Shown piece by piece: positions 1 through 64,000 of a DNA stretch of 64,000 nt. Source of the DNA: Polaribacter butkevichii (GTDB lineage Bacteria; Bacteroidota; Bacteroidia; Flavobacteriales; Flavobacteriaceae); the NCBI RefSeq assembly GCF_038024105.1, contig NZ_CP150661.1, forward strand, positions 1,197,001 through 1,261,000, in the 5' to 3' direction. How positions within the stretch are numbered: position 1 is the stretch's first letter; every line of letters starts with the position of its first letter. The notes under the pieces were generated by a model. That model was not told the origin of the DNA. It did no database searches and saw only the letters and a program-made list of their open reading frames with translations. Both the position numbers and the translations under genes were made by a program.

Positions 1-330
1 AACGGAAAAGAAAGACTTAATATACCTAAGATAGATGAAGCTTCTATCCTTTTTTTAGAAGAAGAAATTGATAAAATGGATTTAGAGCTTCCTCAAATGA
101 CTCATTTTATTCTTCCTGGAGGGCATCAATCTGTGTCATTTTGTCATATCGCTAGATGTATTTGCAGACGAGCAGAACGCTTAGTGGTAGAACTTAATGA
201 TCAAGAAAACATTAATGATGACATACTAAAATACTTAAACCGACTTTCTGACTACCTTTTTACGTTGGCACGAAAGTTGTCTAAAGACTTATCAGTAGAG
301 GAAATCAAGTGGATTCCTACAAAAAAATAA
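1..330 (+). CDS. pduO: PduO-type ATP:cob(I)alamin adenosyltransferase, C-terminal part (5' end outside window)
   Basis: The reading frame is open from base 1 and ends at 330, giving 109 codons; the start lies to the left of the window. The visible part contains the family signature GGHQSVSFCHIARCICRR followed by an ER pair, which in PduO-type enzymes lines the ATP and corrinoid site. The family is normally about 185-190 residues, so roughly 80 N-terminal residues are missing from view. The enzyme transfers the adenosyl group of ATP to cob(I)alamin to make adenosylcobalamin in the cytoplasm. No terminator is obvious before the promoter of the next gene at 450. Confidence 0.9.
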   Translation, partial: NGKERLNIPKIDEASILFLEEEIDKMDLELPQMTHFILPGGHQSVSFCHIARCICRRAERLVVELNDQENINDDILKYLNRLSDYLFTLARKLSKDLSVEEIKWIPTKK

Positions 331-449
331 TACGTTCTTTTTTTTATCGATAGAAAGAAATTTTAAATTTTATTTAACGCTTAAAGCATTCGTTTTAAGA
401 TATTAACAAAATATTAAAATAACTTCTCTATATATTTCTTAAAAAAGAC

Positions 450-479
450 TTGTATAATTCAGTAAAAAAATTATTTTTG
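450..479 (+). promoter_or_regulatory. Bacteroidota-type promoter of the DUF2795 gene
   Basis: TTG at 450-452, exactly 19 bp spacer, then TATTTTTG at 472-479. This is a full match to the -33 TTG / -7 TANNTTTG pattern of the Bacteroidota housekeeping sigma factor. The -7 element ends 21 bases before the ATG at 501. Confidence 0.75.
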
Positions 480-500
480 CACAAAATTAAACATTAAGAA

Positions 501-722
501 ATGTATTGGACATTAGAATTAGCATCTTATTTAGCAGATGCGCCTTGGCCAGCAACCAAAGACGAGTTAATAGATTACGCTATTAGAACTGGATCTCCTT
601 TAGAAGTAGTAGAAAACCTACAAGATATAGAAGATGAAGGTGATGCGTATGATTCAATTGTTGAAATTTGGCCAGATTATCCTACCGAAGATGATTATCT
701 TTGGAATGAGGATGAATACTAA
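501..722 (+). CDS. DUF2795 family small acidic protein
   Basis: 73 residues with no signal peptide or membrane segment. It starts MYWTLELASYLADAPWPATK and is strongly acidic towards the C-terminus (DDYLWNEDEY). The pattern of a short helix, APWPATKDELIDYA, and a VVENLQDIEDEGDAY helix matches DUF2795, a small helical domain of unknown role. It has its own consensus promoter at 450 and is followed by a terminator at 741, so it is probably monocistronic although secA lies next on the same strand. The molecular function is unknown. Confidence 0.85.
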   Translation: MYWTLELASYLADAPWPATKDELIDYAIRTGSPLEVVENLQDIEDEGDAYDSIVEIWPDYPTEDDYLWNEDEY

Positions 723-740
723 ACATAATAATAAAATTTA

Positions 741-767
741 AAAAGTCTCTATGGAGGCTTTTTTTTT
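741..767 (+). terminator. Rho-independent terminator after the DUF2795 gene
   Basis: AAAAGTCTC and GGAGGCTTTT form a stem with one G-U pair and a short loop, followed by a run of nine or more T. It separates the small gene from secA. Confidence 0.7.
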
Positions 768-865
768 GTTTTCTCCTAAACTAGAAAACTGTTTTTCAGG
801 GTTTTAAAAAAAACCTAATACAGAACTATAATATAGTTATTAATTTAACTAAAAATAACATAATA

Positions 866-3800
866 ATGAATATTTTAAATTCAGTAATCAAACTTTTTGT
901 TGGTGATAAACAACAAAAAGATTTAAAAATTTTACAACCTGTTGTTGAAAACGTAAAAAAATTCGAAATAGAATTCTCTAAACTTTCTAATGATGGTTTA
1001 AGGGCAAAAACTATAGAATTTAAAGAAAGAATAAAAACAGCTACTAAACAGTTTGATGATAAAATTACTGAGTTAGAAACAGAAGCTAAAACAGCAAACA
1101 TAGATCGTCAAGAAGATATTTATACAGAAATAGATGCACTAAAAGATGAAGCGTACAAAGTTTCTGAAGAAACTTTACTTACAATAATGCCAGAAGCTTT
1201 TGCCGTTGTTAAAGAAACAGCAAAACGTTTTGTAGAAAATAAAGAAATAGAAGTAACAGCAACTCCTTATGACAGAGAATTATCTGCAGAAAGAGATAAT
1301 GTTACTTTAGATAATGACAAGGCGTTATGGGCAAATTCTTGGGACGCAGCAGGAAAACCTGTTACTTGGGATATGGTTCATTACGATGTACAATTAATTG
1401 GTGGTTCTGTTTTACACCAAGGTAAAGTTGCAGAAATGATGACTGGTGAAGGAAAAACATTAGTTTCTACCTTACCAGTATACTTAAATGCATTAACAGG
1501 TAATGGAGTACATTTAGTTACCGTAAATGATTATTTAGCAAAACGTGATAAAGCGTGGATGGGACCTCTTTTTGAGTTTCATGGTTTTACCACAGATTGT
1601 ATCGATTATCACCAACCAAATTCTGATGCACGTAGAAAAGCCTACAATGCAGACATTACCTATGGTACAAATAACGAATTTGGTTTCGATTATTTACGTG
1701 ATAATATGGCGAGTTCTAAAGATGATTTAGTGCAACGTGCACCAAATTATGCTATTATTGATGAAGTAGATTCGGTTTTAATTGATGACGCAAGAACTCC
1801 TTTAATTATCTCTGGACCTGTACCACAAGGAGACAGACATGAATTTAACGATTTAAAACCTTTAGTATCTGATTTAGTTACTTTACAAAAACAACATTTA
1901 GTAGGTGTTTTTGCTGAAGCAAAAAAATTAATAGCAGAAGGAAATGATAAAGATGGCGGATTCTTATTATTAAGAGTTTACAGAGGTTTGCCTAAAAACA
2001 AAGCCTTAATTAAATTTTTATCACAAGAAGGTAATAAACAAATCTTGCAGAAAACAGAAAATTACTACATGCAAGATAATAACAAATTAATGCCACAAGT
2101 AGATGAAGATCTTTGGTTTGTTGTTGAAGAAAAAAATAATCAGATTGATTTAACTGATAAAGGGATTGCACATTTATCAAATAAAACAGATAACGATAGT
2201 TTCTTTGTTTTACCAGATATTGGTGTAAAAATTGGTGAAATTGACAATTCTGACCTTAGTAAAGAAGAAAAAGCGGCTCAAAAAGAAGAGTTATACAAAG
2301 ACTTTAGCATAAAAAGCGAGCGTATCCATACCATGAATCAACTTTTAAAAGCATACACTGTTTTTGAAAAAGATGTAGAGTATGTAGTAATGGACAATAA
2401 AGTAATGATTGTTGATGAACAAACAGGTCGTATTATGGACGGTCGTCGTTATTCAGACGGATTACACCAAGCAATTGAAGCAAAAGAAAATGTAAAAATT
2501 GAAGATGCTACACAAACATTTGCTACCGTAACATTACAAAACTACTTTAGAATGTACAGAAAACTGTCTGGTATGACAGGTACAGCAATCACAGAAGCTG
2601 GTGAGTTATGGGAAATCTACAAATTAGATGTTGTAGAAATTCCTACAAACAAACCAATTCAAAGAGATGATAAAGAAGATTTAATTTACAAAACTGCACG
2701 TGAAAAATACAATGCAGTTATTGAAGATATTGTAAAACTAGTTGAACAAAACAGACCGGTTTTAGTAGGTACAACTTCTGTAGAAATTTCTGAATTATTA
2801 GGTAGAATGTTACAAATGCGTAAAATTCCTCATAATATTTTAAATGCAAAATTGCATAAAAGAGAAGCAGATGTAGTAGCAGAAGCAGGAAAACCAGGTG
2901 TGGTTACCATTGCAACCAACATGGCAGGGCGTGGTACAGATATTAAATTAACAGACGAAGTTAAAAAAGCTGGTGGTTTAGCTATTATTGGTACAGAAAG
3001 ACACGATTCTAGACGTGTAGACAGACAGTTACGTGGACGTGCTGGTAGACAAGGTGATGTTGGGTCAACTCAATTTTACGTTGCCTTAGATGATAATTTA
3101 ATGCGTCTTTTTGGTTCAGACAGAATTGCAAAAATGATGGATAGAATGGGCTTAAAAGAAGGTGAAGTAATTCAGCATTCTATGATTAGCAAATCTATTG
3201 AAAGAGCTCAAAAGAAAGTAGAAGAAAACAACTTTGGTATTCGTAAACGTTTGTTAGAGTATGATGATATTATGAACGCTCAACGTGAGTTTGTATACAA
3301 AAGAAGACGTCATGCATTAGATGGTAAACGTTTACAAGTAGATATTGCAAACATGATTTTTGATACATGCGAATCTATTATCAACAACAATAAAGCTGCA
3401 AAAGATTTTCAGAATTTCGAATTTGAATTGATCAAATTCTCTTCAATGACCTCTCCTTTTACAGAAGAAGAATTTGAAAAACTTTCTGAAAGTGAATTGG
3501 CAGATAAATTATACGAAATAGTTGCAGCACATTACAAAAACAAAATTGAAAGAAATGCCGTTTTAGCATATCCTGTTATTAAAGATGTTTTTGAAAACGA
3601 AGGCGATAGATACGAGCGTATTGTGGTGCCTTTTACAGATGGAATTAAATCTTTACAAGTTGTAACCAACCTAAAAGAAGCTTATGAAACTGAAGGAAAA
3701 AGTTTAATTACAGATTTCGAGAAAAACATCACTTTAGCAATTATTGACGAAAATTGGAAAGATCATTTACGTAAAATGGACGATTTAAAACAATCTGTAC

Positions 3801-4207
3801 AAAATGCGTCTTATGAACAAAAAGATCCTTTATTAATTTACAAGTTTGAAGCTTTTGAATTATTTAAAACAACCGTTGATGATATTAACAAAGAAGTATT
3901 ATCTTTCTTGTTTAAAGGAGAATTACCAGAGCAAAATGTAAATCAAATATCAGAGGCGCGTCAACAAAAAAGAGAGCGTTTAAACACTTCTAAAGAAGAT
4001 GTTCAAAACTCTACAGAACAAGCCATACAAAACTCTAAACCTCAACAATCAGAACCTGTTGAAACCATTATTCGAGATCAACCTAAAATTGGTAGAAATG
4101 AACATGTTACCATTAAAAACGTAATGAGTGGAGAAGAAAAAGGAGTAAAATACAAACAGGCAATTCCTTTAATAGCTAAAGGAGAATGGGTGTTGGTAAA
4201 TAAATAA
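866..4207 (+). CDS. secA: Preprotein translocase ATPase SecA
   Basis: 1113 residues. SecA is the cytoplasmic motor that pushes unfolded preproteins through SecYEG. Visible motifs are Walker A (MTGEGKTL, about residue 193), Walker B with [16 protein letters not shown] (about 296), SGMTGTA (about 568), [10 protein letters not shown] (about 690) and [16 protein letters not shown] (about 712). It is some 200 residues longer than E. coli SecA; much of the excess is a family insertion around residues 335-430, between the DDARTP motif and the DxxTGR region, as is usual in Bacteroidota. The C-terminus ends GEWVLVNK and lacks the CxCxSGx8CH zinc tail used for SecB binding. The start at 866 follows an A+T-rich leader. 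Confidence 0.98.
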
Positions 4208-4210
4208 AAA

Positions 4211-4277
4211 CAAATCCTGTTTTACAGGATTTTACATAAATAAAAAACCGTTTAGAAAATTTCTAAACGGTTTTTTT
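4211..4277. terminator. Tandem hairpins between convergent secA and folE
   Basis: Two hairpins. AATCCTGT/ACAGGATT lies at about 4213-4231. The second, CCGTTTAGAAA/TTTCTAAACGG with flanking A and T runs, lies at 4242-4277. The second is symmetrical with A-tract on one side and T-tract on the other, so it can end transcripts from both directions. Confidence 0.85.
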
Positions 4278-4312
4278 ATAACTTATATTTTAATTAAAAA
4301 TAAATCAAAGTT

Positions 4313-5002
4313 TTATTCAAAACTTGTTTTCATCTTTAAATATTCTAAAAATTCTCTTTTTGTTTCTTTCTGCTTAAACTTACCACCAAATTCTGCTGTA
4401 ACAGTAGAACTTTCTATATCTTTAATTCCTCTAGAGTTTACACACAAATGTTTAGCATCAATAACACAAGCAACATCTTCTACACCTAAAGCTTCTTGCA
4501 TTGCTTGTACAATTTGCATTGTTAAGCGCTCTTGCACCTGAGGTCTTTTAGAAAAATATTCGACAATTCTATTCATTTTAGAAAGCCCTATTACTTTACC
4601 ATCAGAAATATAAGCAACATGTGCTCTACCAATAATTGGTAATAAATGATGCTCACAAGTAGAATAAACCACAATGTTTCTCTCTACCAACATTTCACCA
4701 TAATTGTAATTATTGTCAAACGTAGAAGCCTTTGGCATATTTTTAGGATTTAATCCCATAAATAGTTCATTTACAAAAGATTTAGCCACCCTTCTTGGAG
4801 TTCCTTGTAAACTATCATCTGTTAAATCCATTCCTAAAGTGGTTAAAATATCTTTTACACTTTCTTGGATTCTTTCAATTTTTTCTTCGTCAGAAATATC
4901 AAAAGCATCTGCTCTTAACGGAGTTTTAGCTGATGTACCAACGTGGTTCTCTCCTATTTCTTCAATTCTTTCGTCATTCATTTTGCTGCTTAATTCAAAC
5001 AT
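4313..5002 (-). CDS. folE: GTP cyclohydrolase I
   Basis: 229 residues. FolE converts GTP to 7,8-dihydroneopterin triphosphate, the entry step of folate and pterin synthesis. The zinc ligands of the type I enzyme are present: C116 and H119 in STCEHHLLPI and C187 in HLCVNSRGI. GLSKMNRIVEYFSKRPQVQE is the usual catalytic helix. The N-terminal 30 residues are variable, and an alternative start at Met8 is possible. A TAAATTTG element 19 bases upstream is a candidate -7 box. hisS lies 86 bp upstream on the same strand. Confidence 0.97.
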   Translation of the reverse strand: MFELSSKMNDERIEEIGENHVGTSAKTPLRADAFDISDEEKIERIQESVKDILTTLGMDLTDDSLQGTPRRVAKSFVNELFMGLNPKNMPKASTFDNNYNYGEMLVERNIVVYSTCEHHLLPIIGRAHVAYISDGKVIGLSKMNRIVEYFSKRPQVQERLTMQIVQAMQEALGVEDVACVIDAKHLCVNSRGIKDIESSTVTAEFGGKFKQKETKREFLEYLKMKTSFE

Positions 5003-5021
5003 TTCATTCTTTATTAAAGTG

Positions 5022-5029
5022 CAAATTTA
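5022..5029 (-). promoter_or_regulatory. Candidate -7 promoter element of folE
   Basis: TAAATTTG on the minus strand fits TANNTTTG and ends 19 bases before the folE ATG. No TTG is present at the expected -33 position, so support is partial. Confidence 0.4.
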
Positions 5030-5088
5030 CGTGTTTGCAACGTATTATCTTAGTTTCCTAATCAATAAAAATTATAAAACTATAATTT

Positions 5089-6456
5089 TTATATTTTTAG
5101 CTTTGTTACCAAATCCATTAAAGTACAATCTGTTTGCTCTCCAGAAATCATGTTTTTTAAGGTAAAAACATCATCTTCAACTTTAGAAACAACATATTCT
5201 ATTTCTCTATTGGTAACGTATTTCCATTGTCGTTTTTGCGCCTTATTACTTTCACCTAAATCCGGATAAAATTCCGATTTTATTCCATTTTCTCTCAAAC
5301 TTTTAATCGCTTTCATTTTAAGCACATCTGTTGAAGCTTCAAAATTTAAGAAAATTACTTTCGGCTTTGGGTTATCAACTGCTTTAAACAAACCTAATTC
5401 TTCTAAAACTAAATAAATTCTATCCAATCCAAAAGAAATTCCAACTCCAGAAACATCTTTTAATCCAAAAATTCCTGTTAAGTCATCATATCTTCCACCG
5501 CCACCAATAGAGCCCATTTTTACACCTTTAGGAGCTGCAACTTCAAAAATAGCACCTGTGTAATAATTTAATCCTCTGGCCAAAGTTACATCTACTTCTA
5601 AAGCTGCCGTTTCTAAACCTAATTCCTCTATAGAATTAATAACAAAACGCAACTCTTCTACTCCACTCGTTCCTTCTTCTGAAGTTGACAACATACTTTC
5701 TAAAGAAGCCAATTTATCTAAATTAGAACCCGTAAAATCGAACAAAGGTTGCACTTTTTCAATGGCATCTTCTGTAATTCCTTTAGACAGCATTTCTTTA
5801 ACAACACCTTCTTTACCTATTTTATCTAGTTTGTCTAAAGCAACTGTAAAATCGATTAATTTATCTTGCGCTCCAATAACTTCTGCAATACCAGAAAGTA
5901 TTTTTCTATTATTTATTTTAACTGTAGTTCCTGCTAAACCTAATTTGGTAAAAACAGTATCGTACAATTGTATAAACTCTACCTCTTGCCATAAAGATTT
6001 ACTTCCCACAACATCTGCATCACATTGAAAAAACTCTCTAAAACGTCCTTTTTGTGGTCTATCTGCTCTCCAAACTGGTTGTACTTGATATCTTTTAAAA
6101 GGAAATGTAATTTCATTTTGATGTTGTACAACGTAACGCGCAAAAGGCACTGTTAAATCGTAACGCAACGCTTTTTCTGATATTTGAGTGGTAACTTTTA
6201 AACTATTTTTTTCTGATAAAAGTGTAGCATCTGCTTTCTTTAAAAAATCACCAGAATTTAAAATCTTAAAAATAAGTCTATCTCCTTCTTCACCATATTT
6301 CCCCATTAAGGTAGATGAGTTTTCAAAACTTGGAGTTTCAATAGGTTGAAATCCAAATGTTTCAAAACTAGTTTTAATCGTATTCATAATATAGGTACGA
6401 TTTGCTACTTCTGTTGGCGAAAAATCTCTGGTTCCTTTTGGTATGCTTGGTTTCAT
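5089..6456 (-). CDS. hisS: Histidyl-tRNA synthetase
   Basis: 455 residues; a class II aminoacyl-tRNA synthetase charging tRNA-His. Class II motif 2 is seen as RADRPQKGRFREFFQCDAD, the histidine-specific loop as LARGLNYYTGAIFEV, and motif 3 as GVGISFGLDRIYL. The C-terminal anticodon-binding domain follows from about residue 360 (PKPKVIFLNF). Length is normal. The 97-bp spacer upstream, towards the YihY gene, is A+T-rich with short TTAATTGATT repeats and no clear promoter. Confidence 0.97.
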   Translation of the reverse strand: MKPSIPKGTRDFSPTEVANRTYIMNTIKTSFETFGFQPIETPSFENSSTLMGKYGEEGDRLIFKILNSGDFLKKADATLLSEKNSLKVTTQISEKALRYDLTVPFARYVVQHQNEITFPFKRYQVQPVWRADRPQKGRFREFFQCDADVVGSKSLWQEVEFIQLYDTVFTKLGLAGTTVKINNRKILSGIAEVIGAQDKLIDFTVALDKLDKIGKEGVVKEMLSKGITEDAIEKVQPLFDFTGSNLDKLASLESMLSTSEEGTSGVEELRFVINSIEELGLETAALEVDVTLARGLNYYTGAIFEVAAPKGVKMGSIGGGGRYDDLTGIFGLKDVSGVGISFGLDRIYLVLEELGLFKAVDNPKPKVIFLNFEASTDVLKMKAIKSLRENGIKSEFYPDLGESNKAQKRQWKYVTNREIEYVVSKVEDDVFTLKNMISGEQTDCTLMDLVTKLKI

Positions 6457-6553
6457 ATAAATCAGTAATCAGTGTTCAATTATAAGTTATCAATGGTTAA
6501 TTGATTGTTATTAATTGATTATTATTAATTGAGTCGGCAAATATCGTGAAAAA

Positions 6554-7501
6554 TTATACTTTTTTAGGTGTTGTAAAGGTTTTATTTCTTCGTCTTAAAC
6601 TATATAAAGAAGCATTTAACTCAAAACCTAACAGCAGAATTATGGCATTTAACCATACAAATAACATTAAGATTAAAAGTGTACCAATAGAACCATATAA
6701 TTGATTGTATTGTGCAAATTTTACAACGTAAATACCAAATAAATAAAAGGTAAATAAAGAAACCACGGTAGTTAAAATTGCGCCTGCAGAAAAGAATTTT
6801 GTTTCTTTTCCTTGCTTTGTACCATACCTAAAAAGTAAAGAAACAATAGTAAATAGCATTATTAGAAATAGTGCATTTTTACCTAAAAGAAATAGATTTA
6901 AATCGCTTGTATTTAACCAACCTGTTTCATCTATTTTAGACAACGCTACTTGGTATAATATAAGTGATGTAATGGTTACAATTAAGAAAAACGACATCAA
7001 TAAAGATACACCTAACGAAATAAAATAAGATCTAAAAACATTTCTAACATCTGTTACGTGATACGAATATTCAAAACCACCAAAAATAGCATTCACACCA
7101 TTTGTCATTAAAAAAATAGATAATAGAAAACCAAAAGAAAGCAAGCCTCCGTATTGATTGTTAATAATATCTCCAATTACCGTGTTTACCGCTTCAAAAG
7201 TTTGTGGTGGTAAAATTTCTTTTATAAATGAAAATAATCCTTCTTGAAAACCTTCTATAGGAATGTACGGAATTAGTGTAAGAATAAATAGCATAAAAGG
7301 AAAAACGGCCATAAAAAAACTGAATGCAATTCCGCCTGCTCTTGTAGTTAAAGCACCTTTTACAATACCTATAATGTACATTTCTATTACATCATACAAA
7401 GACATACCTTGTAACCCTGGTACTTTTATTTTCTTGCCAAATTTAACCAAGAGGTTTACAACTGGTATTTTTTCTAGCTTGTCTTCTATTTCTTTTGTCA
7501 T
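6554..7501 (-). CDS. YihY/BrkB family inner-membrane protein
   Basis: 315 residues with about six hydrophobic segments, starting with the one containing AGGIAFSFFMAVFPFMLFI (about residues 56-75) and ending with SIGTLLILMLFVWLNAIILL. This is the YihY/BrkB (formerly 'ribonuclease BN') family, whose transport or structural role is not established; despite old annotation it is not a nuclease. It sits between hisS and the pentapeptide gene on the same strand with spacers of about 100-140 bp, so joint transcription is possible but not shown. Confidence 0.92.
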   Translation of the reverse strand: MTKEIEDKLEKIPVVNLLVKFGKKIKVPGLQGMSLYDVIEMYIIGIVKGALTTRAGGIAFSFFMAVFPFMLFILTLIPYIPIEGFQEGLFSFIKEILPPQTFEAVNTVIGDIINNQYGGLLSFGFLLSIFLMTNGVNAIFGGFEYSYHVTDVRNVFRSYFISLGVSLLMSFFLIVTITSLILYQVALSKIDETGWLNTSDLNLFLLGKNALFLIMLFTIVSLLFRYGTKQGKETKFFSAGAILTTVVSLFTFYLFGIYVVKFAQYNQLYGSIGTLLILMLFVWLNAIILLLGFELNASLYSLRRRNKTFTTPKKV

Positions 7502-7639
7502 TAATTTAGTTTCAAAGGAACAAATTTGTAGCGATTTACAGTTTTATAAGTTACAAAGGTTAAAACTTTAAATTAGTTCCTTTGTGTTTTTATACTTCTA
7601 ATAATACTTAATAACATTTGTTCTATTTCTCTTGATAAT

Positions 7640-8212
7640 TTATTCAACCACAATTTTATATTCTGATAAAAGGCCTACAATATTTTCCTTACTAAACTTA
7701 GCACCTTTTATTTGATTTTTTTCTGGATTGATATTAAAATTATATGCCGTTCTAAAATCTGACTTTTCTATATTAGTTCTGCCAAAAACAGCCCCTTTAA
7801 AATCGCAATTATCAAAAACAGCATTTGTTAACATACTTTCTGTAAAATCTACTTCTTGTAAGTTACAGTCTTTAAATGTTGTTTTTGGTATTTTTAGTTG
7901 ATAAAAACTAGCAAAACTTAATTGACATTCCTTAAAACTAAACTGTAATAAAAAAGGATCACATCCATTAAATTTTACACCTATCATTTTACAATTGATA
8001 AAATTAACATCCTTAAAAGCTGTATGATCTACAATTGTATTACTAAAATTACAATCGAAAAATTCACATTCTATAAACTGTATATTGGAAGCATGAATTC
8101 CTTCGAAATTACAGTTAGAAAACATACAATTTTCATATTCTCCTTTTTCTATTTTTGTTTTTGTAAAATCAATTTTAGAGTATTCTTCGCTATCAAAATA
8201 ATTGTCTGTCAT
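7640..8212 (-). CDS. Pentapeptide-repeat protein, Qnr/McbG-like
   Basis: 190 residues built almost entirely of pentapeptide units with the central F/L every five residues (for example CMFSNCNFEG, CNFSNTIVDH, CDFKGAVFGR). Such proteins fold as a right-handed quadrilateral beta-helix. The C-terminal tail (NFNINPEKNQIKGAKF, then GLLSEYKIVVE) resembles the dimerisation tail of Qnr/McbG proteins that mimic DNA and protect gyrase. That resemblance is by eye only; a role in topoisomerase protection is inference. It follows the NlpE-like gene by 17 bp and probably belongs to the nadC-peptidase-lipoprotein transcript. Confidence 0.85.
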   Translation of the reverse strand: MTDNYFDSEEYSKIDFTKTKIEKGEYENCMFSNCNFEGIHASNIQFIECEFFDCNFSNTIVDHTAFKDVNFINCKMIGVKFNGCDPFLLQFSFKECQLSFASFYQLKIPKTTFKDCNLQEVDFTESMLTNAVFDNCDFKGAVFGRTNIEKSDFRTAYNFNINPEKNQIKGAKFSKENIVGLLSEYKIVVE

Positions 8213-8229
8213 CTAATAATTTTAAACGC

Positions 8230-8598
8230 TTAGTTTTGTTTTATCAATTTATAATTTAAATCACTTTTAATTATATTGCCATCAATATCTAGTAATTCGA
8301 TAAAATTTTCGCCTATTTTATACTTAAAAGGCGAGGTTTTTATATCTAAAACTAGTTTTCCTTCTACCACTAAATACTTACCAGATTCTTTAAAAACATT
8401 ACCATCACCTTTGCCTTTGTAAACTCTTTCTAAAACAAAAGTACTATCTGCATTTAGCGTCATTTTTTGCTCTATTCCTGCACAATCTCCACAAGGAAAT
8501 TCACCTGTATAAATACCTGTTACATCGATTGCTTCATTACTTTTACAAGACAAAAAAAACATACAAACAACCACTAAAATTTTTAAAATTGATTTCAT
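8230..8598 (-). CDS. NlpE-like lipoprotein (N-terminal domain only)
   Basis: 122 residues. The N-terminus is a lipoprotein signal with lipobox FLSC, giving a lipidated Cys at about residue 18. The mature part has GIYTGEFPCGDCAGIEQKM, the NlpE N-terminal motif with a CxxC pair. NlpE in E. coli is an outer-membrane lipoprotein that senses surface and copper stress; here only the N-terminal domain is present, as is common in Bacteroidota. It is 8 bp downstream of the M3 peptidase gene. The exact role is unknown. Confidence 0.88.
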   Translation of the reverse strand: MKSILKILVVVCMFFLSCKSNEAIDVTGIYTGEFPCGDCAGIEQKMTLNADSTFVLERVYKGKGDGNVFKESGKYLVVEGKLVLDIKTSPFKYKIGENFIELLDIDGNIIKSDLNYKLIKQN

Positions 8599-8606
8599 TT
8601 AAATAC

Positions 8607-10709
8607 CTATTTTAAACCTCTTGCCTTTAACATTGGTGCTGCTTCAGGATTTCTACCTGCAAAGGTTTTATACATTTCTGCATAATCCATTGTATTTCCT
8701 TTTGATAAAACTTGATCACGAAATTTTTGTCCGTTTTCTCTTGTTAATAAACCATTGTCTTTAAACCAATCATATGCATCATGACTTAACATTTCTGTCC
8801 ATAAATAAGAATAATACCCTGCAGAATAACCTCCACTAAAAATGTGCGCAAAGTAAGTTGATCGATATCTTGGAGGAATTTCATTAACATTTAACTTCAT
8901 GCTTTTTAATGCTTCCAATTCAAACTTAGCAACATCTTCTATTTTTTCATTTGCAGAAATTGTGTGCCATTTCATGTCTAAACTAGAAGAACATAAGTTT
9001 TCTATCATAGAATACCCTTGGTTAAAAGTACCTGCATCTTTAATTTTTTGCAATAATTCTGCAGGAATTACTTTTCCGGTTTTGTAATGAATTGCGTAAT
9101 TATTTAAAATTTCTGGATGCGTTGCCCAATTTTCATTAAACTGAGAAGGAAATTCTACAAAATCTCTAGCGGTACTTGTTCCTGAAATAGAAGCATATTT
9201 TTGACTTCCGAAAAAACCATGCAATGCATGTCCAAATTCATGAAACATCGTTTCTACCTCATCAAAACTAATTAAAACAGGCGCTCCTGCAGCCGGTTTT
9301 GTTGAGTTACAAACATTATAAATTACAGGTTTTTGGTTACGTAATTTAGATTGTTTTACAAAACTACTCATCCAAGCACCACCACGTTTGCTATCTCTTG
9401 CAAAGTAATCTCCAAAAAACAATCCTAATTTACTTCCGTCTTCTTCAAACAACTCATACACCACAACATCTGGATGATACGTTGGTATGTCTGTACGTTT
9501 TTTAAAGGTAATTCCGTATAATTTTGTAGCTGCATAGAAAACTCCTTTTTCTAACACATTGGTCATTTCAAAATAAGGTTTTACCTCATCTTCATTTAAA
9601 TTATATTTAGATTTACGCACTTTTTCTGCATAATGATTCCAATCATAAGCAGCCAATTTAAAGTCTTTTCCTTCTTTATTTATTTCTGCCTGAATCTCTT
9701 TAATCTCTGAGTTTGCTTTTTCTAAAGAACCCGGAATTAAGTTTTTAAACATATCAAAAACCGTTTCTGGATTTGATGCCATTGTGCCTTGTAAGCTCCA
9801 ACTTGCATAATTACCAAATCCTAAAATCTGTGCTTTTTGAGCTCTTAACAGCACCATTTTCTTTACTAAATCACTAGTATCATAATCCCCAGCATCAGCT
9901 CTATGAATCGATTTTTCGAACAATTGTTTTCTAACATCTCTATTTTCTAACGTTTGTAAAGAAGGTTGTTGTGTTGTGTTTATTAACTGAATTTCATATT
10001 TACCATCTTTTTCTAAAGAAGCTATTTTTTCATCAGAAAAACCTTTTAATTGTGCTTTGTCAGAAATTACAATACCACCTTTTTTACTAGCATCTAATAG
10101 TTTTTTTCCAAAATCATTAGACAAACTCGCTATTTCAGAATTAATTTCTTTTAATTTCTCCTTTTTTTCTTCGGATAAATTTGCACCTGCTTTGGTAAAA
10201 TCTTTAAAATATTCTTTTACTAAGTGTTCTGATTCTGCATCTAAATTAGCTGTTGTCAAATTATTATAAACCGTTTTAATTTTCGCAAACAATTGTGTGT
10301 TTAACAAAATGTCATCAGAATGTTTAGAAAATTTTGGAGCTAATTCTTTTTGATTTGCTTTTATTGTATCATTTGTATGCGCACCTGCCAATCCAGAAAA
10401 AACAGCAGTTACTGCATCTAACTTTTTGCTACTTTCTTCTAAAGCTAAAATCGTATTTTCAAAAGTTGGAGCCTCAGTATTCTGAGTGATTTTTACAATT
10501 GCTTCATTTTGCAATTTCATCCCTTCTAAAATAGCTGGTAAAAAATGTTTTGCTTTAATTTTGGTAAAATCTGGTGTACCATATTCTAATGTACTTTTTA
10601 CTAATAAAGGATTTTTAGAGATATCCATAATGTTTTCTTTCTTTACTTCTTTTGTACTACAAGAAATTATTAATAGTAATGAAGCTGCTACTGTTATGCA
10701 TTTTTTCAT
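8607..10709 (-). CDS. M3 family metallopeptidase (Dcp/oligopeptidase A-like), lipoprotein
   Basis: 700 residues. The N-terminus ends in a lipobox (LLIISCSTKE), so the enzyme is probably anchored in a membrane, facing the periplasm. The zinc site HEFGH lies near residue 490 in MFHEFGHALHGFFG. Downstream YSMIENLCSS and PPRYRSTYFAHIFSGGYSAG are typical of dipeptidyl carboxypeptidase-type M3 enzymes. It should cleave short peptides. It starts 5 bp after the nadC stop, so the two are probably co-transcribed. Confidence 0.95.
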   Translation of the reverse strand: MKKCITVAASLLLIISCSTKEVKKENIMDISKNPLLVKSTLEYGTPDFTKIKAKHFLPAILEGMKLQNEAIVKITQNTEAPTFENTILALEESSKKLDAVTAVFSGLAGAHTNDTIKANQKELAPKFSKHSDDILLNTQLFAKIKTVYNNLTTANLDAESEHLVKEYFKDFTKAGANLSEEKKEKLKEINSEIASLSNDFGKKLLDASKKGGIVISDKAQLKGFSDEKIASLEKDGKYEIQLINTTQQPSLQTLENRDVRKQLFEKSIHRADAGDYDTSDLVKKMVLLRAQKAQILGFGNYASWSLQGTMASNPETVFDMFKNLIPGSLEKANSEIKEIQAEINKEGKDFKLAAYDWNHYAEKVRKSKYNLNEDEVKPYFEMTNVLEKGVFYAATKLYGITFKKRTDIPTYHPDVVVYELFEEDGSKLGLFFGDYFARDSKRGGAWMSSFVKQSKLRNQKPVIYNVCNSTKPAAGAPVLISFDEVETMFHEFGHALHGFFGSQKYASISGTSTARDFVEFPSQFNENWATHPEILNNYAIHYKTGKVIPAELLQKIKDAGTFNQGYSMIENLCSSSLDMKWHTISANEKIEDVAKFELEALKSMKLNVNEIPPRYRSTYFAHIFSGGYSAGYYSYLWTEMLSHDAYDWFKDNGLLTRENGQKFRDQVLSKGNTMDYAEMYKTFAGRNPEAAPMLKARGLK

Positions 10710-10714
10710 ATAAA

Positions 10715-11575
10715 TTAATCTATTGCTTTTAAACTTAAATCTAAATTATAAACCGAATGTGTTAATGCCCCAGAAGAAATAAAATCTACACCACATTCTG
10801 CATATTTTCTAATCGTTTCTTCATTAATTCCGCCAGAAGATTCTGTTAAGCAAGTATCACCAATTAAAGCAACTGCCTTTTTAGTATCTTCATAATTAAA
10901 GTTGTCTATTAGAATTCTATAAACGCCTTCGTTAGACAAAATTTCTTTAATTTCTTCTAAACTTCTTGCCTCTACAATAATTTTAATATCAAGATTCTTT
11001 TCTGCTAAATATTTTTTTGTTTTTGTAATTGCTGCTGTAATTCCGCCAGCAAAATCTATATGATTGTCTTTTATCATTACCATATCATACAACGCAAAAC
11101 GGTGGTTTTCTCCTCCTCCTATTTTTACAGCCCATTTTTCTATAGCTCTAATTCCTGGAGTTGTTTTTCTTGTATCTAAAACCTTTGTTTTTGTGCCTTT
11201 TAGTAAGTTTGCAAAAAAGGCTGTTTTTGTTGCAATTGCAGACATTCTTTGCATAGCATTTAACACCAAACGCTCTGCCATTAAAATCGATTGAGATTTT
11301 CCGGAAACATGAAAAACAATATCTCCATATTTTACATCCTCTCCATCATTAATAAACGTTTCTACTTGTAAATCTTTATCAACATAGCTAAAAACTTGTT
11401 TTGCAAATTCTACTCCCGCTATAATTCCATCTTCTTTTACCAACAATTTTGCTTTCCCTTTAGCATCCGCCGGAATACATGAAAGTGATGTATGATCTCC
11501 ATCGCCAATATCTTCTCTAATGGCGTTTTTTATAATTAAATCTAACTCGTTCTGAAATTGTTCTTTTGATATCAT
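10715..11575 (-). CDS. nadC: Nicotinate-nucleotide pyrophosphorylase (quinolinate phosphoribosyltransferase)
   Basis: 286 residues, the normal length. NadC converts quinolinate and PRPP to nicotinate mononucleotide in de novo NAD synthesis. Visible signatures are LDTRKTTPGIRAIEKWAVKI, GGGENHRFALYDMVMIKDNH and IIVEAR followed by the late LTESSGGINEET motif. It is the first gene of the minus-strand run nadC-M3 peptidase-NlpE-pentapeptide. It diverges from rlmH with 107 bp between the start codons. Confidence 0.97.
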   Translation of the reverse strand: MISKEQFQNELDLIIKNAIREDIGDGDHTSLSCIPADAKGKAKLLVKEDGIIAGVEFAKQVFSYVDKDLQVETFINDGEDVKYGDIVFHVSGKSQSILMAERLVLNAMQRMSAIATKTAFFANLLKGTKTKVLDTRKTTPGIRAIEKWAVKIGGGENHRFALYDMVMIKDNHIDFAGGITAAITKTKKYLAEKNLDIKIIVEARSLEEIKEILSNEGVYRILIDNFNYEDTKKAVALIGDTCLTESSGGINEETIRKYAECGVDFISSGALTHSVYNLDLSLKAID

Positions 11576-11669
11576 AATTATTGAATTCTGATGTAAAAAT
11601 ACTATTTTAATTATGAATTACGAATTATCAATTAGGGCAAATTATTGCAAATTCGTAAATCTTAATTCG

Positions 11670-11677
11670 TAATTTTG
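11670..11677 (+). promoter_or_regulatory. Candidate -7 element of rlmH (leaderless arrangement)
   Basis: TAATTTTG fits TANNTTTG and ends only 5 bases before the rlmH ATG at 11683. A TTG lies at 11645-11647, 22 bp upstream instead of 19. If used, the transcript would begin at or next to the start codon. Confidence 0.4.
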
Positions 11678-11682
11678 CACGT

Positions 11683-12156
11683 ATGAAAATTAAATTACTA
11701 GCCATTGGTAAAACTGACAACAAAAACTTGATTCAGTTAATTGATGAATATCAAAATAGATTAAAACACTACATAAAGTTTGAGTTAGATATTATTCCTG
11801 ACATTAAAAATGTAAAGAATTTAAGCGAAATTCAACAAAAAGAAAAAGAAGGAGAATTAATTTTATCTAAACTACAAAACACAGATCAATTGGTGTTGTT
11901 AGATGATAAAGGCAAACATTATAGTTCTATTGAGTTTTCTATTTACCTACAAAAGAAAATGAATGCTGGCATTAAACAACTCGTTTTGGTTATTGGCGGA
12001 CCTTATGGTTTTTCTGATGCTGTTTATAAAAAATCAATAGGAAAAATATCATTATCTAAAATGACTTTTTCACATCAAATGATTCGTCTTTTTATTGTAG
12101 AACAACTCTATAGAGGTTTTACAATTTTAAAGAATGAACCTTATCATCATGAATAA
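11683..12156 (+). CDS. rlmH: 23S rRNA (pseudouridine(1915)-N3)-methyltransferase RlmH
   Basis: 157 residues. RlmH is a SPOUT-class methyltransferase that methylates pseudouridine 1915 of 23S rRNA on the assembled 70S ribosome. The SAM-binding knot is seen in LVIGGPYGFSDAVYK, and the conserved C-terminus is QLYRGFTILKNEPYHHE. Length is exactly that of the family. It is convergent with the AraC-type gene (11 bp apart). Confidence 0.97.
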   Translation: MKIKLLAIGKTDNKNLIQLIDEYQNRLKHYIKFELDIIPDIKNVKNLSEIQQKEKEGELILSKLQNTDQLVLLDDKGKHYSSIEFSIYLQKKMNAGIKQLVLVIGGPYGFSDAVYKKSIGKISLSKMTFSHQMIRLFIVEQLYRGFTILKNEPYHHE

Positions 12157-12167
12157 TCATTTTTATA

Positions 12168-13355
12168 CTATTTTTTTACCTTACTATAATCTTGAGGAGA
12201 ATAATTGGTGCTATTTTTAAAAGCAATAAAAAAGGGATTGTAAGAAGCAAAACCTGTTTTGTATGCCAAAGATTCTAACGTTTCTAAATTTAAAAAACCT
12301 TCATCTATAAGCTTAAGAGCGTCTTGTATTCTACTATTTTTTCTATATTCTGTAAAAGAAATTTTAGAGTGATATTTAAACAAATACACAATATGACTTG
12401 TTGGAACTCCTAACATTTCTGCAATGTCATTTTGTGAAACTTTTTGATTACGAAAAATAAATTTTTCTGTACTTAATTTATCAACCTCCTGAATATAACT
12501 TACAATATTAGCTCTTATATTTTCTTGCAATCTATAATCTTGACTATCTTCTTTAACAGCAACTTCTAAAACCCAATTACTACCAACAACATCATTCTGT
12601 AGATTTACAGCCTCTATTTTTTCTACTTCAGAATTGTTAAACTTTAACAAAGTTTTATTTAATACAGGCAATCCATATAAAATTTCTGGTGAAATTAAAA
12701 TTTTAAAAAAAGCTGATGACCAAAAAATCACCGAAAAAACAGCCATTGTCTTTCCAGAAACCTTAACCCCTGTTTTAAACTCTGTATATAAAGAAACAAA
12801 AACCATTAAACTACAAAGCAGATTAATAATAAAAAAATATATAGTCCAGTTTTTAACCAAATTAAAATGATTTCTATTTAACTCTAAATTCTTTCTAAAC
12901 CAAACCTTCTTTTTTAATAAATTAAAAATTAAAACGATATAAAATGTTACAAAAATTGTTATCAGATAAAAATTAGTCATCGATCCAAAGTAAAATAAAA
13001 AGCTATCACGTAGAACTTCAACTGAATTGATTAAATACAAAAAAATTATAAAAAAAAGATGTTTAAAATCTTTAGGATTGTATGCTGTTTTTGGGTCTGT
13101 TAAGTGCTTATAATACAAATACAAAGAAGGCGCTATTATCAAAAACAATAAAGAATACAATCCGCTGTCTGGTTTTACAACTGTTTGTAAACCTAAATTA
13201 TAACTACCATGAAAAAAATAACGAAAAGAAACTACGCTTATAATTAGTACTAAAAAAAAATTACAAAATGGATTTGATTGATAAGACCTTAGCATTAAAG
13301 CTAAAGTAACTAGCCCAATAATACCTGTAAATAAAAATAAAAAGGCTTCTATCAA
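12168..13355 (-). CDS. AraC-type regulator with membrane-embedded N-terminal domain
   Basis: 395 residues. The N-terminal 240 residues hold about seven hydrophobic segments, and the C-terminal 100 residues form an AraC helix-turn-helix pair (VSQNDIAEMLGVPTSHIVYL and LESLAYKTGFASYNPFFIAF). Membrane-bound AraC regulators of this kind are common in Bacteroidota; the signal is unknown. No ATG is available: the frame upstream reaches a stop, and the best start is TTG at 13353-13355. A minus-strand TAATTTTG at 13381-13388 is a candidate -7 element. The long upstream spacer holds a spaced inverted repeat. Confidence 0.85.
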   Translation of the reverse strand: MIEAFLFLFTGIIGLVTLALMLRSYQSNPFCNFFLVLIISVVSFRYFFHGSYNLGLQTVVKPDSGLYSLLFLIIAPSLYLYYKHLTDPKTAYNPKDFKHLFFIIFLYLINSVEVLRDSFLFYFGSMTNFYLITIFVTFYIVLIFNLLKKKVWFRKNLELNRNHFNLVKNWTIYFFIINLLCSLMVFVSLYTEFKTGVKVSGKTMAVFSVIFWSSAFFKILISPEILYGLPVLNKTLLKFNNSEVEKIEAVNLQNDVVGSNWVLEVAVKEDSQDYRLQENIRANIVSYIQEVDKLSTEKFIFRNQKVSQNDIAEMLGVPTSHIVYLFKYHSKISFTEYRKNSRIQDALKLIDEGFLNLETLESLAYKTGFASYNPFFIAFKNSTNYSPQDYSKVKK

Positions 13356-13826
13356 ACTATTTTGGGGATTTATATTTTACCAAAATTACAAAAAATTAAC
13401 ATAGCTGTTTTATATTCTGTTACTGATTTATTAAAATCTTTACTGATTTCATTAAAACAACCATTACCTAACCATTTTAATGAAGTTTACTCTATTTATT
13501 TTTTTTAAGTTTGATTTAATTAGAAAATGACTTTAAATATACTTGTCAACTTAATTTTGTGTTTATAGAAAACAGAAAAAGTAATTTTTTAAAATTTGGG
13601 GGAATAATAAAATAATTTCTTTTAATTTTCACATAAGCACATGTTGACAAGTTATATTGTTCATCCTTAAAAAAGACTGCATCTAGTTAAATCTTAATTT
13701 TTACCTTTCGAGTTTAAATTATAGTTCTTCAGAAAAAATACATCTTAAAACACCTTTCTTAAATTATAGGTTTTCTATAGTAGATCTCATTAAAATTTCA
13801 CTGTTTAATTTCTTACATTTGCTAAA
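13356..13826. other. 471-bp divergent intergenic region (AraC-type gene / rdgB)
   Basis: A+T-rich and without a convincing ORF. It holds candidate -7 elements for both flanking genes, a 10-bp inverted repeat ACTTGTCAAC (13541-13550) / GTTGACAAGT (13643-13652) about 92 bp apart, and a TTTGGGGGAAT motif at 13595-13605 that recurs near other regulator genes in this window. Confidence 0.6.
13814..13821 (+). promoter_or_regulatory. Candidate -7 element of rdgB (leaderless arrangement)
   Basis: TACATTTG fits TANNTTTG and ends 5 bases before the ATG at 13827. There is no TTG at the -33 position, so this is a partial match. Confidence 0.35.
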
Positions 13827-14417
13827 ATGAAACAGATGAAATTAGTTTTCGCCACCAATAATTTAAACAAACTTGCCGAAGTTCAAAAAATGTTACCAGA
13901 CTCTATAAAATTACTGAGTTTAAAAGACATTAATTGTTTTGATGAAATAGAAGAAACAGAAACCACTTTACAAGGAAACGCTAAATTAAAAGCAGATTAC
14001 ATTACTCGTAAATTTAGTTTTAATTGTTTTGCTGATGATACCGGTTTAGAAGTAGAAAGTTTAGATGGTAAACCCGGAGTATATTCTGCTCGTTTTGCTG
14101 GCGAACCTGCTAATTCTGAAAATAATATGCAAAAACTTTTAGAAGATCTAAAAGATAAAACGAATAGAAAAGCACAATTTAGAACAGTTGTTTCATTAAA
14201 TTTAAATGATGAGCAGTTTCTTTTTGAAGGTATCTGTAAAGGTGAAATATTAAAAAAGAAACATGGCGAAAAAGGTTTTGGATATGATCCTATTTTTAAA
14301 CCAGAAGGTTTTAACGTTTCTTTTGCCGAAATGAGCTCAGAACAAAAAAACAATATATCACACAGAGGAATTGCCATACAAAAATTAGTACGCTTTTTAG
14401 AAGAAAAATATTCATAA
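13827..14417 (+). CDS. rdgB: RdgB/HAM1 family non-canonical purine NTP pyrophosphatase
   Basis: 196 residues. The enzyme removes dITP, dUTP-like and XTP nucleotides by hydrolysis to the monophosphate and pyrophosphate. Family motifs are [13 protein letters not shown] at the N-terminus, [20 protein letters not shown] with the catalytic Asp, [11 protein letters not shown], and SHRG near the C-terminus. A second Met three codons in is an alternative start. It is followed by a short spacer and the permease gene. Confidence 0.97.
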
Positions 14418-14487
14418 AGCTATTATTTTACGTCTACCAAAAGAAAAAAACATAAAAAAAGCTTCCTGTTTCTAAAGGAACAACAGA

Positions 14488-15516
14488 ATGGAACAAAAAA
14501 AATACACAAAACATTTTATCCTTTTATCTATTTTACTGGTAATTTTGTTCTTTTTAAACATCAGTTTAGGATCTGTTTCTATTCCTTTTAAAGATCTTTT
14601 TAATAGTGTTTTTGGAGGCACAGTAACTAAAGACAGTTGGAGAACCATAATTATCAATTTTAGAATACCTAAAGCTATTACAGCCATTTTAGTGGGATCT
14701 GGTTTGTCTATTTGTGGTTTGCTAATGCAAACTTTATTTAGAAACCCATTAGCAGGACCTTTTGTTTTAGGTATTTCTTCTGGTGCAAGTTTAGGCGTTG
14801 CAATTTTAATTTTAGGATCATCTGTTTTTGGAGGCTTCTTTCTAACCACCTCTATATCTAATTGGTCTTTACCCATTGCTGCTAGTTTAGGGGCTTTTTT
14901 AGTTTTATCCGCAGTTATTATAGCGGCTAATCGTGTAAAAAACACCATGTCAATTTTAATTATTGGTTTAATGTTTGGCTCTTTAACCTCTGCAGTAATA
15001 AGCGTTTTAGCCTATTTTAGTGAAGCAGCCCAAATTCAACAATATTTATTTTGGAGTTTTGGTAGTTTGGGCAATTTAACTTGGAATGAGATTACCGTTT
15101 TTGTTATTATTTATTCTATTGGCATTTTAGGAACCATCGCTGTTATAAAACCTTTAAACAGTTTTTTATTAGGAGAAAACTATGCAAAAAGCTTAGGTAT
15201 TAACGTAAAAAAAAGTAGAAACATCATTTTACTAATTACCAGTATTTTAACAGGTGTAATTACGGCATTTTCTGGACCAATTGCCTTTGTAGGATTAGCA
15301 GTTCCGCACATTGCAAGAATGTTATTTGCAAGCTCTAATCATAAAATATTATTACCCGCTGTTGCAATTATTGGCGCCATTGTTTTATTAATTTGCGACG
15401 CTATTGCTCAATTACCAACTAGTGAATTTACACTTCCTATAAATGCTATTACCTCCTTATTTGGAGCACCTGTAGTGATTTGGTTATTGATTAGAAAAAA
15501 AAGATTATTTGTCTAA
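14488..15516 (+). CDS. FecCD/BtuC family ABC transporter permease
   Basis: 342 residues with nine to ten hydrophobic segments. Typical FecCD blocks are RIPKAITAILVGSGLSICGL, then QTLFRNPLAGPFVLGISSGA, and near the end GPIAFVGLAVPHIARML. This family moves iron-siderophores, heme or cobalamin across the inner membrane. The ATPase gene follows after a 160-bp spacer; no substrate-binding protein gene is visible in the window, so the substrate cannot be named. Confidence 0.95.
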   Translation: MEQKKYTKHFILLSILLVILFFLNISLGSVSIPFKDLFNSVFGGTVTKDSWRTIIINFRIPKAITAILVGSGLSICGLLMQTLFRNPLAGPFVLGISSGASLGVAILILGSSVFGGFFLTTSISNWSLPIAASLGAFLVLSAVIIAANRVKNTMSILIIGLMFGSLTSAVISVLAYFSEAAQIQQYLFWSFGSLGNLTWNEITVFVIIYSIGILGTIAVIKPLNSFLLGENYAKSLGINVKKSRNIILLITSILTGVITAFSGPIAFVGLAVPHIARMLFASSNHKILLPAVAIIGAIVLLICDAIAQLPTSEFTLPINAITSLFGAPVVIWLLIRKKRLFV

Positions 15517-15676
15517 GGAGATATGAAGAGTACAGAGAAATTAAAAAAAAGTATTAAAGTGATAAAAAACTACAAAGTGGCAGGCTAAAATGAATAACAA
15601 AGTAGTAAAACAAACAGACAAAAACCTAAACCTCTGAAAACCTGAAACTTTAAAACTTAATTAAAAAAATTACGTC

Positions 15677-16474
15677 ATTAAAAAAACAAACGAAAATATC
15701 ATTTTAAGAACTGAAAATCTCTCTATAGGTTATCAGCAAAAAAAAGATGCTAAAATTATAGCTTCTAATATCAATTTAGAAATTGAACAAGGAAAACTAA
15801 TTACCGTTTTAGGTAAAAACGGAATTGGAAAATCTACATTATTAAGAACACTTTCTAAAGTACAAAAAACTATTTCTGGGGATGTTTTTATCCATCATAA
15901 AAAACTAACAGTACTTAGCGAAAAAGAACTTTCTACACAATTAAGTTTGGTTTTAACAGAGCGTTTACCAGAAAGCCAATTAACGGTTTATGAACTTATT
16001 GCTTTAGGTAGGCAACCTTATACAAATTGGATTGATAAACTTTCTACCAAGGATATAGAAAAGGTAGAAACGGCAATTCATCAAACAGAAATAGAACACC
16101 TTAAAAACAATCGTTTTTACGAATTAAGTGATGGTCAATTACAAAGGGTTCTAATTGCAAGGGCATTAGCACAAGATACAGAAATTATTATTTTAGATGA
16201 GCCTACTGCACATTTAGATATGCATCATACCATTAAAATATTTTCGTTGTTAAAACGACTTGTAGCAGAAACTAACAAAACTGTTATTATTTCGTCTCAC
16301 GAGATTAATTTATCAATTCAATTGGCCGATGAAATTATTCTTTTAACAGAAAACACATTACACAGTGGTACTCCATCAGAATTAATAGCAAGCAATGCTT
16401 TTGATACTCTATTTCCTAAAGGATTAGTTAATTTTAACAAAACGTTACAACAATTTGTGATTAACAAAAGTTAA
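15677..16474 (+). CDS. ABC transporter ATP-binding protein (FecE/BtuD-like), apparent ATT start
   Basis: The first ATG in frame (15947) would remove the Walker A motif, yet the frame is open upstream as far as a TAA at 15662 and encodes a normal N-terminus. GKNGIGKST (from 15812), the signature LSDGQLQRVLIARAL, Walker B EIIILDEPTAHLD and the H-loop SSHEINLS are all present. Between the TAA and Walker A there is no ATG, GTG or TTG; the best start is ATT at 15677 giving about 265 residues, the family length. It powers the FecCD permease encoded just upstream. The start codon is inference. Confidence 0.85.
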   Translation: MKKTNENIILRTENLSIGYQQKKDAKIIASNINLEIEQGKLITVLGKNGIGKSTLLRTLSKVQKTISGDVFIHHKKLTVLSEKELSTQLSLVLTERLPESQLTVYELIALGRQPYTNWIDKLSTKDIEKVETAIHQTEIEHLKNNRFYELSDGQLQRVLIARALAQDTEIIILDEPTAHLDMHHTIKIFSLLKRLVAETNKTVIISSHEINLSIQLADEIILLTENTLHSGTPSELIASNAFDTLFPKGLVNFNKTLQQFVINKS

Positions 16475-16535
16475 TTTTGATTTTCTGTTTTTAATTTAAA
16501 ATCAGTTAATTTTTAATACTCACTCAAACAATTCA

Positions 16536-17576
16536 ATGAAAAAACTACTTTACTCTTTTAGTCTTTTATTTTTTATAGCGTGTAGCTCTAGTCAAAACGC
16601 TTCTAAAGAAGATATAAACACAGATTACTCTGCTAAATATGCTGCTACAATTACAGCCGAAAATTTAAAAAAACATTTGTACATTTTTGCTTCTGATGAG
16701 TTTGAAGGAAGAAATACGGGAGAACCTGGACAAAAAAAAGCGATTAAATATTTAAAAGACTTTTACGTAAGTCAAGGAATTGCTTCTCCATTAGGAGGCG
16801 ATGACTATTTTCAGGAAGTTTCTGCCGAATTTTTAAACAAAAACTCTAGACGTGGCCAATTAAAAGATTCTGAAAATGTTTTAGCCTATATTAAAGGTAC
16901 AGAAAAACCAGATGAAATTGTTGTTATTTCTGCACATTTAGATCATGAAGGAATAAAAAATGGTAAAATTTATAATGGAGCTGATGATGATGGTTCTGGT
17001 TCTATGGCAATTTTAGAAATAGCAGAAGCGTTTCAAAAAGCTGCAAAAGCAGGCAAAGGGCCAAAAAGATCTGTATTATTTTTACATGTTACAGGTGAAG
17101 AAAAAGGATTACTTGGTTCTAAATACTACACAGAAAACCCTGTTTTTCCTTTAGCAAACACAGTGTGCGATTTAAATATTGATATGATTGGTAGAGTTGA
17201 TAAAGCGCATACTTTAGACTCTAATTATGTGTATTTAATTGGTGCTGATAAATTAAGTACTGAGCTTCACCAAATTTCTGAAAATGTAAATACTAAATAT
17301 ACCAATATCAATTTAGATTATACATATAATGATGAAAATGATCCGAATCGTTTTTACTACAGATCTGATCATTATAACTTTGCAAAACACAACATACCTG
17401 TTATTTTTTACTTTAACGGAACACATGATGATTACCATAAACCCTCTGACACACCAGACAAAATTGAATATGATTTATTAGCAAAAAGAACACGCTTAGT
17501 CTTTTATACCGCTTGGGAAGTTGCCAATAGAGAATCTAGATTAATTGTTGATAAGGCACAGCCAAAAAAGAAATAA
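16536..17576 (+). CDS. M28 family zinc aminopeptidase, lipoprotein
   Basis: 346 residues. A lipobox (FFIACSSSQN) predicts a lipid-anchored exported protein. The M28 metal ligands are visible in order: VVISAHLDHEG (His), NGADDDGSGSMAILEIAEAF (bridging Asp), HVTGEEKGLLGSKYY (general base Glu and ligand Glu), NIDMIGRVD (Asp), and THDDYHKPSD (His). The enzyme should remove N-terminal residues from peptides outside the cytoplasm. It is followed by a strong terminator at 17604. Confidence 0.95.
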   Translation: MKKLLYSFSLLFFIACSSSQNASKEDINTDYSAKYAATITAENLKKHLYIFASDEFEGRNTGEPGQKKAIKYLKDFYVSQGIASPLGGDDYFQEVSAEFLNKNSRRGQLKDSENVLAYIKGTEKPDEIVVISAHLDHEGIKNGKIYNGADDDGSGSMAILEIAEAFQKAAKAGKGPKRSVLFLHVTGEEKGLLGSKYYTENPVFPLANTVCDLNIDMIGRVDKAHTLDSNYVYLIGADKLSTELHQISENVNTKYTNINLDYTYNDENDPNRFYYRSDHYNFAKHNIPVIFYFNGTHDDYHKPSDTPDKIEYDLLAKRTRLVFYTAWEVANRESRLIVDKAQPKKK

Positions 17577-17603
17577 AGTCAATAAACTGTATTAACAAAA
17601 AGC

Positions 17604-17634
17604 AAAAAACCTCACAAATTTGTGAGGTTTTTTT
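17604..17634. terminator. Bidirectional terminator between M28 peptidase and TPR genes
   Basis: AACCTCACAAATTTGTGAGGTT forms a perfect palindrome flanked by A6 and T7 runs. It serves the plus-strand peptidase and the minus-strand TPR gene that converge here. Confidence 0.9.
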
Positions 17635-17673
17635 ATATTTAAAAAGAAGCTTTAAAGTAAATTTAACACCGTA

Positions 17674-19044
17674 CTACTCCATTGCTTTTTTATAATTATT
17701 TAAAAGCTTTTGTACTTTTTCATTATCATAAACAATAGGATACAATTCTTTTAAAACAATATGGTAATCATAGTCTATTTTTAAAGCAGCAATTAAGTGC
17801 TTGTAGCCATATTTTTCTTTATTCAGAATAAAAAACAAACCTGCCAACCTGTATTCTATTTCTGCTGTATTTCTGTGCTTTTTTTGTGCCTTTATTAGAA
17901 TACTAATTGCCTCTGTAAATTCGCCTAAAAAAGACAGAACATCTGCTAAACCAATAAAGCTTTCTAAACCATCATCATATAAACTTAAAGATTTTTTATA
18001 CCCCGTTAAAGCTTCTTCATAAAAATTAAGTTTTAAATTTATTTCTGCATAACGTTTCCAATATAAAGCATTATCCTCTTCTATTTTTAATGCTTTAGAA
18101 AGATAATATGCTGCTTTTTCATAATTTTCTTCTATAAAATACAAATTAGATAATAACACCCAAGCTTTATCTAACAAAGGATCTTCATGAACCGCCTTTT
18201 TATAAAATGAAATAGCTTCTTCAAAATTTAGTAATTTTTCATAACATTCGCCTATTCTAGTATACACAAAAGCAGTTGCATCATCTAACTCTAAAGTAAT
18301 TAGATAATTATCAATAGCTTCTTTATACCTCATTAACTGTTCTAAAGTTTTTGCTTTTTCTAAATATCCACCAATAAAAGATTCATCAATTAAAACGGCA
18401 TAATCAAAAGAGGTTAATGCTTTTTCATAATCTTCTAAGATAAAATATTGCCTTCCTAGTTGATGCCATGCAACCTCACAATATGGGTTTATTTCTACAT
18501 AGGTATTTAAATAAGTAATGGCTTCTTCATGCTCTTGTTCCATATCAAAACAATACACCACATTATACAAGGCAGAATAATCTTCAAAATCTACATTTAC
18601 ACATTTAGAAAACGTTAATCGTGCGTTTTTAAAATCATCTAAATACAAATACTCCATGCCTAAAAGAGACCAAACATCTACCTTATCATCTGTAAAAGTA
18701 AGTGCTTTTTTAAGTAAATCTATAGCTACTTTATGATTTCCTTTTTTAGAACTAATCGTTGCTTTTTGTATAAAAACCTCATCATTATTTGGCTCTAAAC
18801 GTTCTATAATTTTCAACAACATAGAGGCTTTATCTAACTCATCTTCAAAAACATAAATCTCTACTTGTAATAATTTTAAATCTACAGAAGCAGGGTGTTG
18901 TTGCAACCCTAGTTTTACTGCCTTTTTAGCAAGTGCATGTTTACCTGCATCTAAATAATGTACAATTATTTCTTCAAATTCTACCAAATCAAAAAAATAA
19001 ACCGAATTGGTTTTGAGCATCGATTCAAACTTTAAGAGGGACAT
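17674..19044 (-). CDS. Tetratricopeptide repeat protein
   Basis: 456 residues, nearly all TPR helices; clear units include VDVWSLLGMEYLYLDDFKNA, VAWHQLGRQYFILEDYEKAL, AFVYTRIGECYEKLLNFEEA and ALYWKRYAEINLKLNFYEEA. No signal peptide or membrane segment, so it is probably a cytoplasmic scaffold. It stands alone, divergent from pyrR. Specific partners cannot be read from the sequence. Confidence 0.93.
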   Translation of the reverse strand: MSLLKFESMLKTNSVYFFDLVEFEEIIVHYLDAGKHALAKKAVKLGLQQHPASVDLKLLQVEIYVFEDELDKASMLLKIIERLEPNNDEVFIQKATISSKKGNHKVAIDLLKKALTFTDDKVDVWSLLGMEYLYLDDFKNARLTFSKCVNVDFEDYSALYNVVYCFDMEQEHEEAITYLNTYVEINPYCEVAWHQLGRQYFILEDYEKALTSFDYAVLIDESFIGGYLEKAKTLEQLMRYKEAIDNYLITLELDDATAFVYTRIGECYEKLLNFEEAISFYKKAVHEDPLLDKAWVLLSNLYFIEENYEKAAYYLSKALKIEEDNALYWKRYAEINLKLNFYEEALTGYKKSLSLYDDGLESFIGLADVLSFLGEFTEAISILIKAQKKHRNTAEIEYRLAGLFFILNKEKYGYKHLIAALKIDYDYHIVLKELYPIVYDNEKVQKLLNNYKKAME

Positions 19045-19167
19045 AACTATTGGTTTTTACATTATATTTAAAGATACTACAACTCTTATCTTCCTTTTTA
19101 TTTAGGCGCATTTGTTTTCAACAATTTAATTAACATTGAAGTGTTACCATTTTAGTAGATATAAATT

Positions 19168-19197
19168 TTGCACATACATTTATTTACAGTAATTTTG
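19168..19197 (+). promoter_or_regulatory. Bacteroidota-type promoter of the pyrR operon
   Basis: TTG at 19168-19170, exactly 19 bp, then TAATTTTG at 19190-19197: a full consensus match. The -7 box ends 38 bases before the pyrR ATG, leaving a leader of about 30 bases that contains the hairpin at 19209. Confidence 0.75.
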
Positions 19198-19208
19198 ATT
19201 TTCAATAA

Positions 19209-19228
19209 CTATCAGGCTAAATTGATAG
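19209..19228 (+). promoter_or_regulatory. Hairpin in the pyrR leader
   Basis: CTATCA (19209-19214) pairs with TGATAG (19223-19228) around an 8-base loop GGCTAAAT, ending 7 bases before the pyrR ATG. It lies inside the predicted leader. PyrR of Firmicutes binds RNA hairpins in pyr leaders; whether this one is a target is inference, and no terminator follows it. Confidence 0.35.
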
Positions 19229-19235
19229 CTTTCTT

Positions 19236-19775
19236 ATGAGCAAAAAAACCTTACTTAACTCAAAGGATATTGAAATAATTTTACATCGATTAGCGTGTCA
19301 GTTAATCGAAAATCATAACGATTTTTCTAATACCGTTTTAATTGGTTTACAACCAAGAGGTAGTTTTTTGGCTAAAAGATTAGCTGATTTATTAAAAACT
19401 ACTTACCACGTTGAAGGCTTACAATTAGGGCTTTTAGATATTACCTTTTACAGAGACGATTTTAGACGTAGAGATGCGCCTTTAGCAGCAACTGCCACTG
19501 AAATGGACTTTATTATTGAAGGTAAAAATGTAGTAATTATTGACGATGTTTTGTACTCTGGAAGAAGCGTAAGAGCTGCATTAACTGCAATGCAAGCCTA
19601 CGGAAGACCAGATAATATAGAGTTATTAGTATTAATAGACAGACGTTTTAGTAGACATTTACCTATTCAGCCTAATTATAGAGGCAGACAAGTAGATGCT
19701 ATTAATAAAGAAAAAGTGTTGGTAACTTGGGCAGAGACCCATAAAAAAGACGCAGTTTATATAGAATTAAAATAA
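19236..19775 (+). CDS. pyrR: PyrR bifunctional regulator / uracil phosphoribosyltransferase
   Basis: 179 residues. The PRPP-binding loop is VVIIDDVLYSGRSVRAAL, and LDITFYRDDFRRRDAP is the PyrR-specific segment. In Firmicutes PyrR binds pyr mRNA in response to UMP and also has weak uracil phosphoribosyltransferase activity. It is the first gene of a compact run with pyrB only 2 bp downstream, matching a role in pyrimidine synthesis control. The start is the ATG after a consensus promoter. Confidence 0.96.
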   Translation: MSKKTLLNSKDIEIILHRLACQLIENHNDFSNTVLIGLQPRGSFLAKRLADLLKTTYHVEGLQLGLLDITFYRDDFRRRDAPLAATATEMDFIIEGKNVVIIDDVLYSGRSVRAALTAMQAYGRPDNIELLVLIDRRFSRHLPIQPNYRGRQVDAINKEKVLVTWAETHKKDAVYIELK

Positions 19776-19777
19776 TT

Positions 19778-20707
19778 ATGTCAGAATTAAGTGTAGAACA
19801 TTTATTGGGAATAAAGTATCTAAAATCAACTGATATTGATCTTATTTTTAGAACTGCAGATCATTTTAAAGAGGTTATTAATAGACCTATTAAAAAAGTG
19901 CCTTCTTTAAGAGATATTACCATTGCCAACTTGTTTTTTGAAAACAGTACACGTACAAAATTAAGTTTCGAATTAGCAGAAAAAAGACTTTCTGCTGATG
20001 TTATTAACTTTTCTGCAGGGCAATCATCTGTAAAAAAAGGAGAAACTTTAATAGACACCGTAAACAATATTTTAGCGATGAAAGTAGATATTGTTGTAAT
20101 GAGACACGCAAGTGTTGGTGCAGGAGTATTTTTATCTAAACACGTAGATGCTAAAATTATAAATGCTGGTGATGGTACGCATGAACACCCAACACAGGCC
20201 TTATTAGACTCTTACTCTATTAGAGAAAAATTAGGAAGTGTAAAAGGTAAAAAAATTGTTATTGTAGGTGATATTTTACATTCTAGGGTTGCCTTATCTA
20301 ACATATTTGCATTGCAATTACAAGGTGCAGAGGTAAAGGTTTGTGGGCCTACAACGTTAATACCCAAATACATTTCTAGTTTAGGTGTACAGGTAGAAAC
20401 CAACCTAAAAAAAGCATTAGAATGGTGCGATGTTGCCAATGTTTTACGTGTTCAGAATGAAAGAATGGATATTAAATATTTTCCATCAACTAGAGAATAC
20501 ACGCAACTTTTTGGAATTAACCAAGAAATTTTAGACAACCTAGATAAAAAGATTGTAATCATGCATCCAGGGCCTATAAACCGTGGTGTAGAAATTACAA
20601 GTGATGTAGCTGATTCTAACCAATCTATTATTTTAAATCAAGTAGAAAATGGAGTTGCGGTTAGAATGGCGGTTATTTATTTATTAGCGCAACAAGTTAA
20701 AAGATAA
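19778..20707 (+). CDS. pyrB: Aspartate carbamoyltransferase catalytic subunit
   Basis: 309 residues. PyrB joins carbamoyl phosphate and aspartate to form carbamoyl-aspartate, the first committed step of pyrimidine synthesis. The carbamoyl phosphate site is FFENSTRTKLSFELAEKRL; SSVKKGETLIDT, HPTQALLDSYSIRE and MHPGPINRGVEI are further family blocks. No pyrI regulatory subunit is encoded nearby. Its stop is directly followed by the GTG/ATG of the next gene. Confidence 0.97.
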   Translation: MSELSVEHLLGIKYLKSTDIDLIFRTADHFKEVINRPIKKVPSLRDITIANLFFENSTRTKLSFELAEKRLSADVINFSAGQSSVKKGETLIDTVNNILAMKVDIVVMRHASVGAGVFLSKHVDAKIINAGDGTHEHPTQALLDSYSIREKLGSVKGKKIVIVGDILHSRVALSNIFALQLQGAEVKVCGPTTLIPKYISSLGVQVETNLKKALEWCDVANVLRVQNERMDIKYFPSTREYTQLFGINQEILDNLDKKIVIMHPGPINRGVEITSDVADSNQSIILNQVENGVAVRMAVIYLLAQQVKR

Positions 20708-20710
20708 GTG

Positions 20711-21043
20711 ATGCAAATAGACCAAAAAGAAACTTACACAATTATTAGTTGTGAAGAAAACACTTTCTCTGAATTTTACGATTCTTTCTTAATTGAAGAG
20801 GAAAAACGTCAAAAAGAAAACATTATTGTACAAATTTCTAATGATTGTAAGGCTTCTATCAAAGAATTTTTACTATTTTTGAGAATAGCAGAACAAAAAA
20901 AGGAAAATGGCACATCATTTGTAATAGTTAACTCTAATGTAAATATAGACGATTTTCCTGACAGTTTAAACATTACTCCTACTTTGCAAGAAGCAATAGA
21001 TGTATTAGAAATGGAAGCTATGGAAAGAGAGTTAGGATTTTAA
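20711..21043 (+). CDS. Small conserved protein, possibly STAS-like
   Basis: 110 residues from ATG 20711; a GTG at 20708 directly after the pyrB stop is an alternative. No signal or membrane segment. The order of predicted strands and helices (TYTIISCEENTFSEFYDSF, then ENIIVQISNDC, helix, TSFVIVNSNVNIDDFP, then PTLQEAIDVLEMEAMERELG) resembles a STAS or anti-sigma antagonist fold, but no phosphorylatable serine motif can be recognised with confidence. It is embedded in the pyrR-pyrB-rnz run, which suggests co-expression. Function unknown. Confidence 0.8.
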   Translation: MQIDQKETYTIISCEENTFSEFYDSFLIEEEKRQKENIIVQISNDCKASIKEFLLFLRIAEQKKENGTSFVIVNSNVNIDDFPDSLNITPTLQEAIDVLEMEAMERELGF

Positions 21044-21054
21044 ACAAGAAACAA

Positions 21055-21375
21055 ATGATAAAAAAATTACTTTTAATTTTATTTTTAAGTAGTATGACTT
21101 TAGGTTTTTCTCAAGAAAAATCTATTGATGGTTTATCTGCTGCTCCAAATCCATTTACAAATTCTACAAAGGTTAGTTTTTTATCAACTACAAACTCAAC
21201 AATCTATTTTACGGTTAAAAATGTATTAGGAAAAACCGTATATAGAAAAAGCATCCTAATAAAACCTGGCAAAAACACCATTCCTTTTTACAAGAATGAT
21301 TTACCTACAGGGATGTACATTTATAGTATTCAAGATAAAAAGAAAACTATTTCTAAAAGACTTGTTATTAGATGA
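21055..21375 (+). CDS. Stand-alone T9SS type A sorting-domain protein
   Basis: 106 residues consisting of a signal peptide (KKLLLILFLSSMTLGFSQ) followed directly by a type IX secretion C-terminal domain: SAAPNPFTNSTKVSFLST, then FTVKNVLGKTVYRKSI, then LPTGMYIYSIQDKKKT and the terminal KRLVIR. There is no passenger domain. T9SS type A domains normally sit at the C-terminus of large exported enzymes or adhesins and are cleaved on export, so a lone one is odd. Its stop overlaps the rnz ATG (ATGA), which couples the two genes. Confidence 0.88.
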   Translation: MIKKLLLILFLSSMTLGFSQEKSIDGLSAAPNPFTNSTKVSFLSTTNSTIYFTVKNVLGKTVYRKSILIKPGKNTIPFYKNDLPTGMYIYSIQDKKKTISKRLVIR

Positions 21376-22286
21376 GTATAGCACTAACTATTTTAGGATG
21401 TCATTCTGCAACACCAAGATTAAACGCTTTTCCTACTTCTCAATATTTAGAAATTAACAATCGCCATTTTTTAATTGATTGTGGCGAAGGCACACAGCGT
21501 CAAATGAGAAAATATAAAGTTGGTTTTTCTAAGATTAATCATATTTTTATATCTCACTTACATGGAGATCATTTTTATGGCTTAGTTGGATTGTTAGCTA
21601 CTTTTGGAATCTTAAACAGAGAGAAAGAGCTTCATATTTATGGACCAAAAGGCATTAAAGAAGTTACTTTATTGCAATTAAAAATATCTCAGTCTCACGC
21701 AAAATATACAATGATTTTTCATGAATTGACTTCTAAAAAAAGTGAACTCATATTTGAAGATGATAAAGTTTCTGTTCGTACCATTCCTTTAACACATAGA
21801 GTATACACAAACGGATATTTATTTACAGAAAAAGAAAAATCAAGAAAATTAAACATGCTAAATATTAGCGGATATCCAGAAATTGATAAAGCTGATTATT
21901 TAAATATTAAAGCAGGTAGAGATGTTGTTTTACCTTCTGGAGAAGTTGTGCCAAATGCAGCATTAACATTAAACCCTCCAAAACCTTTAAGTTTTGCTTT
22001 TTGTAGCGATACAAGTTACAAACCAGATATTGTACCTATTATTAAAAATGTAGATTTATTATACCATGAAGCTACTTTTTTACAAGATAGAGAAGATTTA
22101 GCAAAAAAAACAAGACATTCTACAACAAAACAAGCCGCTGAAATTGCAAAACAAGCAAACGTAAAAGAATTAATTATTGGTCATTATTCTGGCAGATATA
22201 AAGATATTTCTTTATTTAAAAAAGAAGCTCAAGAAATTTTTGAAAACACAAACTTAGCGGAACCAGGAAAAACATTTAAGGTTTAA
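21372..22286 (+). CDS. rnz: Ribonuclease Z (tRNA 3'-end processing)
   Basis: 304 residues. The metallo-beta-lactamase zinc motif HLHGDH lies at residues 62-67 (ISHLHGDHFYGLVGLLATF), with further metal ligands in FCSDTSYKPD and the late LIIGHYSGRY motif. It cleaves precursor tRNA 3' trailers. It is the last gene of the pyrR operon, and its ATG overlaps the preceding stop. No terminator hairpin is clear in the 62-bp convergent gap that follows. Confidence 0.96.
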   Translation: MSIALTILGCHSATPRLNAFPTSQYLEINNRHFLIDCGEGTQRQMRKYKVGFSKINHIFISHLHGDHFYGLVGLLATFGILNREKELHIYGPKGIKEVTLLQLKISQSHAKYTMIFHELTSKKSELIFEDDKVSVRTIPLTHRVYTNGYLFTEKEKSRKLNMLNISGYPEIDKADYLNIKAGRDVVLPSGEVVPNAALTLNPPKPLSFAFCSDTSYKPDIVPIIKNVDLLYHEATFLQDREDLAKKTRHSTTKQAAEIAKQANVKELIIGHYSGRYKDISLFKKEAQEIFENTNLAEPGKTFKV

Positions 22287-22348
22287 TTTTTTTATTAGAG
22301 ACTATATTATAGAAGAGGCGGATAAATTACAGCAATTCAGCTTACTTT

Positions 22349-22711
22349 TTAATATTGATTTGTACTTAACATTACTAACGTACATGCAATTTCAGACTCA
22401 ATATTATTATCTTTTAAAAGCTTTACAAACTCCATATTTTCAGCACCTGGATTAAAAATCACCCTTCTTGGTTTTAAGCTAATAATGTAATTATAATACT
22501 CTTCTTGTCTTTTAGGGTTTAAATACAAAGTAACCGTATCTATATTTTTGTACTCTTTTTTTTCATCATCAATTACAACACCTAAAACGGTACCTTTTTT
22601 AATTCCTATAGCTGCAACAGGTATTTGTTTATCTACCAATCTTTTAATAGCAATATTAGAATATTTATTAGGGTTTGTAGAGGCTCCTAAAACAAGTGTT
22701 ACGTTTTTCAT
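22349..22711 (-). CDS. CoA-binding domain protein (CoA_binding_2 type)
   Basis: 120 residues with a Rossmann-like start (KNVTLVLGASTNPNKYSN), a GIKKGTVLG turn and RRVIFNPGAENMEFVKLL. This matches the small stand-alone CoA_binding_2 family found widely in bacteria; the substrate or partner is unknown. It lies alone on the minus strand, convergent with rnz. Confidence 0.88.
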   Translation of the reverse strand: MKNVTLVLGASTNPNKYSNIAIKRLVDKQIPVAAIGIKKGTVLGVVIDDEKKEYKNIDTVTLYLNPKRQEEYYNYIISLKPRRVIFNPGAENMEFVKLLKDNNIESEIACTLVMLSTNQY

Positions 22712-23020
22712 TTAGATAATAATTTAATTATATCACTAATATAAACAATTAAAAATTTAGTTCAAAGTCTATTAAAATATTACTTTAATAAAAAGAAAAA
22801 AAATCCATATTTTCTAGATTATAAAGGTTAGGGTGAAACTCGTTTAATTCTGAGTAACACTTTAACAAAATCTGAGAGATTTATAGATTTTATTTTGAGA
22901 TATTGAAAAAGAATAAATACCCCATAAAAGTTAATCAAAAAAAAGGGATTGTAAGTCTGAGCTTGTAGAAAACTTTTTTATTTGCTCCCAAACAAGCTCA
23001 GTTAAATAGTTAGGCTAAAT
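22712..23020. other. 309-bp intergenic region with a 10-bp inverted repeat
   Basis: No ORF with family features. It holds a perfect inverted repeat CTGAGCTTGT (22957-22966) / ACAAGCTCAG (22992-23001) with a 25-base loop, ending 20 bases after the fabH stop. It may be the fabH 3' hairpin or a remnant of a dispersed repeat. Confidence 0.5.
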
Positions 23021-24028
23021 TTACCATCTAATAATAACACTACCCCAAGTAAAACCACTACCAAAAGCAGCTAAAACAACTAAATCGTTATCTTTTATTT
23101 TACCTTCTTCCCAAGCTTCTGTTAAGGCTATAATTACAGAAGCAGCAGTTGTGTTTCCATATTTTTGAATATTATTAAAAACCTTGTCATCTGGCAATCT
23201 AAACTTTCGTTGTACAAATTGAGAAATACGCAAATTCGCTTGATGCGGAATTAACATATCAATATCTTCCTTCTCTAATTTATTTGCAGTTAAACCTTCT
23301 ACAATTGCTTCAGAAAAACGAGTAATTGCATGTTTAAACACAAATTGACCATTCATATAAGGATAATATGAAACATCATCAGGATTGTTTGCTTCTAAAA
23401 TTTCTGGTACCCAATGTTTGGTTGATGGCCCTTCTAAGATCAATTCTTTAGCGTGTTTTCCCTCTGAATGTAAATGAGTTGATAAAATACCTTTGCCTGC
23501 TTCTTCACTTCTAGAAAGTACTGCGGCTCCTGCCCCATCACCAAAAATTACCGAAACATTTCTTCCTCTTGTAGATTTATCTAATCCTCCAGAATGATAT
23601 TCTGCCCCAATTACTAAAATGTTTTTATACATACCTGTTTTTATAAATTGATCTGCAACAGACATTGCATAAATAAAACCAGAACATTGGTTACGTACAT
23701 CTAAAGCCCCAATTGTAGGCATCTCTAGTAGATCTTGCACCTGAACTCCTCCTCCAGGAAAATACATATCTGGACTTAAGGTTGCAAAAACAATAAAATC
23801 AATATCATCTTTAGTTAAACCAGCTCTTTCTATAGCAATTTTAGATGCTTTTGCCCCCATAACTGCTGTAGTATCATCAGATTTAGGGTCAATCCAACGT
23901 CTTTCTTTTATTCCTGTTCTTTCTTGAATCCATTCATCTGAAGTCTCCATGAATTCTTTTAAATCGTTATTTGTAACAATATTTTCTGGAACATAATATC
24001 CAAGTCCGGTTATTTTTGAATTATACAT
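23021..24028 (-). CDS. fabH: 3-oxoacyl-ACP synthase III (KAS III)
   Basis: 335 residues. FabH starts fatty acid synthesis by condensing acyl-CoA with malonyl-ACP. The Cys-His-Asn triad is visible: Cys in RNQCSGFIYAMS, His in IPHQANLRISQF, Asn in KYGNTTAASVII. GYYVPENIVTN and WIQERTGIKERRW are the usual N-terminal blocks. It stands alone here, without rpmF or plsX. The 181-bp spacer to divergent htpG is A+T-rich. Confidence 0.95.
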   Translation of the reverse strand: MYNSKITGLGYYVPENIVTNNDLKEFMETSDEWIQERTGIKERRWIDPKSDDTTAVMGAKASKIAIERAGLTKDDIDFIVFATLSPDMYFPGGGVQVQDLLEMPTIGALDVRNQCSGFIYAMSVADQFIKTGMYKNILVIGAEYHSGGLDKSTRGRNVSVIFGDGAGAAVLSRSEEAGKGILSTHLHSEGKHAKELILEGPSTKHWVPEILEANNPDDVSYYPYMNGQFVFKHAITRFSEAIVEGLTANKLEKEDIDMLIPHQANLRISQFVQRKFRLPDDKVFNNIQKYGNTTAASVIIALTEAWEEGKIKDNDLVVLAAFGSGFTWGSVIIRW

Positions 24029-24209
24029 AATTTTATATTGATTTTTTGATAATTTGCAACTTATAGTACATAAAAATACTAATTTATAAAAATAATTAAG
24101 ATACTTGCCATATAAAATAATAATTCTGTCATCTTGTCATAAAATTCTCTTTGGTATTTTTTTTGACTATTACAATCACAAATAATATTTTAAACAAAAC
24201 AAATATAAA

Positions 24210-26114
24210 ATGGCAAAAGGAAATATTAATGTATCGGTAGAAAACATCTTTCCACTGATTAAAAAATTCTTGTATTCTGATCACGAAATATTTTTACGTG
24301 AATTAATTTCTAACGGAACAGATGCAACTTCTAAATTAAAACACTTAATTGCTATCGGTGAAGCAAAAACAGAGTTAGGTGATGCTAAAATTGAAGTAAG
24401 CATTGATAAAGAGGCCAAAACAATTACCATTAAAGATCAAGGTTTAGGAATGACTGCAGATGAGGTTGAAAAATACATCAACCAAATTGCATTTTCTGGA
24501 GCTGAAGAGTTTTTAGATAAATATAAAGACAACGAAGCAGGAATTATTGGTCATTTTGGATTAGGTTTTTACTCTGCTTTTATGGTTGCAGAAAAAGTAG
24601 AATTAATTACAAAGTCTTTTAAAGACGAACCTGCTGCACATTGGACTTGTGATGGTTCTCCAGAATTTACGTTGGTAGAAAGCGATAAAAAAGATAGAGG
24701 TACAGAAATTATTTTACACGTTGCAGAAGACTCTTTAGACTTCTTAGAAGAAAGTAAAATTGAAGGTTTATTAAATAAATACAATCGTTTTAACCAAGTA
24801 CCAATTAAATTTGGAACAAAAGAAATTAACGATCCTGAGTTTACACCTGCAACTACAAAAGATGCAGATGGTAAAGAAACTACAGAGCCTCATAAAAAAA
24901 TTACTGTAGATAAAATTATTAACAATACAGAACCTGCTTGGACAAAAGCCCCTGCAGATTTAAGTGATGAAGATTACGAAAATTTCTACAGAGAATTGTA
25001 TCCAATGCAATTTGAAGAGTCTTTATTTCATATTCATTTAAATGTTGATTATCCTTTTAACTTAACGGGTATTTTATTTTTCCCTAAGTTATCTCCATCA
25101 ATGGATGTACAAAAGGATAAAATTCAATTATACCAAAATCAAGTTTTTGTAACGGATAATGTAGAAGGTATTGTACCTGATTTCTTACAAATGTTAAAAG
25201 GTGTTATCGATTCTCCAGATATTCCTTTAAACGTTTCTCGTTCTGGTTTACAAGCAGACGGAGCTGTAAAGAAAATTTCTGGTTACATTACTAAAAAAGT
25301 TGGTGATAAATTAGCTTCTCTTTTCAAAAAAGACAGAGCAGATTTTGAAACAAAATGGAACGATATTAAAGTAATTATTGAATACGGAATGTTGTCTGAA
25401 GATAAATTCTTTGACAAAGCTAAGAAATTTGCATTGTATCCAACAGTTGCAGATGCTTTCTTTACTTTTGATGAATTCCTGGAAAAAACAAAAGATACTC
25501 AGACTGATAAAGACGGAAATCACGTTATTTTATATACCTCTAACAAAGAAGCTCAACACAGTTATATACAAGAAGCTACAGCAAAAGGATATGAAGTATT
25601 GTTGTTAGACTCTCCTATTATTTCGCATTTAATGCAAAAATTAGAAGGATCTGGAGAGAAAATAAAATTCTCTAGAGTAGATGCTGATCATGTTGATAAT
25701 TTAATTAAGAAAGACGAAAACATCATTTCTAAATTATCTGACGAAGAAATAGCTACCTTAAAACCAATTATAGAAGGTGCAGTAAATTCTAAAACATATA
25801 CGGTACAATTAGAAGCAATGGATTCTAACTCTTCTCCGTTTATGATTACAGTACCAGAATTTATGCGTAGAATGAAAGAAATGCAAGCTTCTGGTGGTGG
25901 CGGAATGATGGGAATGGGTAATTTCCCAGACATGTACAATTTAGTTGTAAACACAAACAGCCCATTTGTTTCTGAAATCTTAAATAATAAAGATGAGGCT
26001 GCTCAGAAAGGTTTAATTTCGCAAGCATTTGATTTGGCTAAATTATCTCAAAACCTTTTACATGGTGAAGAGCTAACAAACTTTATTAAACGTTCTTACC
26101 AATTGATTAAATAG
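24210..26114 (+). CDS. htpG: Molecular chaperone HtpG (Hsp90)
   Basis: 634 residues. The GHKL ATPase domain is clear: FLRELISNGTDATSKL, then IKDQGLGMTADEV, then GIIGHFGLGFYSAFMVA. The middle domain carries the catalytic-loop Arg region LNVSRSGLQ. A methionine/glycine-rich stretch (GGGGMMGMGNFPDM) lies near residue 570 in the C-terminal domain. As in other bacteria there is no MEEVD tail. No CIRCE element is seen upstream. A terminator follows at 26208. Confidence 0.97.
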   Translation: MAKGNINVSVENIFPLIKKFLYSDHEIFLRELISNGTDATSKLKHLIAIGEAKTELGDAKIEVSIDKEAKTITIKDQGLGMTADEVEKYINQIAFSGAEEFLDKYKDNEAGIIGHFGLGFYSAFMVAEKVELITKSFKDEPAAHWTCDGSPEFTLVESDKKDRGTEIILHVAEDSLDFLEESKIEGLLNKYNRFNQVPIKFGTKEINDPEFTPATTKDADGKETTEPHKKITVDKIINNTEPAWTKAPADLSDEDYENFYRELYPMQFEESLFHIHLNVDYPFNLTGILFFPKLSPSMDVQKDKIQLYQNQVFVTDNVEGIVPDFLQMLKGVIDSPDIPLNVSRSGLQADGAVKKISGYITKKVGDKLASLFKKDRADFETKWNDIKVIIEYGMLSEDKFFDKAKKFALYPTVADAFFTFDEFLEKTKDTQTDKDGNHVILYTSNKEAQHSYIQEATAKGYEVLLLDSPIISHLMQKLEGSGEKIKFSRVDADHVDNLIKKDENIISKLSDEEIATLKPIIEGAVNSKTYTVQLEAMDSNSSPFMITVPEFMRRMKEMQASGGGGMMGMGNFPDMYNLVVNTNSPFVSEILNNKDEAAQKGLISQAFDLAKLSQNLLHGEELTNFIKRSYQLIK

Positions 26115-26121
26115 TAAAAAC

Positions 26122-26195
26122 GTCATTATAAATGAGGAACGAATGAAATAATCTGTTTCTTTAAATTTACAGATTGCTTCGTACTTCGCAATGAC
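26122..26195. repeat. Imperfect palindromic dispersed repeat after htpG
   Basis: Left arm from GTCATTATAAATGAGGAACG (26122 on) to ATCTGT (26156). The right arm at 26169-26195, read on the other strand, is GTCATTGCGAAGTACGAAGC then AATCTGT. The arms match with several differences. The pattern resembles the GTCATTGCGAGGAACGAAGC-type interspersed palindromes seen in many Bacteroidota genomes; that comparison is from memory. Confidence 0.65.
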
Positions 26196-26207
26196 TTATA
26201 ATACCAT

Positions 26208-26238
26208 AACCTCTCTGTGTATTCAGAGAGGTTTTTTT
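26208..26238 (+). terminator. Rho-independent terminator of htpG
   Basis: AACCTCTCTG (26208-26217), 6-base loop, CAGAGAGGTT (26224-26233), then T run to 26238. Perfect 10-bp stem. Confidence 0.88.
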
Positions 26239-26311
26239 ATTTGCCTTTTTTATCAGAATAAACAGCATCTAACCTCTTTTCTATTAAACTTAAATATTAT
26301 ATTTTTTTCTT

Positions 26312-26339
26312 TTGATAATTTTAATGTTTTGTACTTTTG
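26312..26339 (+). promoter_or_regulatory. Candidate promoter of the cupin gene
   Basis: TTG at 26312-26314 and TACTTTTG at 26332-26339, with a 17-bp spacer instead of 19. The -7 box ends 21 bases before the ATG at 26361. Confidence 0.45.
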
Positions 26340-26360
26340 GGCTAAGAATTAAACCTCACA

Positions 26361-26702
26361 ATGAAACTAACACATACAAACAGCTTACCAGAAATAGGTG
26401 TAAGCCATAATACAGATATTAAGAAAAAGGTTTTTATAGAAAAAGGAGTTGTTCCTCAATTAATGATGTTTGGTTCTGCTACTTTTAAACCAGGACAAGC
26501 TGTAGAAACACATAAGCACGATACCATGTATGAGGTTTTTTACATACAATCTGGTAAAGCAGAATTTATTGTAAATAATAAAAAAATGATATTAATCTCT
26601 GGTGATTGCATCACTATCGAACAAGGTGAGTTACATTCTATGAGCAATCCATTTTCTAAAAATGTTACTTGGGTTTATTTTGGAATTGCAACAGATAATT
26701 AA
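26361..26702 (+). CDS. Cupin domain protein
   Basis: 113 residues forming a single small cupin barrel. Motif 1 is FKPGQAVETHKHDTMYEVFY, carrying the G(X)5HXH(X)3-4E metal site; motif 2 is GDCITIEQGELHSMSN with the fourth His. It should bind a divalent metal, but the activity of such small cupins ranges from isomerase to regulator and cannot be read here. Monocistronic by position, about 100 bp before a lipoprotein gene. Confidence 0.9.
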   Translation: MKLTHTNSLPEIGVSHNTDIKKKVFIEKGVVPQLMMFGSATFKPGQAVETHKHDTMYEVFYIQSGKAEFIVNNKKMILISGDCITIEQGELHSMSNPFSKNVTWVYFGIATDN

Positions 26703-26770
26703 TACAAAAGACTAAGATTTGTTTGTACTTTTTGATTTTAAAGATAAAAACGAGTAAATTCGTTATATCT

Positions 26771-26784
26771 ATCTTTATAAAGAT
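26771..26784. promoter_or_regulatory. Palindrome ATCTTTATAAAGAT upstream of the DUF3124 gene
   Basis: A perfect 14-bp palindrome, 25 bases before the ATG at 26810. A near-identical ATCTTTTTAAAGAT lies at 29230-29243 just before another gene. It could be an operator; A+T bias makes chance possible. Confidence 0.3.
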
Positions 26785-26809
26785 TATAAACTGCTTTTAA
26801 ATTACTGAA

Positions 26810-27319
26810 ATGAAAAAATACATACTACTTTTAATACTAGGTCTTTTAATAACAAGTTGCAAAGAAGATAAAGAAGTAAGCTCTATGAATGTAAAGAATT
26901 GGACCAAAAGATATGCGAATATCAATCCAAAAGATTCTTTAGAATACGGAAAATCTTACCTTTCTATTTACTCTCAAATTTATAGTGTTTCAGAACACAA
27001 AACACATAGTTTAACAGCTATGGTTAGTTTAAGAAATACAAGTGATACAGATACTATCTATCTATTAAAAGCAAACTACTATGATACCCATGGTAAGTCG
27101 GTTCGTACGTATTTTAAAAAGCCTATTTATTTAGCGCCATTAGAAACTACAGAAATTATAATAGACGAAATTGATACTGAAGGCGGTACAGGCTCTAATT
27201 TTATTTTTGAATGGAAAACACCAAAAGGCTGTCCGGAACCTTTATTTGAAGGCATTATGAATTCTACAAAAGGACAACAAGGTTTGTCTTTTTCTACACA
27301 ATCTAAAAGAATTAAATAG
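26810..27319 (+). CDS. DUF3124 family lipoprotein
   Basis: 169 residues. Lipobox LLITSCKED gives a lipidated Cys near residue 17. The mature part shows the DUF3124 blocks YLSIYSQIYS, TAMVSLRNTSDTDTIYLL, ANYYDTHGKSVRTYFKKP, and EGGTGSNFIFEW. Only the domain family is recognised; no function is established. The gene is preceded by a short palindrome and followed by a 138-bp spacer. Confidence 0.85.
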   Translation: MKKYILLLILGLLITSCKEDKEVSSMNVKNWTKRYANINPKDSLEYGKSYLSIYSQIYSVSEHKTHSLTAMVSLRNTSDTDTIYLLKANYYDTHGKSVRTYFKKPIYLAPLETTEIIIDEIDTEGGTGSNFIFEWKTPKGCPEPLFEGIMNSTKGQQGLSFSTQSKRIK

Positions 27320-27457
27320 TAGTAATTAAAAATCACAACTTTGGTAAACTAACTCAAAACGATATTTTACCTTTAAAACAAACCGCATTACTCATTCTTA
27401 CTTTTAAACTCCTACTCTATTCAATAGTTTTGATATGTAATTATTAAAAAACATATC

Positions 27458-28165
27458 ATGAAAACGCAATTTGATTTATCAATAAAAACACCTTGTTTAG
27501 AAAAATTTGACAATTTTACAAAAACTAACAACGGAGGCTTTTGTAATTCTTGTAACAAAGAAGTTATCGATTTTACAAAAATGACTTCGCAACAAATTAT
27601 TGAATATTTTAAGAAACCAAAAAACGGTACTTGCGGTGTTTTTAATAAAATGCAATTAACTTCTTATCAAGAAAAAACGCTTCCTAAAAATAGATGGCAA
27701 TTTAGAGCGCTTGCAGGGTTAGGTTTGTCAATTATTTCTTTGTTTCCTATAAATGAAATGAAAGCACAAGAACAAAAAAACAAAACAGAAATTCATAAAA
27801 ATACGCTAACCAATAAAGTTGTTTCTACAGAGAAACAAGAAGCACAAATTGTAAAAGGAATTATTAGTGATGAAGACGGTGTTTTACCTGGTGCTAGTAT
27901 AGTATTAAAAGGAACTACAATTGGGGTTGCAACCAATTTTGATGGCGAATTTACGTTTCCGAAACCATTGCAAAAAGGCGATGTTTTATTGGTAAGTTAT
28001 TTAGGCTATCAGACGGAAATTTTAGTTATTAAAGAAAAACAATTAAATATAAATTACAACTTAGAGTTAAAGCTAGACTCTTGTAACATAATGGGGAAAG
28101 TTACTACTAACAAAGTATTTAAAACAAAACGTTCTTTATGGAAAAGATTAACTTCTAAAAATTAA
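27458..28165 (+). CDS. CarboxypepD_reg-like membrane protein with N-terminal cysteine cluster
   Basis: 235 residues. The N-terminus has four cysteines (C13, C29, C32, C59) in a zinc-ribbon-like setting around GGFCNSCNKEVIDF. A hydrophobic segment follows at about residues 82-100 (LAGLGLSIISLFPINEM). The exported part has a carboxypeptidase D regulatory-like beta domain: VKGIISDEDGVLPGASIVLK, then GTTIGVATNFDGEFTFP, then LLVSYLGYQT, the fold also found at the N-terminus of SusC proteins. The next gene starts 2 bp downstream, so the pair is probably one transcript. Role unknown. Confidence 0.85.
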   Translation: MKTQFDLSIKTPCLEKFDNFTKTNNGGFCNSCNKEVIDFTKMTSQQIIEYFKKPKNGTCGVFNKMQLTSYQEKTLPKNRWQFRALAGLGLSIISLFPINEMKAQEQKNKTEIHKNTLTNKVVSTEKQEAQIVKGIISDEDGVLPGASIVLKGTTIGVATNFDGEFTFPKPLQKGDVLLVSYLGYQTEILVIKEKQLNINYNLELKLDSCNIMGKVTTNKVFKTKRSLWKRLTSKN

Positions 28166-28167
28166 AC

Positions 28168-29175
28168 ATGAAAAGGATTCATTTCTTTCTTTTCATGCTG
28201 ATTTCCAGTTATTCTAATGCCCAAAAAGAAGATTTTAAACACATCAATTTTACAAAGGCAGACAGTATAGCTCATATTTATAAAAATGAGAATATAAATA
28301 GTTTACCCATACTTTCTCATCTTTTAACCTCTACATTAAATAAAGATGTAGAAAAATTTAGAGCCATTTATATTTGGGTTTCTAAAAATATAAAAGGTGA
28401 TTATGCAGCAGTTTCTAAAAATACCAGAAAAAGAAAAAGGTTTAAAAATGATAGTTCAAAACTTACTCAATGGAACAATTCTTTTAACAAAGTGCTCTTT
28501 AAAAAACTATTAAAAAATAAAAAAACGGTTTGCACAGGTTATGCTTATTTAATTAGAGAATTATGTACGCTAGCTAATATAGAATCTAAAATTATTGATG
28601 GTTATGGAAGAAGCGCAACAACAAATATTGGTAAATTATCAATACCAAATCATTCTTGGAATGCTGTAAAACTAAACGACAAATGGTATTTAGTAGATGC
28701 TACTTGGTCTGCTGGTTATTCTGACTTAAGTACAAATACCTTTATTTTTGATTATAATGATGGTTATTTTTTAACAGAACCTCAATTATTTATTAAAACT
28801 CATTTTCCTTTAGATAAAAAATGGAGTCTTCTACAAAGCGAAGTAATATCAACTGAAAAATTTGTACAAGCACCGTTAATTTACGGTGCAACTTTTAAAC
28901 ATCAAATAACCCCCGTTTTTCCAAAAAAGATGAGAAACAAAGTTTCTAAACATAAAGAAATCACCTTTTATCTTCGGATTAAAGAAAATATCGATTTAAC
29001 TAAAATTGAAATACAAATTGATAAAAGGATACCTAAAATAAAACCAACCTCTATATTTAGAAAAAAGAATCTCCTTTTTATCAAACATCAATTTAAGATA
29101 AAAGGATTTTATGATGTTCATTTTCTATATAAAAATAAAGTAATAACTAGTTATACCTTTAATGTAAACAGCTAA
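28168..29175 (+). CDS. Transglutaminase-like protein, exported
   Basis: 335 residues with a short signal peptide ending near SSYSNAQK. The transglutaminase/protease core is complete: Cys in KTVCTGYAYLIRELC, His in IPNHSWNAVKLNDKWYLVDA and Asp in the same block (DATW). The C-terminal 110 residues look like a separate beta-rich domain. Such proteins in Bacteroidota are assigned to cell-surface or peptidoglycan-related work, but substrates are rarely known. It is coupled to the upstream CarboxypepD_reg-like gene. Confidence 0.87.
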   Translation: MKRIHFFLFMLISSYSNAQKEDFKHINFTKADSIAHIYKNENINSLPILSHLLTSTLNKDVEKFRAIYIWVSKNIKGDYAAVSKNTRKRKRFKNDSSKLTQWNNSFNKVLFKKLLKNKKTVCTGYAYLIRELCTLANIESKIIDGYGRSATTNIGKLSIPNHSWNAVKLNDKWYLVDATWSAGYSDLSTNTFIFDYNDGYFLTEPQLFIKTHFPLDKKWSLLQSEVISTEKFVQAPLIYGATFKHQITPVFPKKMRNKVSKHKEITFYLRIKENIDLTKIEIQIDKRIPKIKPTSIFRKKNLLFIKHQFKIKGFYDVHFLYKNKVITSYTFNVNS

Positions 29176-29229
29176 ATACCTATTTCTTTAAGACGGAATT
29201 ATATCAACTAAAAAATAAACAGTAAATTT

Positions 29230-29243
29230 ATCTTTTTAAAGAT
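29230..29243. promoter_or_regulatory. Palindrome ATCTTTTTAAAGAT upstream of the zinc metallopeptidase gene
   Basis: A perfect 14-bp palindrome (longer with flanking T/A) ending 6 bases before the ATG at 29250. It shares the form ATCTTTWWAAAGAT with the site at 26771. Confidence 0.3.
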
Positions 29244-29249
29244 AATTAT

Positions 29250-30140
29250 ATGAAGTGGAAAGGAAATAGAAAAAGTGCTAATGTAGAAGATCGAAGAGGC
29301 GCATCTTCCGGAGGAAGTTCTGGTGGAGGTTTAAATCCTATGTTAATAGGTCTTTTGCTAAAATTGGTCAGTTCTAAAAAGGGGCTAATTATTGTGGGTA
29401 TTGTATTAGCTGTTATGTATTTTACAGGTAACAATCCTTTAAACTTTATAACAGGCAATACCAACAACCAAATACAGTCTTCTGCTACTTATAAAGGAAC
29501 TGCAAAAGAAAATGAATTGGCAGACTTTAGTGCTACTATTTTAGCGAATACAGAAGATGTCTGGAATCAAATAATTCCGAATTACAGAGAACCTACTTTA
29601 GTTCTTTTTTCTGGTTCTGTAAGTTCTGCCTGTGGAAACGCATCGAGTGCAACAGGGCCTTTTTACTGTCCTGGTGATGAAAAACTATACATAGATTTAA
29701 GTTTTTTTGAAGAAATGGAGAAAAAACTAAATGCCCCAGGAGATTTTGCACAAGCTTACGTAATTGCACATGAAGTTGGGCATCATATTCAGAATATTAC
29801 AGGAATGAACAGAAAAGTACAAGCCATGCGTGGCAAAGTAAGTACTACAGAATACAACAAGTACTCTGTAATGTTAGAATTACAAGCAGATTTTTATGCA
29901 GGTGTTTGGGCAAACCATTCTCAAAGAATTAGTAAAATGATGGAAAACGGCGATTTAGAAGAAGCTTTAAACGCTGCAAATGCCATTGGAGATGACCGTT
30001 TGCAAAAAAATGCTACAGGACGAGTTGTACCAGATTCTTTTACCCACGGAACCTCCGCACAAAGAATGCGTTGGTTTAAAAAAGGTTTTGATACTGGTGA
30101 TGTAAATCAAGGAGATACTTTTAACGCAAGATCTTTGTAA
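29250..30140 (+). CDS. YpfJ/KPN_02809 family neutral zinc metallopeptidase
   Basis: 296 residues. The N-terminus is basic and glycine/serine-rich, followed by one membrane helix (GLIIVGIVLAVMYF). The catalytic HEXXH is VIAHEVGHHIQ at H174-H178, and LELQADFYAGVWANHSQR gives the third ligand region. Physiological substrates of this family are unknown. A bidirectional terminator follows. Confidence 0.93.
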   Translation: MKWKGNRKSANVEDRRGASSGGSSGGGLNPMLIGLLLKLVSSKKGLIIVGIVLAVMYFTGNNPLNFITGNTNNQIQSSATYKGTAKENELADFSATILANTEDVWNQIIPNYREPTLVLFSGSVSSACGNASSATGPFYCPGDEKLYIDLSFFEEMEKKLNAPGDFAQAYVIAHEVGHHIQNITGMNRKVQAMRGKVSTTEYNKYSVMLELQADFYAGVWANHSQRISKMMENGDLEEALNAANAIGDDRLQKNATGRVVPDSFTHGTSAQRMRWFKKGFDTGDVNQGDTFNARSL

Positions 30141-30164
30141 AAACAGCCTAAATTTATATAAAAC

Positions 30165-30196
30165 AAAAAAAGCTTCAGATTTCTCTGAAGCTTTTT
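30165..30196. terminator. Bidirectional terminator between metallopeptidase and DUF6263 genes
   Basis: AAGCTTCAGA (30170-30179) and TCTGAAGCTT (30184-30193) with a 4-base loop, flanked by A and T runs. Confidence 0.88.
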
Positions 30197-30215
30197 ATTC
30201 ATTAAAACTAAATGA

Positions 30216-30950
30216 TTATTTTTTAACCATTGTCATTGTAATCTTAGACTTTAATTCTTGTCCGCTTACAGACATATTCATGTCTATTAAAGAGTTTTCT
30301 GGAATACCAGATGCTTTATCAATGTTCATGTTTCCAGAAATTTTTCCTGTAGCCATTCCAGAAACATCCCCTGTAATATCTAATACAATTTTATCACTAT
30401 CAATAGACTTAACTGTATATAAGAAATCCATTTTCATTCCCTTTTCTTCCTTAGTCATTGTCCAAGTACTACCTACGCTTATTGCTTCTTTTGGGTAAAC
30501 AACATTACTAGATTGTTTGGCCATATCTTCTACACCAGGTACACTTGGTGCTACTTTTACCTCTAAAATTTGCCCCAAATTATTTCCTTTGGCAGAAATT
30601 ACAGCACCTAACATTGGCCCCATTTGTGCTTTCATCATTTTACCTGTCTCATCTAATTCTTCATCACTTTTAGAAGAATCGAAGCTCATTACTTGGCCAC
30701 CTTGTAACATGTCCATGGTCATTTTAGTAAATTTCATTTCACTATCGTAAGTATCATCTTTTACATCGATAACTTTAATGTCCATATTCATAACCATCCC
30801 CATAGACATCACCGCACCCATTTCTTGAGAGATATTCATTGCAACATCATAAGTAGCTCCTTTTTCATAATTTAATCTAAGCAATACAGCGTCTTGCGCA
30901 AAGCTTAAGTTTGCTGTAACTACTAGAAATAAGATTAACAATTTTTTTAT
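30216..30950 (-). CDS. DUF6263 family exported protein, apparent ATA start
   Basis: About 244 residues. The mature part has a methionine-rich beta-type sequence (MSMGMVMNMDIKVIDVKDDT) and a YPKEAISVGSTWTM block typical of DUF6263. The only normal start codon in frame near the signal peptide is TTG at 30941, which gives a signal without charged residues. Starting at ATA 30950-30948 gives MKKLLILFLVVTANLSFAQ, a standard signal peptide. The start choice is inference. Function unknown; the protein should be periplasmic or surface-exposed. Confidence 0.75.
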   Translation of the reverse strand: MKKLLILFLVVTANLSFAQDAVLLRLNYEKGATYDVAMNISQEMGAVMSMGMVMNMDIKVIDVKDDTYDSEMKFTKMTMDMLQGGQVMSFDSSKSDEELDETGKMMKAQMGPMLGAVISAKGNNLGQILEVKVAPSVPGVEDMAKQSSNVVYPKEAISVGSTWTMTKEEKGMKMDFLYTVKSIDSDKIVLDITGDVSGMATGKISGNMNIDKASGIPENSLIDMNMSVSGQELKSKITMTMVKK

Positions 30951-31010
30951 TTTTTTTTGTTTTTTAAATTTGTTATTATTTATAGTTAACGAATATAATC
31001 TTTTGTAACA

Positions 31011-31040
31011 AAAAAACGCTCACAAAATGTGAACGTTTTT
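31011..31040 (-). terminator. Terminator after the E2 acyltransferase gene
   Basis: On the minus strand AACGTTCACA and TGTGAGCGTT form a stem with one mismatch around TTT, followed by a run of T. Confidence 0.75.
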
Positions 31041-31061
31041 AGTATAATTATATTTTTAAAA

Positions 31062-32384
31062 CTAGAAATCTTGATTAACATCCCAAGCTTCTAAAATATC
31101 TTTTAACGTTTTAATAAACATACCACCTAAAGCGCCATTTACAACTCTGTGATCGTAAGAATGAGACACAAACATTTTTTGTCTAATACCTATAAAATCT
31201 CCATCTGGTGTTTCTATAACTGCAGGTACTTTTCTGATAGCCCCTAAAGCTAAAATAGCTACTTGTGGTTGGTTTATAATTGGTGTTCCCATAATAGAAC
31301 CAAAGCCACCTACATTTGTAACAGTATAGGTACCTCCCTGAATTTCATCGGGTTTTAGAGCATTATTTCTGGCTCTAGAAGCTAAATCATTTACAGATTT
31401 TGTAATACCTACCAAATTTAATTGATCTGCATTTTTAATTACAGGTACAATTAAGTTGCCATCTGGTAATGCAGCTGCCATTCCTAAATTAATATTTTTC
31501 TTTTTAATGATTGTATCTCCATCAACAGCAATATTAATTAATGGATATTTTCTAATGGTACTAGCAATGGCTTGCATAAATATTGGTGTAAATGTAAGCT
31601 TCTCTCCTTCTCTTTTAAAGAAAGCATCTTTTACTTTATTACGCCATTTTACAATATTTGTTACATCTATTTCTATAAACGATTGTACATGTGCAGAAGT
31701 CTGTACAGAATCTACCATGTGTTTAGCAATCAATTTACCCATTCTGCTCATTTCTATAATTTCGTCTCCTCCATTCACAGAAATTGGTGCAGCTTTAGCT
31801 ACTGATTTTTCTACTTGCTTTACAGTTTCTTTTTTTACAGAAGCAACAATAGGTGTTTCTTTAATTGCTGTACCTCTACTTTCAATATAAGAAAGAATAT
31901 CTTCTTTAGTTACTCTACCGTCTTTTCCAGAACCTGCAATTGCTTCTAACTCTTGCATAGAAACGTTTTCTGTCTGTGCAATATTTCTAACTAAAGGCGA
32001 ATAAAACTTACCCGAGTCTGAAGTTTTAGTAATTGGTGCTGAAACACTTTCAACAACTTTTTCTATTGTTTTTTCAAGTTCTTCTACTTCTGATTTTTTT
32101 ACATCATCATCAGCTACCACTTTATTATCATCAGATTCTTCACCATCAACCTCTATAATTGCAATTGTTTCACCTACAGCAACAACATCATCTTTCTCAA
32201 ATAAAACTTCTATTAAAGTACCTTCTACTTCAGAAGGTATTTCAGAATCTACTTTATCTGTAGCTATTTCTACCACAACCTCATCTAATTCAATGGTATC
32301 TCCAACTTCTTTTAACCAAGAAGTTATCGTTGCTTCTGCAACACTTTCTCCCATTTTAGGTAATTTCAATTCAAATCTTGCCAT
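31062..32384 (-). CDS. 2-oxoacid dehydrogenase E2 component (dihydrolipoamide acyltransferase)
   Basis: 440 residues. Domains in order: lipoyl domain 1-77 with the lipoylated Lys in EIATDKVDSEIPSEV; an acidic linker; an E3-binding domain at about 127-165 (YSPLVRNIAQTENVSMQELE); and the catalytic domain from about 215. The usual HxxxDG active-site motif reads HRVVNG here, with Asn in place of Asp. It transfers acyl groups to CoA in a 2-oxoglutarate or branched-chain complex; the specific complex is not decided, since E1 and E3 are not adjacent. Confidence 0.92.
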   Translation of the reverse strand: MARFELKLPKMGESVAEATITSWLKEVGDTIELDEVVVEIATDKVDSEIPSEVEGTLIEVLFEKDDVVAVGETIAIIEVDGEESDDNKVVADDDVKKSEVEELEKTIEKVVESVSAPITKTSDSGKFYSPLVRNIAQTENVSMQELEAIAGSGKDGRVTKEDILSYIESRGTAIKETPIVASVKKETVKQVEKSVAKAAPISVNGGDEIIEMSRMGKLIAKHMVDSVQTSAHVQSFIEIDVTNIVKWRNKVKDAFFKREGEKLTFTPIFMQAIASTIRKYPLINIAVDGDTIIKKKNINLGMAAALPDGNLIVPVIKNADQLNLVGITKSVNDLASRARNNALKPDEIQGGTYTVTNVGGFGSIMGTPIINQPQVAILALGAIRKVPAVIETPDGDFIGIRQKMFVSHSYDHRVVNGALGGMFIKTLKDILEAWDVNQDF

Positions 32385-32406
32385 TATTATCTGTTTTTAC
32401 AGAATG

Positions 32407-32436
32407 CAAAAGTACGAAAATTCGTTGATTTTTTAA
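32407..32436 (-). promoter_or_regulatory. Candidate promoter of the E2 gene
   Basis: Minus-strand TACTTTTG at 32414-32407 fits TANNTTTG. At exactly 19 bp upstream the triplet is TTA rather than TTG. The -7 box ends 22 bases before the ATG. Confidence 0.5.
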
Positions 32437-32479
32437 CTTTTTTAACTCTTAAAATAATATTAAAGAATAAATTCAGTTT

Positions 32480-32495
32480 ATATTATTCATAATAT
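32480..32495. promoter_or_regulatory. Palindrome ATATTATTCATAATAT in the E2/helicase spacer
   Basis: Two 7-bp arms around TC, in the 286-bp divergent spacer. Highly A+T-rich, so only a weak operator candidate. The rest of the spacer shows a TATATTTG box at 32644-32651 near the helicase start. Confidence 0.25.
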
Positions 32496-32670
32496 TATTA
32501 TTTAAAAACACTATTTTGATAGATAAAACACAATAAAAAACCAATTTTAATATCATTTACACAAAACAAACTATATCAGAAGTAATTCTTTTTTTTAAAC
32601 TAAAATATGTAACCTCTTTAAGGAGATACCTTTAAATTTTATTTATATTTGATTTTAGATTTAAAAAAAA

Positions 32671-35304
32671 TTGAACAATCCACTAAGAAATTTAAATTTT
32701 ATATTCTCATGGCGACCTTATCAAGCAAAAGTTCTAAAAAACTTTGATAAGTTTATAGACGATAATCATTTTCATATTATTGCTCCGCCAGGTTCTGGAA
32801 AAACTATTTTAGGTCTTGAATTAATTAGAAGAATTCAAAAAAAAACACTTATTTTAACACCTACTTTAACTGTAAGAAATCAATGGGAAAATAGGTTACA
32901 AACTTTTTTTACAAAAAACACTTCTTTTACTGATTTTTCTTTTGATATAAAAAAACCAAACACACTTACTTTCTCTACCTATCAATCTTTACATTCTTTA
33001 TATAAATCTTTTAAGAACGAAGCTGATTATTTTCAATTTTTTGAAGATCATAATATTGAAGTTTTAGTTTTGGATGAGGCACATCACTTAAAAAAAGAAT
33101 GGTGGAATTGTTTATACCAACTAAAAAAACAATATAATAAAACTGTAATTTCTTTAACAGCAACACCTCCTTACGACAGCACAAATGCTGAAATTAAAAA
33201 GTATTTTAGTTTATGCGGAGAGGTAGATGACGAAATTGTTGTACCAGATTTAATTAAAGAAAAAAACCTTTGTCCGCACCAAGACCTTGTTTATTTGTCT
33301 GAACCTTTAGATCATGAAATAAATTTTATTGTTGATTATCGTTTTAAAATAGCCAATTTTGTTGATGAATTATTAATAGATACCGATTTTATCAATTTTC
33401 TAAAACAACATCGTTATTATACAGAAACAGAAAAATATATAGATGAAATTTATCAAAACATAGAATTCTTTTCATCTCTATTAATATTTCTCAATCAAAC
33501 TTCAACTTATATTACACAAGAAAAACTAAGCGTTTTAGGTTTTGAAAAGAATGAAACCATTGAGTTTCCTAAACTTAATAATAATTGGATAGAAATTTTA
33601 TTACAAAATTTACTAGTTACAGACAGAAAAAACCTTATTAAAAAGGAAAACTACCTACTAGAATTAGAGAAAAAATTAAGAAAAATTTCTGCTTACAGAC
33701 AGCTTAAAGTTAACCTTAAAGGTAATAAAACACTTTATAAGTCTTTAACCTCTAGCCCAAGCAAGCTAAATAGTATCTGCAAAATTGTACAACACGAACA
33801 AGAAGATTTAAAAGACAGTTTGCGTTGTGTAATTTTATCTGATTATATTAGAAAAGAATATTTAAACACAAACGATACCGAAATTGAAACGATAAATAAA
33901 TTAGGTATTCTTCCTATATTTCACAAATTAAGAAAAAGTGTTCGCTGTAAAAACACCATTGCAGTTTTAACAGGCTCTTTAGTTATTATACATCAAAGTA
34001 TTTTTTCTAAATTACAAGAAAAAGAACCTTTAAATACATATACCGTAACTCCATTATCTTCAGATAAAGAGTTTTTAACTATCAATACCAATGGTTCTAA
34101 AAATAAGATTGTAAATAGCATTACAGAGCTATTTGAATCTGGAGATATCAAAATTTTAATTGGTACAAAATCGTTATTAGGAGAAGGTTGGGATGCTCCC
34201 TCCATTAATTCATTAATTTTAGCTTCTGTTGTGGGATCTTTTGTTACTTCTAATCAAATGCGCGGTAGAGCAATTAGAACTCAACAAAATAACCCAAATA
34301 AAGTGGGGGTTATTTGGCATTTGGCTTGTGTAGATTTATCTGATAAACGTGGCGGAAAAGACTTAGAAATTTTATCGAGAAGGTTTACTGCTTTTCTTGG
34401 AATTACGTATTCCGAAAAAATAATTATTACCAACGGAGTAGACCGTTTACAAATTCCTACTCAATTAAATTCTGATAGCATTAAAACGTACAATCAACAG
34501 AATTTTGAAAGATCAAAAAACAGGAATCAAATAAAAGATAATTGGAAAAAAGCAATTTCTATTGGTAAAAACATGACGCAAGAAGTTCTTTTTTTAAATC
34601 AAGAAAAAGAACACCCCAATACTAAGAAAAAAGTTTTTTACAAAGACTTGGTAAAAAATTTATCAGTAGAAATAATTATTGGTATTTCTTATTTTTTACC
34701 TAATTTTCTTCTAAAGAACGTAAACATAATCTTAAATAAGGGTATGTTAGTTTTCTTCTATTCTTTATTAAGTGCGTTTGCACTTACATTTGGATACAAA
34801 CTAGTTAAAATCGTTCAATTATATATTCGTTATGGTTTTATTTATAAGAAAATAAACAAAATGGGGTTAATTATTTTAGACTCTTTAATTACTCTAAAAT
34901 TAATAACAACAGATAAAAATAAAATACATATTTCTACAGAAAAATTAAGCAACGGAAATATTTCTTGCAATATAGAGGGTGCTAATAAACTAGAAAGCCA
35001 ATTGTTTACAACTGCTTTAGAAGAGTTATTAAAACCTATTGAAAATTCTAAATATGTAATTGTAAAAACAAATTGGTATCGAAAAAAATTAAACATTTCT
35101 AACTTTTTTGCAATGCCAGAAATTTTTTCTACCAATAAAAAAACAGCTTTATTATTTCAGAAAAACTGGTTGTATCATTTAGGAAAATCAAAATTAATTT
35201 ACACTAGAAATAAAATAGGGAGACGCCTATTAATAAAAGCAAGACTTTCTCATATTTATAATAGAGATAAACAAATAACTAAAAAAAGTGTCATTTGGAA
35301 ATAA
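32671..35304 (+). CDS. Superfamily 2 DEAD/DEAH-type helicase with a C-terminal membrane segment
   Basis: 877 residues, TTG start. The helicase core is at about 10-590: FSWRPYQAKVLKNF, Walker A APPGSGKTILGLEL, motif Ia ILTPTLTVRNQW, Walker B LVLDEAHHLKKEW, motif III SLTATPP, motif V region IGTKSLLGEGWDAPSINSL, and motif VI QMRGRAIRTQQNNPNK. After it come about 250 residues with one or two hydrophobic stretches (IIIGISYFLPNFLL and MLVFFYSLLSAFALTFGYKL, about residues 670-710) and a basic tail (NKIGRRLLIKARLSHIYNR). No nuclease domain is seen. A membrane-anchored helicase of this type is not one I can name. TATATTTG at 32644 supports the TTG start. Confidence 0.85.
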   Translation: MNNPLRNLNFIFSWRPYQAKVLKNFDKFIDDNHFHIIAPPGSGKTILGLELIRRIQKKTLILTPTLTVRNQWENRLQTFFTKNTSFTDFSFDIKKPNTLTFSTYQSLHSLYKSFKNEADYFQFFEDHNIEVLVLDEAHHLKKEWWNCLYQLKKQYNKTVISLTATPPYDSTNAEIKKYFSLCGEVDDEIVVPDLIKEKNLCPHQDLVYLSEPLDHEINFIVDYRFKIANFVDELLIDTDFINFLKQHRYYTETEKYIDEIYQNIEFFSSLLIFLNQTSTYITQEKLSVLGFEKNETIEFPKLNNNWIEILLQNLLVTDRKNLIKKENYLLELEKKLRKISAYRQLKVNLKGNKTLYKSLTSSPSKLNSICKIVQHEQEDLKDSLRCVILSDYIRKEYLNTNDTEIETINKLGILPIFHKLRKSVRCKNTIAVLTGSLVIIHQSIFSKLQEKEPLNTYTVTPLSSDKEFLTINTNGSKNKIVNSITELFESGDIKILIGTKSLLGEGWDAPSINSLILASVVGSFVTSNQMRGRAIRTQQNNPNKVGVIWHLACVDLSDKRGGKDLEILSRRFTAFLGITYSEKIIITNGVDRLQIPTQLNSDSIKTYNQQNFERSKNRNQIKDNWKKAISIGKNMTQEVLFLNQEKEHPNTKKKVFYKDLVKNLSVEIIIGISYFLPNFLLKNVNIILNKGMLVFFYSLLSAFALTFGYKLVKIVQLYIRYGFIYKKINKMGLIILDSLITLKLITTDKNKIHISTEKLSNGNISCNIEGANKLESQLFTTALEELLKPIENSKYVIVKTNWYRKKLNISNFFAMPEIFSTNKKTALLFQKNWLYHLGKSKLIYTRNKIGRRLLIKARLSHIYNRDKQITKKSVIWK

Positions 35305-35675
35305 CAAAGTAGTTATACTATTTTGTAATTGTCTATGCTATCTTTTAGACCTCACTATAAACTATTATCTATACTGATAAAAAACATAAATATAAATAAA
35401 AAAAAGTAGCTTATAATAAGCTACTTTTTTAAATTATTATAAAATTAGTTTTGGGGGATAAATAAAATTCGGGGGATTGATTTTATTAAAAAACATACTC
35501 AAATATAATTATTTAAGAAACAATTCCACCAAAAAAAAAGGTCACAAAAAGTAACAGTCTTAAAAAAAACAAGTAACAATAAGTAACAATAAAAACATAA
35601 ATACCTTTAAAACAGAAATCTAAAAAAATCTACTCTTAATTAGCAATAAAGTTACTAATTAATAATAAAAACAAA
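35305..35675. other. 371-bp convergent intergenic region with terminator and GGGGGAT motifs
   Basis: Contains the helicase terminator (35401-35430), two TTNGGGGGAT motifs (35450-35460 and 35468-35484) and a 10-bp direct tandem AAGTAACAAT x2 (35571-35590). No ORF with family features. Confidence 0.55.
35401..35430 (+). terminator. Terminator of the helicase gene
   Basis: GTAGCTTA (35406-35413), TAA loop, TAAGCTAC (35417-35424), flanked by A5 and T6. Confidence 0.85.
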
Positions 35676-37310
35676 TTATACTCCTAAATTCTGAATAAAT
35701 ACCTCTAAATTTTGATTTTTTGGTATATTCATTTTCTTTCTTATTCTGTAACGAGTAACTTTTATAGCATCTGAACTAGAATTTCTAATAGACGCAATTT
35801 CTTTAACAGATAAATTTAACCTTAGTAAAGCGCAAACCTCTCTTTCCGTTTTAGTCAATTCTGAATAAACCGTAAGTAACATATTATCAAAACCATCATT
35901 AACAGAATCTATTTTTTTCTTTAGTAATGTTAGTTTACTTTCCGTGGTAATTTGTTGCTGAATTTTAAAAGATAAATCTTTAATATAATTTTTTACTTCA
36001 ACAGAATTATACGTTTTTCTTTGCTCTTTAAGTTGTGCTAAAAGTTGTTTTAAAAACTCTAATCGCATTGAGTTATCTGCTACTAAATTTTTTACTTCTA
36101 TTTCTGATCTTTTAAATTTCTGTAATAAAACTTCTTTTTTTATTTTTTCTTTCTCCAGGTTACCTTCTATTATTTTATTTCTATTTATAGAATTTCTATA
36201 AAGTAAAACAATCATAGGAATACCCAATAATAATAAAGCTGAAATTATAATTAAATATATTTTTTTGTCAAAAGCTTGCTTTTGGTTTATTATCTGTAAA
36301 TTTTTCTTTTCTAATTTAAGCTTGTTTTGCAGTTCAGCCTCTTCAATTGTATTTGATAATTGAGATTGAAAAATAGAATCTGAATAGATTTTATGTTTTT
36401 CTAAATATATATAAGAATTCTTATAATCTTTAAGTACATAATTCAATTTTGCTAGTGAACTATATGATTTTGATAATCGTAGTTTAAAATTATTTTCTTT
36501 TGCCACTATAATAGCAGAATCTAGATATTTTAAAGCTAAATTATAGGTTCCTAACTTGCTATGAGCAGCTGCTATGTTATGATAATTGACTGTTATAAGT
36601 AGTTTATTATTTTCTTTTTTAGCATACTCTAAAACCAAACTTCTAATATCTATTACTTTTTTATATTTACCTTGTTTGTAATATGTATTTGATACATTAT
36701 TGTAAACATTATAAATTCGATCGTCTTTATTATTTTTTTTAAAAACCTCAAGTGCTTTATTATAGTAGTAAATAGATGAATCCAACTTTTTAAGCCTTGT
36801 ATAGTAATTCCCTAAATGTAAATAACCTTTTCCCATTAATTCTTCTTCTCTCCCCTTACTGAGTTCTAACCCTCTATTATAAAACTCAAGCTCTTTCTCT
36901 TTTTGATCTTTATAGCGATATACATAACCTATATCAAAATGGATAGAAGCAAAACGTACAGAATCATTTGTCTTTTTAAAGATATCTTTTGCTTTATTAA
37001 AGTACCTAAGAGAGGTACTTAAATTCCCTTTATTTTTCTCAATAAACCCTAATTTAAGCAAAGCTTTGCCCTCCATAGTATTATTCTTACCCTTTGATAA
37101 TTGCAAGGCTTCGTTAAAAAAATATTCTGATTTAATAACATTTTTTGAATAGAAGAATTCTCCGCATTCAAATAAAAACTGACACTTATTTTCAGCGGTT
37201 TTTATTGATTTCAAAATTTCTTTTTTTGAAAGAAAAATAGAATCCAAATTCTGAGCATTGGTTTTTAAAGTAAAAAAGAACAAAAGGGGGACTATAAACT
37301 TGTAATACAT
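35676..37310 (-). CDS. Membrane TPR protein with C-terminal LuxR-type helix-turn-helix
   Basis: 544 residues. A signal-anchor (IVPLLFFFTLKTNAQ) is followed by about seven TPRs up to residue 310 (for example SIYYYNKALEVFKKNNKDDR), a short coiled coil, a membrane helix (IYLIIISALLLLGIPMIVLL, about 352-372), a second coiled coil and a cytoplasmic HTH at about 480-540 (LTKTEREVCALLRLNLSVKE then TRYRIRKKMNI). This architecture is common in Bacteroidota one-step membrane regulators: outside TPR sensor, inside DNA-binding domain. Target genes are unknown; no partner gene is adjacent. Confidence 0.9.
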   Translation of the reverse strand: MYYKFIVPLLFFFTLKTNAQNLDSIFLSKKEILKSIKTAENKCQFLFECGEFFYSKNVIKSEYFFNEALQLSKGKNNTMEGKALLKLGFIEKNKGNLSTSLRYFNKAKDIFKKTNDSVRFASIHFDIGYVYRYKDQKEKELEFYNRGLELSKGREEELMGKGYLHLGNYYTRLKKLDSSIYYYNKALEVFKKNNKDDRIYNVYNNVSNTYYKQGKYKKVIDIRSLVLEYAKKENNKLLITVNYHNIAAAHSKLGTYNLALKYLDSAIIVAKENNFKLRLSKSYSSLAKLNYVLKDYKNSYIYLEKHKIYSDSIFQSQLSNTIEEAELQNKLKLEKKNLQIINQKQAFDKKIYLIIISALLLLGIPMIVLLYRNSINRNKIIEGNLEKEKIKKEVLLQKFKRSEIEVKNLVADNSMRLEFLKQLLAQLKEQRKTYNSVEVKNYIKDLSFKIQQQITTESKLTLLKKKIDSVNDGFDNMLLTVYSELTKTEREVCALLRLNLSVKEIASIRNSSSDAIKVTRYRIRKKMNIPKNQNLEVFIQNLGV

Positions 37311-37477
37311 TTTTTAGATCATTAATATTTTTAGATTTATAAAAACAGTATAAATTATCTATATTTTATAAAAACGAAAACAAAATATAATAAATTATTT
37401 TAACAAATATTTGTTAGAACTAGTGTTTCTTTAAAATAAAAAAGGCAAAACAATTCGTTTTACCCTTATATTTTCTA

Positions 37478-38380
37478 TTAAACCCAATCTTTAGGTTTTT
37501 CTAAGATAGCTATCAATCTGGCTTCTTCTGTATTTTCTTCTGGTTGATGATTGTATTTCCATTGCACAATTGGCGGCAAACTCATTAAGATACTTTCTAT
37601 TCTTCCGTTGGTTTTTAAACCAAAAAGAGTGCCTCTATCATGTACTAAATTAAATTCTACATAACGACCTCTTCTTATTTCTTGCCAATCTTTTTGCGCT
37701 CTGGTAAATTCAATTTCTTTTCTTTTTTCTACAATTGGCACATAACTTTCTAAAAAACTATCCCCAACCTCTGTTACAAAGTTAAATCTATCTTCTATAG
37801 AAAATACTTCTGTTTCTTTTAAATAATCGAAAAACAAACCACCAATTCCACGTGCTTCATTTCTGTGTGCATTCCAAAAATACTCGTCACAAACTTTTTT
37901 AAACTTCGGATAAAATTCTGAATGATGCTTATCACAAGCTGTTTTACATGTTTGATGAAAATGAGTTACATCTTCATCAAATAAATAATAGGGCGTTAAA
38001 TCTTGTCCGCCACCAAACCACTGTGTTACAATATTACCATCATTGTCATACATCTCAAAATAACGCCAATTTGCATGTACCGTTGGTATAAAAGGATTTA
38101 TTGGATGCAATACTAAACTTAAGCCACATGCAAAGAAGTTCCCCTCTTTTACTTTAAATTGCTTTCTTAATGCTTCTGGTAATTCGCCAAAAACTTTAGA
38201 AATATTTACGCCACCTTTTTCAAAAATTGCACCATTTTCGATTACACGAGTTCTGCCTCCTCCGCCTTCTTTTCTTTCCCAAATATCTTCTTGAAATTTT
38301 GCAACTCCATCTACTTCTTCTAATTTAGAAGTAATTGTATTTTGAAGATTTTCTATGTATTTATAAAATTGCTCTTTCAT
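37478..38380 (-). CDS. hemF: Oxygen-dependent coproporphyrinogen III oxidase
   Basis: 300 residues. HemF oxidatively decarboxylates coproporphyrinogen III to protoporphyrinogen IX using O2. Family blocks are VHANWRYFEMYDNDGNIVTQ, FGGGQDLTPYYLFDED, RGIGGLFFDYL and QKDWQEIRRGRYVEFNLVHD. Presence of HemF, rather than only HemN, indicates aerobic heme synthesis. Its start overlaps the end of the upstream EI24-like gene by 20 bp, so it closes the minus-strand part of the heme cluster. Confidence 0.97.
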   Translation of the reverse strand: MKEQFYKYIENLQNTITSKLEEVDGVAKFQEDIWERKEGGGGRTRVIENGAIFEKGGVNISKVFGELPEALRKQFKVKEGNFFACGLSLVLHPINPFIPTVHANWRYFEMYDNDGNIVTQWFGGGQDLTPYYLFDEDVTHFHQTCKTACDKHHSEFYPKFKKVCDEYFWNAHRNEARGIGGLFFDYLKETEVFSIEDRFNFVTEVGDSFLESYVPIVEKRKEIEFTRAQKDWQEIRRGRYVEFNLVHDRGTLFGLKTNGRIESILMSLPPIVQWKYNHQPEENTEEARLIAILEKPKDWV

Positions 38381-39116
38381 TTTCTTTATTTAATAAGGCT
38401 ACTGTTTTTACAGATGCTGCGGTTACCGATAATGGTAAAACAATAATAAACCCTAAAACAGGAATTAATAAACACAGCATAAAAACAATTCCGTTTCCTA
38501 TAGAAACGCCTTTATTTTTACCTACAAAATTGATACTTTCTTTATAGTTTAAATGTCTTTCTAAGGTATAATCCATATTACCAAAACCAGCATAATAAGC
38601 TTGTACCAAAAATAAAACGACAGTAAAAACTAACCCAATAATAGGTATAAAACTTAGCAATAACAATGGTATTGTAAATAATATTTCTTTTGATAAGTTT
38701 CTTAAACTGATTCTAACACCTCTAATTAATTGCTCCCGGAAGGTAGTTTTTCTATGGTTATGCTTAAAACTTCCATTAAGATGAGTTTCTATTTTTTCTG
38801 AAACAGGGCTCATAAATGGTGCGGATAGCGCCATTACAATATGTTTATATAATAGAAAGCCAATAACTAAAACAAAAACGGCTCCTATAAAAGAAGCAAT
38901 AGTAGTTACAGTTTCTTTACCCCAATCCCAAATCCATATTTTGGCTAAAAAATTACCTATATTATCTGATAATCCATAAGCAGTAAAACCAATAATTGTT
39001 GCGGTTACAAGGCTAATTACAACTGGAACAATAAAATATTTCCAAAGTTTTAATTTAGAAATTAAACCAAAAGAACCTACATAAGCTTGTATTCCTGAAA
39101 GTATATTTTTAATCAT
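38361..39116 (-). CDS. EI24/CysZ-like four-helix membrane protein
   Basis: 251 residues with four long hydrophobic regions (YFIVPVVISLVTATIIGFTA; ASFIGAVFVLVIGFLLYKHI; LFTIPLLLLSFIPIIGLVF; MLCLLIPVLGFIIVLPLSV). The LSAPFMSPVSEKIE and VQAYYAGFGNMDYTLERH blocks are typical of the EI24/CysZ (DUF540) family. E. coli CysZ imports sulfate, but the transport role here is not established. It overlaps hemF by 20 bp and lies in the heme cluster; a link to heme is only positional. Confidence 0.88.
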   Translation of the reverse strand: MIKNILSGIQAYVGSFGLISKLKLWKYFIVPVVISLVTATIIGFTAYGLSDNIGNFLAKIWIWDWGKETVTTIASFIGAVFVLVIGFLLYKHIVMALSAPFMSPVSEKIETHLNGSFKHNHRKTTFREQLIRGVRISLRNLSKEILFTIPLLLLSFIPIIGLVFTVVLFLVQAYYAGFGNMDYTLERHLNYKESINFVGKNKGVSIGNGIVFMLCLLIPVLGFIIVLPLSVTAASVKTVALLNKENERAIL

Positions 39117-39235
39117 TAGCGTTGGTTTGCGTTAGCGATTGAAATGACATCCTTTTTGCTTTTTCTGCAAAAAGATATAATGGAAAGCGCGACTTTATGC
39201 TGATTTTTCTCAGCATAAAGTAACGCCCAAAATTG
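39117..39235. repeat. Interspersed element, plain copy
   Basis: The spacer contains GCGTTAGCGATTGAAATGAC, ATCCTTTTTGC/GCAAAAAGATAT and GGAAAGCGCGAC blocks. The hairpins CTTTTTGC/GCAAAAAG (39152-39174) and CTTTATGCTGA/TCAGCATAAAG (39193-39220, perfect 11 bp) are visible. The blocks match, in the same order, those found on the minus strand of 49455-49588 (GATTGAAGCGGCATCC, AAAAAAGATATAGCGG, AAAGCAGG). This looks like a dispersed flavobacterial intergenic element. Confidence 0.7.
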
Positions 39236-39239
39236 TTAC

Positions 39240-39584
39240 TTAAATCATTGTTTTATTACAATACGAAGCACTTTCAAAGTCTCTAACATTCATAGAAATA
39301 ACGGGTACTTTTGGAAACAAGGTCGTTAAAGTAGCTACAATTGCATAAGAAAGATCTGATTTTTGTTCTTCTGTTCTTCCTTCCATTATATTTCCAAAAA
39401 CATGAATAAAATCTGCCGATTCACTTTGTACCAAAGAATGTTTAAACGGATTTAAGCGTACTTTAATATCATCTCTTTCAAATAAACCCGTAGAAAAAGC
39501 CGTTTCAAAAACGGCTTCTAAAATTTTTCTTGGTTCTCGTAATTCTAAAATGTTTTCTGAACAATCTAAAATAAAATGCGGCAT
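39240..39584 (-). CDS. 5-carboxymethyl-2-hydroxymuconate isomerase family protein
   Basis: 114 residues, starting MPHFILDCSENI, so Pro2 would become the N-terminal catalytic proline of this tautomerase-superfamily group. FKHSLVQSESADFIHVFG and SYAIVATLTTLFP fit the trimeric CHMI fold. CHMI acts in homoprotocatechuate breakdown, but no other gene of that route is present. Only 1 bp separates it from the end of hemE, so it is co-transcribed with heme genes. True substrate unknown. Confidence 0.85.
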   Translation of the reverse strand: MPHFILDCSENILELREPRKILEAVFETAFSTGLFERDDIKVRLNPFKHSLVQSESADFIHVFGNIMEGRTEEQKSDLSYAIVATLTTLFPKVPVISMNVRDFESASYCNKTMI

Positions 39585-39585
39585 T

Positions 39586-40614
39586 TTAGTTTGCTTTATA
39601 CTCCTTAACTGCGTCTACAAACGCTTTTGCGTTTTCTAACGGAATGTTTGGTAAAATACCATGGCCTAGATTTACAACTAATCTATCTTTACCAAATTCA
39701 TTAATCATTTGGTGTACCATTTTTTTGATAACTGCTGGTGGAGAGAACAATCTTGATGGATCGAAATTACCTTGTAAGGTAATTTTTCCGCCAGATAAAT
39801 AACGAGCGTTTCTTGCAGAACACGTCCAATCTACACCTAATGCAGAAGCGCCAGATTTAGACATTTCGTCTAAAGCAAACCAACATCCTTTACCAAAGGC
39901 AATTACTGGGGTAATGTCTTTTAAGGCATCGATAATTTGTTGCATATATTGCCAAGAGAATTCTTGATAATCTACAGGAGATAACATTCCTCCCCAAGAA
40001 TCAAAAACTTGAACAGCATCTACACCTGCTGCAACTTTTGCTTTTAAATAGGCAATAGTTGTGTCTGTTATTTTTTGTAATAATGAGTGTGCTATTACAG
40101 GGTTTGTAAAACATAATTCTTTTGCTTTGTCAAAGTTTTTAGAACCTTGCCCTTGTACACAATAACATAAAATTGTCCAAGGTGAACCTGCAAAACCAAT
40201 TAACGGCACCTCATCATTCAATTTTTCTTTGGTTGCTTTAATTGCTTCCATTACGTAACCTAAAGTGTCTTGAATATCTGGAACAATTACGCTATCTAAA
40301 TCTTTTTGAGAACGAATAGGATTTGGTAAATAAGGTCCAAAATTGGGTTTCATTTCCACTTCAATATTCATTGCTTGTGGTATTACCAAAATATCTGAAA
40401 ACAGAATGGCAGCATCCATACCAAATCTACGAATTGGTTGTACTGTAATTTCTGATGCTAATTCTGGAGTTTGACAACGTGTAAAGAAATCGTACTTTTT
40501 TTTGATTTCTTGAAATTCTGGTAAATATCTTCCTGCTTGACGCATCATCCAAACTGGTGGACGGTCTACAGTTTCTCCTTTTAAGGCTCTTAAAAATAAA
40601 TCGTTTTTTATCAT
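39586..40614 (-). CDS. hemE: Uroporphyrinogen decarboxylase
   Basis: 342 residues. HemE removes four carboxyl groups from uroporphyrinogen III to give coproporphyrinogen III. The N-terminal signature [18 protein letters not shown] is complete, and [44 protein letters not shown] and [10 protein letters not shown] follow as expected. Followed after 1 bp by the isomerase gene. The 151-bp spacer upstream is filled by a CGCAAAG-type palindrome. Confidence 0.98.
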
Positions 40615-40640
40615 GATTTTAAACGCAAAAGCGTAATGTT

Positions 40641-40763
40641 TTTTAAACGCAAAGACGCCAAGTTATTTCGCAAAGGTCGCAGAGTTTTCTAGTCTCTTTT
40701 AAAGAATTAACTATTTATTTCTTGGCGCACTTTGCGCTTCCCTTTGGGGCTTTGTGGTTATTT
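40641..40763. repeat. CGCAAAG-type palindromic repeat, left of the GxxExxY gene
   Basis: Left arm AACGCAAAGACGCCAAG then CGCAAAGGTCGCAGAG (40646-40686). The right arm, read on the minus strand from 40763, is AACCACAAAGCCCCAAAGG then GCGCAAAGTGCGCCAAG. The arms pair imperfectly across an A+T-rich centre. The same type of repeat borders the other side of the gene at 41154-41240. Confidence 0.75.
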
Positions 40764-40765
40764 TT

Positions 40766-41143
40766 TTACAAATTATTTACTACTCTTTTAATACCGTATT
40801 TTATTAAAGCAACGTTAAAATTAATTAACAAACCTAATTTACATTCTGATAGCTTTAGATAAGTTAAAACTTGAGCTAAATGAACATCATTTATACTTTC
40901 TACTGATTTTAGCTCAACAATTACTTTATCTTCAACTATTAAATCTATTCTATAACCTACATTGAGTTTTACTTCTTCATAAACTAAAGGCAATGCTTTT
41001 TGTTTTTCTACATTTAGATTCCTCTTCCCTAACTCATAAAACAAACATTCCTCATAAGAACTTTCTAAAAGACCTGGACCTAAAGCTCTATGAACTTTTA
41101 AAGCGCAGTCTACAATAATTTTAGAAATTTCGTTTTCAGTCAT
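40766..41143 (-). CDS. GxxExxY protein (PD-(D/E)XK nuclease-like fold)
   Basis: 125 residues. The name motif is GLLESSY (Gly, Glu, Tyr spaced as GxxExxY) in HRALGPGLLESSYEECLFYE. It is followed by a restriction-endonuclease-like core: YRIDLIVEDKVIVELKSVE contains the D...ExK residues, and AQVLTYLKLSECKLGLLINF is the conserved end. Function is unknown. It is tightly bracketed by two palindromic repeats (3 bp from one, about 10 bp from the other) and interrupts an otherwise compact heme cluster between hemL and hemE. This suggests the gene and repeats arrived or move together. Confidence 0.92.
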   Translation of the reverse strand: MTENEISKIIVDCALKVHRALGPGLLESSYEECLFYELGKRNLNVEKQKALPLVYEEVKLNVGYRIDLIVEDKVIVELKSVESINDVHLAQVLTYLKLSECKLGLLINFNVALIKYGIKRVVNNL

Positions 41144-41153
41144 TTTTTTTGTT

Positions 41154-41240
41154 TAAACGCAGAGGCGCTGAGTTTTTCGCAAAGGTCGCAAAGGTTTTAT
41201 AAATATTTCTTTGCGACCTTTGCACTTTCCTTTGCCTCTT
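41154..41240. repeat. CGCAAAG-type palindromic repeat, right of the GxxExxY gene
   Basis: A perfect 15-bp inverted repeat GCAAAGGTCGCAAAG (41179-41193) / CTTTGCGACCTTTGC (41209-41223) sits inside wider imperfect arms: AAACGCAGAGGCGCTGAG from 41155, and on the minus strand from 41236 AACCGCAAAGAGGCAAAGG. Same family as the repeat at 40641-40763. Confidence 0.85.
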
Positions 41241-41245
41241 TGCGG

Positions 41246-42541
41246 TTACTTTTTCATTTTTGAAACAGCTAACATTCCCTTATCAATCGCTTCTGCTATT
41301 TTTTTAATATCCTTATCTGATAAAGCAGAGGATAAAAACCATGCTTCAAACTGACTTGGAGGTAAGAAAACTCCGTTTTTGATCATTTCCCAAAAGAAAA
41401 CAGCAAACTTTTTTGTATCAGACAATTGTGCCTCTACAAAGTTGGTAACTTCGCTATTTACAAAGAAAGGATTTAACATAGAACCAAATCTATTTACCGT
41501 TAAAGCTACATTGTATTTCTTAGCAGTTTCTAATAAAATTACTTCTAAAATAGCCCCTATTTCTTCGAACTTTTTATACGGATTTTGTTTTTTCAACTCT
41601 GTTAAAGTAGCGATTCCTCCTGCCATTGCAATTGGATTTCCACTTAACGTTCCTGCTTGATACATTCCGCCTAAAGGTGCAACTTCTTGCATAATTTCTT
41701 CTCTTGCTCCGTATGCCCCCACTGGGAAACCTCCTCCAATAACCTTACCTAAACACGTAATATCTGCTTCTACGCCTAATAATTCTTGTGCTCCACCAAA
41801 TTTAGAACGGAAACCGGTCATTACTTCATCAACAATTAACAACGCTCCTTTGGTTTCTAAATACGCCTTTAATTCTGCTAAGAAATTATTTTCAGGAACT
41901 ACAACGCCCATATTACCTGCAATTGGTTCAATAATTACACCTGCAATATTATCGTCGTTTTCGAAATGTTTTTTTACACTTTCTAAATCATTATAATTAG
42001 AAATTAATGTGTTTTTTACAGCTCCTTCTGGCACTCCTTTAGAACCAGGTAAACTTAATGTTGCTAAACCAGAACCAGCTGCTACTAATAAAGCATCTTG
42101 ATGACCATGATAACAACCTGCAAATTTTATAATTTTATCCTTTCCAGTAAAGGCTCTTGCTAAACGGATTCCGCTTAAAACAGCTTCTGTACCAGAATTT
42201 ACAAAACGTACTTTATCCATTCCTGGAAAAGCATCGCAAACTATTTTTGCTAATTTAATTTCGTTTTCTGTAGATGCTCCAAAAGAATATCCATTTTTCA
42301 ATGCTTTTTCAACAGCTTTTTGCACTTTTTTATGTCGATGACCTAAAATCATTGGTCCGTAAGAAAGCACTAAATCTACATATTTATTACCATCAACATC
42401 TGTAATTTTAGTTCCTTTTGCTTTTTTGATAAACAACGGATTACCACCCACTGATGAAAATGCTCTAACAGGAGAATTTACACCTCCAACAAGGTTTACC
42501 AATCCTTTTTTATATAATTTTTCTGATTTTTTGAATTCCAT
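41246..42541 (-). CDS. hemL: Glutamate-1-semialdehyde 2,1-aminomutase
   Basis: 431 residues. A PLP enzyme converting glutamate-1-semialdehyde to 5-aminolevulinate in the C5 pathway. Seen: GGVNSPVRAFSSVGG at the start, FVNSGTEAVLSGIRLARAF, GCYHGHQDALL, IVDEVMTGFR, and the PLP lysine in GKVIGGGFPVGAYG. Length is standard. It lies between hemB (upstream, separated by a TCGAG palindrome) and the GxxExxY insert. Confidence 0.98.
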   Translation of the reverse strand: MEFKKSEKLYKKGLVNLVGGVNSPVRAFSSVGGNPLFIKKAKGTKITDVDGNKYVDLVLSYGPMILGHRHKKVQKAVEKALKNGYSFGASTENEIKLAKIVCDAFPGMDKVRFVNSGTEAVLSGIRLARAFTGKDKIIKFAGCYHGHQDALLVAAGSGLATLSLPGSKGVPEGAVKNTLISNYNDLESVKKHFENDDNIAGVIIEPIAGNMGVVVPENNFLAELKAYLETKGALLIVDEVMTGFRSKFGGAQELLGVEADITCLGKVIGGGFPVGAYGAREEIMQEVAPLGGMYQAGTLSGNPIAMAGGIATLTELKKQNPYKKFEEIGAILEVILLETAKKYNVALTVNRFGSMLNPFFVNSEVTNFVEAQLSDTKKFAVFFWEMIKNGVFLPPSQFEAWFLSSALSDKDIKKIAEAIDKGMLAVSKMKK

Positions 42542-42554
42542 TCTATTTGCTTTT

Positions 42555-42612
42555 TGTCAGTTCGAGCGCAGTCGAGAACTAATTAAACCTCTCGACTGCG
42601 CTCGAGGAGACA
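42555..42612. repeat. TCGAGCGCAGTCGAGA palindrome between hemB and hemL
   Basis: A perfect 16-bp inverted repeat: TCGAGCGCAGTCGAGA (42562-42577) and TCTCGACTGCGCTCGA (42590-42605), 12-base loop, bounded by TGTC and GACA. The second copy lies at 43604-43665 in the same operon. It would form a strong RNA hairpin without a following T run. Confidence 0.9.
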
Positions 42613-42622
42613 TTTTGATATT

Positions 42623-43588
42623 TTATTTCTTCAACAATACTCTCGCTGCTTCTTTTGCAAAATACGTAATAATAATGTCTGCGCCTGCTCTTTTCATAGA
42701 TAGTAAGCTTTCCATCATTACTTTTTCGCCATCTATCCAACCTTTTTCTGCTGCGGCTTTTACCATAGCATATTCTCCACTTACATTGTAACATGCAATC
42801 GGACGATCGAAACTATTTTTTAAATCTCTAATAATATCTAAATAAGACAATGCTGGTTTTACCATTAAAATATCGGCTCCTTCTTGATCATCAAAAGTAG
42901 CTTCTCGCATTCCTTCATCTCTGTTTGATGGATCCATTTGATACGTTCTTCTGTCTCCAAATGTTGGTGCAGAATCTGCAGCATCTCTAAAAGGACCGTA
43001 AAATGCAGATGCATATTTTACAGAATATGCCATAATTGGCAAGTTCACAAAACCTGTATTGTCTAAAGATTGACGAATCATATCAATAGTACCATCCATC
43101 ATTCCGGAAGGCGCCACCATATCTACTCCTGCTTTTGCATGAGAAATTACTTGTTTTGCAATATTTACTAAAGTAGCATCATTATCTACATCATTATCAT
43201 GTATAATTCCGCAATGACCATGAGAAGTATATTCGCAAAAGCAAACATCTGTAATTACATATAAGCTCGGATAATTTTTCTTGATAAAACGAATTGCTTG
43301 TTGCATAATTCCGTTATCATTCCACGTCTCGGTTCCTTCATCATCTTTTTCTGATGGAATTCCGAACAATAAAACTGCGGGTATATTTAAAGAAACAACC
43401 TCATCTAATTCTTTAGAAATTCTATCTAAAGAGAAACGTTTGATCCCTGGCATAGAAACAATTTCTGTTTCTATATTTTCTCCTTCTTCAATAAAAAGCG
43501 GATAGATAAAATCATCTACAGATAATTTAGTTTCTCTAACCAATCTTCTAATTCCTTCTGATTTTCTTAATCTTCTTGTTCTGAACAT
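42623..43588 (-). CDS. hemB: Delta-aminolevulinic acid dehydratase (porphobilinogen synthase)
   Basis: 321 residues. HemB condenses two 5-aminolevulinates into porphobilinogen. The zinc-type cysteine cluster is present ([18 protein letters not shown]). The two active-site lysines are seen in [19 protein letters not shown] and [15 protein letters not shown]. The N-terminus [19 protein letters not shown] is typical. It is flanked on both sides by the same palindromic repeat. Confidence 0.98.
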
Positions 43589-43603
43589 AAATTTTTAGCT
43601 TAT

Positions 43604-43665
43604 GTCAGGTCGAGCGCAGTCGAGACCTAATTAATAAAACCTCTCGACTGCGCTCGAGGAGACAT
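43604..43665. repeat. TCGAGCGCAGTCGAGA palindrome between hemCD and hemB
   Basis: Second copy: TCGAGCGCAGTCGAGA (43611-43626) and TCTCGACTGCGCTCGA (43643-43658) around a 16-base A+T-rich loop, again bounded by TGTC and GACA. Confidence 0.9.
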
Positions 43666-43671
43666 TCTCTA

Positions 43672-45264
43672 TTATTTAGAGAAATAATTATTTACTAATT
43701 CTAAAACACTATCTACACTTGGCATATTGGCAACCTCTACTTTCTCAAAATATTTTCTAGCCTCTACTGCTGTAGTTTCTCCAATACAAAAAGCAACTCT
43801 ATCTGGATTATTCTCTTCTAAATAACTTTCTATACCAGAAGGACTGTAAAATAAAACTCCAGAAACATCATCAGCTATTTTTTCTGAGCTTAACATTGTT
43901 TTATAAGCCTCTACTTCGTTTACAGAAATATCATGAGCTTTTAAGTAGGTTGGTAAAACGTCTAATCTTACGTTACTACAAAAATAGGTTACATTTTTAT
44001 TTTCTAATGCTGTTGCTAAGTATTCTGCTAATTTCTTAGCATTTTTGGCAACGTGTGCCACTTTACCAATTCTATTTTCAATCAGTTTTTTTGTTCTTCT
44101 ACCAACACAATAAATATTCTTAAAGTTCATTTCATCTCTTGTAAATGAATTTAAAAGTGCTTCTACTCCATTTTGACTAGTAATAACAACATTTTCGATT
44201 TCTTTTTTCATCACTTTAGCAGGAATTCTGTTAAAACGAATTTTAATAAAATCGCTATCTGTGATACCAATAGTTGAAGATAAAGTTTCTTTTTGAAGCT
44301 CTGATAATTTTTTAGTAGAATAAATCTTTTGTAAAGGTTCTACAGCTTCTGCAGCATCTTCTGCCATCAACTCTTTCCCTCCTTTATTAATTATATAGTC
44401 TGCACAATCTTTAGCCAAATAACGATGGCTTCCCATTTTTGCATTCTTAGTAACCGTAATTTTTTTAGAACCGTCTTTTTTTAGTAGAACTCCCTTAAAA
44501 ACAATTTCTTCGGTTCTTGCATCTACATATGCCAAAGCGCCAATTGGTGCCGTACAACCTCCTTCTAAAAGGTTTAAGAATTCTCTTTCTATGCCAACAC
44601 AAACTTTGGTTTCGTAATGGTTTAATTGCTCGCAAGCATCTTTAACAAAATCATCTTTTTCTAAACAAGTAACCATAATAGCTCCTTGAGCAGGTGCAGG
44701 AATCATCCATGTTAACGGAATTGCTTCTGCATCTCTTAAGCCTAATCTTTCTAAACCTGCTGCAGCAAAAATTGCTCCGTTCCAAGTTTCACTATTGTCT
44801 AATTTCTCTAAACGGGTATTTACATTTCCTCGTAAATCTTCTACTCTATGCGTAGGATAACGATCTAACCACATTGCTTTTCTACGTAAACTACCAGTTG
44901 CAATAACTCCATTTGGCTGACCAAAAAATTCTTCGTTATCTTTTAACACCAATAAATCTATATAATCTGCACGTTTTAAAACAGCAGCCTGCATAATTCC
45001 TTCTGGTAAAACCGTAGGTACATCTTTAAGAGAATGTACAGCAATATCAATATCACCATTTAACATAGCAACATCTAAATTTCTTGTAAAAACACCGGTA
45101 ACACCTAAATCATATAAAGGTTTATCTAAAACAATATCTCCTAGAGATTTTATAGGTACCAGCTCAGACTCATAGCCTAACTCCGTTAATTCATTGCGCA
45201 CTTTATTAGCTTGCCAAAGCGCTAATTGGCTATCGCGAGTTCCTATTCTTATTATTTTCTGCAT
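43672..45264 (-). CDS. hemCD: HemC-HemD fusion: hydroxymethylbilane synthase / uroporphyrinogen III synthase
   Basis: 530 residues. Residues 1 to about 305 are porphobilinogen deaminase: RIGTRDSQLALWQANKV, VHSLKDVPTVLPEG, ATGSLRRKAMWL, and the dipyrromethane-binding Cys in LLEGGCTAPIGALAYV (about 237). From about 330 to the end is a uroporphyrinogen III synthase domain: VVITSQNGVEALLNSF, YCVGRRTKKLIE, and GVLFYSPSGIESYL then FCIGETTAVEARKYF. The fused enzyme turns porphobilinogen into uroporphyrinogen III; such a fusion is frequent in Flavobacteriia. It starts 12 bp after the hemA stop. Confidence 0.96.
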   Translation of the reverse strand: MQKIIRIGTRDSQLALWQANKVRNELTELGYESELVPIKSLGDIVLDKPLYDLGVTGVFTRNLDVAMLNGDIDIAVHSLKDVPTVLPEGIMQAAVLKRADYIDLLVLKDNEEFFGQPNGVIATGSLRRKAMWLDRYPTHRVEDLRGNVNTRLEKLDNSETWNGAIFAAAGLERLGLRDAEAIPLTWMIPAPAQGAIMVTCLEKDDFVKDACEQLNHYETKVCVGIEREFLNLLEGGCTAPIGALAYVDARTEEIVFKGVLLKKDGSKKITVTKNAKMGSHRYLAKDCADYIINKGGKELMAEDAAEAVEPLQKIYSTKKLSELQKETLSSTIGITDSDFIKIRFNRIPAKVMKKEIENVVITSQNGVEALLNSFTRDEMNFKNIYCVGRRTKKLIENRIGKVAHVAKNAKKLAEYLATALENKNVTYFCSNVRLDVLPTYLKAHDISVNEVEAYKTMLSSEKIADDVSGVLFYSPSGIESYLEENNPDRVAFCIGETTAVEARKYFEKVEVANMPSVDSVLELVNNYFSK

Positions 45265-45276
45265 GGAGTTATTTGA

Positions 45277-46512
45277 TTAAGATTTAAAAACCTTATTAAT
45301 TACTTGTAGGCTTTGTGAAACAGATGTTTCTTCATCTTTTAAATGTTTCACAAACTGTGTGGTTATTTTCTGAATAAAACGTGAAGTTAAGATTTCTGCT
45401 TGATTTTCATCAAAACCAGCAATCTTTTTCTTCTGAAAATTAATTTCATCGTTTGTAATATTTTCTAATGATTTCTTTAAAGCTGCAATTGCAGGTGTAA
45501 ATCGTCTATGATTTAACCATTCATTAAACTCTGCTTTATGGGTATCTATAATTGCTTCTGCAAACGGTACTTCTTTCTGGCGAACCGCCAAAGTTTCATC
45601 TGTAATCTTAGAAAGTTCATCAATATTTACTATTGATACTCCTTTAAAATCTGTAACATCTTTTGCCACGTTTTCTGGCATAGATAAATCTAAGATTAAC
45701 AGCTCTTTGTTTTCAGCAATATGTTCTTTTGTTATGGTAGGTTTATCGGATCCAGTAGAAACAATTAAAACATCTGCTTGTGCTATTTCTTCTTTTAAAT
45801 TAGCAATTACAGCTTTTCTAATTGTTGTGTGTTCTTTAACAAATTCTGATGTTTTTTCTTCTGTTCTGTTAATTAAACACACCGACTTATTTTGCGTGTA
45901 CTCTGCTAAATTTTTACAGGTATGTTTCCCCATTTTACCCAAACCAAAAACTAAAATATTTTTAGTATTGTAGCCTGGTAAATTTTTAATAAGGTATTGA
46001 ATGGCTGCATAAGAAACAGAAGTAGTACCAGAACTTAATCTAGTTTCATTTTTAACTCTTTTACTTGCTTGTAGTACAGAGTTAATTAATCTTTCTGAAT
46101 ACGCATTGGTCGTTTTTAAAGATTTTGCCATTTTAAACGACTGTCTTAATTGACCTACAATTTCGTAATCTCCTAAAATCTGACTTTCTAACCCAGTACC
46201 AATTCTAAATAATTGTTGTATTGCTTCTTGGTCTTTATAAACGTTAGAAACTTTAGAAAACTCTTCTATTGTTCCTTCTGAAAACTCACATAACAATTCT
46301 ATTAGTTGACAAGGACGTTCTGCAAAACCACTAATTTCTGTTCGGTTACAAGTAGATATAATAAAAACACCTTCGTATCCTTTTTCTTTAGAAAGTTCTA
46401 ACAACAGGGATTGGTTTTCTTTTGATAAAGAAAATTTTCCGCGCGTGTTAGCATCCGCTTTTTTGTAACTAACGCCAATATTATAAAAGTGCTCTTGCCT
46501 GTGCTCTTGCAT
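45277..46512 (-). CDS. hemA: Glutamyl-tRNA reductase
   Basis: 411 residues. HemA reduces glutamyl-tRNA to glutamate-1-semialdehyde, the first and usually regulated step of heme synthesis. The catalytic Cys is in FIISTCNRTEISGF. GLESQILGDYEIVGQLRQSF and the NADPH-binding FGLGKMGKHTCKNL follow, with the C-terminal dimerisation helix after about residue 320. It heads the minus-strand heme operon; a TACTTTTG element lies 18 bases upstream, and an AraC-type gene is divergent. Confidence 0.98.
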   Translation of the reverse strand: MQEHRQEHFYNIGVSYKKADANTRGKFSLSKENQSLLLELSKEKGYEGVFIISTCNRTEISGFAERPCQLIELLCEFSEGTIEEFSKVSNVYKDQEAIQQLFRIGTGLESQILGDYEIVGQLRQSFKMAKSLKTTNAYSERLINSVLQASKRVKNETRLSSGTTSVSYAAIQYLIKNLPGYNTKNILVFGLGKMGKHTCKNLAEYTQNKSVCLINRTEEKTSEFVKEHTTIRKAVIANLKEEIAQADVLIVSTGSDKPTITKEHIAENKELLILDLSMPENVAKDVTDFKGVSIVNIDELSKITDETLAVRQKEVPFAEAIIDTHKAEFNEWLNHRRFTPAIAALKKSLENITNDEINFQKKKIAGFDENQAEILTSRFIQKITTQFVKHLKDEETSVSQSLQVINKVFKS

Positions 46513-46530
46513 ATAATTCTAAAAGTTGGA

Positions 46531-46538
46531 CAAAAGTA
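46531..46538 (-). promoter_or_regulatory. Candidate -7 element of the hemA operon
   Basis: Minus-strand TACTTTTG fits TANNTTTG and ends 18 bases before the hemA ATG. No TTG at the expected -33 position. Confidence 0.45.
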
Positions 46539-46611
46539 TAAACTTCAATTAGAAAAAAATGTCGCTTAAAGGACTTTTTATAACGTTATATGTTTTTTAC
46601 TTAATTTTTAT

Positions 46612-46641
46612 TTATAAAACAACCGAAAAGCAGTACTTTTG
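46612..46641 (+). promoter_or_regulatory. Candidate promoter of the AraC-type gene next to hemA
   Basis: TTA at 46612-46614, 19 bp spacer, TACTTTTG at 46634-46641. The -7 box is a full match; the -33 has TTA instead of TTG. It leaves a leader of about 70 bases before the ATG at 46717. Confidence 0.45.
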
Positions 46642-46716
46642 CTACAGAATTAAGTTTTTAATTGTTTTTATATAGAACCATTCTAAATAAAAAAATTCAA
46701 ATCAAAAAGATTATTT

Positions 46717-47601
46717 ATGTTCAAAAATGTCGGAGAAAGTACATTTGAAGAAATTACTTTAGAAAAAGGTTTTTATGTGCTTCATTTTCAGAACGAAAGT
46801 AAAGAAATAGAGAATTTTGATAGAAAAATTAACAATGCTTTTATACAAATTCATTTTTGCTTAAGAGGAAAAGCTAAATTTTTATTTAATAACGGCACCT
46901 ATTCTTTTGATGTTTTAGACAATAGAGCCATATTATTATACAATCCACAAGGTGTTTTACCCATCAATTTAGAAATTCAACCTAAAACAACATTGGTTTC
47001 ACTATTAATTTCTATTGAAAAATTTCACTCACTATTCTCTAAAGAATCTGGTTATATCCCTTTTTTAAGTGATGAAAATAGCAATAAAAAATATTATGAT
47101 GATACAGAAATAAAACCTTCGGTTGCCAGGGTTTTACAAGAAATCATCAACTCTAAAACCAATAATTCTATTAGAGATTTATTTGTTAGAGGAAAAGTAT
47201 ATGAGCTTTTAAGCCTTCATTTTCAGAAAGAAGAAAACTTAGAAGGTGAGTTTTGTCCTTTTTTGGTTGATGAACAAAACGTACTTAAAATTAGAAAAGC
47301 CAAAGAAATTATTATTACTAGAATGGCAGAACCACCTAGTTTACAAGAATTAGCTAATGAAATTGGCCTAAATATTAAAAAACTAAAAGAAGGTTTTAAA
47401 CAAATTTACGGCGATACCGTGTACAGTTTTCTATTAGACTATAAAATGGAATATGCTAGAAAATTATTAGAAAGTAATCAATTTAACGTAAATGAAGTGG
47501 GCGTAAAAATTGGTTACAGTACAGCAAGTCATTTTATTGCAGCCTTTAAAAAGAAATTTGGCACCACACCTAAAAAACACGTATTAAGCAGTAAGCAGTA
47601 A
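46717..47601 (+). CDS. AraC-family regulator, PchR-like, divergent from hemA
   Basis: 294 residues, soluble. The N-terminal 190 residues form a cupin-like sensor region (FIQIHFCLRGKAKFLFNNGT). The C-terminal two-helix-turn-helix domain is at about 208-288 (LQELANEIGLNIKKLKEGFK; VNEVGVKIGYSTASHFIAAF). The layout resembles PchR-type iron/siderophore regulators. Being divergent from hemA, it is a good candidate regulator of the heme cluster (inference). Its last four residues (SSKQ) and stop codon are supplied by the AGCAGTA heptamer array, so the original C-terminus has been altered or capped by the repeat. Confidence 0.88.
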   Translation: MFKNVGESTFEEITLEKGFYVLHFQNESKEIENFDRKINNAFIQIHFCLRGKAKFLFNNGTYSFDVLDNRAILLYNPQGVLPINLEIQPKTTLVSLLISIEKFHSLFSKESGYIPFLSDENSNKKYYDDTEIKPSVARVLQEIINSKTNNSIRDLFVRGKVYELLSLHFQKEENLEGEFCPFLVDEQNVLKIRKAKEIIITRMAEPPSLQELANEIGLNIKKLKEGFKQIYGDTVYSFLLDYKMEYARKLLESNQFNVNEVGVKIGYSTASHFIAAFKKKFGTTPKKHVLSSKQ

Positions 47602-47646
47602 GCAGTAAGCAGTAAGCAGTAAGCAGTAAGCAGTAAGCAGTAAGCA
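47586..47646. repeat. AGCAGTA heptamer tandem array (about 8.7 copies)
   Basis: Perfect 7-bp tandem repeat, starting inside the last codons of the AraC-type gene. As 7 is not a multiple of 3 every frame meets TAA. The following 47659-47749 is a second low-complexity array of AACTTTGA/AACTTTAA units. The same pair of arrays recurs after the next gene. Confidence 0.97.
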
Positions 47647-47658
47647 AAATTAAAAAAA

Positions 47659-47749
47659 TTGAAACTTTAAACTTTGAACTTTTTAACTTTGAAACTTTTT
47701 AACTTTGAAACTTTAAACTTTAAACTTTAAACTTTGAACTTTGAAACTA
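47659..47749. repeat. AACTTTGA/AACTTTAA degenerate tandem array
   Basis: About ten degenerate units of AAACTTTRA occupying the spacer between the heptamer array and the SpoU-type methyltransferase start. Confidence 0.85.
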
Positions 47750-47756
47750 AACTAAC

Positions 47757-48272
47757 TTGGAACAATTAACACATTACGACATAGAAAACAATCAAAAACA
47801 GTTTCCAATAACAATTGTTTGCGATGCTATAAGAACACCAGAAAACATAGGTATGTGTTTTAGAATTTCTGAAAGTTTTGGAGTACAAAAAATCTATTTT
47901 CATGAAGCTTCCCCTTCTACAGCAAATAGAATTGTAAAAAAAACTGCCAGAAATACGGTAAATCAAATTCAACATGAGGTTTACAATAATTTCGAAGCCC
48001 TTATAAATCAATTAAAAGCAGAAGGTAACACAATTATTGGAATAGAAATTACTGATAAAAGTATCGATATTCAAGATTTTAATTTTAAAAATCACAAGAA
48101 AATAGTTTTACTTTTGGGAAGCGAAAGAAACGGAATTGAAAATGTAGATTTATTAGACCATACCATTGCCATACCAATGTTTGGTAGAAACTCTAGTATG
48201 AATGTAATACACAGTTTAGCAATAACGTTGTATGAAGTAACTAATCAATTAACAGTTAGCAGTAAGCAGTAA
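47757..48272 (+). CDS. TrmH/SpoU-type RNA 2'-O-methyltransferase
   Basis: 171 residues. The SPOUT knot motifs are visible: CDAIRTPENIGMCFRISESF at the start, KIVLLLGSERNGIENVDLLD, and IPMFGRNSSMNVIHSLAITL. It should methylate a ribose 2'-OH in tRNA or rRNA; the exact target is not decided. The start is TTG at 47757 (no ATG in frame nearby). The C-terminus is again SSKQ plus TAA from an AGCAGTA array, exactly as in the gene before. Confidence 0.9.
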   Translation: MEQLTHYDIENNQKQFPITIVCDAIRTPENIGMCFRISESFGVQKIYFHEASPSTANRIVKKTARNTVNQIQHEVYNNFEALINQLKAEGNTIIGIEITDKSIDIQDFNFKNHKKIVLLLGSERNGIENVDLLDHTIAIPMFGRNSSMNVIHSLAITLYEVTNQLTVSSKQ

Positions 48273-48352
48273 GCAGTAAGCAGTAAGCAGTAAGCAGTAA
48301 GCAGTAAGCAGTAAGCAGTAAGCAGTAAGCAGTAAGCAGTAAGCAGTAAGCA
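48258..48352. repeat. AGCAGTA heptamer tandem array (about 13.6 copies)
   Basis: Second array of the same unit, starting within the final codons of the TrmH-type gene. It is followed by CAAAAATAAAAAA and an AACTTT-type array (48366-48427) up to the hemH start. Confidence 0.97.
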
Positions 48353-48365
48353 AAAATAAAAAATT

Positions 48366-48427
48366 AAAACTTTGAACTTTAAACTTTAAACTTTGAACTT
48401 CAACTTTAAAAACTTTGAAACTTTTTT
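48366..48427. repeat. AACTTTGA/AACTTTAA degenerate tandem array
   Basis: Second copy of the low-complexity AAACTTTRA array, ending 2 bases before the hemH ATG. Confidence 0.85.
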
Positions 48428-48429
48428 AA

Positions 48430-49446
48430 ATGAAAGGAATATTACTTAACAATTTAGGATCACCAGATTCTACAGACACCAAAGATGTAAAAAAATATTT
48501 AGGTGAATTTTTAATGGATGAACGCGTTATAGACATTCCGTATTGGAAACGTTGGTTACTAATTAACGGAATTATCTTAAAAACAAGACCTAAAAAATCT
48601 GGTGCCGCATACAAAAAAATCTGGTGGAAAGAAGGCTCTCCGTTAGTGGTAATCTCTCAAAGATTTACAGACAAAGTGGTTAAAAAAGTAGATTTACCTG
48701 TTGCTTTGGCAATGCGTTACGGCTCTATGACCATGGAAAAAGGCATCAAAGAATTGGTAGATAAAGGAGTTACAGAAATCTTTTTAGCACCATTATATCC
48801 GCATTACGCAATGTCTTCTTATGAAACCGTAGTTGTAAAAGCAGAAGAAATTATCGCTGAGAAATATCCACAGATAAAATTAGACGTTTTACCGGCTTTT
48901 TATAACGAACCAGATTATATAAAAGCAATGAGTAACAACATTGCCAATCATTTAAAAGATTTCGATTACGATCATATTTTATTTTCTTATCACGGAATTC
49001 CAGAACGTCATATCTTAAAATCAGACGTTACTAAAAACCACTGTAAAATAGACGGTTCTTGTTGCGAACGAAATTCGGTTGCACACCACACCTGTTACAG
49101 ACATCAATGTTTTGAAACCACAAAAGAAATTGCAAAAACATTAAACTTAAAAGAAGGTACATACAGTAATTCTTTTCAGTCTCGCTTATTAAAAGACCCT
49201 TGGTTAAAGCCTTATACAGATTTTGAGCTAGAGAAATTTCCATCAGAAGGAAAAAAGAAACTAGCCGTAATTACACCTGCTTTTGTGGCAGATTGTTTAG
49301 AAACTTTAGAAGAAATTGCTATGGAAGGAAAAGACGAATTTTTAAAATTTGGTGGTACAGATTACAAACACATCCCATGTATGAATGATAATGATGATTG
49401 GGTAGATGTTATGGTTAAATGGATTAACGATTGGAAAAATAAATAA
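48430..49446 (+). CDS. hemH: Ferrochelatase
   Basis: 338 residues. HemH inserts ferrous iron into protoporphyrin IX. The catalytic His is in FSYHGIPERHI, and the N-terminus MKGILLNNLGSPDST and late ITPAFVADCLETLEEI are typical. A cysteine cluster C205, C211, C212, C222, C227 (HCKIDGSCCE ... TCYRHQC) lies directly after the catalytic block, in the position of the internal [2Fe-2S] cluster reported for some bacterial ferrochelatases (inference). The leader is entirely made of repeats. Confidence 0.97.
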   Translation: MKGILLNNLGSPDSTDTKDVKKYLGEFLMDERVIDIPYWKRWLLINGIILKTRPKKSGAAYKKIWWKEGSPLVVISQRFTDKVVKKVDLPVALAMRYGSMTMEKGIKELVDKGVTEIFLAPLYPHYAMSSYETVVVKAEEIIAEKYPQIKLDVLPAFYNEPDYIKAMSNNIANHLKDFDYDHILFSYHGIPERHILKSDVTKNHCKIDGSCCERNSVAHHTCYRHQCFETTKEIAKTLNLKEGTYSNSFQSRLLKDPWLKPYTDFELEKFPSEGKKKLAVITPAFVADCLETLEEIAMEGKDEFLKFGGTDYKHIPCMNDNDDWVDVMVKWINDWKNK

Positions 49447-49454
49447 AATTATAA

Positions 49455-49588
49455 GTAGCTATTTCCTGCTTTCCGCTATATCTTTTTTCTTCTGTTCTCG
49501 ATACAAATTTGCAAAAAAGCAAATTCACTCGAACTGACAGAAAAAAGGATGCCGCTTCAATCAGGGCTAAACTTGTTTGCAAACCAAT
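49455..49588. repeat. Interspersed element carrying an internal TCGAG-type palindrome
   Basis: Read on the minus strand it has GCCCTGATTGAAGCGGCATC, then a palindromic insert (plus coordinates about 49490-49542: TTCTGT, CTCGA, AATTTGC / GCAAATT, TCGA, TGACAGAA), then AAAAAAGATATAGCGGAAAG and CAGGAAATAGC. The outer blocks match the plain element at 39117-39235; the inner TGTCAGTTCGAG resembles the start of the palindromes at 42555 and 43604. Confidence 0.7.
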
Positions 49589-49740
49589 AGCAAAACTTAT
49601 AACATATTCAAGTATTCAATATGTCATTTCGAAATAAGCTTTTTTTAAGCGATTTAGAAATCTCATTATAAATAAAACTTAAATTATTCCTCGTTCTTCT
49701 AACAGAATGAGGTTAATTAGAATAAATAAAATTAAAAATT

Positions 49741-50328
49741 ATGAGTCTTTATTACATCAAAGCCTTACATATTATTTTTGTAGTTACTTGGTTTGCTGGG
49801 TTATTCTATATTATTCGATTATTTATGTACCATGTTGAAGCAGAAAAAAAAGACGAACCTGCAAAAGAAATTTTACAAACTCAATACAAATTAATGAGCA
49901 AAAGGTTGTGGTATATTATAACTTGGCCTTCAGCTATTTTAACTTTTATTTTAGGCTTTTGGACCTTATATCATTTTCCAGAATACTTATCTGAACCTTG
50001 GATGTTAGTAAAACTATCTTTTGTATTAGCCTTATATGTTTACCACGGATTTTGTCATAAAATATATAAACAATTACAACAAGATGTTATAAAATATACC
50101 GCATTCAAACTAAGAATTATAAACGAAGTACCTACAATAATTCTATTTGCTGTTGTATTTTTAGTAACATTAAAAAATGCTGTAAATTGGATTTGGGGTG
50201 TTGTTGGTATTATTCTTTTTGGGGTTTTACTAATGTTAGGCATTAGACTCTACAAAAAAATAAGAGCCAAAAGATCTTGGGAAAAAGCAGAAAGAGAAGT
50301 TTTAGAAAGTGATAAAAGTAGAGAATAG
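49741..50328 (+). CDS. hemJ: HemJ-type protoporphyrinogen IX oxidase
   Basis: 195 residues with five hydrophobic segments. The N-terminal LHIIFVVTWFAGLFY, the following RLFMYHVEAE with the second conserved His, and RLWYIITWPSAILTFILGFW are HemJ blocks. HemJ oxidises protoporphyrinogen IX to protoporphyrin IX in the membrane, probably with heme and quinone. Placement next to hemH supports this over generic CopD annotation. No hemG or hemY is present, so HemJ would fill that step. The C-terminal tail is basic and coiled-coil-like. Confidence 0.93.
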   Translation: MSLYYIKALHIIFVVTWFAGLFYIIRLFMYHVEAEKKDEPAKEILQTQYKLMSKRLWYIITWPSAILTFILGFWTLYHFPEYLSEPWMLVKLSFVLALYVYHGFCHKIYKQLQQDVIKYTAFKLRIINEVPTIILFAVVFLVTLKNAVNWIWGVVGIILFGVLLMLGIRLYKKIRAKRSWEKAEREVLESDKSRE

Positions 50329-50386
50329 TAACATTTTTCAATCCTAGTTACTCAACTGCCAACTGAATACTGTTAACTAATACTAG

Positions 50387-51004
50387 TTACCCTCTTATAC
50401 TTTGCTCAAACGGAATTCTATTCACAATAGACCTTCCTAAAGTAACCTCGTCGGCATATTCTAATTCATCACCCACAGAAATTCCACGTGCAATTGTAGA
50501 TGTTGTAATTTCAAATTTTTCTATTTGCTTAAAAATATAAAAGTTGGTAGTATCTCCTTCCATGGTAGAACTTAAGGCAAAAATTAATTCTTTAACTTCT
50601 CCACTTTCTACCTTACGTACCAAAGATTCTATCTGTAAATTTTGAGGACCAATGCCTTCAATAGGCGATATTTTCCCCCCCAAGACATGGTACAAACCAT
50701 TAAATTGAGACGTACTTTCAATTGCCATTACATCACGAATATCTTCTACAACACACACAATTTCTGGATTTCTTTTTACATTATTGCAAATATCACACAA
50801 TTCCGTATCAGAAATATTATGGCATTTTTCGCAAGTTTTTACATCATTTCTTAAATGCAATAAAGCCTCCGTTAAAAACTTTGTATTATCCGAAGGTTGC
50901 TTTAACAAATGTAAAACCAAACGCAACGCAGTTCGTTTTCCAATTCCTGGTAAACGAGACACTTCGTTTACTGCATTTTCTAAAAGTTTTGATGAAAAAT
51001 CCAT
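50387..51004 (-). CDS. recR: Recombination mediator protein RecR
   Basis: 205 residues from ATG 51004; a TTG nine bases further upstream is less likely because it lies in the predicted promoter. RecR with RecO (and RecF) loads RecA on gapped DNA. N-terminal helix-hairpin-helix [20 protein letters not shown]; zinc cysteines [16 protein letters not shown]; Toprim domain [14 protein letters not shown] with [13 protein letters not shown] and the Walker-B-like end [10 protein letters not shown]. Convergent with hemJ. Confidence 0.97.
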
Positions 51005-51010
51005 AGCCAG

Positions 51011-51018
51011 CAAAATTA
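51011..51018 (-). promoter_or_regulatory. Candidate -7 element of recR (leaderless arrangement)
   Basis: Minus-strand TAATTTTG ends 6 bases before the ATG. The sequence AATTCGTAATTTTGC is identical to that in front of rlmH. No TTG at the expected -33. Confidence 0.4.
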
Positions 51019-51070
51019 CGAATTAGTAATTATAAATGACGAATTACAAAAAAGAAAAATCATACTTTTT

Positions 51071-51188
51071 AATCACCACAAATTCACGAATAAAAACTAG
51101 AACACCTATTAACATAAAAAGAGTACACACATTGAAAAAAAAGTAAAAGATTTGAATATTAAAAATACAATTCGTGCATACGTGGCTA
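51071..51188. repeat. Imperfect inverted repeat (CACAAATTCACGAAT / ATTCGTGCATACGTGG)
   Basis: The left arm CACCACAAATTCACGAAT at 51075-51092 and the right arm AATTCGTGCATACGTGGCT at 51169-51187 pair with a few mismatches over about 75 bp of A+T-rich sequence. This is another dispersed-palindrome type, filling the recR/symporter spacer. Confidence 0.55.
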
Positions 51189-51257
51189 AAAAATTGTGAA
51201 TTATACTTCTTGAAATGTCTATATTCGTAATTTATAATTGAACATTCGTAATCCTAC

Positions 51258-52688
51258 ATGCAACCACTTTATATCTTATTATTAATAGTCGCTTATTTTT
51301 CTGTATTAATATTCATTTCTTACATCACCGGAAAATCTGCAGACAACAAAACTTTTTTTAAAGCAAACAATTCTTCACCTTGGTATTTAGTTGCCTTTGG
51401 TATGATTGGCGCTTCCCTTTCTGGGGTTACTTTTATCTCCGTTCCTGGTTGGATAGAAGCACAAAGCATGAGTTATTTTCAAATGGTTTTAGGCTATGTT
51501 CTTGGATATGCTGTAATTGGTTTGGTTTTACTACCACTCTACTATAAACTAAATCTAACATCCATTTACAGTTATTTAGATGATCGTTTTGGCAATTACT
51601 CATACAAAACAGGTGCAAGTTTTTTTCTACTTTCTAGAGTAGTTGGTGCTGCCTTTAGGCTTTTTTTAGTTGCAAATGTCTTACAAGTTATTTTATTTGA
51701 TGCCTACGGTATTCCGTTTTGGGTAACCGTTTCTATTACTATTTTATTAATTTGGTTGTACACTTTTAAAGGCGGTATAAAAACAATTGTTTGGACAGAT
51801 ACTTTACAAACCTTATTTATGTTAGTTGCAGTTGGAGTTTGTATTTACACTATTTCTGGTGAAATGGAAATAGACAATCTATTTACCTACGTTGCAGATA
51901 GTGAATTGTCTAAAACATTCTTTTTTGAGGATGTAAATGCAGGAAATTATTTCTGGAAACAGTTTTTATCAGGGGCATTTATTGCGGTTGTAATGACTGG
52001 TTTAGACCAAGATATGATGCAAAAAAACTTAACGTGTAGAAACTTAAAAGACGCGCAAAAAAACATGTTTTGGTTTACAATTGTGTTAGTAATTGTAAAT
52101 TTTTTCTTTTTAGCTTTAGGTGTTTTACTAACAGATTATGCACAACAAAACGGAATTGATGCACACAAAGATCAGCTTTTTCCTATCATAGCTACTCAAG
52201 GAAATCTTGGTTTAGCCACTGCCCTATTCTTTTTATTAGGTTTAATTGCTGCAGCTTATTCTAGTGCAGATTCTGCCTTAACTTCTTTAACTACTTCTTT
52301 TAGTATCGATATATTAGAAATCGATAAAAAGAAAGAGAAAAATGAGCAAGAAAAAATTAGAAAGAAAATTCATATTATGTTCTCTTTTATATTAATTGCA
52401 ACCATTCTAATTTTTAAATATTTTATTGCGGATGCAAGTGTAATTGCAAAAATATTTACGTTTGCAGGCTATACCTACGGCCCTTTATTAGGCTTATATG
52501 CTTTTGGAATGTTTACCAAAATGAATGTAAAAGATAAAATAGTACCTGCAATTTGTTTTATTGCACCTGTACTTACTTTTGTTATCAGCTATTATTCTAA
52601 AGAAAAATTAGGCTTCGATTTTGGCTTTTTTGTATTGGTTTTAAATGGAGCATTGACTTTTATAGGATTGTATTTAATCAAGAAATAA
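51258..52688 (+). CDS. Sodium:solute symporter (SSS family)
   Basis: 476 residues with about 13 hydrophobic segments. Family blocks are FGMIGASLSGVTFISVPGWI, the VGAAFRLFLVANVLQVILF helix, WLYTFKGGIKTIVWTDTLQT, GLDQDMMQKNLTCRNLKDAQ, and LGLIAAAYSSADSALTSLTT with the Na2-site serines. It should import a small organic solute with sodium; the solute cannot be read. It stands alone after a 253-bp spacer. Confidence 0.93.
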   Translation: MQPLYILLLIVAYFSVLIFISYITGKSADNKTFFKANNSSPWYLVAFGMIGASLSGVTFISVPGWIEAQSMSYFQMVLGYVLGYAVIGLVLLPLYYKLNLTSIYSYLDDRFGNYSYKTGASFFLLSRVVGAAFRLFLVANVLQVILFDAYGIPFWVTVSITILLIWLYTFKGGIKTIVWTDTLQTLFMLVAVGVCIYTISGEMEIDNLFTYVADSELSKTFFFEDVNAGNYFWKQFLSGAFIAVVMTGLDQDMMQKNLTCRNLKDAQKNMFWFTIVLVIVNFFFLALGVLLTDYAQQNGIDAHKDQLFPIIATQGNLGLATALFFLLGLIAAAYSSADSALTSLTTSFSIDILEIDKKKEKNEQEKIRKKIHIMFSFILIATILIFKYFIADASVIAKIFTFAGYTYGPLLGLYAFGMFTKMNVKDKIVPAICFIAPVLTFVISYYSKEKLGFDFGFFVLVLNGALTFIGLYLIKK

Positions 52689-52755
52689 TTTAAACTTGGC
52701 AACTTTATATATAAAACGCTGTAAAAAAATAATACTTTTCTGAGTAACGTATAAA

Positions 52756-53889
52756 ATGAAAAAAAAGAAAATTTATTTCCCCAATTTAAATGGATTAAGA
52801 TTTATTGCAGCTTTCTTGGTGATAATTCATCACATAGAACAATTTAAATCGATTATTAAAGTTGAAAATTACTGGGGTAAAATTCCTTTTATAAATATTA
52901 TAGGAAAACTTGGGGTTATTTTATTCTTTGTTCTTAGTGGTTTTTTAATAACATATTTATTATTAGCTGAAGAAAAAGCATTTAAAAAAATAAGTATCGC
53001 TAAGTTTTATATGCGAAGAGTATTACGCATTTGGCCTTTATATTTCTTAATTATCATTTTAGCTTTTTTTGTACTTCCAAATATTGAAATTTTTATCTTA
53101 CCTAGTTATGGTAAAGATGTTATTTATACCAACCTGTTCTGGAAACTTCTTTTATATGCAATATTCTTTCCAAATTTGGTACTTTCATTACTAGGTGTTG
53201 TTCCGTACGCTTCACATACTTGGTCTATAGGTACTGAAGAACAATATTACTTAGTGTGGCCAGTAATTCTTAAACACATCAAAAAATATCGAATTTTATT
53301 AATGTTTGCCATTATTCTTTTTTATCTAAGTTTTAAATTCTTTTTAAGAACTTCATATGCTTACCAAATTCCTTACAACAATGTGCTACGGGCGTTTTGG
53401 AATTCATTTCCTATAGATTGTATGGCAATAGGAGCATTATATTCTATCTTACTTTTCCAAAAAAGTAAATTCTTAAAGTATTTAGTAAGAAATGACCTCT
53501 TTTATTTTTCAATTGGTCTTGTTACTTTTTTGATGTTAAAAGGTGTTTACATTCCTTACATCCATTATGAATTTTATTCATTCTTTTTTGGGGTAATAAT
53601 TCTCAATTTTGCTGTCAACGAAAAAATAAAAATCTCCTTAGAAAACAAAATTTTCAATTATTTAGGTAATATATCTTACGGTCTATATATGTATCATCCT
53701 ATAGGAATTATATTAGCAATATCAATAATTTCATCTTTTGATTTAAAAACAAATTGGATTTTATATCCCCTAAGTTTTATTTTAACGATAACAATGGCAA
53801 GCCTATCTTATAAATATTTTGAATCTTTCTTTCTTCAGTTTAAGGATAAATTTTCAAATATTTTAAGTGGTAATAGAAAAATAGAATGA
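52756..53889 (+). CDS. Acyltransferase 3 family (OafA/YrhL-like) membrane protein
   Basis: 377 residues with about ten hydrophobic segments. FPNLNGLRFIAAFLVIIHHI contains the first catalytic-region His pair, GVILFFVLSGFLITYLLLAE and RRVLRIWPLYFLII follow, and HTWSIGTEEQYYLVWPVI is the usual third block. These enzymes transfer acetyl or other acyl groups to surface polysaccharides. No glycosyltransferase cluster is adjacent, so the acceptor is unknown. Confidence 0.93.
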   Translation: MKKKKIYFPNLNGLRFIAAFLVIIHHIEQFKSIIKVENYWGKIPFINIIGKLGVILFFVLSGFLITYLLLAEEKAFKKISIAKFYMRRVLRIWPLYFLIIILAFFVLPNIEIFILPSYGKDVIYTNLFWKLLLYAIFFPNLVLSLLGVVPYASHTWSIGTEEQYYLVWPVILKHIKKYRILLMFAIILFYLSFKFFLRTSYAYQIPYNNVLRAFWNSFPIDCMAIGALYSILLFQKSKFLKYLVRNDLFYFSIGLVTFLMLKGVYIPYIHYEFYSFFFGVIILNFAVNEKIKISLENKIFNYLGNISYGLYMYHPIGIILAISIISSFDLKTNWILYPLSFILTITMASLSYKYFESFFLQFKDKFSNILSGNRKIE

Positions 53890-54016
53890 CAATAATTCCT
53901 TTTAAACCTTACGTAAAGTTTCTAAGTGATTTTACTAATTAACGGAATCAATTAACTAAAATCAATAATAAAAATCTTAAATAATTGATCTATCAAATTC
54001 ATAATTATCTAATAAA

Positions 54017-55204
54017 ATGAAAAAAACAATTTCCATTATTGGAAGTGGACCTTCCTCACTGCTTTTAGCTGCTTTTTTAGATACAAAAAAATTTGAGGTT
54101 ACTATTTACGAAAAAAATAAAACAGCAGGTAGAAAACTATTAGTTGCAGGAAAAGGCGGATTTAATTTAACACACTCAGAACCTATTGCTCATTTTATTG
54201 AACGCTATACACCTACTTTTTTTTTAAAAGATGCTTTACTTAGTTTTACCAACGATGATTTTAGAAATTGGCTACAAAGTATTGGGGTTCCAACTTATAT
54301 TGGCAGCAGTAAAAGAATTTACCCAGAAGAAGGTTTAAAACCAATAACCGTTATCAATACTATTTTAAATCATTTAAAAGAAAAAGGAATTACCTTTAAA
54401 TACGAACATACTTTTTCGGGTTGGGATGCTCTAAATAATTTAATTTTAAATAATAAAATAACTCCTTCTGATTACACTGTCTTTTCTTTAGGGGGTGCCA
54501 GTTGGCGAGTTACAGGGTCTAACGGAAGTTGGTTAGAAACATTTCAAAAAAAAGAGGTAACCACCATCCCTTTTGAAGCATCAAACTGTGCTGTAAATAT
54601 TGATTGGAAATCTAATTTCATCAACCAAAACGAAGGAAATCCTTTAAAAAACATCACTATTACTTGTGATAATAAAATACAAAAAGGAGAAGCTGTAATT
54701 ACAAAGTTTGGCTTAGAAGGAAATGCTATTTACGGGTTGAGTCCGCAAATTAGAGCTCAATTAAAATCATCAGAAAAAGCAAGTATTTATATCGATTTTA
54801 AACCGATGTTAAGCTTAGAGAACATCATCTCTAAAGTGATAAATTCTACTTTTAAAAACACCACACAAGTTTTAAAAAAAGAATTAAAACTTAGCAATTC
54901 ACAAATAGAACTTTTAAAAACAACGCTTTCTAAAGAAGATTATTTAGACATTGTAACTTTATCAAAAAACATTAAAAATTTCCCTTTAGAAATTATAGGT
55001 TTAGGCAATATAAACGCAGCGATTTCTACGGTTGGAGGCATTGATTTAAATGCTGTAGACACTCATTTTCAGCTACATAAAATTAAGAATCAATATTGTA
55101 TAGGAGAAATGTTAAATTGGGATGCGCCTACTGGAGGATATTTAATTCAGGGATGTGCTAGTTCTGGAGTTTATCTTGCAAAACATTTTAATAAAATTGC
55201 ATAA
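54017..55204 (+). CDS. BaiN/HI0933-family flavoprotein
   Basis: 395 residues. An N-terminal FAD-binding Rossmann motif (ISIIGSGPSSLLLAAFLDT) is followed by YEKNKTAGRKLLVAGKGGFN, typical of the BaiN/HI0933-like NAD(P)/FAD-dependent oxidoreductases (the TIGR03862 subgroup from the overall pattern). The C-terminus has WDAPTGGYLIQGCASSGVYL, the second FAD contact. Members reduce unknown substrates. Monocistronic by spacing (127 bp before, 68 bp after). Confidence 0.88.
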   Translation: MKKTISIIGSGPSSLLLAAFLDTKKFEVTIYEKNKTAGRKLLVAGKGGFNLTHSEPIAHFIERYTPTFFLKDALLSFTNDDFRNWLQSIGVPTYIGSSKRIYPEEGLKPITVINTILNHLKEKGITFKYEHTFSGWDALNNLILNNKITPSDYTVFSLGGASWRVTGSNGSWLETFQKKEVTTIPFEASNCAVNIDWKSNFINQNEGNPLKNITITCDNKIQKGEAVITKFGLEGNAIYGLSPQIRAQLKSSEKASIYIDFKPMLSLENIISKVINSTFKNTTQVLKKELKLSNSQIELLKTTLSKEDYLDIVTLSKNIKNFPLEIIGLGNINAAISTVGGIDLNAVDTHFQLHKIKNQYCIGEMLNWDAPTGGYLIQGCASSGVYLAKHFNKIA

Positions 55205-55272
55205 AAAAGGATGTTTTAGAATGATTGTACTCTTAAAATATTCTGTATTTTTACTTTATCCAATTAAAAAGA

Positions 55273-55920
55273 ATGTCTAAAGATTTAAGTAACTATAGAA
55301 AATCCTACGAAAAGCAAGAACTTTTAGAAAGTACTTGTCCAGAAAACCCAATAGAATTATTTCAAACTTGGTTTATTAACGCAGATACCTCTAACATGGT
55401 TGATGAAAGCAACGCAATGACCGTTTCTTCTATTGGTTTAGATGGTTTCCCTAAAAGTAGAGTTGTTTTATTAAAAAGATTTACTTGGGAAGGTTTTATT
55501 TTTTACACCAATTACAATTCGGAAAAAGGAAAAGCCATTGCTGCTAACAATAACATCTGTTTGTCTTTCTTTTGGCCTGCATTAGAACAGCAAATTATTA
55601 TAAAAGGAACCGCAGAAATATTAGCAGAAAATTTATCTGATGGTTATTTTGAATCGAGACCAGACGGAAGTAAATTAGGAGCTTGGGCTTCTAACCAAAG
55701 TGCTGTTGTTGCCTCTAGAGAAGAATTAGATACTCTTTTAAAAACTTTTGAAAAAAAGTTTGAAGGACAAGAAATTGTAAGACCAAAACATTGGGGAGGC
55801 TATTTAGTAAAACCAATTTCTATAGAATTTTGGCAAGGGAGACCCAATAGAATGCACGATAGAATAAGATACACTTTAGAAGAAGATTTTTCTTGGAAAA
55901 AAGAAAGATTAGCGCCATAA
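55273..55920 (+). CDS. pdxH: Pyridoxamine/pyridoxine 5'-phosphate oxidase
   Basis: 215 residues, normal length. PdxH oxidises PNP or PMP to pyridoxal 5'-phosphate with FMN. Visible blocks are AMTVSSIGLDGFPKSRVVLL, GFIFYTNYNSEKGKAIAANN, GAWASNQSAVVASREEL and the C-terminal signature EFWQGRPNRMHDRIRY. It is followed 34 bp later by the SixA-like gene. Confidence 0.97.
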   Translation: MSKDLSNYRKSYEKQELLESTCPENPIELFQTWFINADTSNMVDESNAMTVSSIGLDGFPKSRVVLLKRFTWEGFIFYTNYNSEKGKAIAANNNICLSFFWPALEQQIIIKGTAEILAENLSDGYFESRPDGSKLGAWASNQSAVVASREELDTLLKTFEKKFEGQEIVRPKHWGGYLVKPISIEFWQGRPNRMHDRIRYTLEEDFSWKKERLAP

Positions 55921-55954
55921 ATTTTTATATTTACAACTCAACAATTAAAATTTA

Positions 55955-56443
55955 ATGAAAACATTATACATTGTTAGACATGCTAAATCTTCTTGGGAAT
56001 ACTCAGGAATAGAAGATATTGACAGACCTCTAAAAAAACGCGGAATAAAAGACGCACATTTAATGTCTAAATTCTTAGCAAAAGAAGTTGGCAGACCAGA
56101 CGTATTTGTATCAAGTAGTGCTAATAGAGCATTGCATACAGCCGTTATTTTTTGCGAAAATTTTGAATACCCTTTATCTAACCTTAAAATAAAGAGACAA
56201 TTATACAGCTTTAGCGATGGCTATTTGGTAAAAACTGTAAATGCGTTAGATGATGGTTTTAATTCTGCCATTATATTTAGCCATGATCATGGTATCAATA
56301 CATTTGTAAATAAATTTGGTAACAAACCCATTTCTCATGTATCCACTTGTGGTGTTATTGGTATTCAGTTTGAAGAAAAACACTGGAAAAACATAAAAAA
56401 AGGGAAAACTTTTTTAATAGATTTCCCTAAAAATCATAAATAA
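55955..56443 (+). CDS. SixA-like histidine phosphatase
   Basis: 162 residues. The branch-1 histidine phosphatase motif is LYIVRHAKSSWEYSG, with the second catalytic His in IIFSHDHGINTFVN. The short length fits the SixA subgroup, which in E. coli dephosphorylates phosphohistidine proteins. The substrate here is unknown. The next gene starts 6 bp downstream. Confidence 0.93.
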   Translation: MKTLYIVRHAKSSWEYSGIEDIDRPLKKRGIKDAHLMSKFLAKEVGRPDVFVSSSANRALHTAVIFCENFEYPLSNLKIKRQLYSFSDGYLVKTVNALDDGFNSAIIFSHDHGINTFVNKFGNKPISHVSTCGVIGIQFEEKHWKNIKKGKTFLIDFPKNHK

Positions 56444-56449
56444 AATAGT

Positions 56450-57349
56450 TTGTTAGAAATTAAAAAATACGGTGCAATTGATATTGGTTCTAATGCAATT
56501 AGATTGCTTATTGCTAATGTTATTGTATCCGAAGACAAAGAACCTCAATTTAAAAAATCTTCTTTAGTACGTGTTCCTATTCGTTTAGGAGCAGATGCTT
56601 TTGTTGGAGAAGGTACTATCAGCGAAAAAAACATCTCAAGAATGATTCATGCTATGGAAGCATTTAAATTATTAATGGATGTTCATGGTGTAGAAAGATA
56701 CAAAGCCTGCGCAACATCTGCCATGAGAGAAGCAGAAAACGGCAAAGAAGTAGCTACAAGAATTTTAAAAGAAACAGGTGTACAAATTGATATTATTGGC
56801 GGAAAAGAAGAAGCTGCTATTATTTCATCTACAGACCTAAATCAATTAATAGAAGGAGATAATTCTTATTTGTATGTAGATGTTGGTGGTGGTAGTACAG
56901 AATTTACCATTTTTTCTGAAGGAAAAATTCTTACATCAAAGTCTTTTAAAATGGGTACAGTACGTTTGTTAAATAACAAAAAGTCTGTAAATAAAGAGAT
57001 TTTTGCCAATGTAGAAAAATGGATTAAGAAAAATACTAAAGATTTAAAAAAGGTCTCTTTAATTGGTTCTGGTGGTAACATTAATAAGTTATTTAAAATG
57101 TCTGGACGAACAGAAGGCAAACCAATTTCTTATATTTATCTAAATGCTCAATATCAATTTTTAAAGCAGATGTCTTTTGATGAGCGCGTTTCTGAGCTTA
57201 GTTTAAACCCAGATAGAGCCGATGTAATAATACCGGCAACCAAAATTTACCTCTCTGCAATGAAATGGAGTGGCGCTAGAAAAATTTATGTACCTAAAAT
57301 TGGTCTTTCAGACGGAATTATTAAAAGCTTATTTTACAATAAGTTATAA
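56450..57349 (+). CDS. ppx: Ppx/GppA family phosphatase
   Basis: 299 residues from TTG at 56450; no ATG fits before the conserved block. The ASKHA-fold phosphate loops are clear: YGAIDIGSNAIRLLIANV and YVDVGGGSTEFTIF, plus LIGSGGNINKLFKMSG. Members hydrolyse polyphosphate or the pentaphosphate pppGpp. The single-domain length (about 300) is that of short exopolyphosphatases without the C-terminal HD domain. Placed 6 bp after the SixA-like gene, so probably co-transcribed. Confidence 0.93.
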   Translation: MLEIKKYGAIDIGSNAIRLLIANVIVSEDKEPQFKKSSLVRVPIRLGADAFVGEGTISEKNISRMIHAMEAFKLLMDVHGVERYKACATSAMREAENGKEVATRILKETGVQIDIIGGKEEAAIISSTDLNQLIEGDNSYLYVDVGGGSTEFTIFSEGKILTSKSFKMGTVRLLNNKKSVNKEIFANVEKWIKKNTKDLKKVSLIGSGGNINKLFKMSGRTEGKPISYIYLNAQYQFLKQMSFDERVSELSLNPDRADVIIPATKIYLSAMKWSGARKIYVPKIGLSDGIIKSLFYNKL

Positions 57350-57459
57350 ATTAATTTGTGATTTCTTTAACATATTTTTGTATTTTTGTTATAATTCTTG
57401 TGACTTATCAAAAAAAGTTGTGTCATAGAATTGAACTAAAAATCAAAAATAGGTTTATT

Positions 57460-58560
57460 ATGAAAAAAATTTTACTAAGTGCTACGCTATTAATGTTTGG
57501 AGCAACAGCTTTTGCTCAAGACTTACCAACAAACCCAGAACCAGGAAAATGTTACGTTCGTTGTAAAACTCCAGAAGTTTGGAAAAACGAAGATGTAACT
57601 ATAGAAGTGGCTCCGGCTTACAAGAAAATTGTAACGCATCCTGCGGAATACAATACAGTAACAGAAAGAGTTTTAATTAAAGAAGCTGGTCAACGTTTAG
57701 TAGTTGTACCTGCAGTATGGGAAGATAAAACAATTACATACACTGCTAAAGTAGATGCTAATAAATTAAGTGTTGTACCTGCTACATTTAGCCAAGACTC
57801 TCAAACTATAGAAACAAAAGCTGCTTCTGCAAATTGGGAAATGAGCGAAAAAGCTCCTGATTGTGAATCTAGTGATCCTAACGACTGTAGATATTGGTGT
57901 TACAAACCAGTACCTGCAAAATATGTTACTATTCCTTTAACTAAATTAGACAGAGACGCAAGTACTGTATCTAACCAAGTTCCTGGATATGAGAAAACAT
58001 ATACTACTAAAGTAATGGTTAAAGGACCTACTACTACTTCTATTGAAATTCCTGCAGTTTACGGAAGTATCAACAAAACAGTTTTAGTAAAAGATGCATG
58101 GCAAGAAGAAATTACTGTTGCTGCTAAATACAAAACTGTAACTAAAGAAATTTTAGTTAACAAAGGTGGTTTAACTACTTGGAAAGAAGTTGAATGTGAA
58201 TTAGTTAACAATACTATTTTACCAATTAACTGGAACTTAGGAAGTGCTACTTTAACTCCTGCTGCAAAAAGAATTATTGATACTAGATTATTACCTGTAT
58301 TAAAAACAGGAGTATCTGTAGCTTTAGAATCTCATACAGACTCTAGAGGAACTAAAGAAAATAACCAAAACTTATCTGAAAGAAGAGCTCAGGCAGTTAC
58401 AAACTACTTAATTTCTAAAGGTGTAAACCCAAGTAAATTAACTGGTAACGGATACGGAGAATCTAAATTAACAAACAGATGTGCTGATGGTGTTTCTTGT
58501 ACAGAAGCGCAACACAGAGCAAACAGAAGAACTACATTTAGAGTAGTAAACGAAAAATAA
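57460..58560 (+). CDS. OmpA-family outer-membrane protein with repeated N-terminal beta modules
   Basis: 366 residues from ATG 57460, which gives the signal peptide MKKILLSATLLMFGATAFAQ; the frame is open further upstream but without signal features. The C-terminal 110 residues are an OmpA peptidoglycan-binding domain (LESHTDSRGTKENNQNLSER, NRRTTFRVVNEK). The 230 residues before it hold repeated short modules of the type PAxYxx(V/I)xxxVLVKxA (for example IPAVYGSINKTVLVKDA, VAAKYKTVTKEILVNKGG) and a cysteine-rich patch (CESSDPNDCRYWC). TATTTTTG boxes at 57373 and 57381 are promoter candidates. Codon use looks that of a well-expressed gene. Confidence 0.9.
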   Translation: MKKILLSATLLMFGATAFAQDLPTNPEPGKCYVRCKTPEVWKNEDVTIEVAPAYKKIVTHPAEYNTVTERVLIKEAGQRLVVVPAVWEDKTITYTAKVDANKLSVVPATFSQDSQTIETKAASANWEMSEKAPDCESSDPNDCRYWCYKPVPAKYVTIPLTKLDRDASTVSNQVPGYEKTYTTKVMVKGPTTTSIEIPAVYGSINKTVLVKDAWQEEITVAAKYKTVTKEILVNKGGLTTWKEVECELVNNTILPINWNLGSATLTPAAKRIIDTRLLPVLKTGVSVALESHTDSRGTKENNQNLSERRAQAVTNYLISKGVNPSKLTGNGYGESKLTNRCADGVSCTEAQHRANRRTTFRVVNEK

Positions 58561-58590
58561 TCTCTTCTAATTTATTAGAAAGGTAATAAA

Positions 58591-58621
58591 AACCGAGGCA
58601 ATCTGCTTCGGTTTTTTTTTG
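58591..58621 (+). terminator. Terminator of the OmpA-family gene
   Basis: AACCGAGGCA and TGCTTCGGTT (one G-U pair) around ATC, then about ten T. Confidence 0.88.
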
Positions 58622-58941
58622 TTTTCTAAAACCATATTGTTATCAATCAAATATATTATTGAAATAATATAAGGCTTTTATTTAGATAACTCTATTTGGT
58701 CCTTAAAATCTAATAAGTATATCAATAAAGGTACAATTGAAGGAATACAATACAAACACCTTAGATATTTTATTTGATGTAAAGACATCAAGAGTAAGCA
58801 CATATAATAAGATTGAATTAAGCTTAAAATGAATAGGTAATTAAAAGAAAGGTAAATAAAAAATATAGAAGGGCTAAAAGCAACAAAAGAGAAGCCTTAG
58901 CAAAGTAAATAACTACGTAAACATCTTCTTTTAAAACAAAA

Positions 58942-58970
58942 ATACCGAAGCTAAAACTTCGGTTTTTTTA
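58942..58970. terminator. Hairpin with T run before the thioredoxin-like gene end
   Basis: ACCGAAG / CTTCGGT around a 6-base loop, with T7 on the plus side and a shorter T run on the minus side. It can end the minus-strand thioredoxin transcript and any plus-strand RNA from 58622 onward. Confidence 0.75.
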
Positions 58971-58971
58971 T

Positions 58972-59445
58972 TTAGTAATTTTCAATTACAGATTCTATAA
59001 ACGGATAATAATACTCCGTTAAGATTAATCCTTTTTTATAACCAATCATTTTTCCTTTATGATTTACAAAAACAAGTGTAGGAAATGACCTTATTTTAAA
59101 TTGCCTCTTTAAATCATTATTTATTTCTAATTTTTCAGGAGAAATTATATCTATATTTCTAGGACTATCTGCCTCATATAATATTAAGTCCTTTTCAGCA
59201 ATCGCTTTAAATTTTTTTGTATGAAAAAGCTTTTTATCTAGAACTTTACAAGGACCACACCAATCTGATCCTGTAAAATAAATAAGTACAGGTTTATTTT
59301 CTTTTTTAGATTTTTTTAAAGCACTTTTAAAAGTAGATTCCCAATTTAAAGTAACAGAATCTAACTCTTGCACATTTTGTTCTTGAGCTACAATATTTGT
59401 AATCGTAAAAAAACAAATAGTAAAAAGTAATATAACTTTATTCAT
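58972..59445 (-). CDS. Exported thioredoxin-like protein
   Basis: 157 residues from the ATG at 59445, which gives a clean signal peptide (MNKVILLFTICFFTITNIVA); the frame is open upstream but adds only hydrophobic residues. The active site is WCGPC in LIYFTGSDWCGPCKVLDKKL, and the cis-Pro is in IRSFPTLVFVNHKG. It should be a periplasmic thiol oxidoreductase. Partner unknown. Confidence 0.9.
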   Translation of the reverse strand: MNKVILLFTICFFTITNIVAQEQNVQELDSVTLNWESTFKSALKKSKKENKPVLIYFTGSDWCGPCKVLDKKLFHTKKFKAIAEKDLILYEADSPRNIDIISPEKLEINNDLKRQFKIRSFPTLVFVNHKGKMIGYKKGLILTEYYYPFIESVIENY

Positions 59446-59820
59446 AAGTAGTAATTTCATCAAAAATATCAAAAATAATACCAAAAAAAAAACACAGAAC
59501 AAATGTTATACTAAATAAAAACAAAATTACCCTTTTTTCTAAAAAAAAGGGATTATTATTTTAATAAAAAAAACGTGTTAGTAAAGTTGTTAAAAATTAA
59601 AAAGCCGTAATTAAAAAATTACGACTTTCTTTTTTATTCCTAGAATATAATAAATTCAATCCCCCAATTTCATTATTACATATTTTCATCAGAATAAGCA
59701 CAAATATACAATACTTTTACATACAAATTATATTATAAAGCACACTAAGCTACTACACATGTATATTATTAACACAAAAACTACTATATTTACACAACAA
59801 TAAAGAATAATTGCGTGTAA
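59446..59820. other. 375-bp divergent intergenic region with hairpin and GGGGGATTGA motif
   Basis: Contains a hairpin AAAGCCGTAATT (59601-59612) / AATTACGACTTT (59617-59628) followed by T6 on the plus strand, and the motif AAATTGGGGGATTGAATTT on the minus strand (59670-59652). Near the regulator start is an A+T-rich stretch with TATATTTA resembling a -7 box. No ORF. Confidence 0.5.
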
Positions 59821-61089
59821 ATGAATAAACTACCTATTTTAAAGAAAATACTATTCCTTTTATTATTTTTTCAAATCAGCCTCCTTTTTTCACAAGATTT
59901 AATCATCAAAGATCATGATTATTGGTCTTATTATGACAAAGGTGGTTTAGAAAATGATTGGGTAGAACTTGCTGATTTTTCTAATTGGAAAAGCGGAAAA
60001 TCTCCATTAGGATATGGAGATGATAAAATTATCACAAAACTTGATTTTGGTGGAAATAAACAAAGGAAACACATTACAAAGTACTTTAAAAAGATACTAA
60101 ATTTTGACAATAACTACATAGCTTATGAATTTAAAATTCAAAGAGATGATGGTGCTGTTGTTTACGTAAACGGAAAAGAAGTCTTTAGAGACAATATGCC
60201 CAACTCTACAATTAGCAATTCTACTTTTGCTTTAAGTACTATTAAAAGCAAACAAGAGCATTTATTTAAACAACATTTTTTTGATAGTAGCATATTTAAA
60301 AAAGGGAAAAATATTATTAGCGTTTCTATTCATCAATCTTATAGAACCTCTAGTGATTGTATTTTTAGTTTAGAATTAATAGGCCACAATAACCCTGATA
60401 TTTTATCATTTGTACTAGAAAATAAAGATATAAAAAATCAAGAATTAGAAAGTAAAATTAAAGATTTAAATGCCAAGTTTGAATATGAAAAAATAGTACT
60501 TCAAAAGCAAAGTTTAGAAAGTACCAACTACAATCTAAAAGTAATGGTTTCCTTAATTAGCCTCTTATTTATTATGGCATTAATTGGCTATTATTTTATT
60601 CTAGAAAATGTTAAAAAAAATAACCTAGAAAAAAATGAAGAAATGGCACTTATTGAAGCTAAAAACACAAAAAAAGATAAAGAGATGATTACTTTATCTA
60701 CAAACTTATTATATCACAAACAATATTTTAAAGAAATAAAAGCCGATTTAAAAGGTATTAAAACAGATGATAAATCTGCAACTAGGGCCATTATTAATCA
60801 AATAGACTATGTTTTAGAAGGAGATGAAGATTGGACTATCTTAAAGGAACATTTTAATGCAGTTTATGATAACTTTTACGATACATTAATTGCAAAACAC
60901 CCTACAATTACTGAAACAGAACTTAGACACTGTATGTTTATAAAATTACACTTACATACTAAGGAAATTGCAAAAATATTATTAATTGATCCAAGATCTG
61001 TACAAACAGCAAGGTACCGAATTAAAAAGAAAATGAATTTGAGTGAAGAGGAAGATTTAAGAGATTACCTTTTAAACTTAGTTGAATAA
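59821..61089 (+). CDS. Membrane LuxR-type regulator with an extracytoplasmic beta-sandwich-like sensor
   Basis: 422 residues. Signal peptide (ILFLLLFFQISLLFSQ), then about 160 residues of a beta-rich domain with WKSGKSPLGYGDDKI, KHITKYFKKIL, and IQRDDGAVVYVNGKEVFRDN, a pattern I know from domains beside surface phosphoesterases and CotH-like proteins. A coiled coil, one membrane helix (VMVSLISLLFIMALIGYYFI, about 241-260), a second coiled coil and a C-terminal HTH (ITETELRHCMFIKLHLHTKE, then ARYRIKKKMNL) follow. The HTH closely resembles that of the TPR regulator at 35676. It replaces the TPR sensor by another domain. The signal is unknown. Confidence 0.87.
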   Translation: MNKLPILKKILFLLLFFQISLLFSQDLIIKDHDYWSYYDKGGLENDWVELADFSNWKSGKSPLGYGDDKIITKLDFGGNKQRKHITKYFKKILNFDNNYIAYEFKIQRDDGAVVYVNGKEVFRDNMPNSTISNSTFALSTIKSKQEHLFKQHFFDSSIFKKGKNIISVSIHQSYRTSSDCIFSLELIGHNNPDILSFVLENKDIKNQELESKIKDLNAKFEYEKIVLQKQSLESTNYNLKVMVSLISLLFIMALIGYYFILENVKKNNLEKNEEMALIEAKNTKKDKEMITLSTNLLYHKQYFKEIKADLKGIKTDDKSATRAIINQIDYVLEGDEDWTILKEHFNAVYDNFYDTLIAKHPTITETELRHCMFIKLHLHTKEIAKILLIDPRSVQTARYRIKKKMNLSEEEDLRDYLLNLVE

Positions 61090-62174
61090 TTAACTAAATC
61101 CAACGTTTTTTTTCGTTGGATTTTTTTTGTTTTAGTCTCTATAAATTTATCTACAAAATAAATTTCTTTAGGAATTTCGAATTTACTAAGTGTCTTTAAT
61201 TCTGCTATTTCTAATTTTAAAAACTTACTTATATCACAAGAATCAACTTGTTCTATAAGCAAAACAAGCTTCTCCCCTAGTTGCTCATCAGGTATCCCTG
61301 TTACAAAAAAGCGGTTACGAATAATTTTAGCTAATTTTTCTTCAATTTCTTCTGGATGCAACTTTACACCTCCAGAATTTATCACATTATCTACACGCCC
61401 TAACCATTCAAATTGATGATCAGAAATTAAACGAACCCTATCATTTGTAAAAACAACTTCATTAGATACTTTGGGAGCATGAATTACCAAACAACCTCTT
61501 GAATCTATATAAATTTCTACATCTGGTAAGGTTTTATAGTATTCTTTATAAATTGGTTGCTTAATCACACTTACTGAAGATAACGAATTATTATTCAACT
61601 TTTTAATCGCAATATGTGTTATGGTTTCTGTCATCCCATAAGTAGCAAAAATAGCACAGGTAGTATCCTTAATTTTATCTTTTAAATTAACAGAAACAAC
61701 TCCTCCACCCACTATTAAAGTTTTAATTTGATGTAGTTCCTTTATTGAATTTTCTAGCTGCAAAGGTACCATTGCAGAAAAATCGTAGTGTTTTTTTATC
61801 CCACGTAGTGGAAAAGAGGTTGCTTTTACTACGTCTAAGTGCCAACCTAAAGTTAAAGCCCTTATCAGCATCATTTTACCCGCAATATAATCTGTTGGTA
61901 AACACAATAATGCCGTTGTATTTTCTTTGATATCAAAAAAATTACCGGTAGCTAAGGCAGAATTTATCATCTGTCTTTTCTCTAGTTTAATCTCTTTTGG
62001 AATACCTGTAGAGCCTGATGTTTTTACAACAACCCAAGCTTGATCTGAGAACCAAATTGTTAAAAATTGATGAATTTCATCAGAAAAACTACTAGTATAA
62101 CCTAGAATTTCATCTACCGAAGAAAATGAAGTACCATTTAATCGAAAATCTTTATGAAACTTATCTAGTATCAA
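61065..62174 (-). CDS. menE: O-succinylbenzoate-CoA ligase
   Basis: 369 residues, shorter than the roughly 450 of E. coli but usual for Bacteroidota. MenE activates o-succinylbenzoate with ATP and CoA in menaquinone synthesis. The AMP-binding P-loop is VVKTSGSTGIPKEIKLEK, then FATYGMTETITHIA and WLGRVDNVINSGGVKLHPEE. Its 3' end overlaps the convergent regulator gene by 25 bp and carries that gene's terminator hairpin. It starts 4 bp inside the upstream CPBP gene. Confidence 0.94.
   Translation of the reverse strand: MILDKFHKDFRLNGTSFSSVDEILGYTSSFSDEIHQFLTIWFSDQAWVVVKTSGSTGIPKEIKLEKRQMINSALATGNFFDIKENTTALLCLPTDYIAGKMMLIRALTLGWHLDVVKATSFPLRGIKKHYDFSAMVPLQLENSIKELHQIKTLIVGGGVVSVNLKDKIKDTTCAIFATYGMTETITHIAIKKLNNNSLSSVSVIKQPIYKEYYKTLPDVEIYIDSRGCLVIHAPKVSNEVVFTNDRVRLISDHQFEWLGRVDNVINSGGVKLHPEEIEEKLAKIIRNRFFVTGIPDEQLGEKLVLLIEQVDSCDISKFLKLEIAELKTLSKFEIPKEIYFVDKFIETKTKKIQRKKTLDLVNYSTKFKR
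61096..61128 (+). terminator. Terminator of the LuxR-type regulator, inside the menE coding region
   Basis: AAATCCAACG (61096-61105), T8 loop, CGTTGGATTT (61114-61123), then T to 61128: a perfect 10-bp stem. It lies wholly within the last codons of menE on the opposite strand. Confidence 0.85.
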
Positions 62175-63136
62175 TCTTCTAAAATTCTATAGTTTTCTTT
62201 TAAAACAACAGGTTCGTAAATCTTTCCAGTTAATTTTTCTTTCCAGTTTTTCCATCCGTATTTTTTAGAAAAAATAAATAAAATTAAAGGATATAAAACC
62301 AATACAGGGAAAAACATTTCCCATCCTACAGATGGCTCTGAAGTGTCTACATACAAAGCATCTGTTTGAAAAACAGTCCAATCTGTAGTTACAAAAAAAG
62401 CAGCTACTATATTATTAATAGCATGCAAACCAAGCGACAACTCGGTACCTTCATCCATTAAAGTAGTTATCCCATAAAAGAAACCTGTACCAATATAAAA
62501 AACCATAGAGATGTACCCTAGTTTTTCTACTTCTGGGTTTGCACCATGCAGCAAACCAAAGCATACCGAGGTAAAAATTAATGGAAACCATCTGTTTTTA
62601 GTCAAAATACCTAAAGCTTGTATAAAATAACCTCTAAAAAGCAATTCTTCAAACGAAGTTTGAAAAGGTAAAAAAAGAAAAGAAACTGCTAATAAAGTAA
62701 AGAAAGGAACAGGTTTAAAATTCCACACATAATTTTCTGGAGAAATAAAAACCCCCATCATAATTACCACAGAAGAGATAACTCCCCAAAGAATAAAACC
62801 AAACCAAAAACGTTTCCAGTCTATTTTTTTTCTACTTGTAACCAAAGAAGTTACGGTTCTTTTATGAATGTATTTTACACCAATAATAAGGCTTACTAAA
62901 CCAAAAAAGAACATTAGAATCATAAAAAAGAGAAAAAGATTTTTATCAATACCTAAGCTCATAAAATTATCTTGTGCTGCTTTTGTAAACTCTGCCATGT
63001 TTGCAGAATGCATAATAGCCAATGCCATTAAAGGCAATACACCTATAACTTGCCAACCTACAAATACTAAAATAATTGTTAGTACCCAATGAAACCACTC
63101 ATTGTTTCCTTTATATGCTTGTTGTATATAATTCAT
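62171..63136 (-). CDS. CPBP family intramembrane glutamic endopeptidase
   Basis: 321 residues with about eight hydrophobic segments. The ABI/CPBP motifs are complete: SFEELLFRGYFIQAL (EExxxR), CFGLLHGANPE (FxxxH) and LGLHAINNIVAAFF (HxxxN/B). Eukaryotic Rce1 relatives cleave prenylated proteins; the bacterial substrate is unknown. It is wedged between menC and menE, overlapping menE by 4 bp and separated from menC by 2 bp, so it belongs to the menaquinone transcript. Confidence 0.94.
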   Translation of the reverse strand: MNYIQQAYKGNNEWFHWVLTIILVFVGWQVIGVLPLMALAIMHSANMAEFTKAAQDNFMSLGIDKNLFLFFMILMFFFGLVSLIIGVKYIHKRTVTSLVTSRKKIDWKRFWFGFILWGVISSVVIMMGVFISPENYVWNFKPVPFFTLLAVSFLFLPFQTSFEELLFRGYFIQALGILTKNRWFPLIFTSVCFGLLHGANPEVEKLGYISMVFYIGTGFFYGITTLMDEGTELSLGLHAINNIVAAFFVTTDWTVFQTDALYVDTSEPSVGWEMFFPVLVLYPLILFIFSKKYGWKNWKEKLTGKIYEPVVLKENYRILED

Positions 63137-63138
63137 TT

Positions 63139-64000
63139 TTATAAATTAAAATTCCAGTTTTTTGCTGGATTGTATTGTAAAGTTCCGTTTTTTACGGTTA
63201 ACGGACTTGTAAAATTATTTGTAAATAAACCACCAGTTCCTAAACCTTGTGGCAAACTACTTTGTAAAGTATACGTAAATTGTGCAATTGCATTCAACCC
63301 AATATTACTTTCTAATGCAGAAGTAATCCACCAATCTGCATTTAACTCTTCTGCAAACTTAATCCACTCTAAACTCCCTGCAAAACCACCAATTAAACTT
63401 GGTTTTAAGATAATATACTGAGGCTGAATTATTTTTAATAGTTCCTTTTTAGCTTCAGTATTTACAACGCCAATCAACTCCTCGTCTAAAGCAATTGGTA
63501 ATGGTGTTTTTGCACATAAAGTTGCCATTTCTTCTACCTGCCCTTGCTTTATAGGTTGTTCTATAGAATGAATTTCTAATGCTGATAATCTTTCTAATTT
63601 TTCTAAAGCATCCGTTGGATTAAAAGCACCATTTGCATCTACCCTTAATTCTATTTCTTTGGATGAAAACTCTTTTCTAATGGATGTCAATAATTCTATT
63701 TCAGCATCAAAATTGATAGCACCAATTTTCATTTTGATACAAGAAAAACCGGTTTCTAATTTCTCTTTGATTTGCTTTTTCATAAACTCTTTTTCCCCCA
63801 TCCAGATGAGTCCGTTTATAGCAATAGCGTTATTTCCTTTTGTAAATTCTGATGGAAATAAATGAAACGAATCCTTACTTTTAAGTGATAAAAAAGCTTG
63901 CTCTAAACCAAATTGTATGGATGGAAACTGACGAAGTTCATTTAATAAAAAAATTAAACCTTTATTGATATTATTACAAGCCCAAATTAATTTCTCTTCA
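63139..64000 (-). CDS. menC: o-Succinylbenzoate synthase, 5' end outside window
   Basis: The frame is open on the minus strand to the window edge (287 codons visible); an internal ATG at 63801 is not the start, because the upstream part (for example SIQFGLEQAFLSLK, then NAIAINGLIWMGE) is normal MenC sequence. Enolase-superfamily residues are seen: the KxK in GFSCIKMKIGA, Asp in ELRVDANGAF, Glu in SIEQPIK, Asp-Glu in PIALDEEL, and Lys in YIILKPSLIGG. MenC dehydrates SHCHC to o-succinylbenzoate in menaquinone synthesis. Perhaps 60 N-terminal residues are out of view. Confidence 0.95.
   Translation of the reverse strand, partial: EEKLIWACNNINKGLIFLLNELRQFPSIQFGLEQAFLSLKSKDSFHLFPSEFTKGNNAIAINGLIWMGEKEFMKKQIKEKLETGFSCIKMKIGAINFDAEIELLTSIRKEFSSKEIELRVDANGAFNPTDALEKLERLSALEIHSIEQPIKQGQVEEMATLCAKTPLPIALDEELIGVVNTEAKKELLKIIQPQYIILKPSLIGGFAGSLEWIKFAEELNADWWITSALESNIGLNAIAQFTYTLQSSLPQGLGTGGLFTNNFTSPLTVKNGTLQYNPAKNWNFNL

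Follow-up and report, generated by a model that had tools for sequence, protein, structure and literature searches.

A GxxExxY gene of Polaribacter butkevichii framed by palindromic arrays whose unit type follows the protein, a candidate REP-like selfish unit

In the 64,000-nt stretch of Polaribacter butkevichii DNA analyzed here (the window), a small gene on the minus strand (40766..41143) lies between two other minus-strand genes, which we take to be hemL (41246-42541) and hemE (39586-40614). Its 125-aa product matches the GxxExxY profile TIGR04256 at 155.1 bits (cut-off 35) and PF13366 (PDDEXK_3) at 147.7 bits (cut-off 22), the latter being the only hit of a Pfam scan at E values up to 1e-3, in agreement with an initial annotation that had placed a 125-residue GxxExxY gene at this position. 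The PD-(D/E)XK nuclease-like core proposed at the same time is borne out by residues invariant across 60 GxxExxY sequences (E27, Y30, D67, E77, K79, and Q91) and by a structure model with a confident PD-(D/E)XK fold (pLDDT 95.4); the conserved D and ExK residues on this fold assign the protein to the PD-(D/E)XK superfamily. The active site is predicted to be intact, and the gene is under purifying selection. GxxExxY relatives are numerous (at least 8,000 in one search); 8 of 72,556 plasmid records matched at 1e-10, no phage sequence matched at 1e-8, and a sequence search of solved structures with A1 gave no match at E values up to 1. PADLOC returned weak Cas4-type matches only, and PHROGs a weak match annotated as CRISPR-associated; the protein is much smaller than Cas4 and RecB-like PD-(D/E)XK nucleases, and no CRISPR genes were seen beside GxxExxY genes in the loci read.

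Two unstranded arrays of palindromic units, defined by sequence, repeat search, unit counts, and folding, bracket the gene. The hemL-side array, upstream of the gene, occupies 41154..41248, eight bases beyond the end first assigned to it (41240), and overlaps the hemL stop codon; its 40-nt arms are 70% complementary and separated by 15 nt, and it contains a perfect 15-bp inverted repeat with a 15-nt loop (41179..41223; arms 41179-41193 and 41209-41223) that can be read directly off the sequence, as the annotation had stated. The hemE-side array, downstream of the gene, is less perfect (about 40644..40766), and the repeat search (family D1) found a further, incomplete unit beside the start of hemE (40615..40643). 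Both arrays belong to one unit family and have two stretches in common, one 51 nt long (80%) and one 23 nt long (91%). Allowing up to two mismatches, CGCAAAGNNCGCAAAG occurs four times in the window, always at the GxxExxY locus, against an expectation of 0.18, and none of 100 shuffles reached four, which confirms the annotated pair of imperfect CGCAAAG-type palindromes. As single-stranded DNA, both repeats fold better than all 200 shuffles (z of -5.9 and -3.6). Their ends read AACCGC and AAACGC and carry neither a GTAG nor a CGTC tag. The single Rfam match in 40500-41400 at E values up to 1, mir-556 (E 0.58), falls far under its gathering score and was set aside as chance.

Further copies are present in the same genome, which encodes three GxxExxY genes, the second surrounded by CGCAGAT/CGCTGAT-type units and the third by CACTAAT/CACGAAT-type units. 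CGCAAAG arrays lacking a gene occur at five further positions (C1:473021, 1154509, 1321423, 1361343, and 2721185), and the type A pattern has 12 matches in this genome at up to one mismatch. Arrays without a GxxExxY gene are present in many genomes.

The combination of gene and arrays is general. We assembled two discovery sets, one from the genus (58 genomes, 22 with a GxxExxY match; 30 of the 35 matches listed were taken as loci and 29 of these used in the array test) and one from named genomes (80 stretches, the best of 575 confirmed, 74 with enough flank), on which an array rule was framed: two CRCNNA[G/T] words 8-11 bp apart, within 170 bp, and facing inward. By this rule, framed on the same sets, 87 of 103 discovery loci carry an array on at least one flank and 43 on both, compared with 0/97 and 0/95 in mostly coding control DNA 1.3 kb away and 0.3% in shuffles. 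Inward arrays were found on 60% and 66% of flanks versus 20% and 15% in the wrong orientation, and they are as frequent downstream of the gene as upstream. A held-out set across the phylum (148 genomes, 73 with a match) supplied 28 new loci and 40 more among the matches listed, of which 63 were tested after 5 were dropped at contig ends; its proteins are all less than 85% identical to any discovery protein. Here, arrays lie on at least one flank of 42 of 63 loci and on both flanks of 27, against 1/63 and 1/63 in the far DNA and 0.2% in shuffles, with 36 and 33 inward arrays versus 12 and 10 in the wrong orientation. Compared with the far DNA, GxxExxY homologs are thus enriched for inward-facing arrays in the discovery and the held-out loci alike, which answers the check that the annotation had proposed.

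It is mainly the nearer relatives that show the CRCNNA frame: 30 of 33 held-out loci with a discovery relative at 60% identity or more carry an array, compared with 12 of 30 more distant ones. When flank-to-flank inverted similarity above every far control is accepted in place of an array, the counts become 31/33 and 23/30, leaving 9 of 63 held-out loci with neither feature, and at four distant loci (L297, L321, L325, and L292) other units are apparent by eye. A motif-free test, in which the locus had to beat every far control, succeeded for 55 of 74 named and 38 of 63 held-out loci. Across 152 loci, unit spacings peak at 9-10, 20-21, and 29 bp, or about one, two, and three helical turns. Outside Bacteroidota, where the examples come mostly from metagenome bins, the array rule finds arrays on both sides in Cyanobacteriota (L185 and L191), Chloroflexota (L184), Thermodesulfobacteriota (L196), Ignavibacteriota (L192 and L197), Planctomycetota (L139), and Fidelibacterota (L180 and L182), and on one side in Acidobacteriota (L167) and Verrucomicrobiota (L181). 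Five of the eight plasmid records were inspected: units lie to either side of the gene in those of Gemmatirosa and Bernardetia, a Sphingomonas plasmid has one upstream array at a GxxExxY gene between fabD and fabG, and the Fusobacteria and Treponema records have weak units at most.

The type of unit follows the protein, so that "CGCAAAG-type," correct for the window, is too narrow a name for the class. Within the genus, five protein subfamilies correspond to five unit types, which is weak evidence because subfamilies share sites; a Mantel test on 25 of the 30 genus loci (near-duplicates L065, L070, L076, and L078 and the broken L082 excluded) was discarded as confounded for the same reason. 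Outside the genus, among 113 loci in which 6276 of 6328 protein pairs are less than 75% identical, cross-end array similarity correlated with protein identity at a partial Mantel value of 0.361 once GC difference was controlled for, a value reached by none of 300 permutations (maximum 0.105); far flanks gave 0.018 (69/300 permutations). On a tree of 162 proteins, 126 of them with units, letters 2, 5, and 7 of the unit require 18, 21, and 3 changes, where shuffling gives averages of 41.9, 44.3, and 17.9; letter 4 shows no such tracking (24 changes, shuffled mean 27.8, minimum 24). As far flanks keep no similarity at equal protein distances, the arrays appear to be maintained and not merely inherited. 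Arrays away from the gene are likewise commoner in genomes with the matching protein (p 0.003 for type A and 0.0017 for type E), but type E arrays are enriched as well where the protein is of type A (p 0.0099; both occur in two genomes) and the genomes are related, so we treat this association in trans as supporting only.

Within the genus, the 30 GxxExxY loci occupy just four shared sites and two singletons, so that any movement must be rare. CGCAAAG arrays together with the gene are found in 7 of 30 hemL gaps (G000, G043, G005, G013, G047, G006, and G026, the last broken, with a pseudogene), so the gene and repeats, for which the annotation had suggested mobility, are not fixed there. The remaining hemL gaps are plain and short or contain other genes, CGTC-type repeats, or GCTAAAAGCC-type repeats; G019 holds half an array. 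In the gap after map, type D units with their gene occur in 8 of 30 gaps (G000, G034, G038, G051, G015, G047, G013, and G018) and type B in 5 of 30 (G040, G037, G036, G026, and G009), G032 retains an internal-deletion remnant, G052 a degraded stretch, G050 and G041 another gene, and 13 of 30 have no gene. A tree of the 18 genomes shared by the three gene sets implies 9 changes at the map site and 4 at the hemL site. G034 (type D) and G037 (type B) are sisters (SH-aLRT 99); judged from their sequences, one gene-plus-arrays cassette replaces another at the map site between them. The M42-NUDIX gap (30 loci) has gene-less palindromes of type A in G000 and G040 and of type D in at least G034, G037, G038, G032, G051, and G052. 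A comparison of gaps by eye brought up no target-site duplication, the whole gap usually being replaced. Among the 80 named loci (the best of 575), none adjoins hemE, map, or the methyltransferase gene, one shows hemL similarity at 32%, and four resemble the type C site through generic ABC-transporter matches; sites are thus shared within the genus and different outside it.

Several details of these gaps were seen in passing. In the M42-NUDIX gap, a different palindrome is apparently nested in the loop of a type D palindrome (L333, L329, and L338). CGTC-tagged REP-like hairpins, CGTCATTACGAGG...GCAATGACG, occur in relatives, in the hemL gap (L090, L092, and L100) and the M42-NUDIX gap (L335). 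In map gaps including L229 and L236, the last type D unit, AATTCGTGTC, runs into the GTG start codon of the following gene; TTCGTGTC persists at that start in several map gaps that lack the gene, perhaps as a scar or target.

A nuclease matched in type to its frame, frames that lack the gene, and the swapping of gene and frame together are the traces expected of a REP/RAYT-like selfish unit. We favor, at a probability of about one half, a reading in which the GxxExxY nuclease recognizes and processes its own arrays. The locus would then be a minimal chromosomal REP-like selfish unit consisting of two inverted short-unit arrays around one small gene, whose Cas4/RecB-like PD-(D/E)XK product would read its own unit type within the frame CRCNNA[G/T], with letters 2, 5, and 7 varying with the protein and units spaced about one helical turn apart. 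Through its action on the arrays, or on hairpins formed by them, the nuclease would set off repair events that insert a copy of the unit in an intergenic gap, delete the gene so that only palindromes stay behind, or swap one unit for another. Such a gene with its arrays may represent a little-known kind of minimal genetic parasite.

The comparison with RAYT transposases and REP palindromes made in the annotation is apt as an analogy, not by descent. RAYTs are IS200/IS605-type tyrosine transposases, and REPtrons and TIRtrons are described in the available text of PMC3733652 as small genes flanked by their palindromes; that text also reports CGTC repeats with no known transposase. The GxxExxY gene is similarly flanked by its palindromes and has gene-less intergenic copies, but it encodes a PF13366 PD-(D/E)XK protein and no HUH/tyrosine transposase, its arrays end in AACCGC and AAACGC without the GTAG or CGTC tag, and its type A matches are few (the 12 above) compared with REP copy numbers of over 100 per genome given in the available part of PMC2817692. 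If our inference is right, the unit would work like a REPtron with a different enzyme. Rpn (YhgA-like) recombination-promoting nucleases are comparable as nucleases that were first connected with horizontal transfer and afterwards with phage defense (PMC5350276 and PMC10327210); the window protein has no Rpn Pfam match, only PF13366. Heptanucleotide/STRR repeats of cyanobacteria and others are presented as short-unit intergenic arrays with no known owner, and the available text of PMC4679880 and PMC4692102 draws no link to a GxxExxY or four-helix-bundle gene. Our literature search on GxxExxY genes with repeats, which covered subscription journals and preprints thinly, found nothing, and with the same coverage the term "GxxExxY" appeared as a passing mention in other contexts.

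The main doubt about the nuclease-driven reading is that four-helix-bundle genes share the layout. These genes (PF05635, 23S IVP) occur in 46 of 58 genus genomes, with 12 in the own genome, and inverted unit arrays beat every far control in 21 of 29 loci (L199-L228, one of 30 cut); another (L106) occupies the hemL gap of G044. Their units are quite different (for example, AACGAAY, AGGGATT, AGTATTA, and TAGCTTTTGGC), and over 12 sites no tracking of unit by protein was seen (rho 0.05, 687/2000 permutations). Four-helix-bundle proteins are, to our knowledge, not nucleases. The mover may be another enzyme, such as a RAYT-like transposase or host recombination, with GxxExxY and four-helix-bundle proteins binding the arrays or riding along. 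We regard this as the strongest competitor, although an improbable one, as the invariant nuclease site and purifying selection of GxxExxY exceed the needs of an end-binding passenger. Also weighing against the nuclease-driven reading are the small number of sites in the genus, the genomes that have arrays but no gene, the association of type E arrays with the type A protein, the distant held-out loci that lack the CRCNNA frame, the nine held-out loci with neither feature, and the behavior of letter 4.

Somewhat less probable still is that the protein binds the arrays without moving them, to regulate itself or its operon or in defense. Purifying selection and the flanking position of the arrays fit this account, as does co-orientation of the GxxExxY gene with both neighbors in 28 of 29 genus loci (about 6 sites) and 49 of 66 wide loci, compared with 30 of 57 window triples. 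Operators, however, would hardly lie downstream as often as upstream, occur elsewhere without the gene, or be replaced as cassettes, and the PADLOC matches offer little to a defensive role.

The sense orientation inside operons, seen also in all 29 four-helix-bundle loci read (about 12 sites), would equally suit an RNA-level element whose arms pair in the operon transcript and whose insert is cut from the RNA, in the manner of the 23S rRNA intervening sequences with an S23/four-helix-bundle ORF, a small ORF with terminal inverted repeats viewed as selfish in the available text of PMC4990558. The GxxExxY locus shares a small ORF between inverted repeats with these elements as described there, but it encodes a PF13366 protein between hemL and hemE and not in a 23S rRNA gene. 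Arm mismatches show no G.U excess (19 versus 29 and 44 versus 56), and four-helix-bundle loci point in the opposite direction (11 versus 25); with no sign of RNA pairing, we rejected an RNA stem between the arms and consider this account very unlikely. Ordinary intergenic hairpins or terminators lying beside the gene by chance, which the several unrelated palindrome kinds in the M42-NUDIX gap of different genomes might suggest, are already disfavored and scarcely credible, given that unit type is tied to protein type and that the CRCNNA[G/T] rule finds arrays on only 1/29 and 0/29 flanks of four-helix-bundle genes, an intergenic control.

A broader form of the nuclease-driven reading, which we hold more tentatively and a little more so given that the CRCNNA frame thins out among distant relatives, is that GxxExxY is a Cas4-like nuclease family with an evolvable DNA code, in which each lineage would read, spread, and maintain its own CRCNNA[G/T] palindromes (letters 2, 5, and 7 variable), forming a selfish class parallel to REP/RAYT, of independent origin and present in many phyla, with four-helix-bundle genes as a sister class. 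In any case, its own repeats give a family known merely by a motif name a partner that can be tested, and the four-helix-bundle genes suggest that small genes bracketed by unit arrays form a wider class. If right, the nuclease-driven reading would give many short intergenic repeats of Bacteroidota an owner and supply naturally occurring pairs of protein and DNA specificity whose unit letters 2, 5, and 7 change along with the protein.

Two held-out GxxExxY genes (L323 and L324) have no arrays; L324 seems to adjoin a gene whose motif resembles that of a type I restriction specificity gene, so part of the GxxExxY family may serve elsewhere. At L068, a GxxExxY unit lies between two co-oriented genes that look to us like nuoF/nuoG or formate dehydrogenase subunits.
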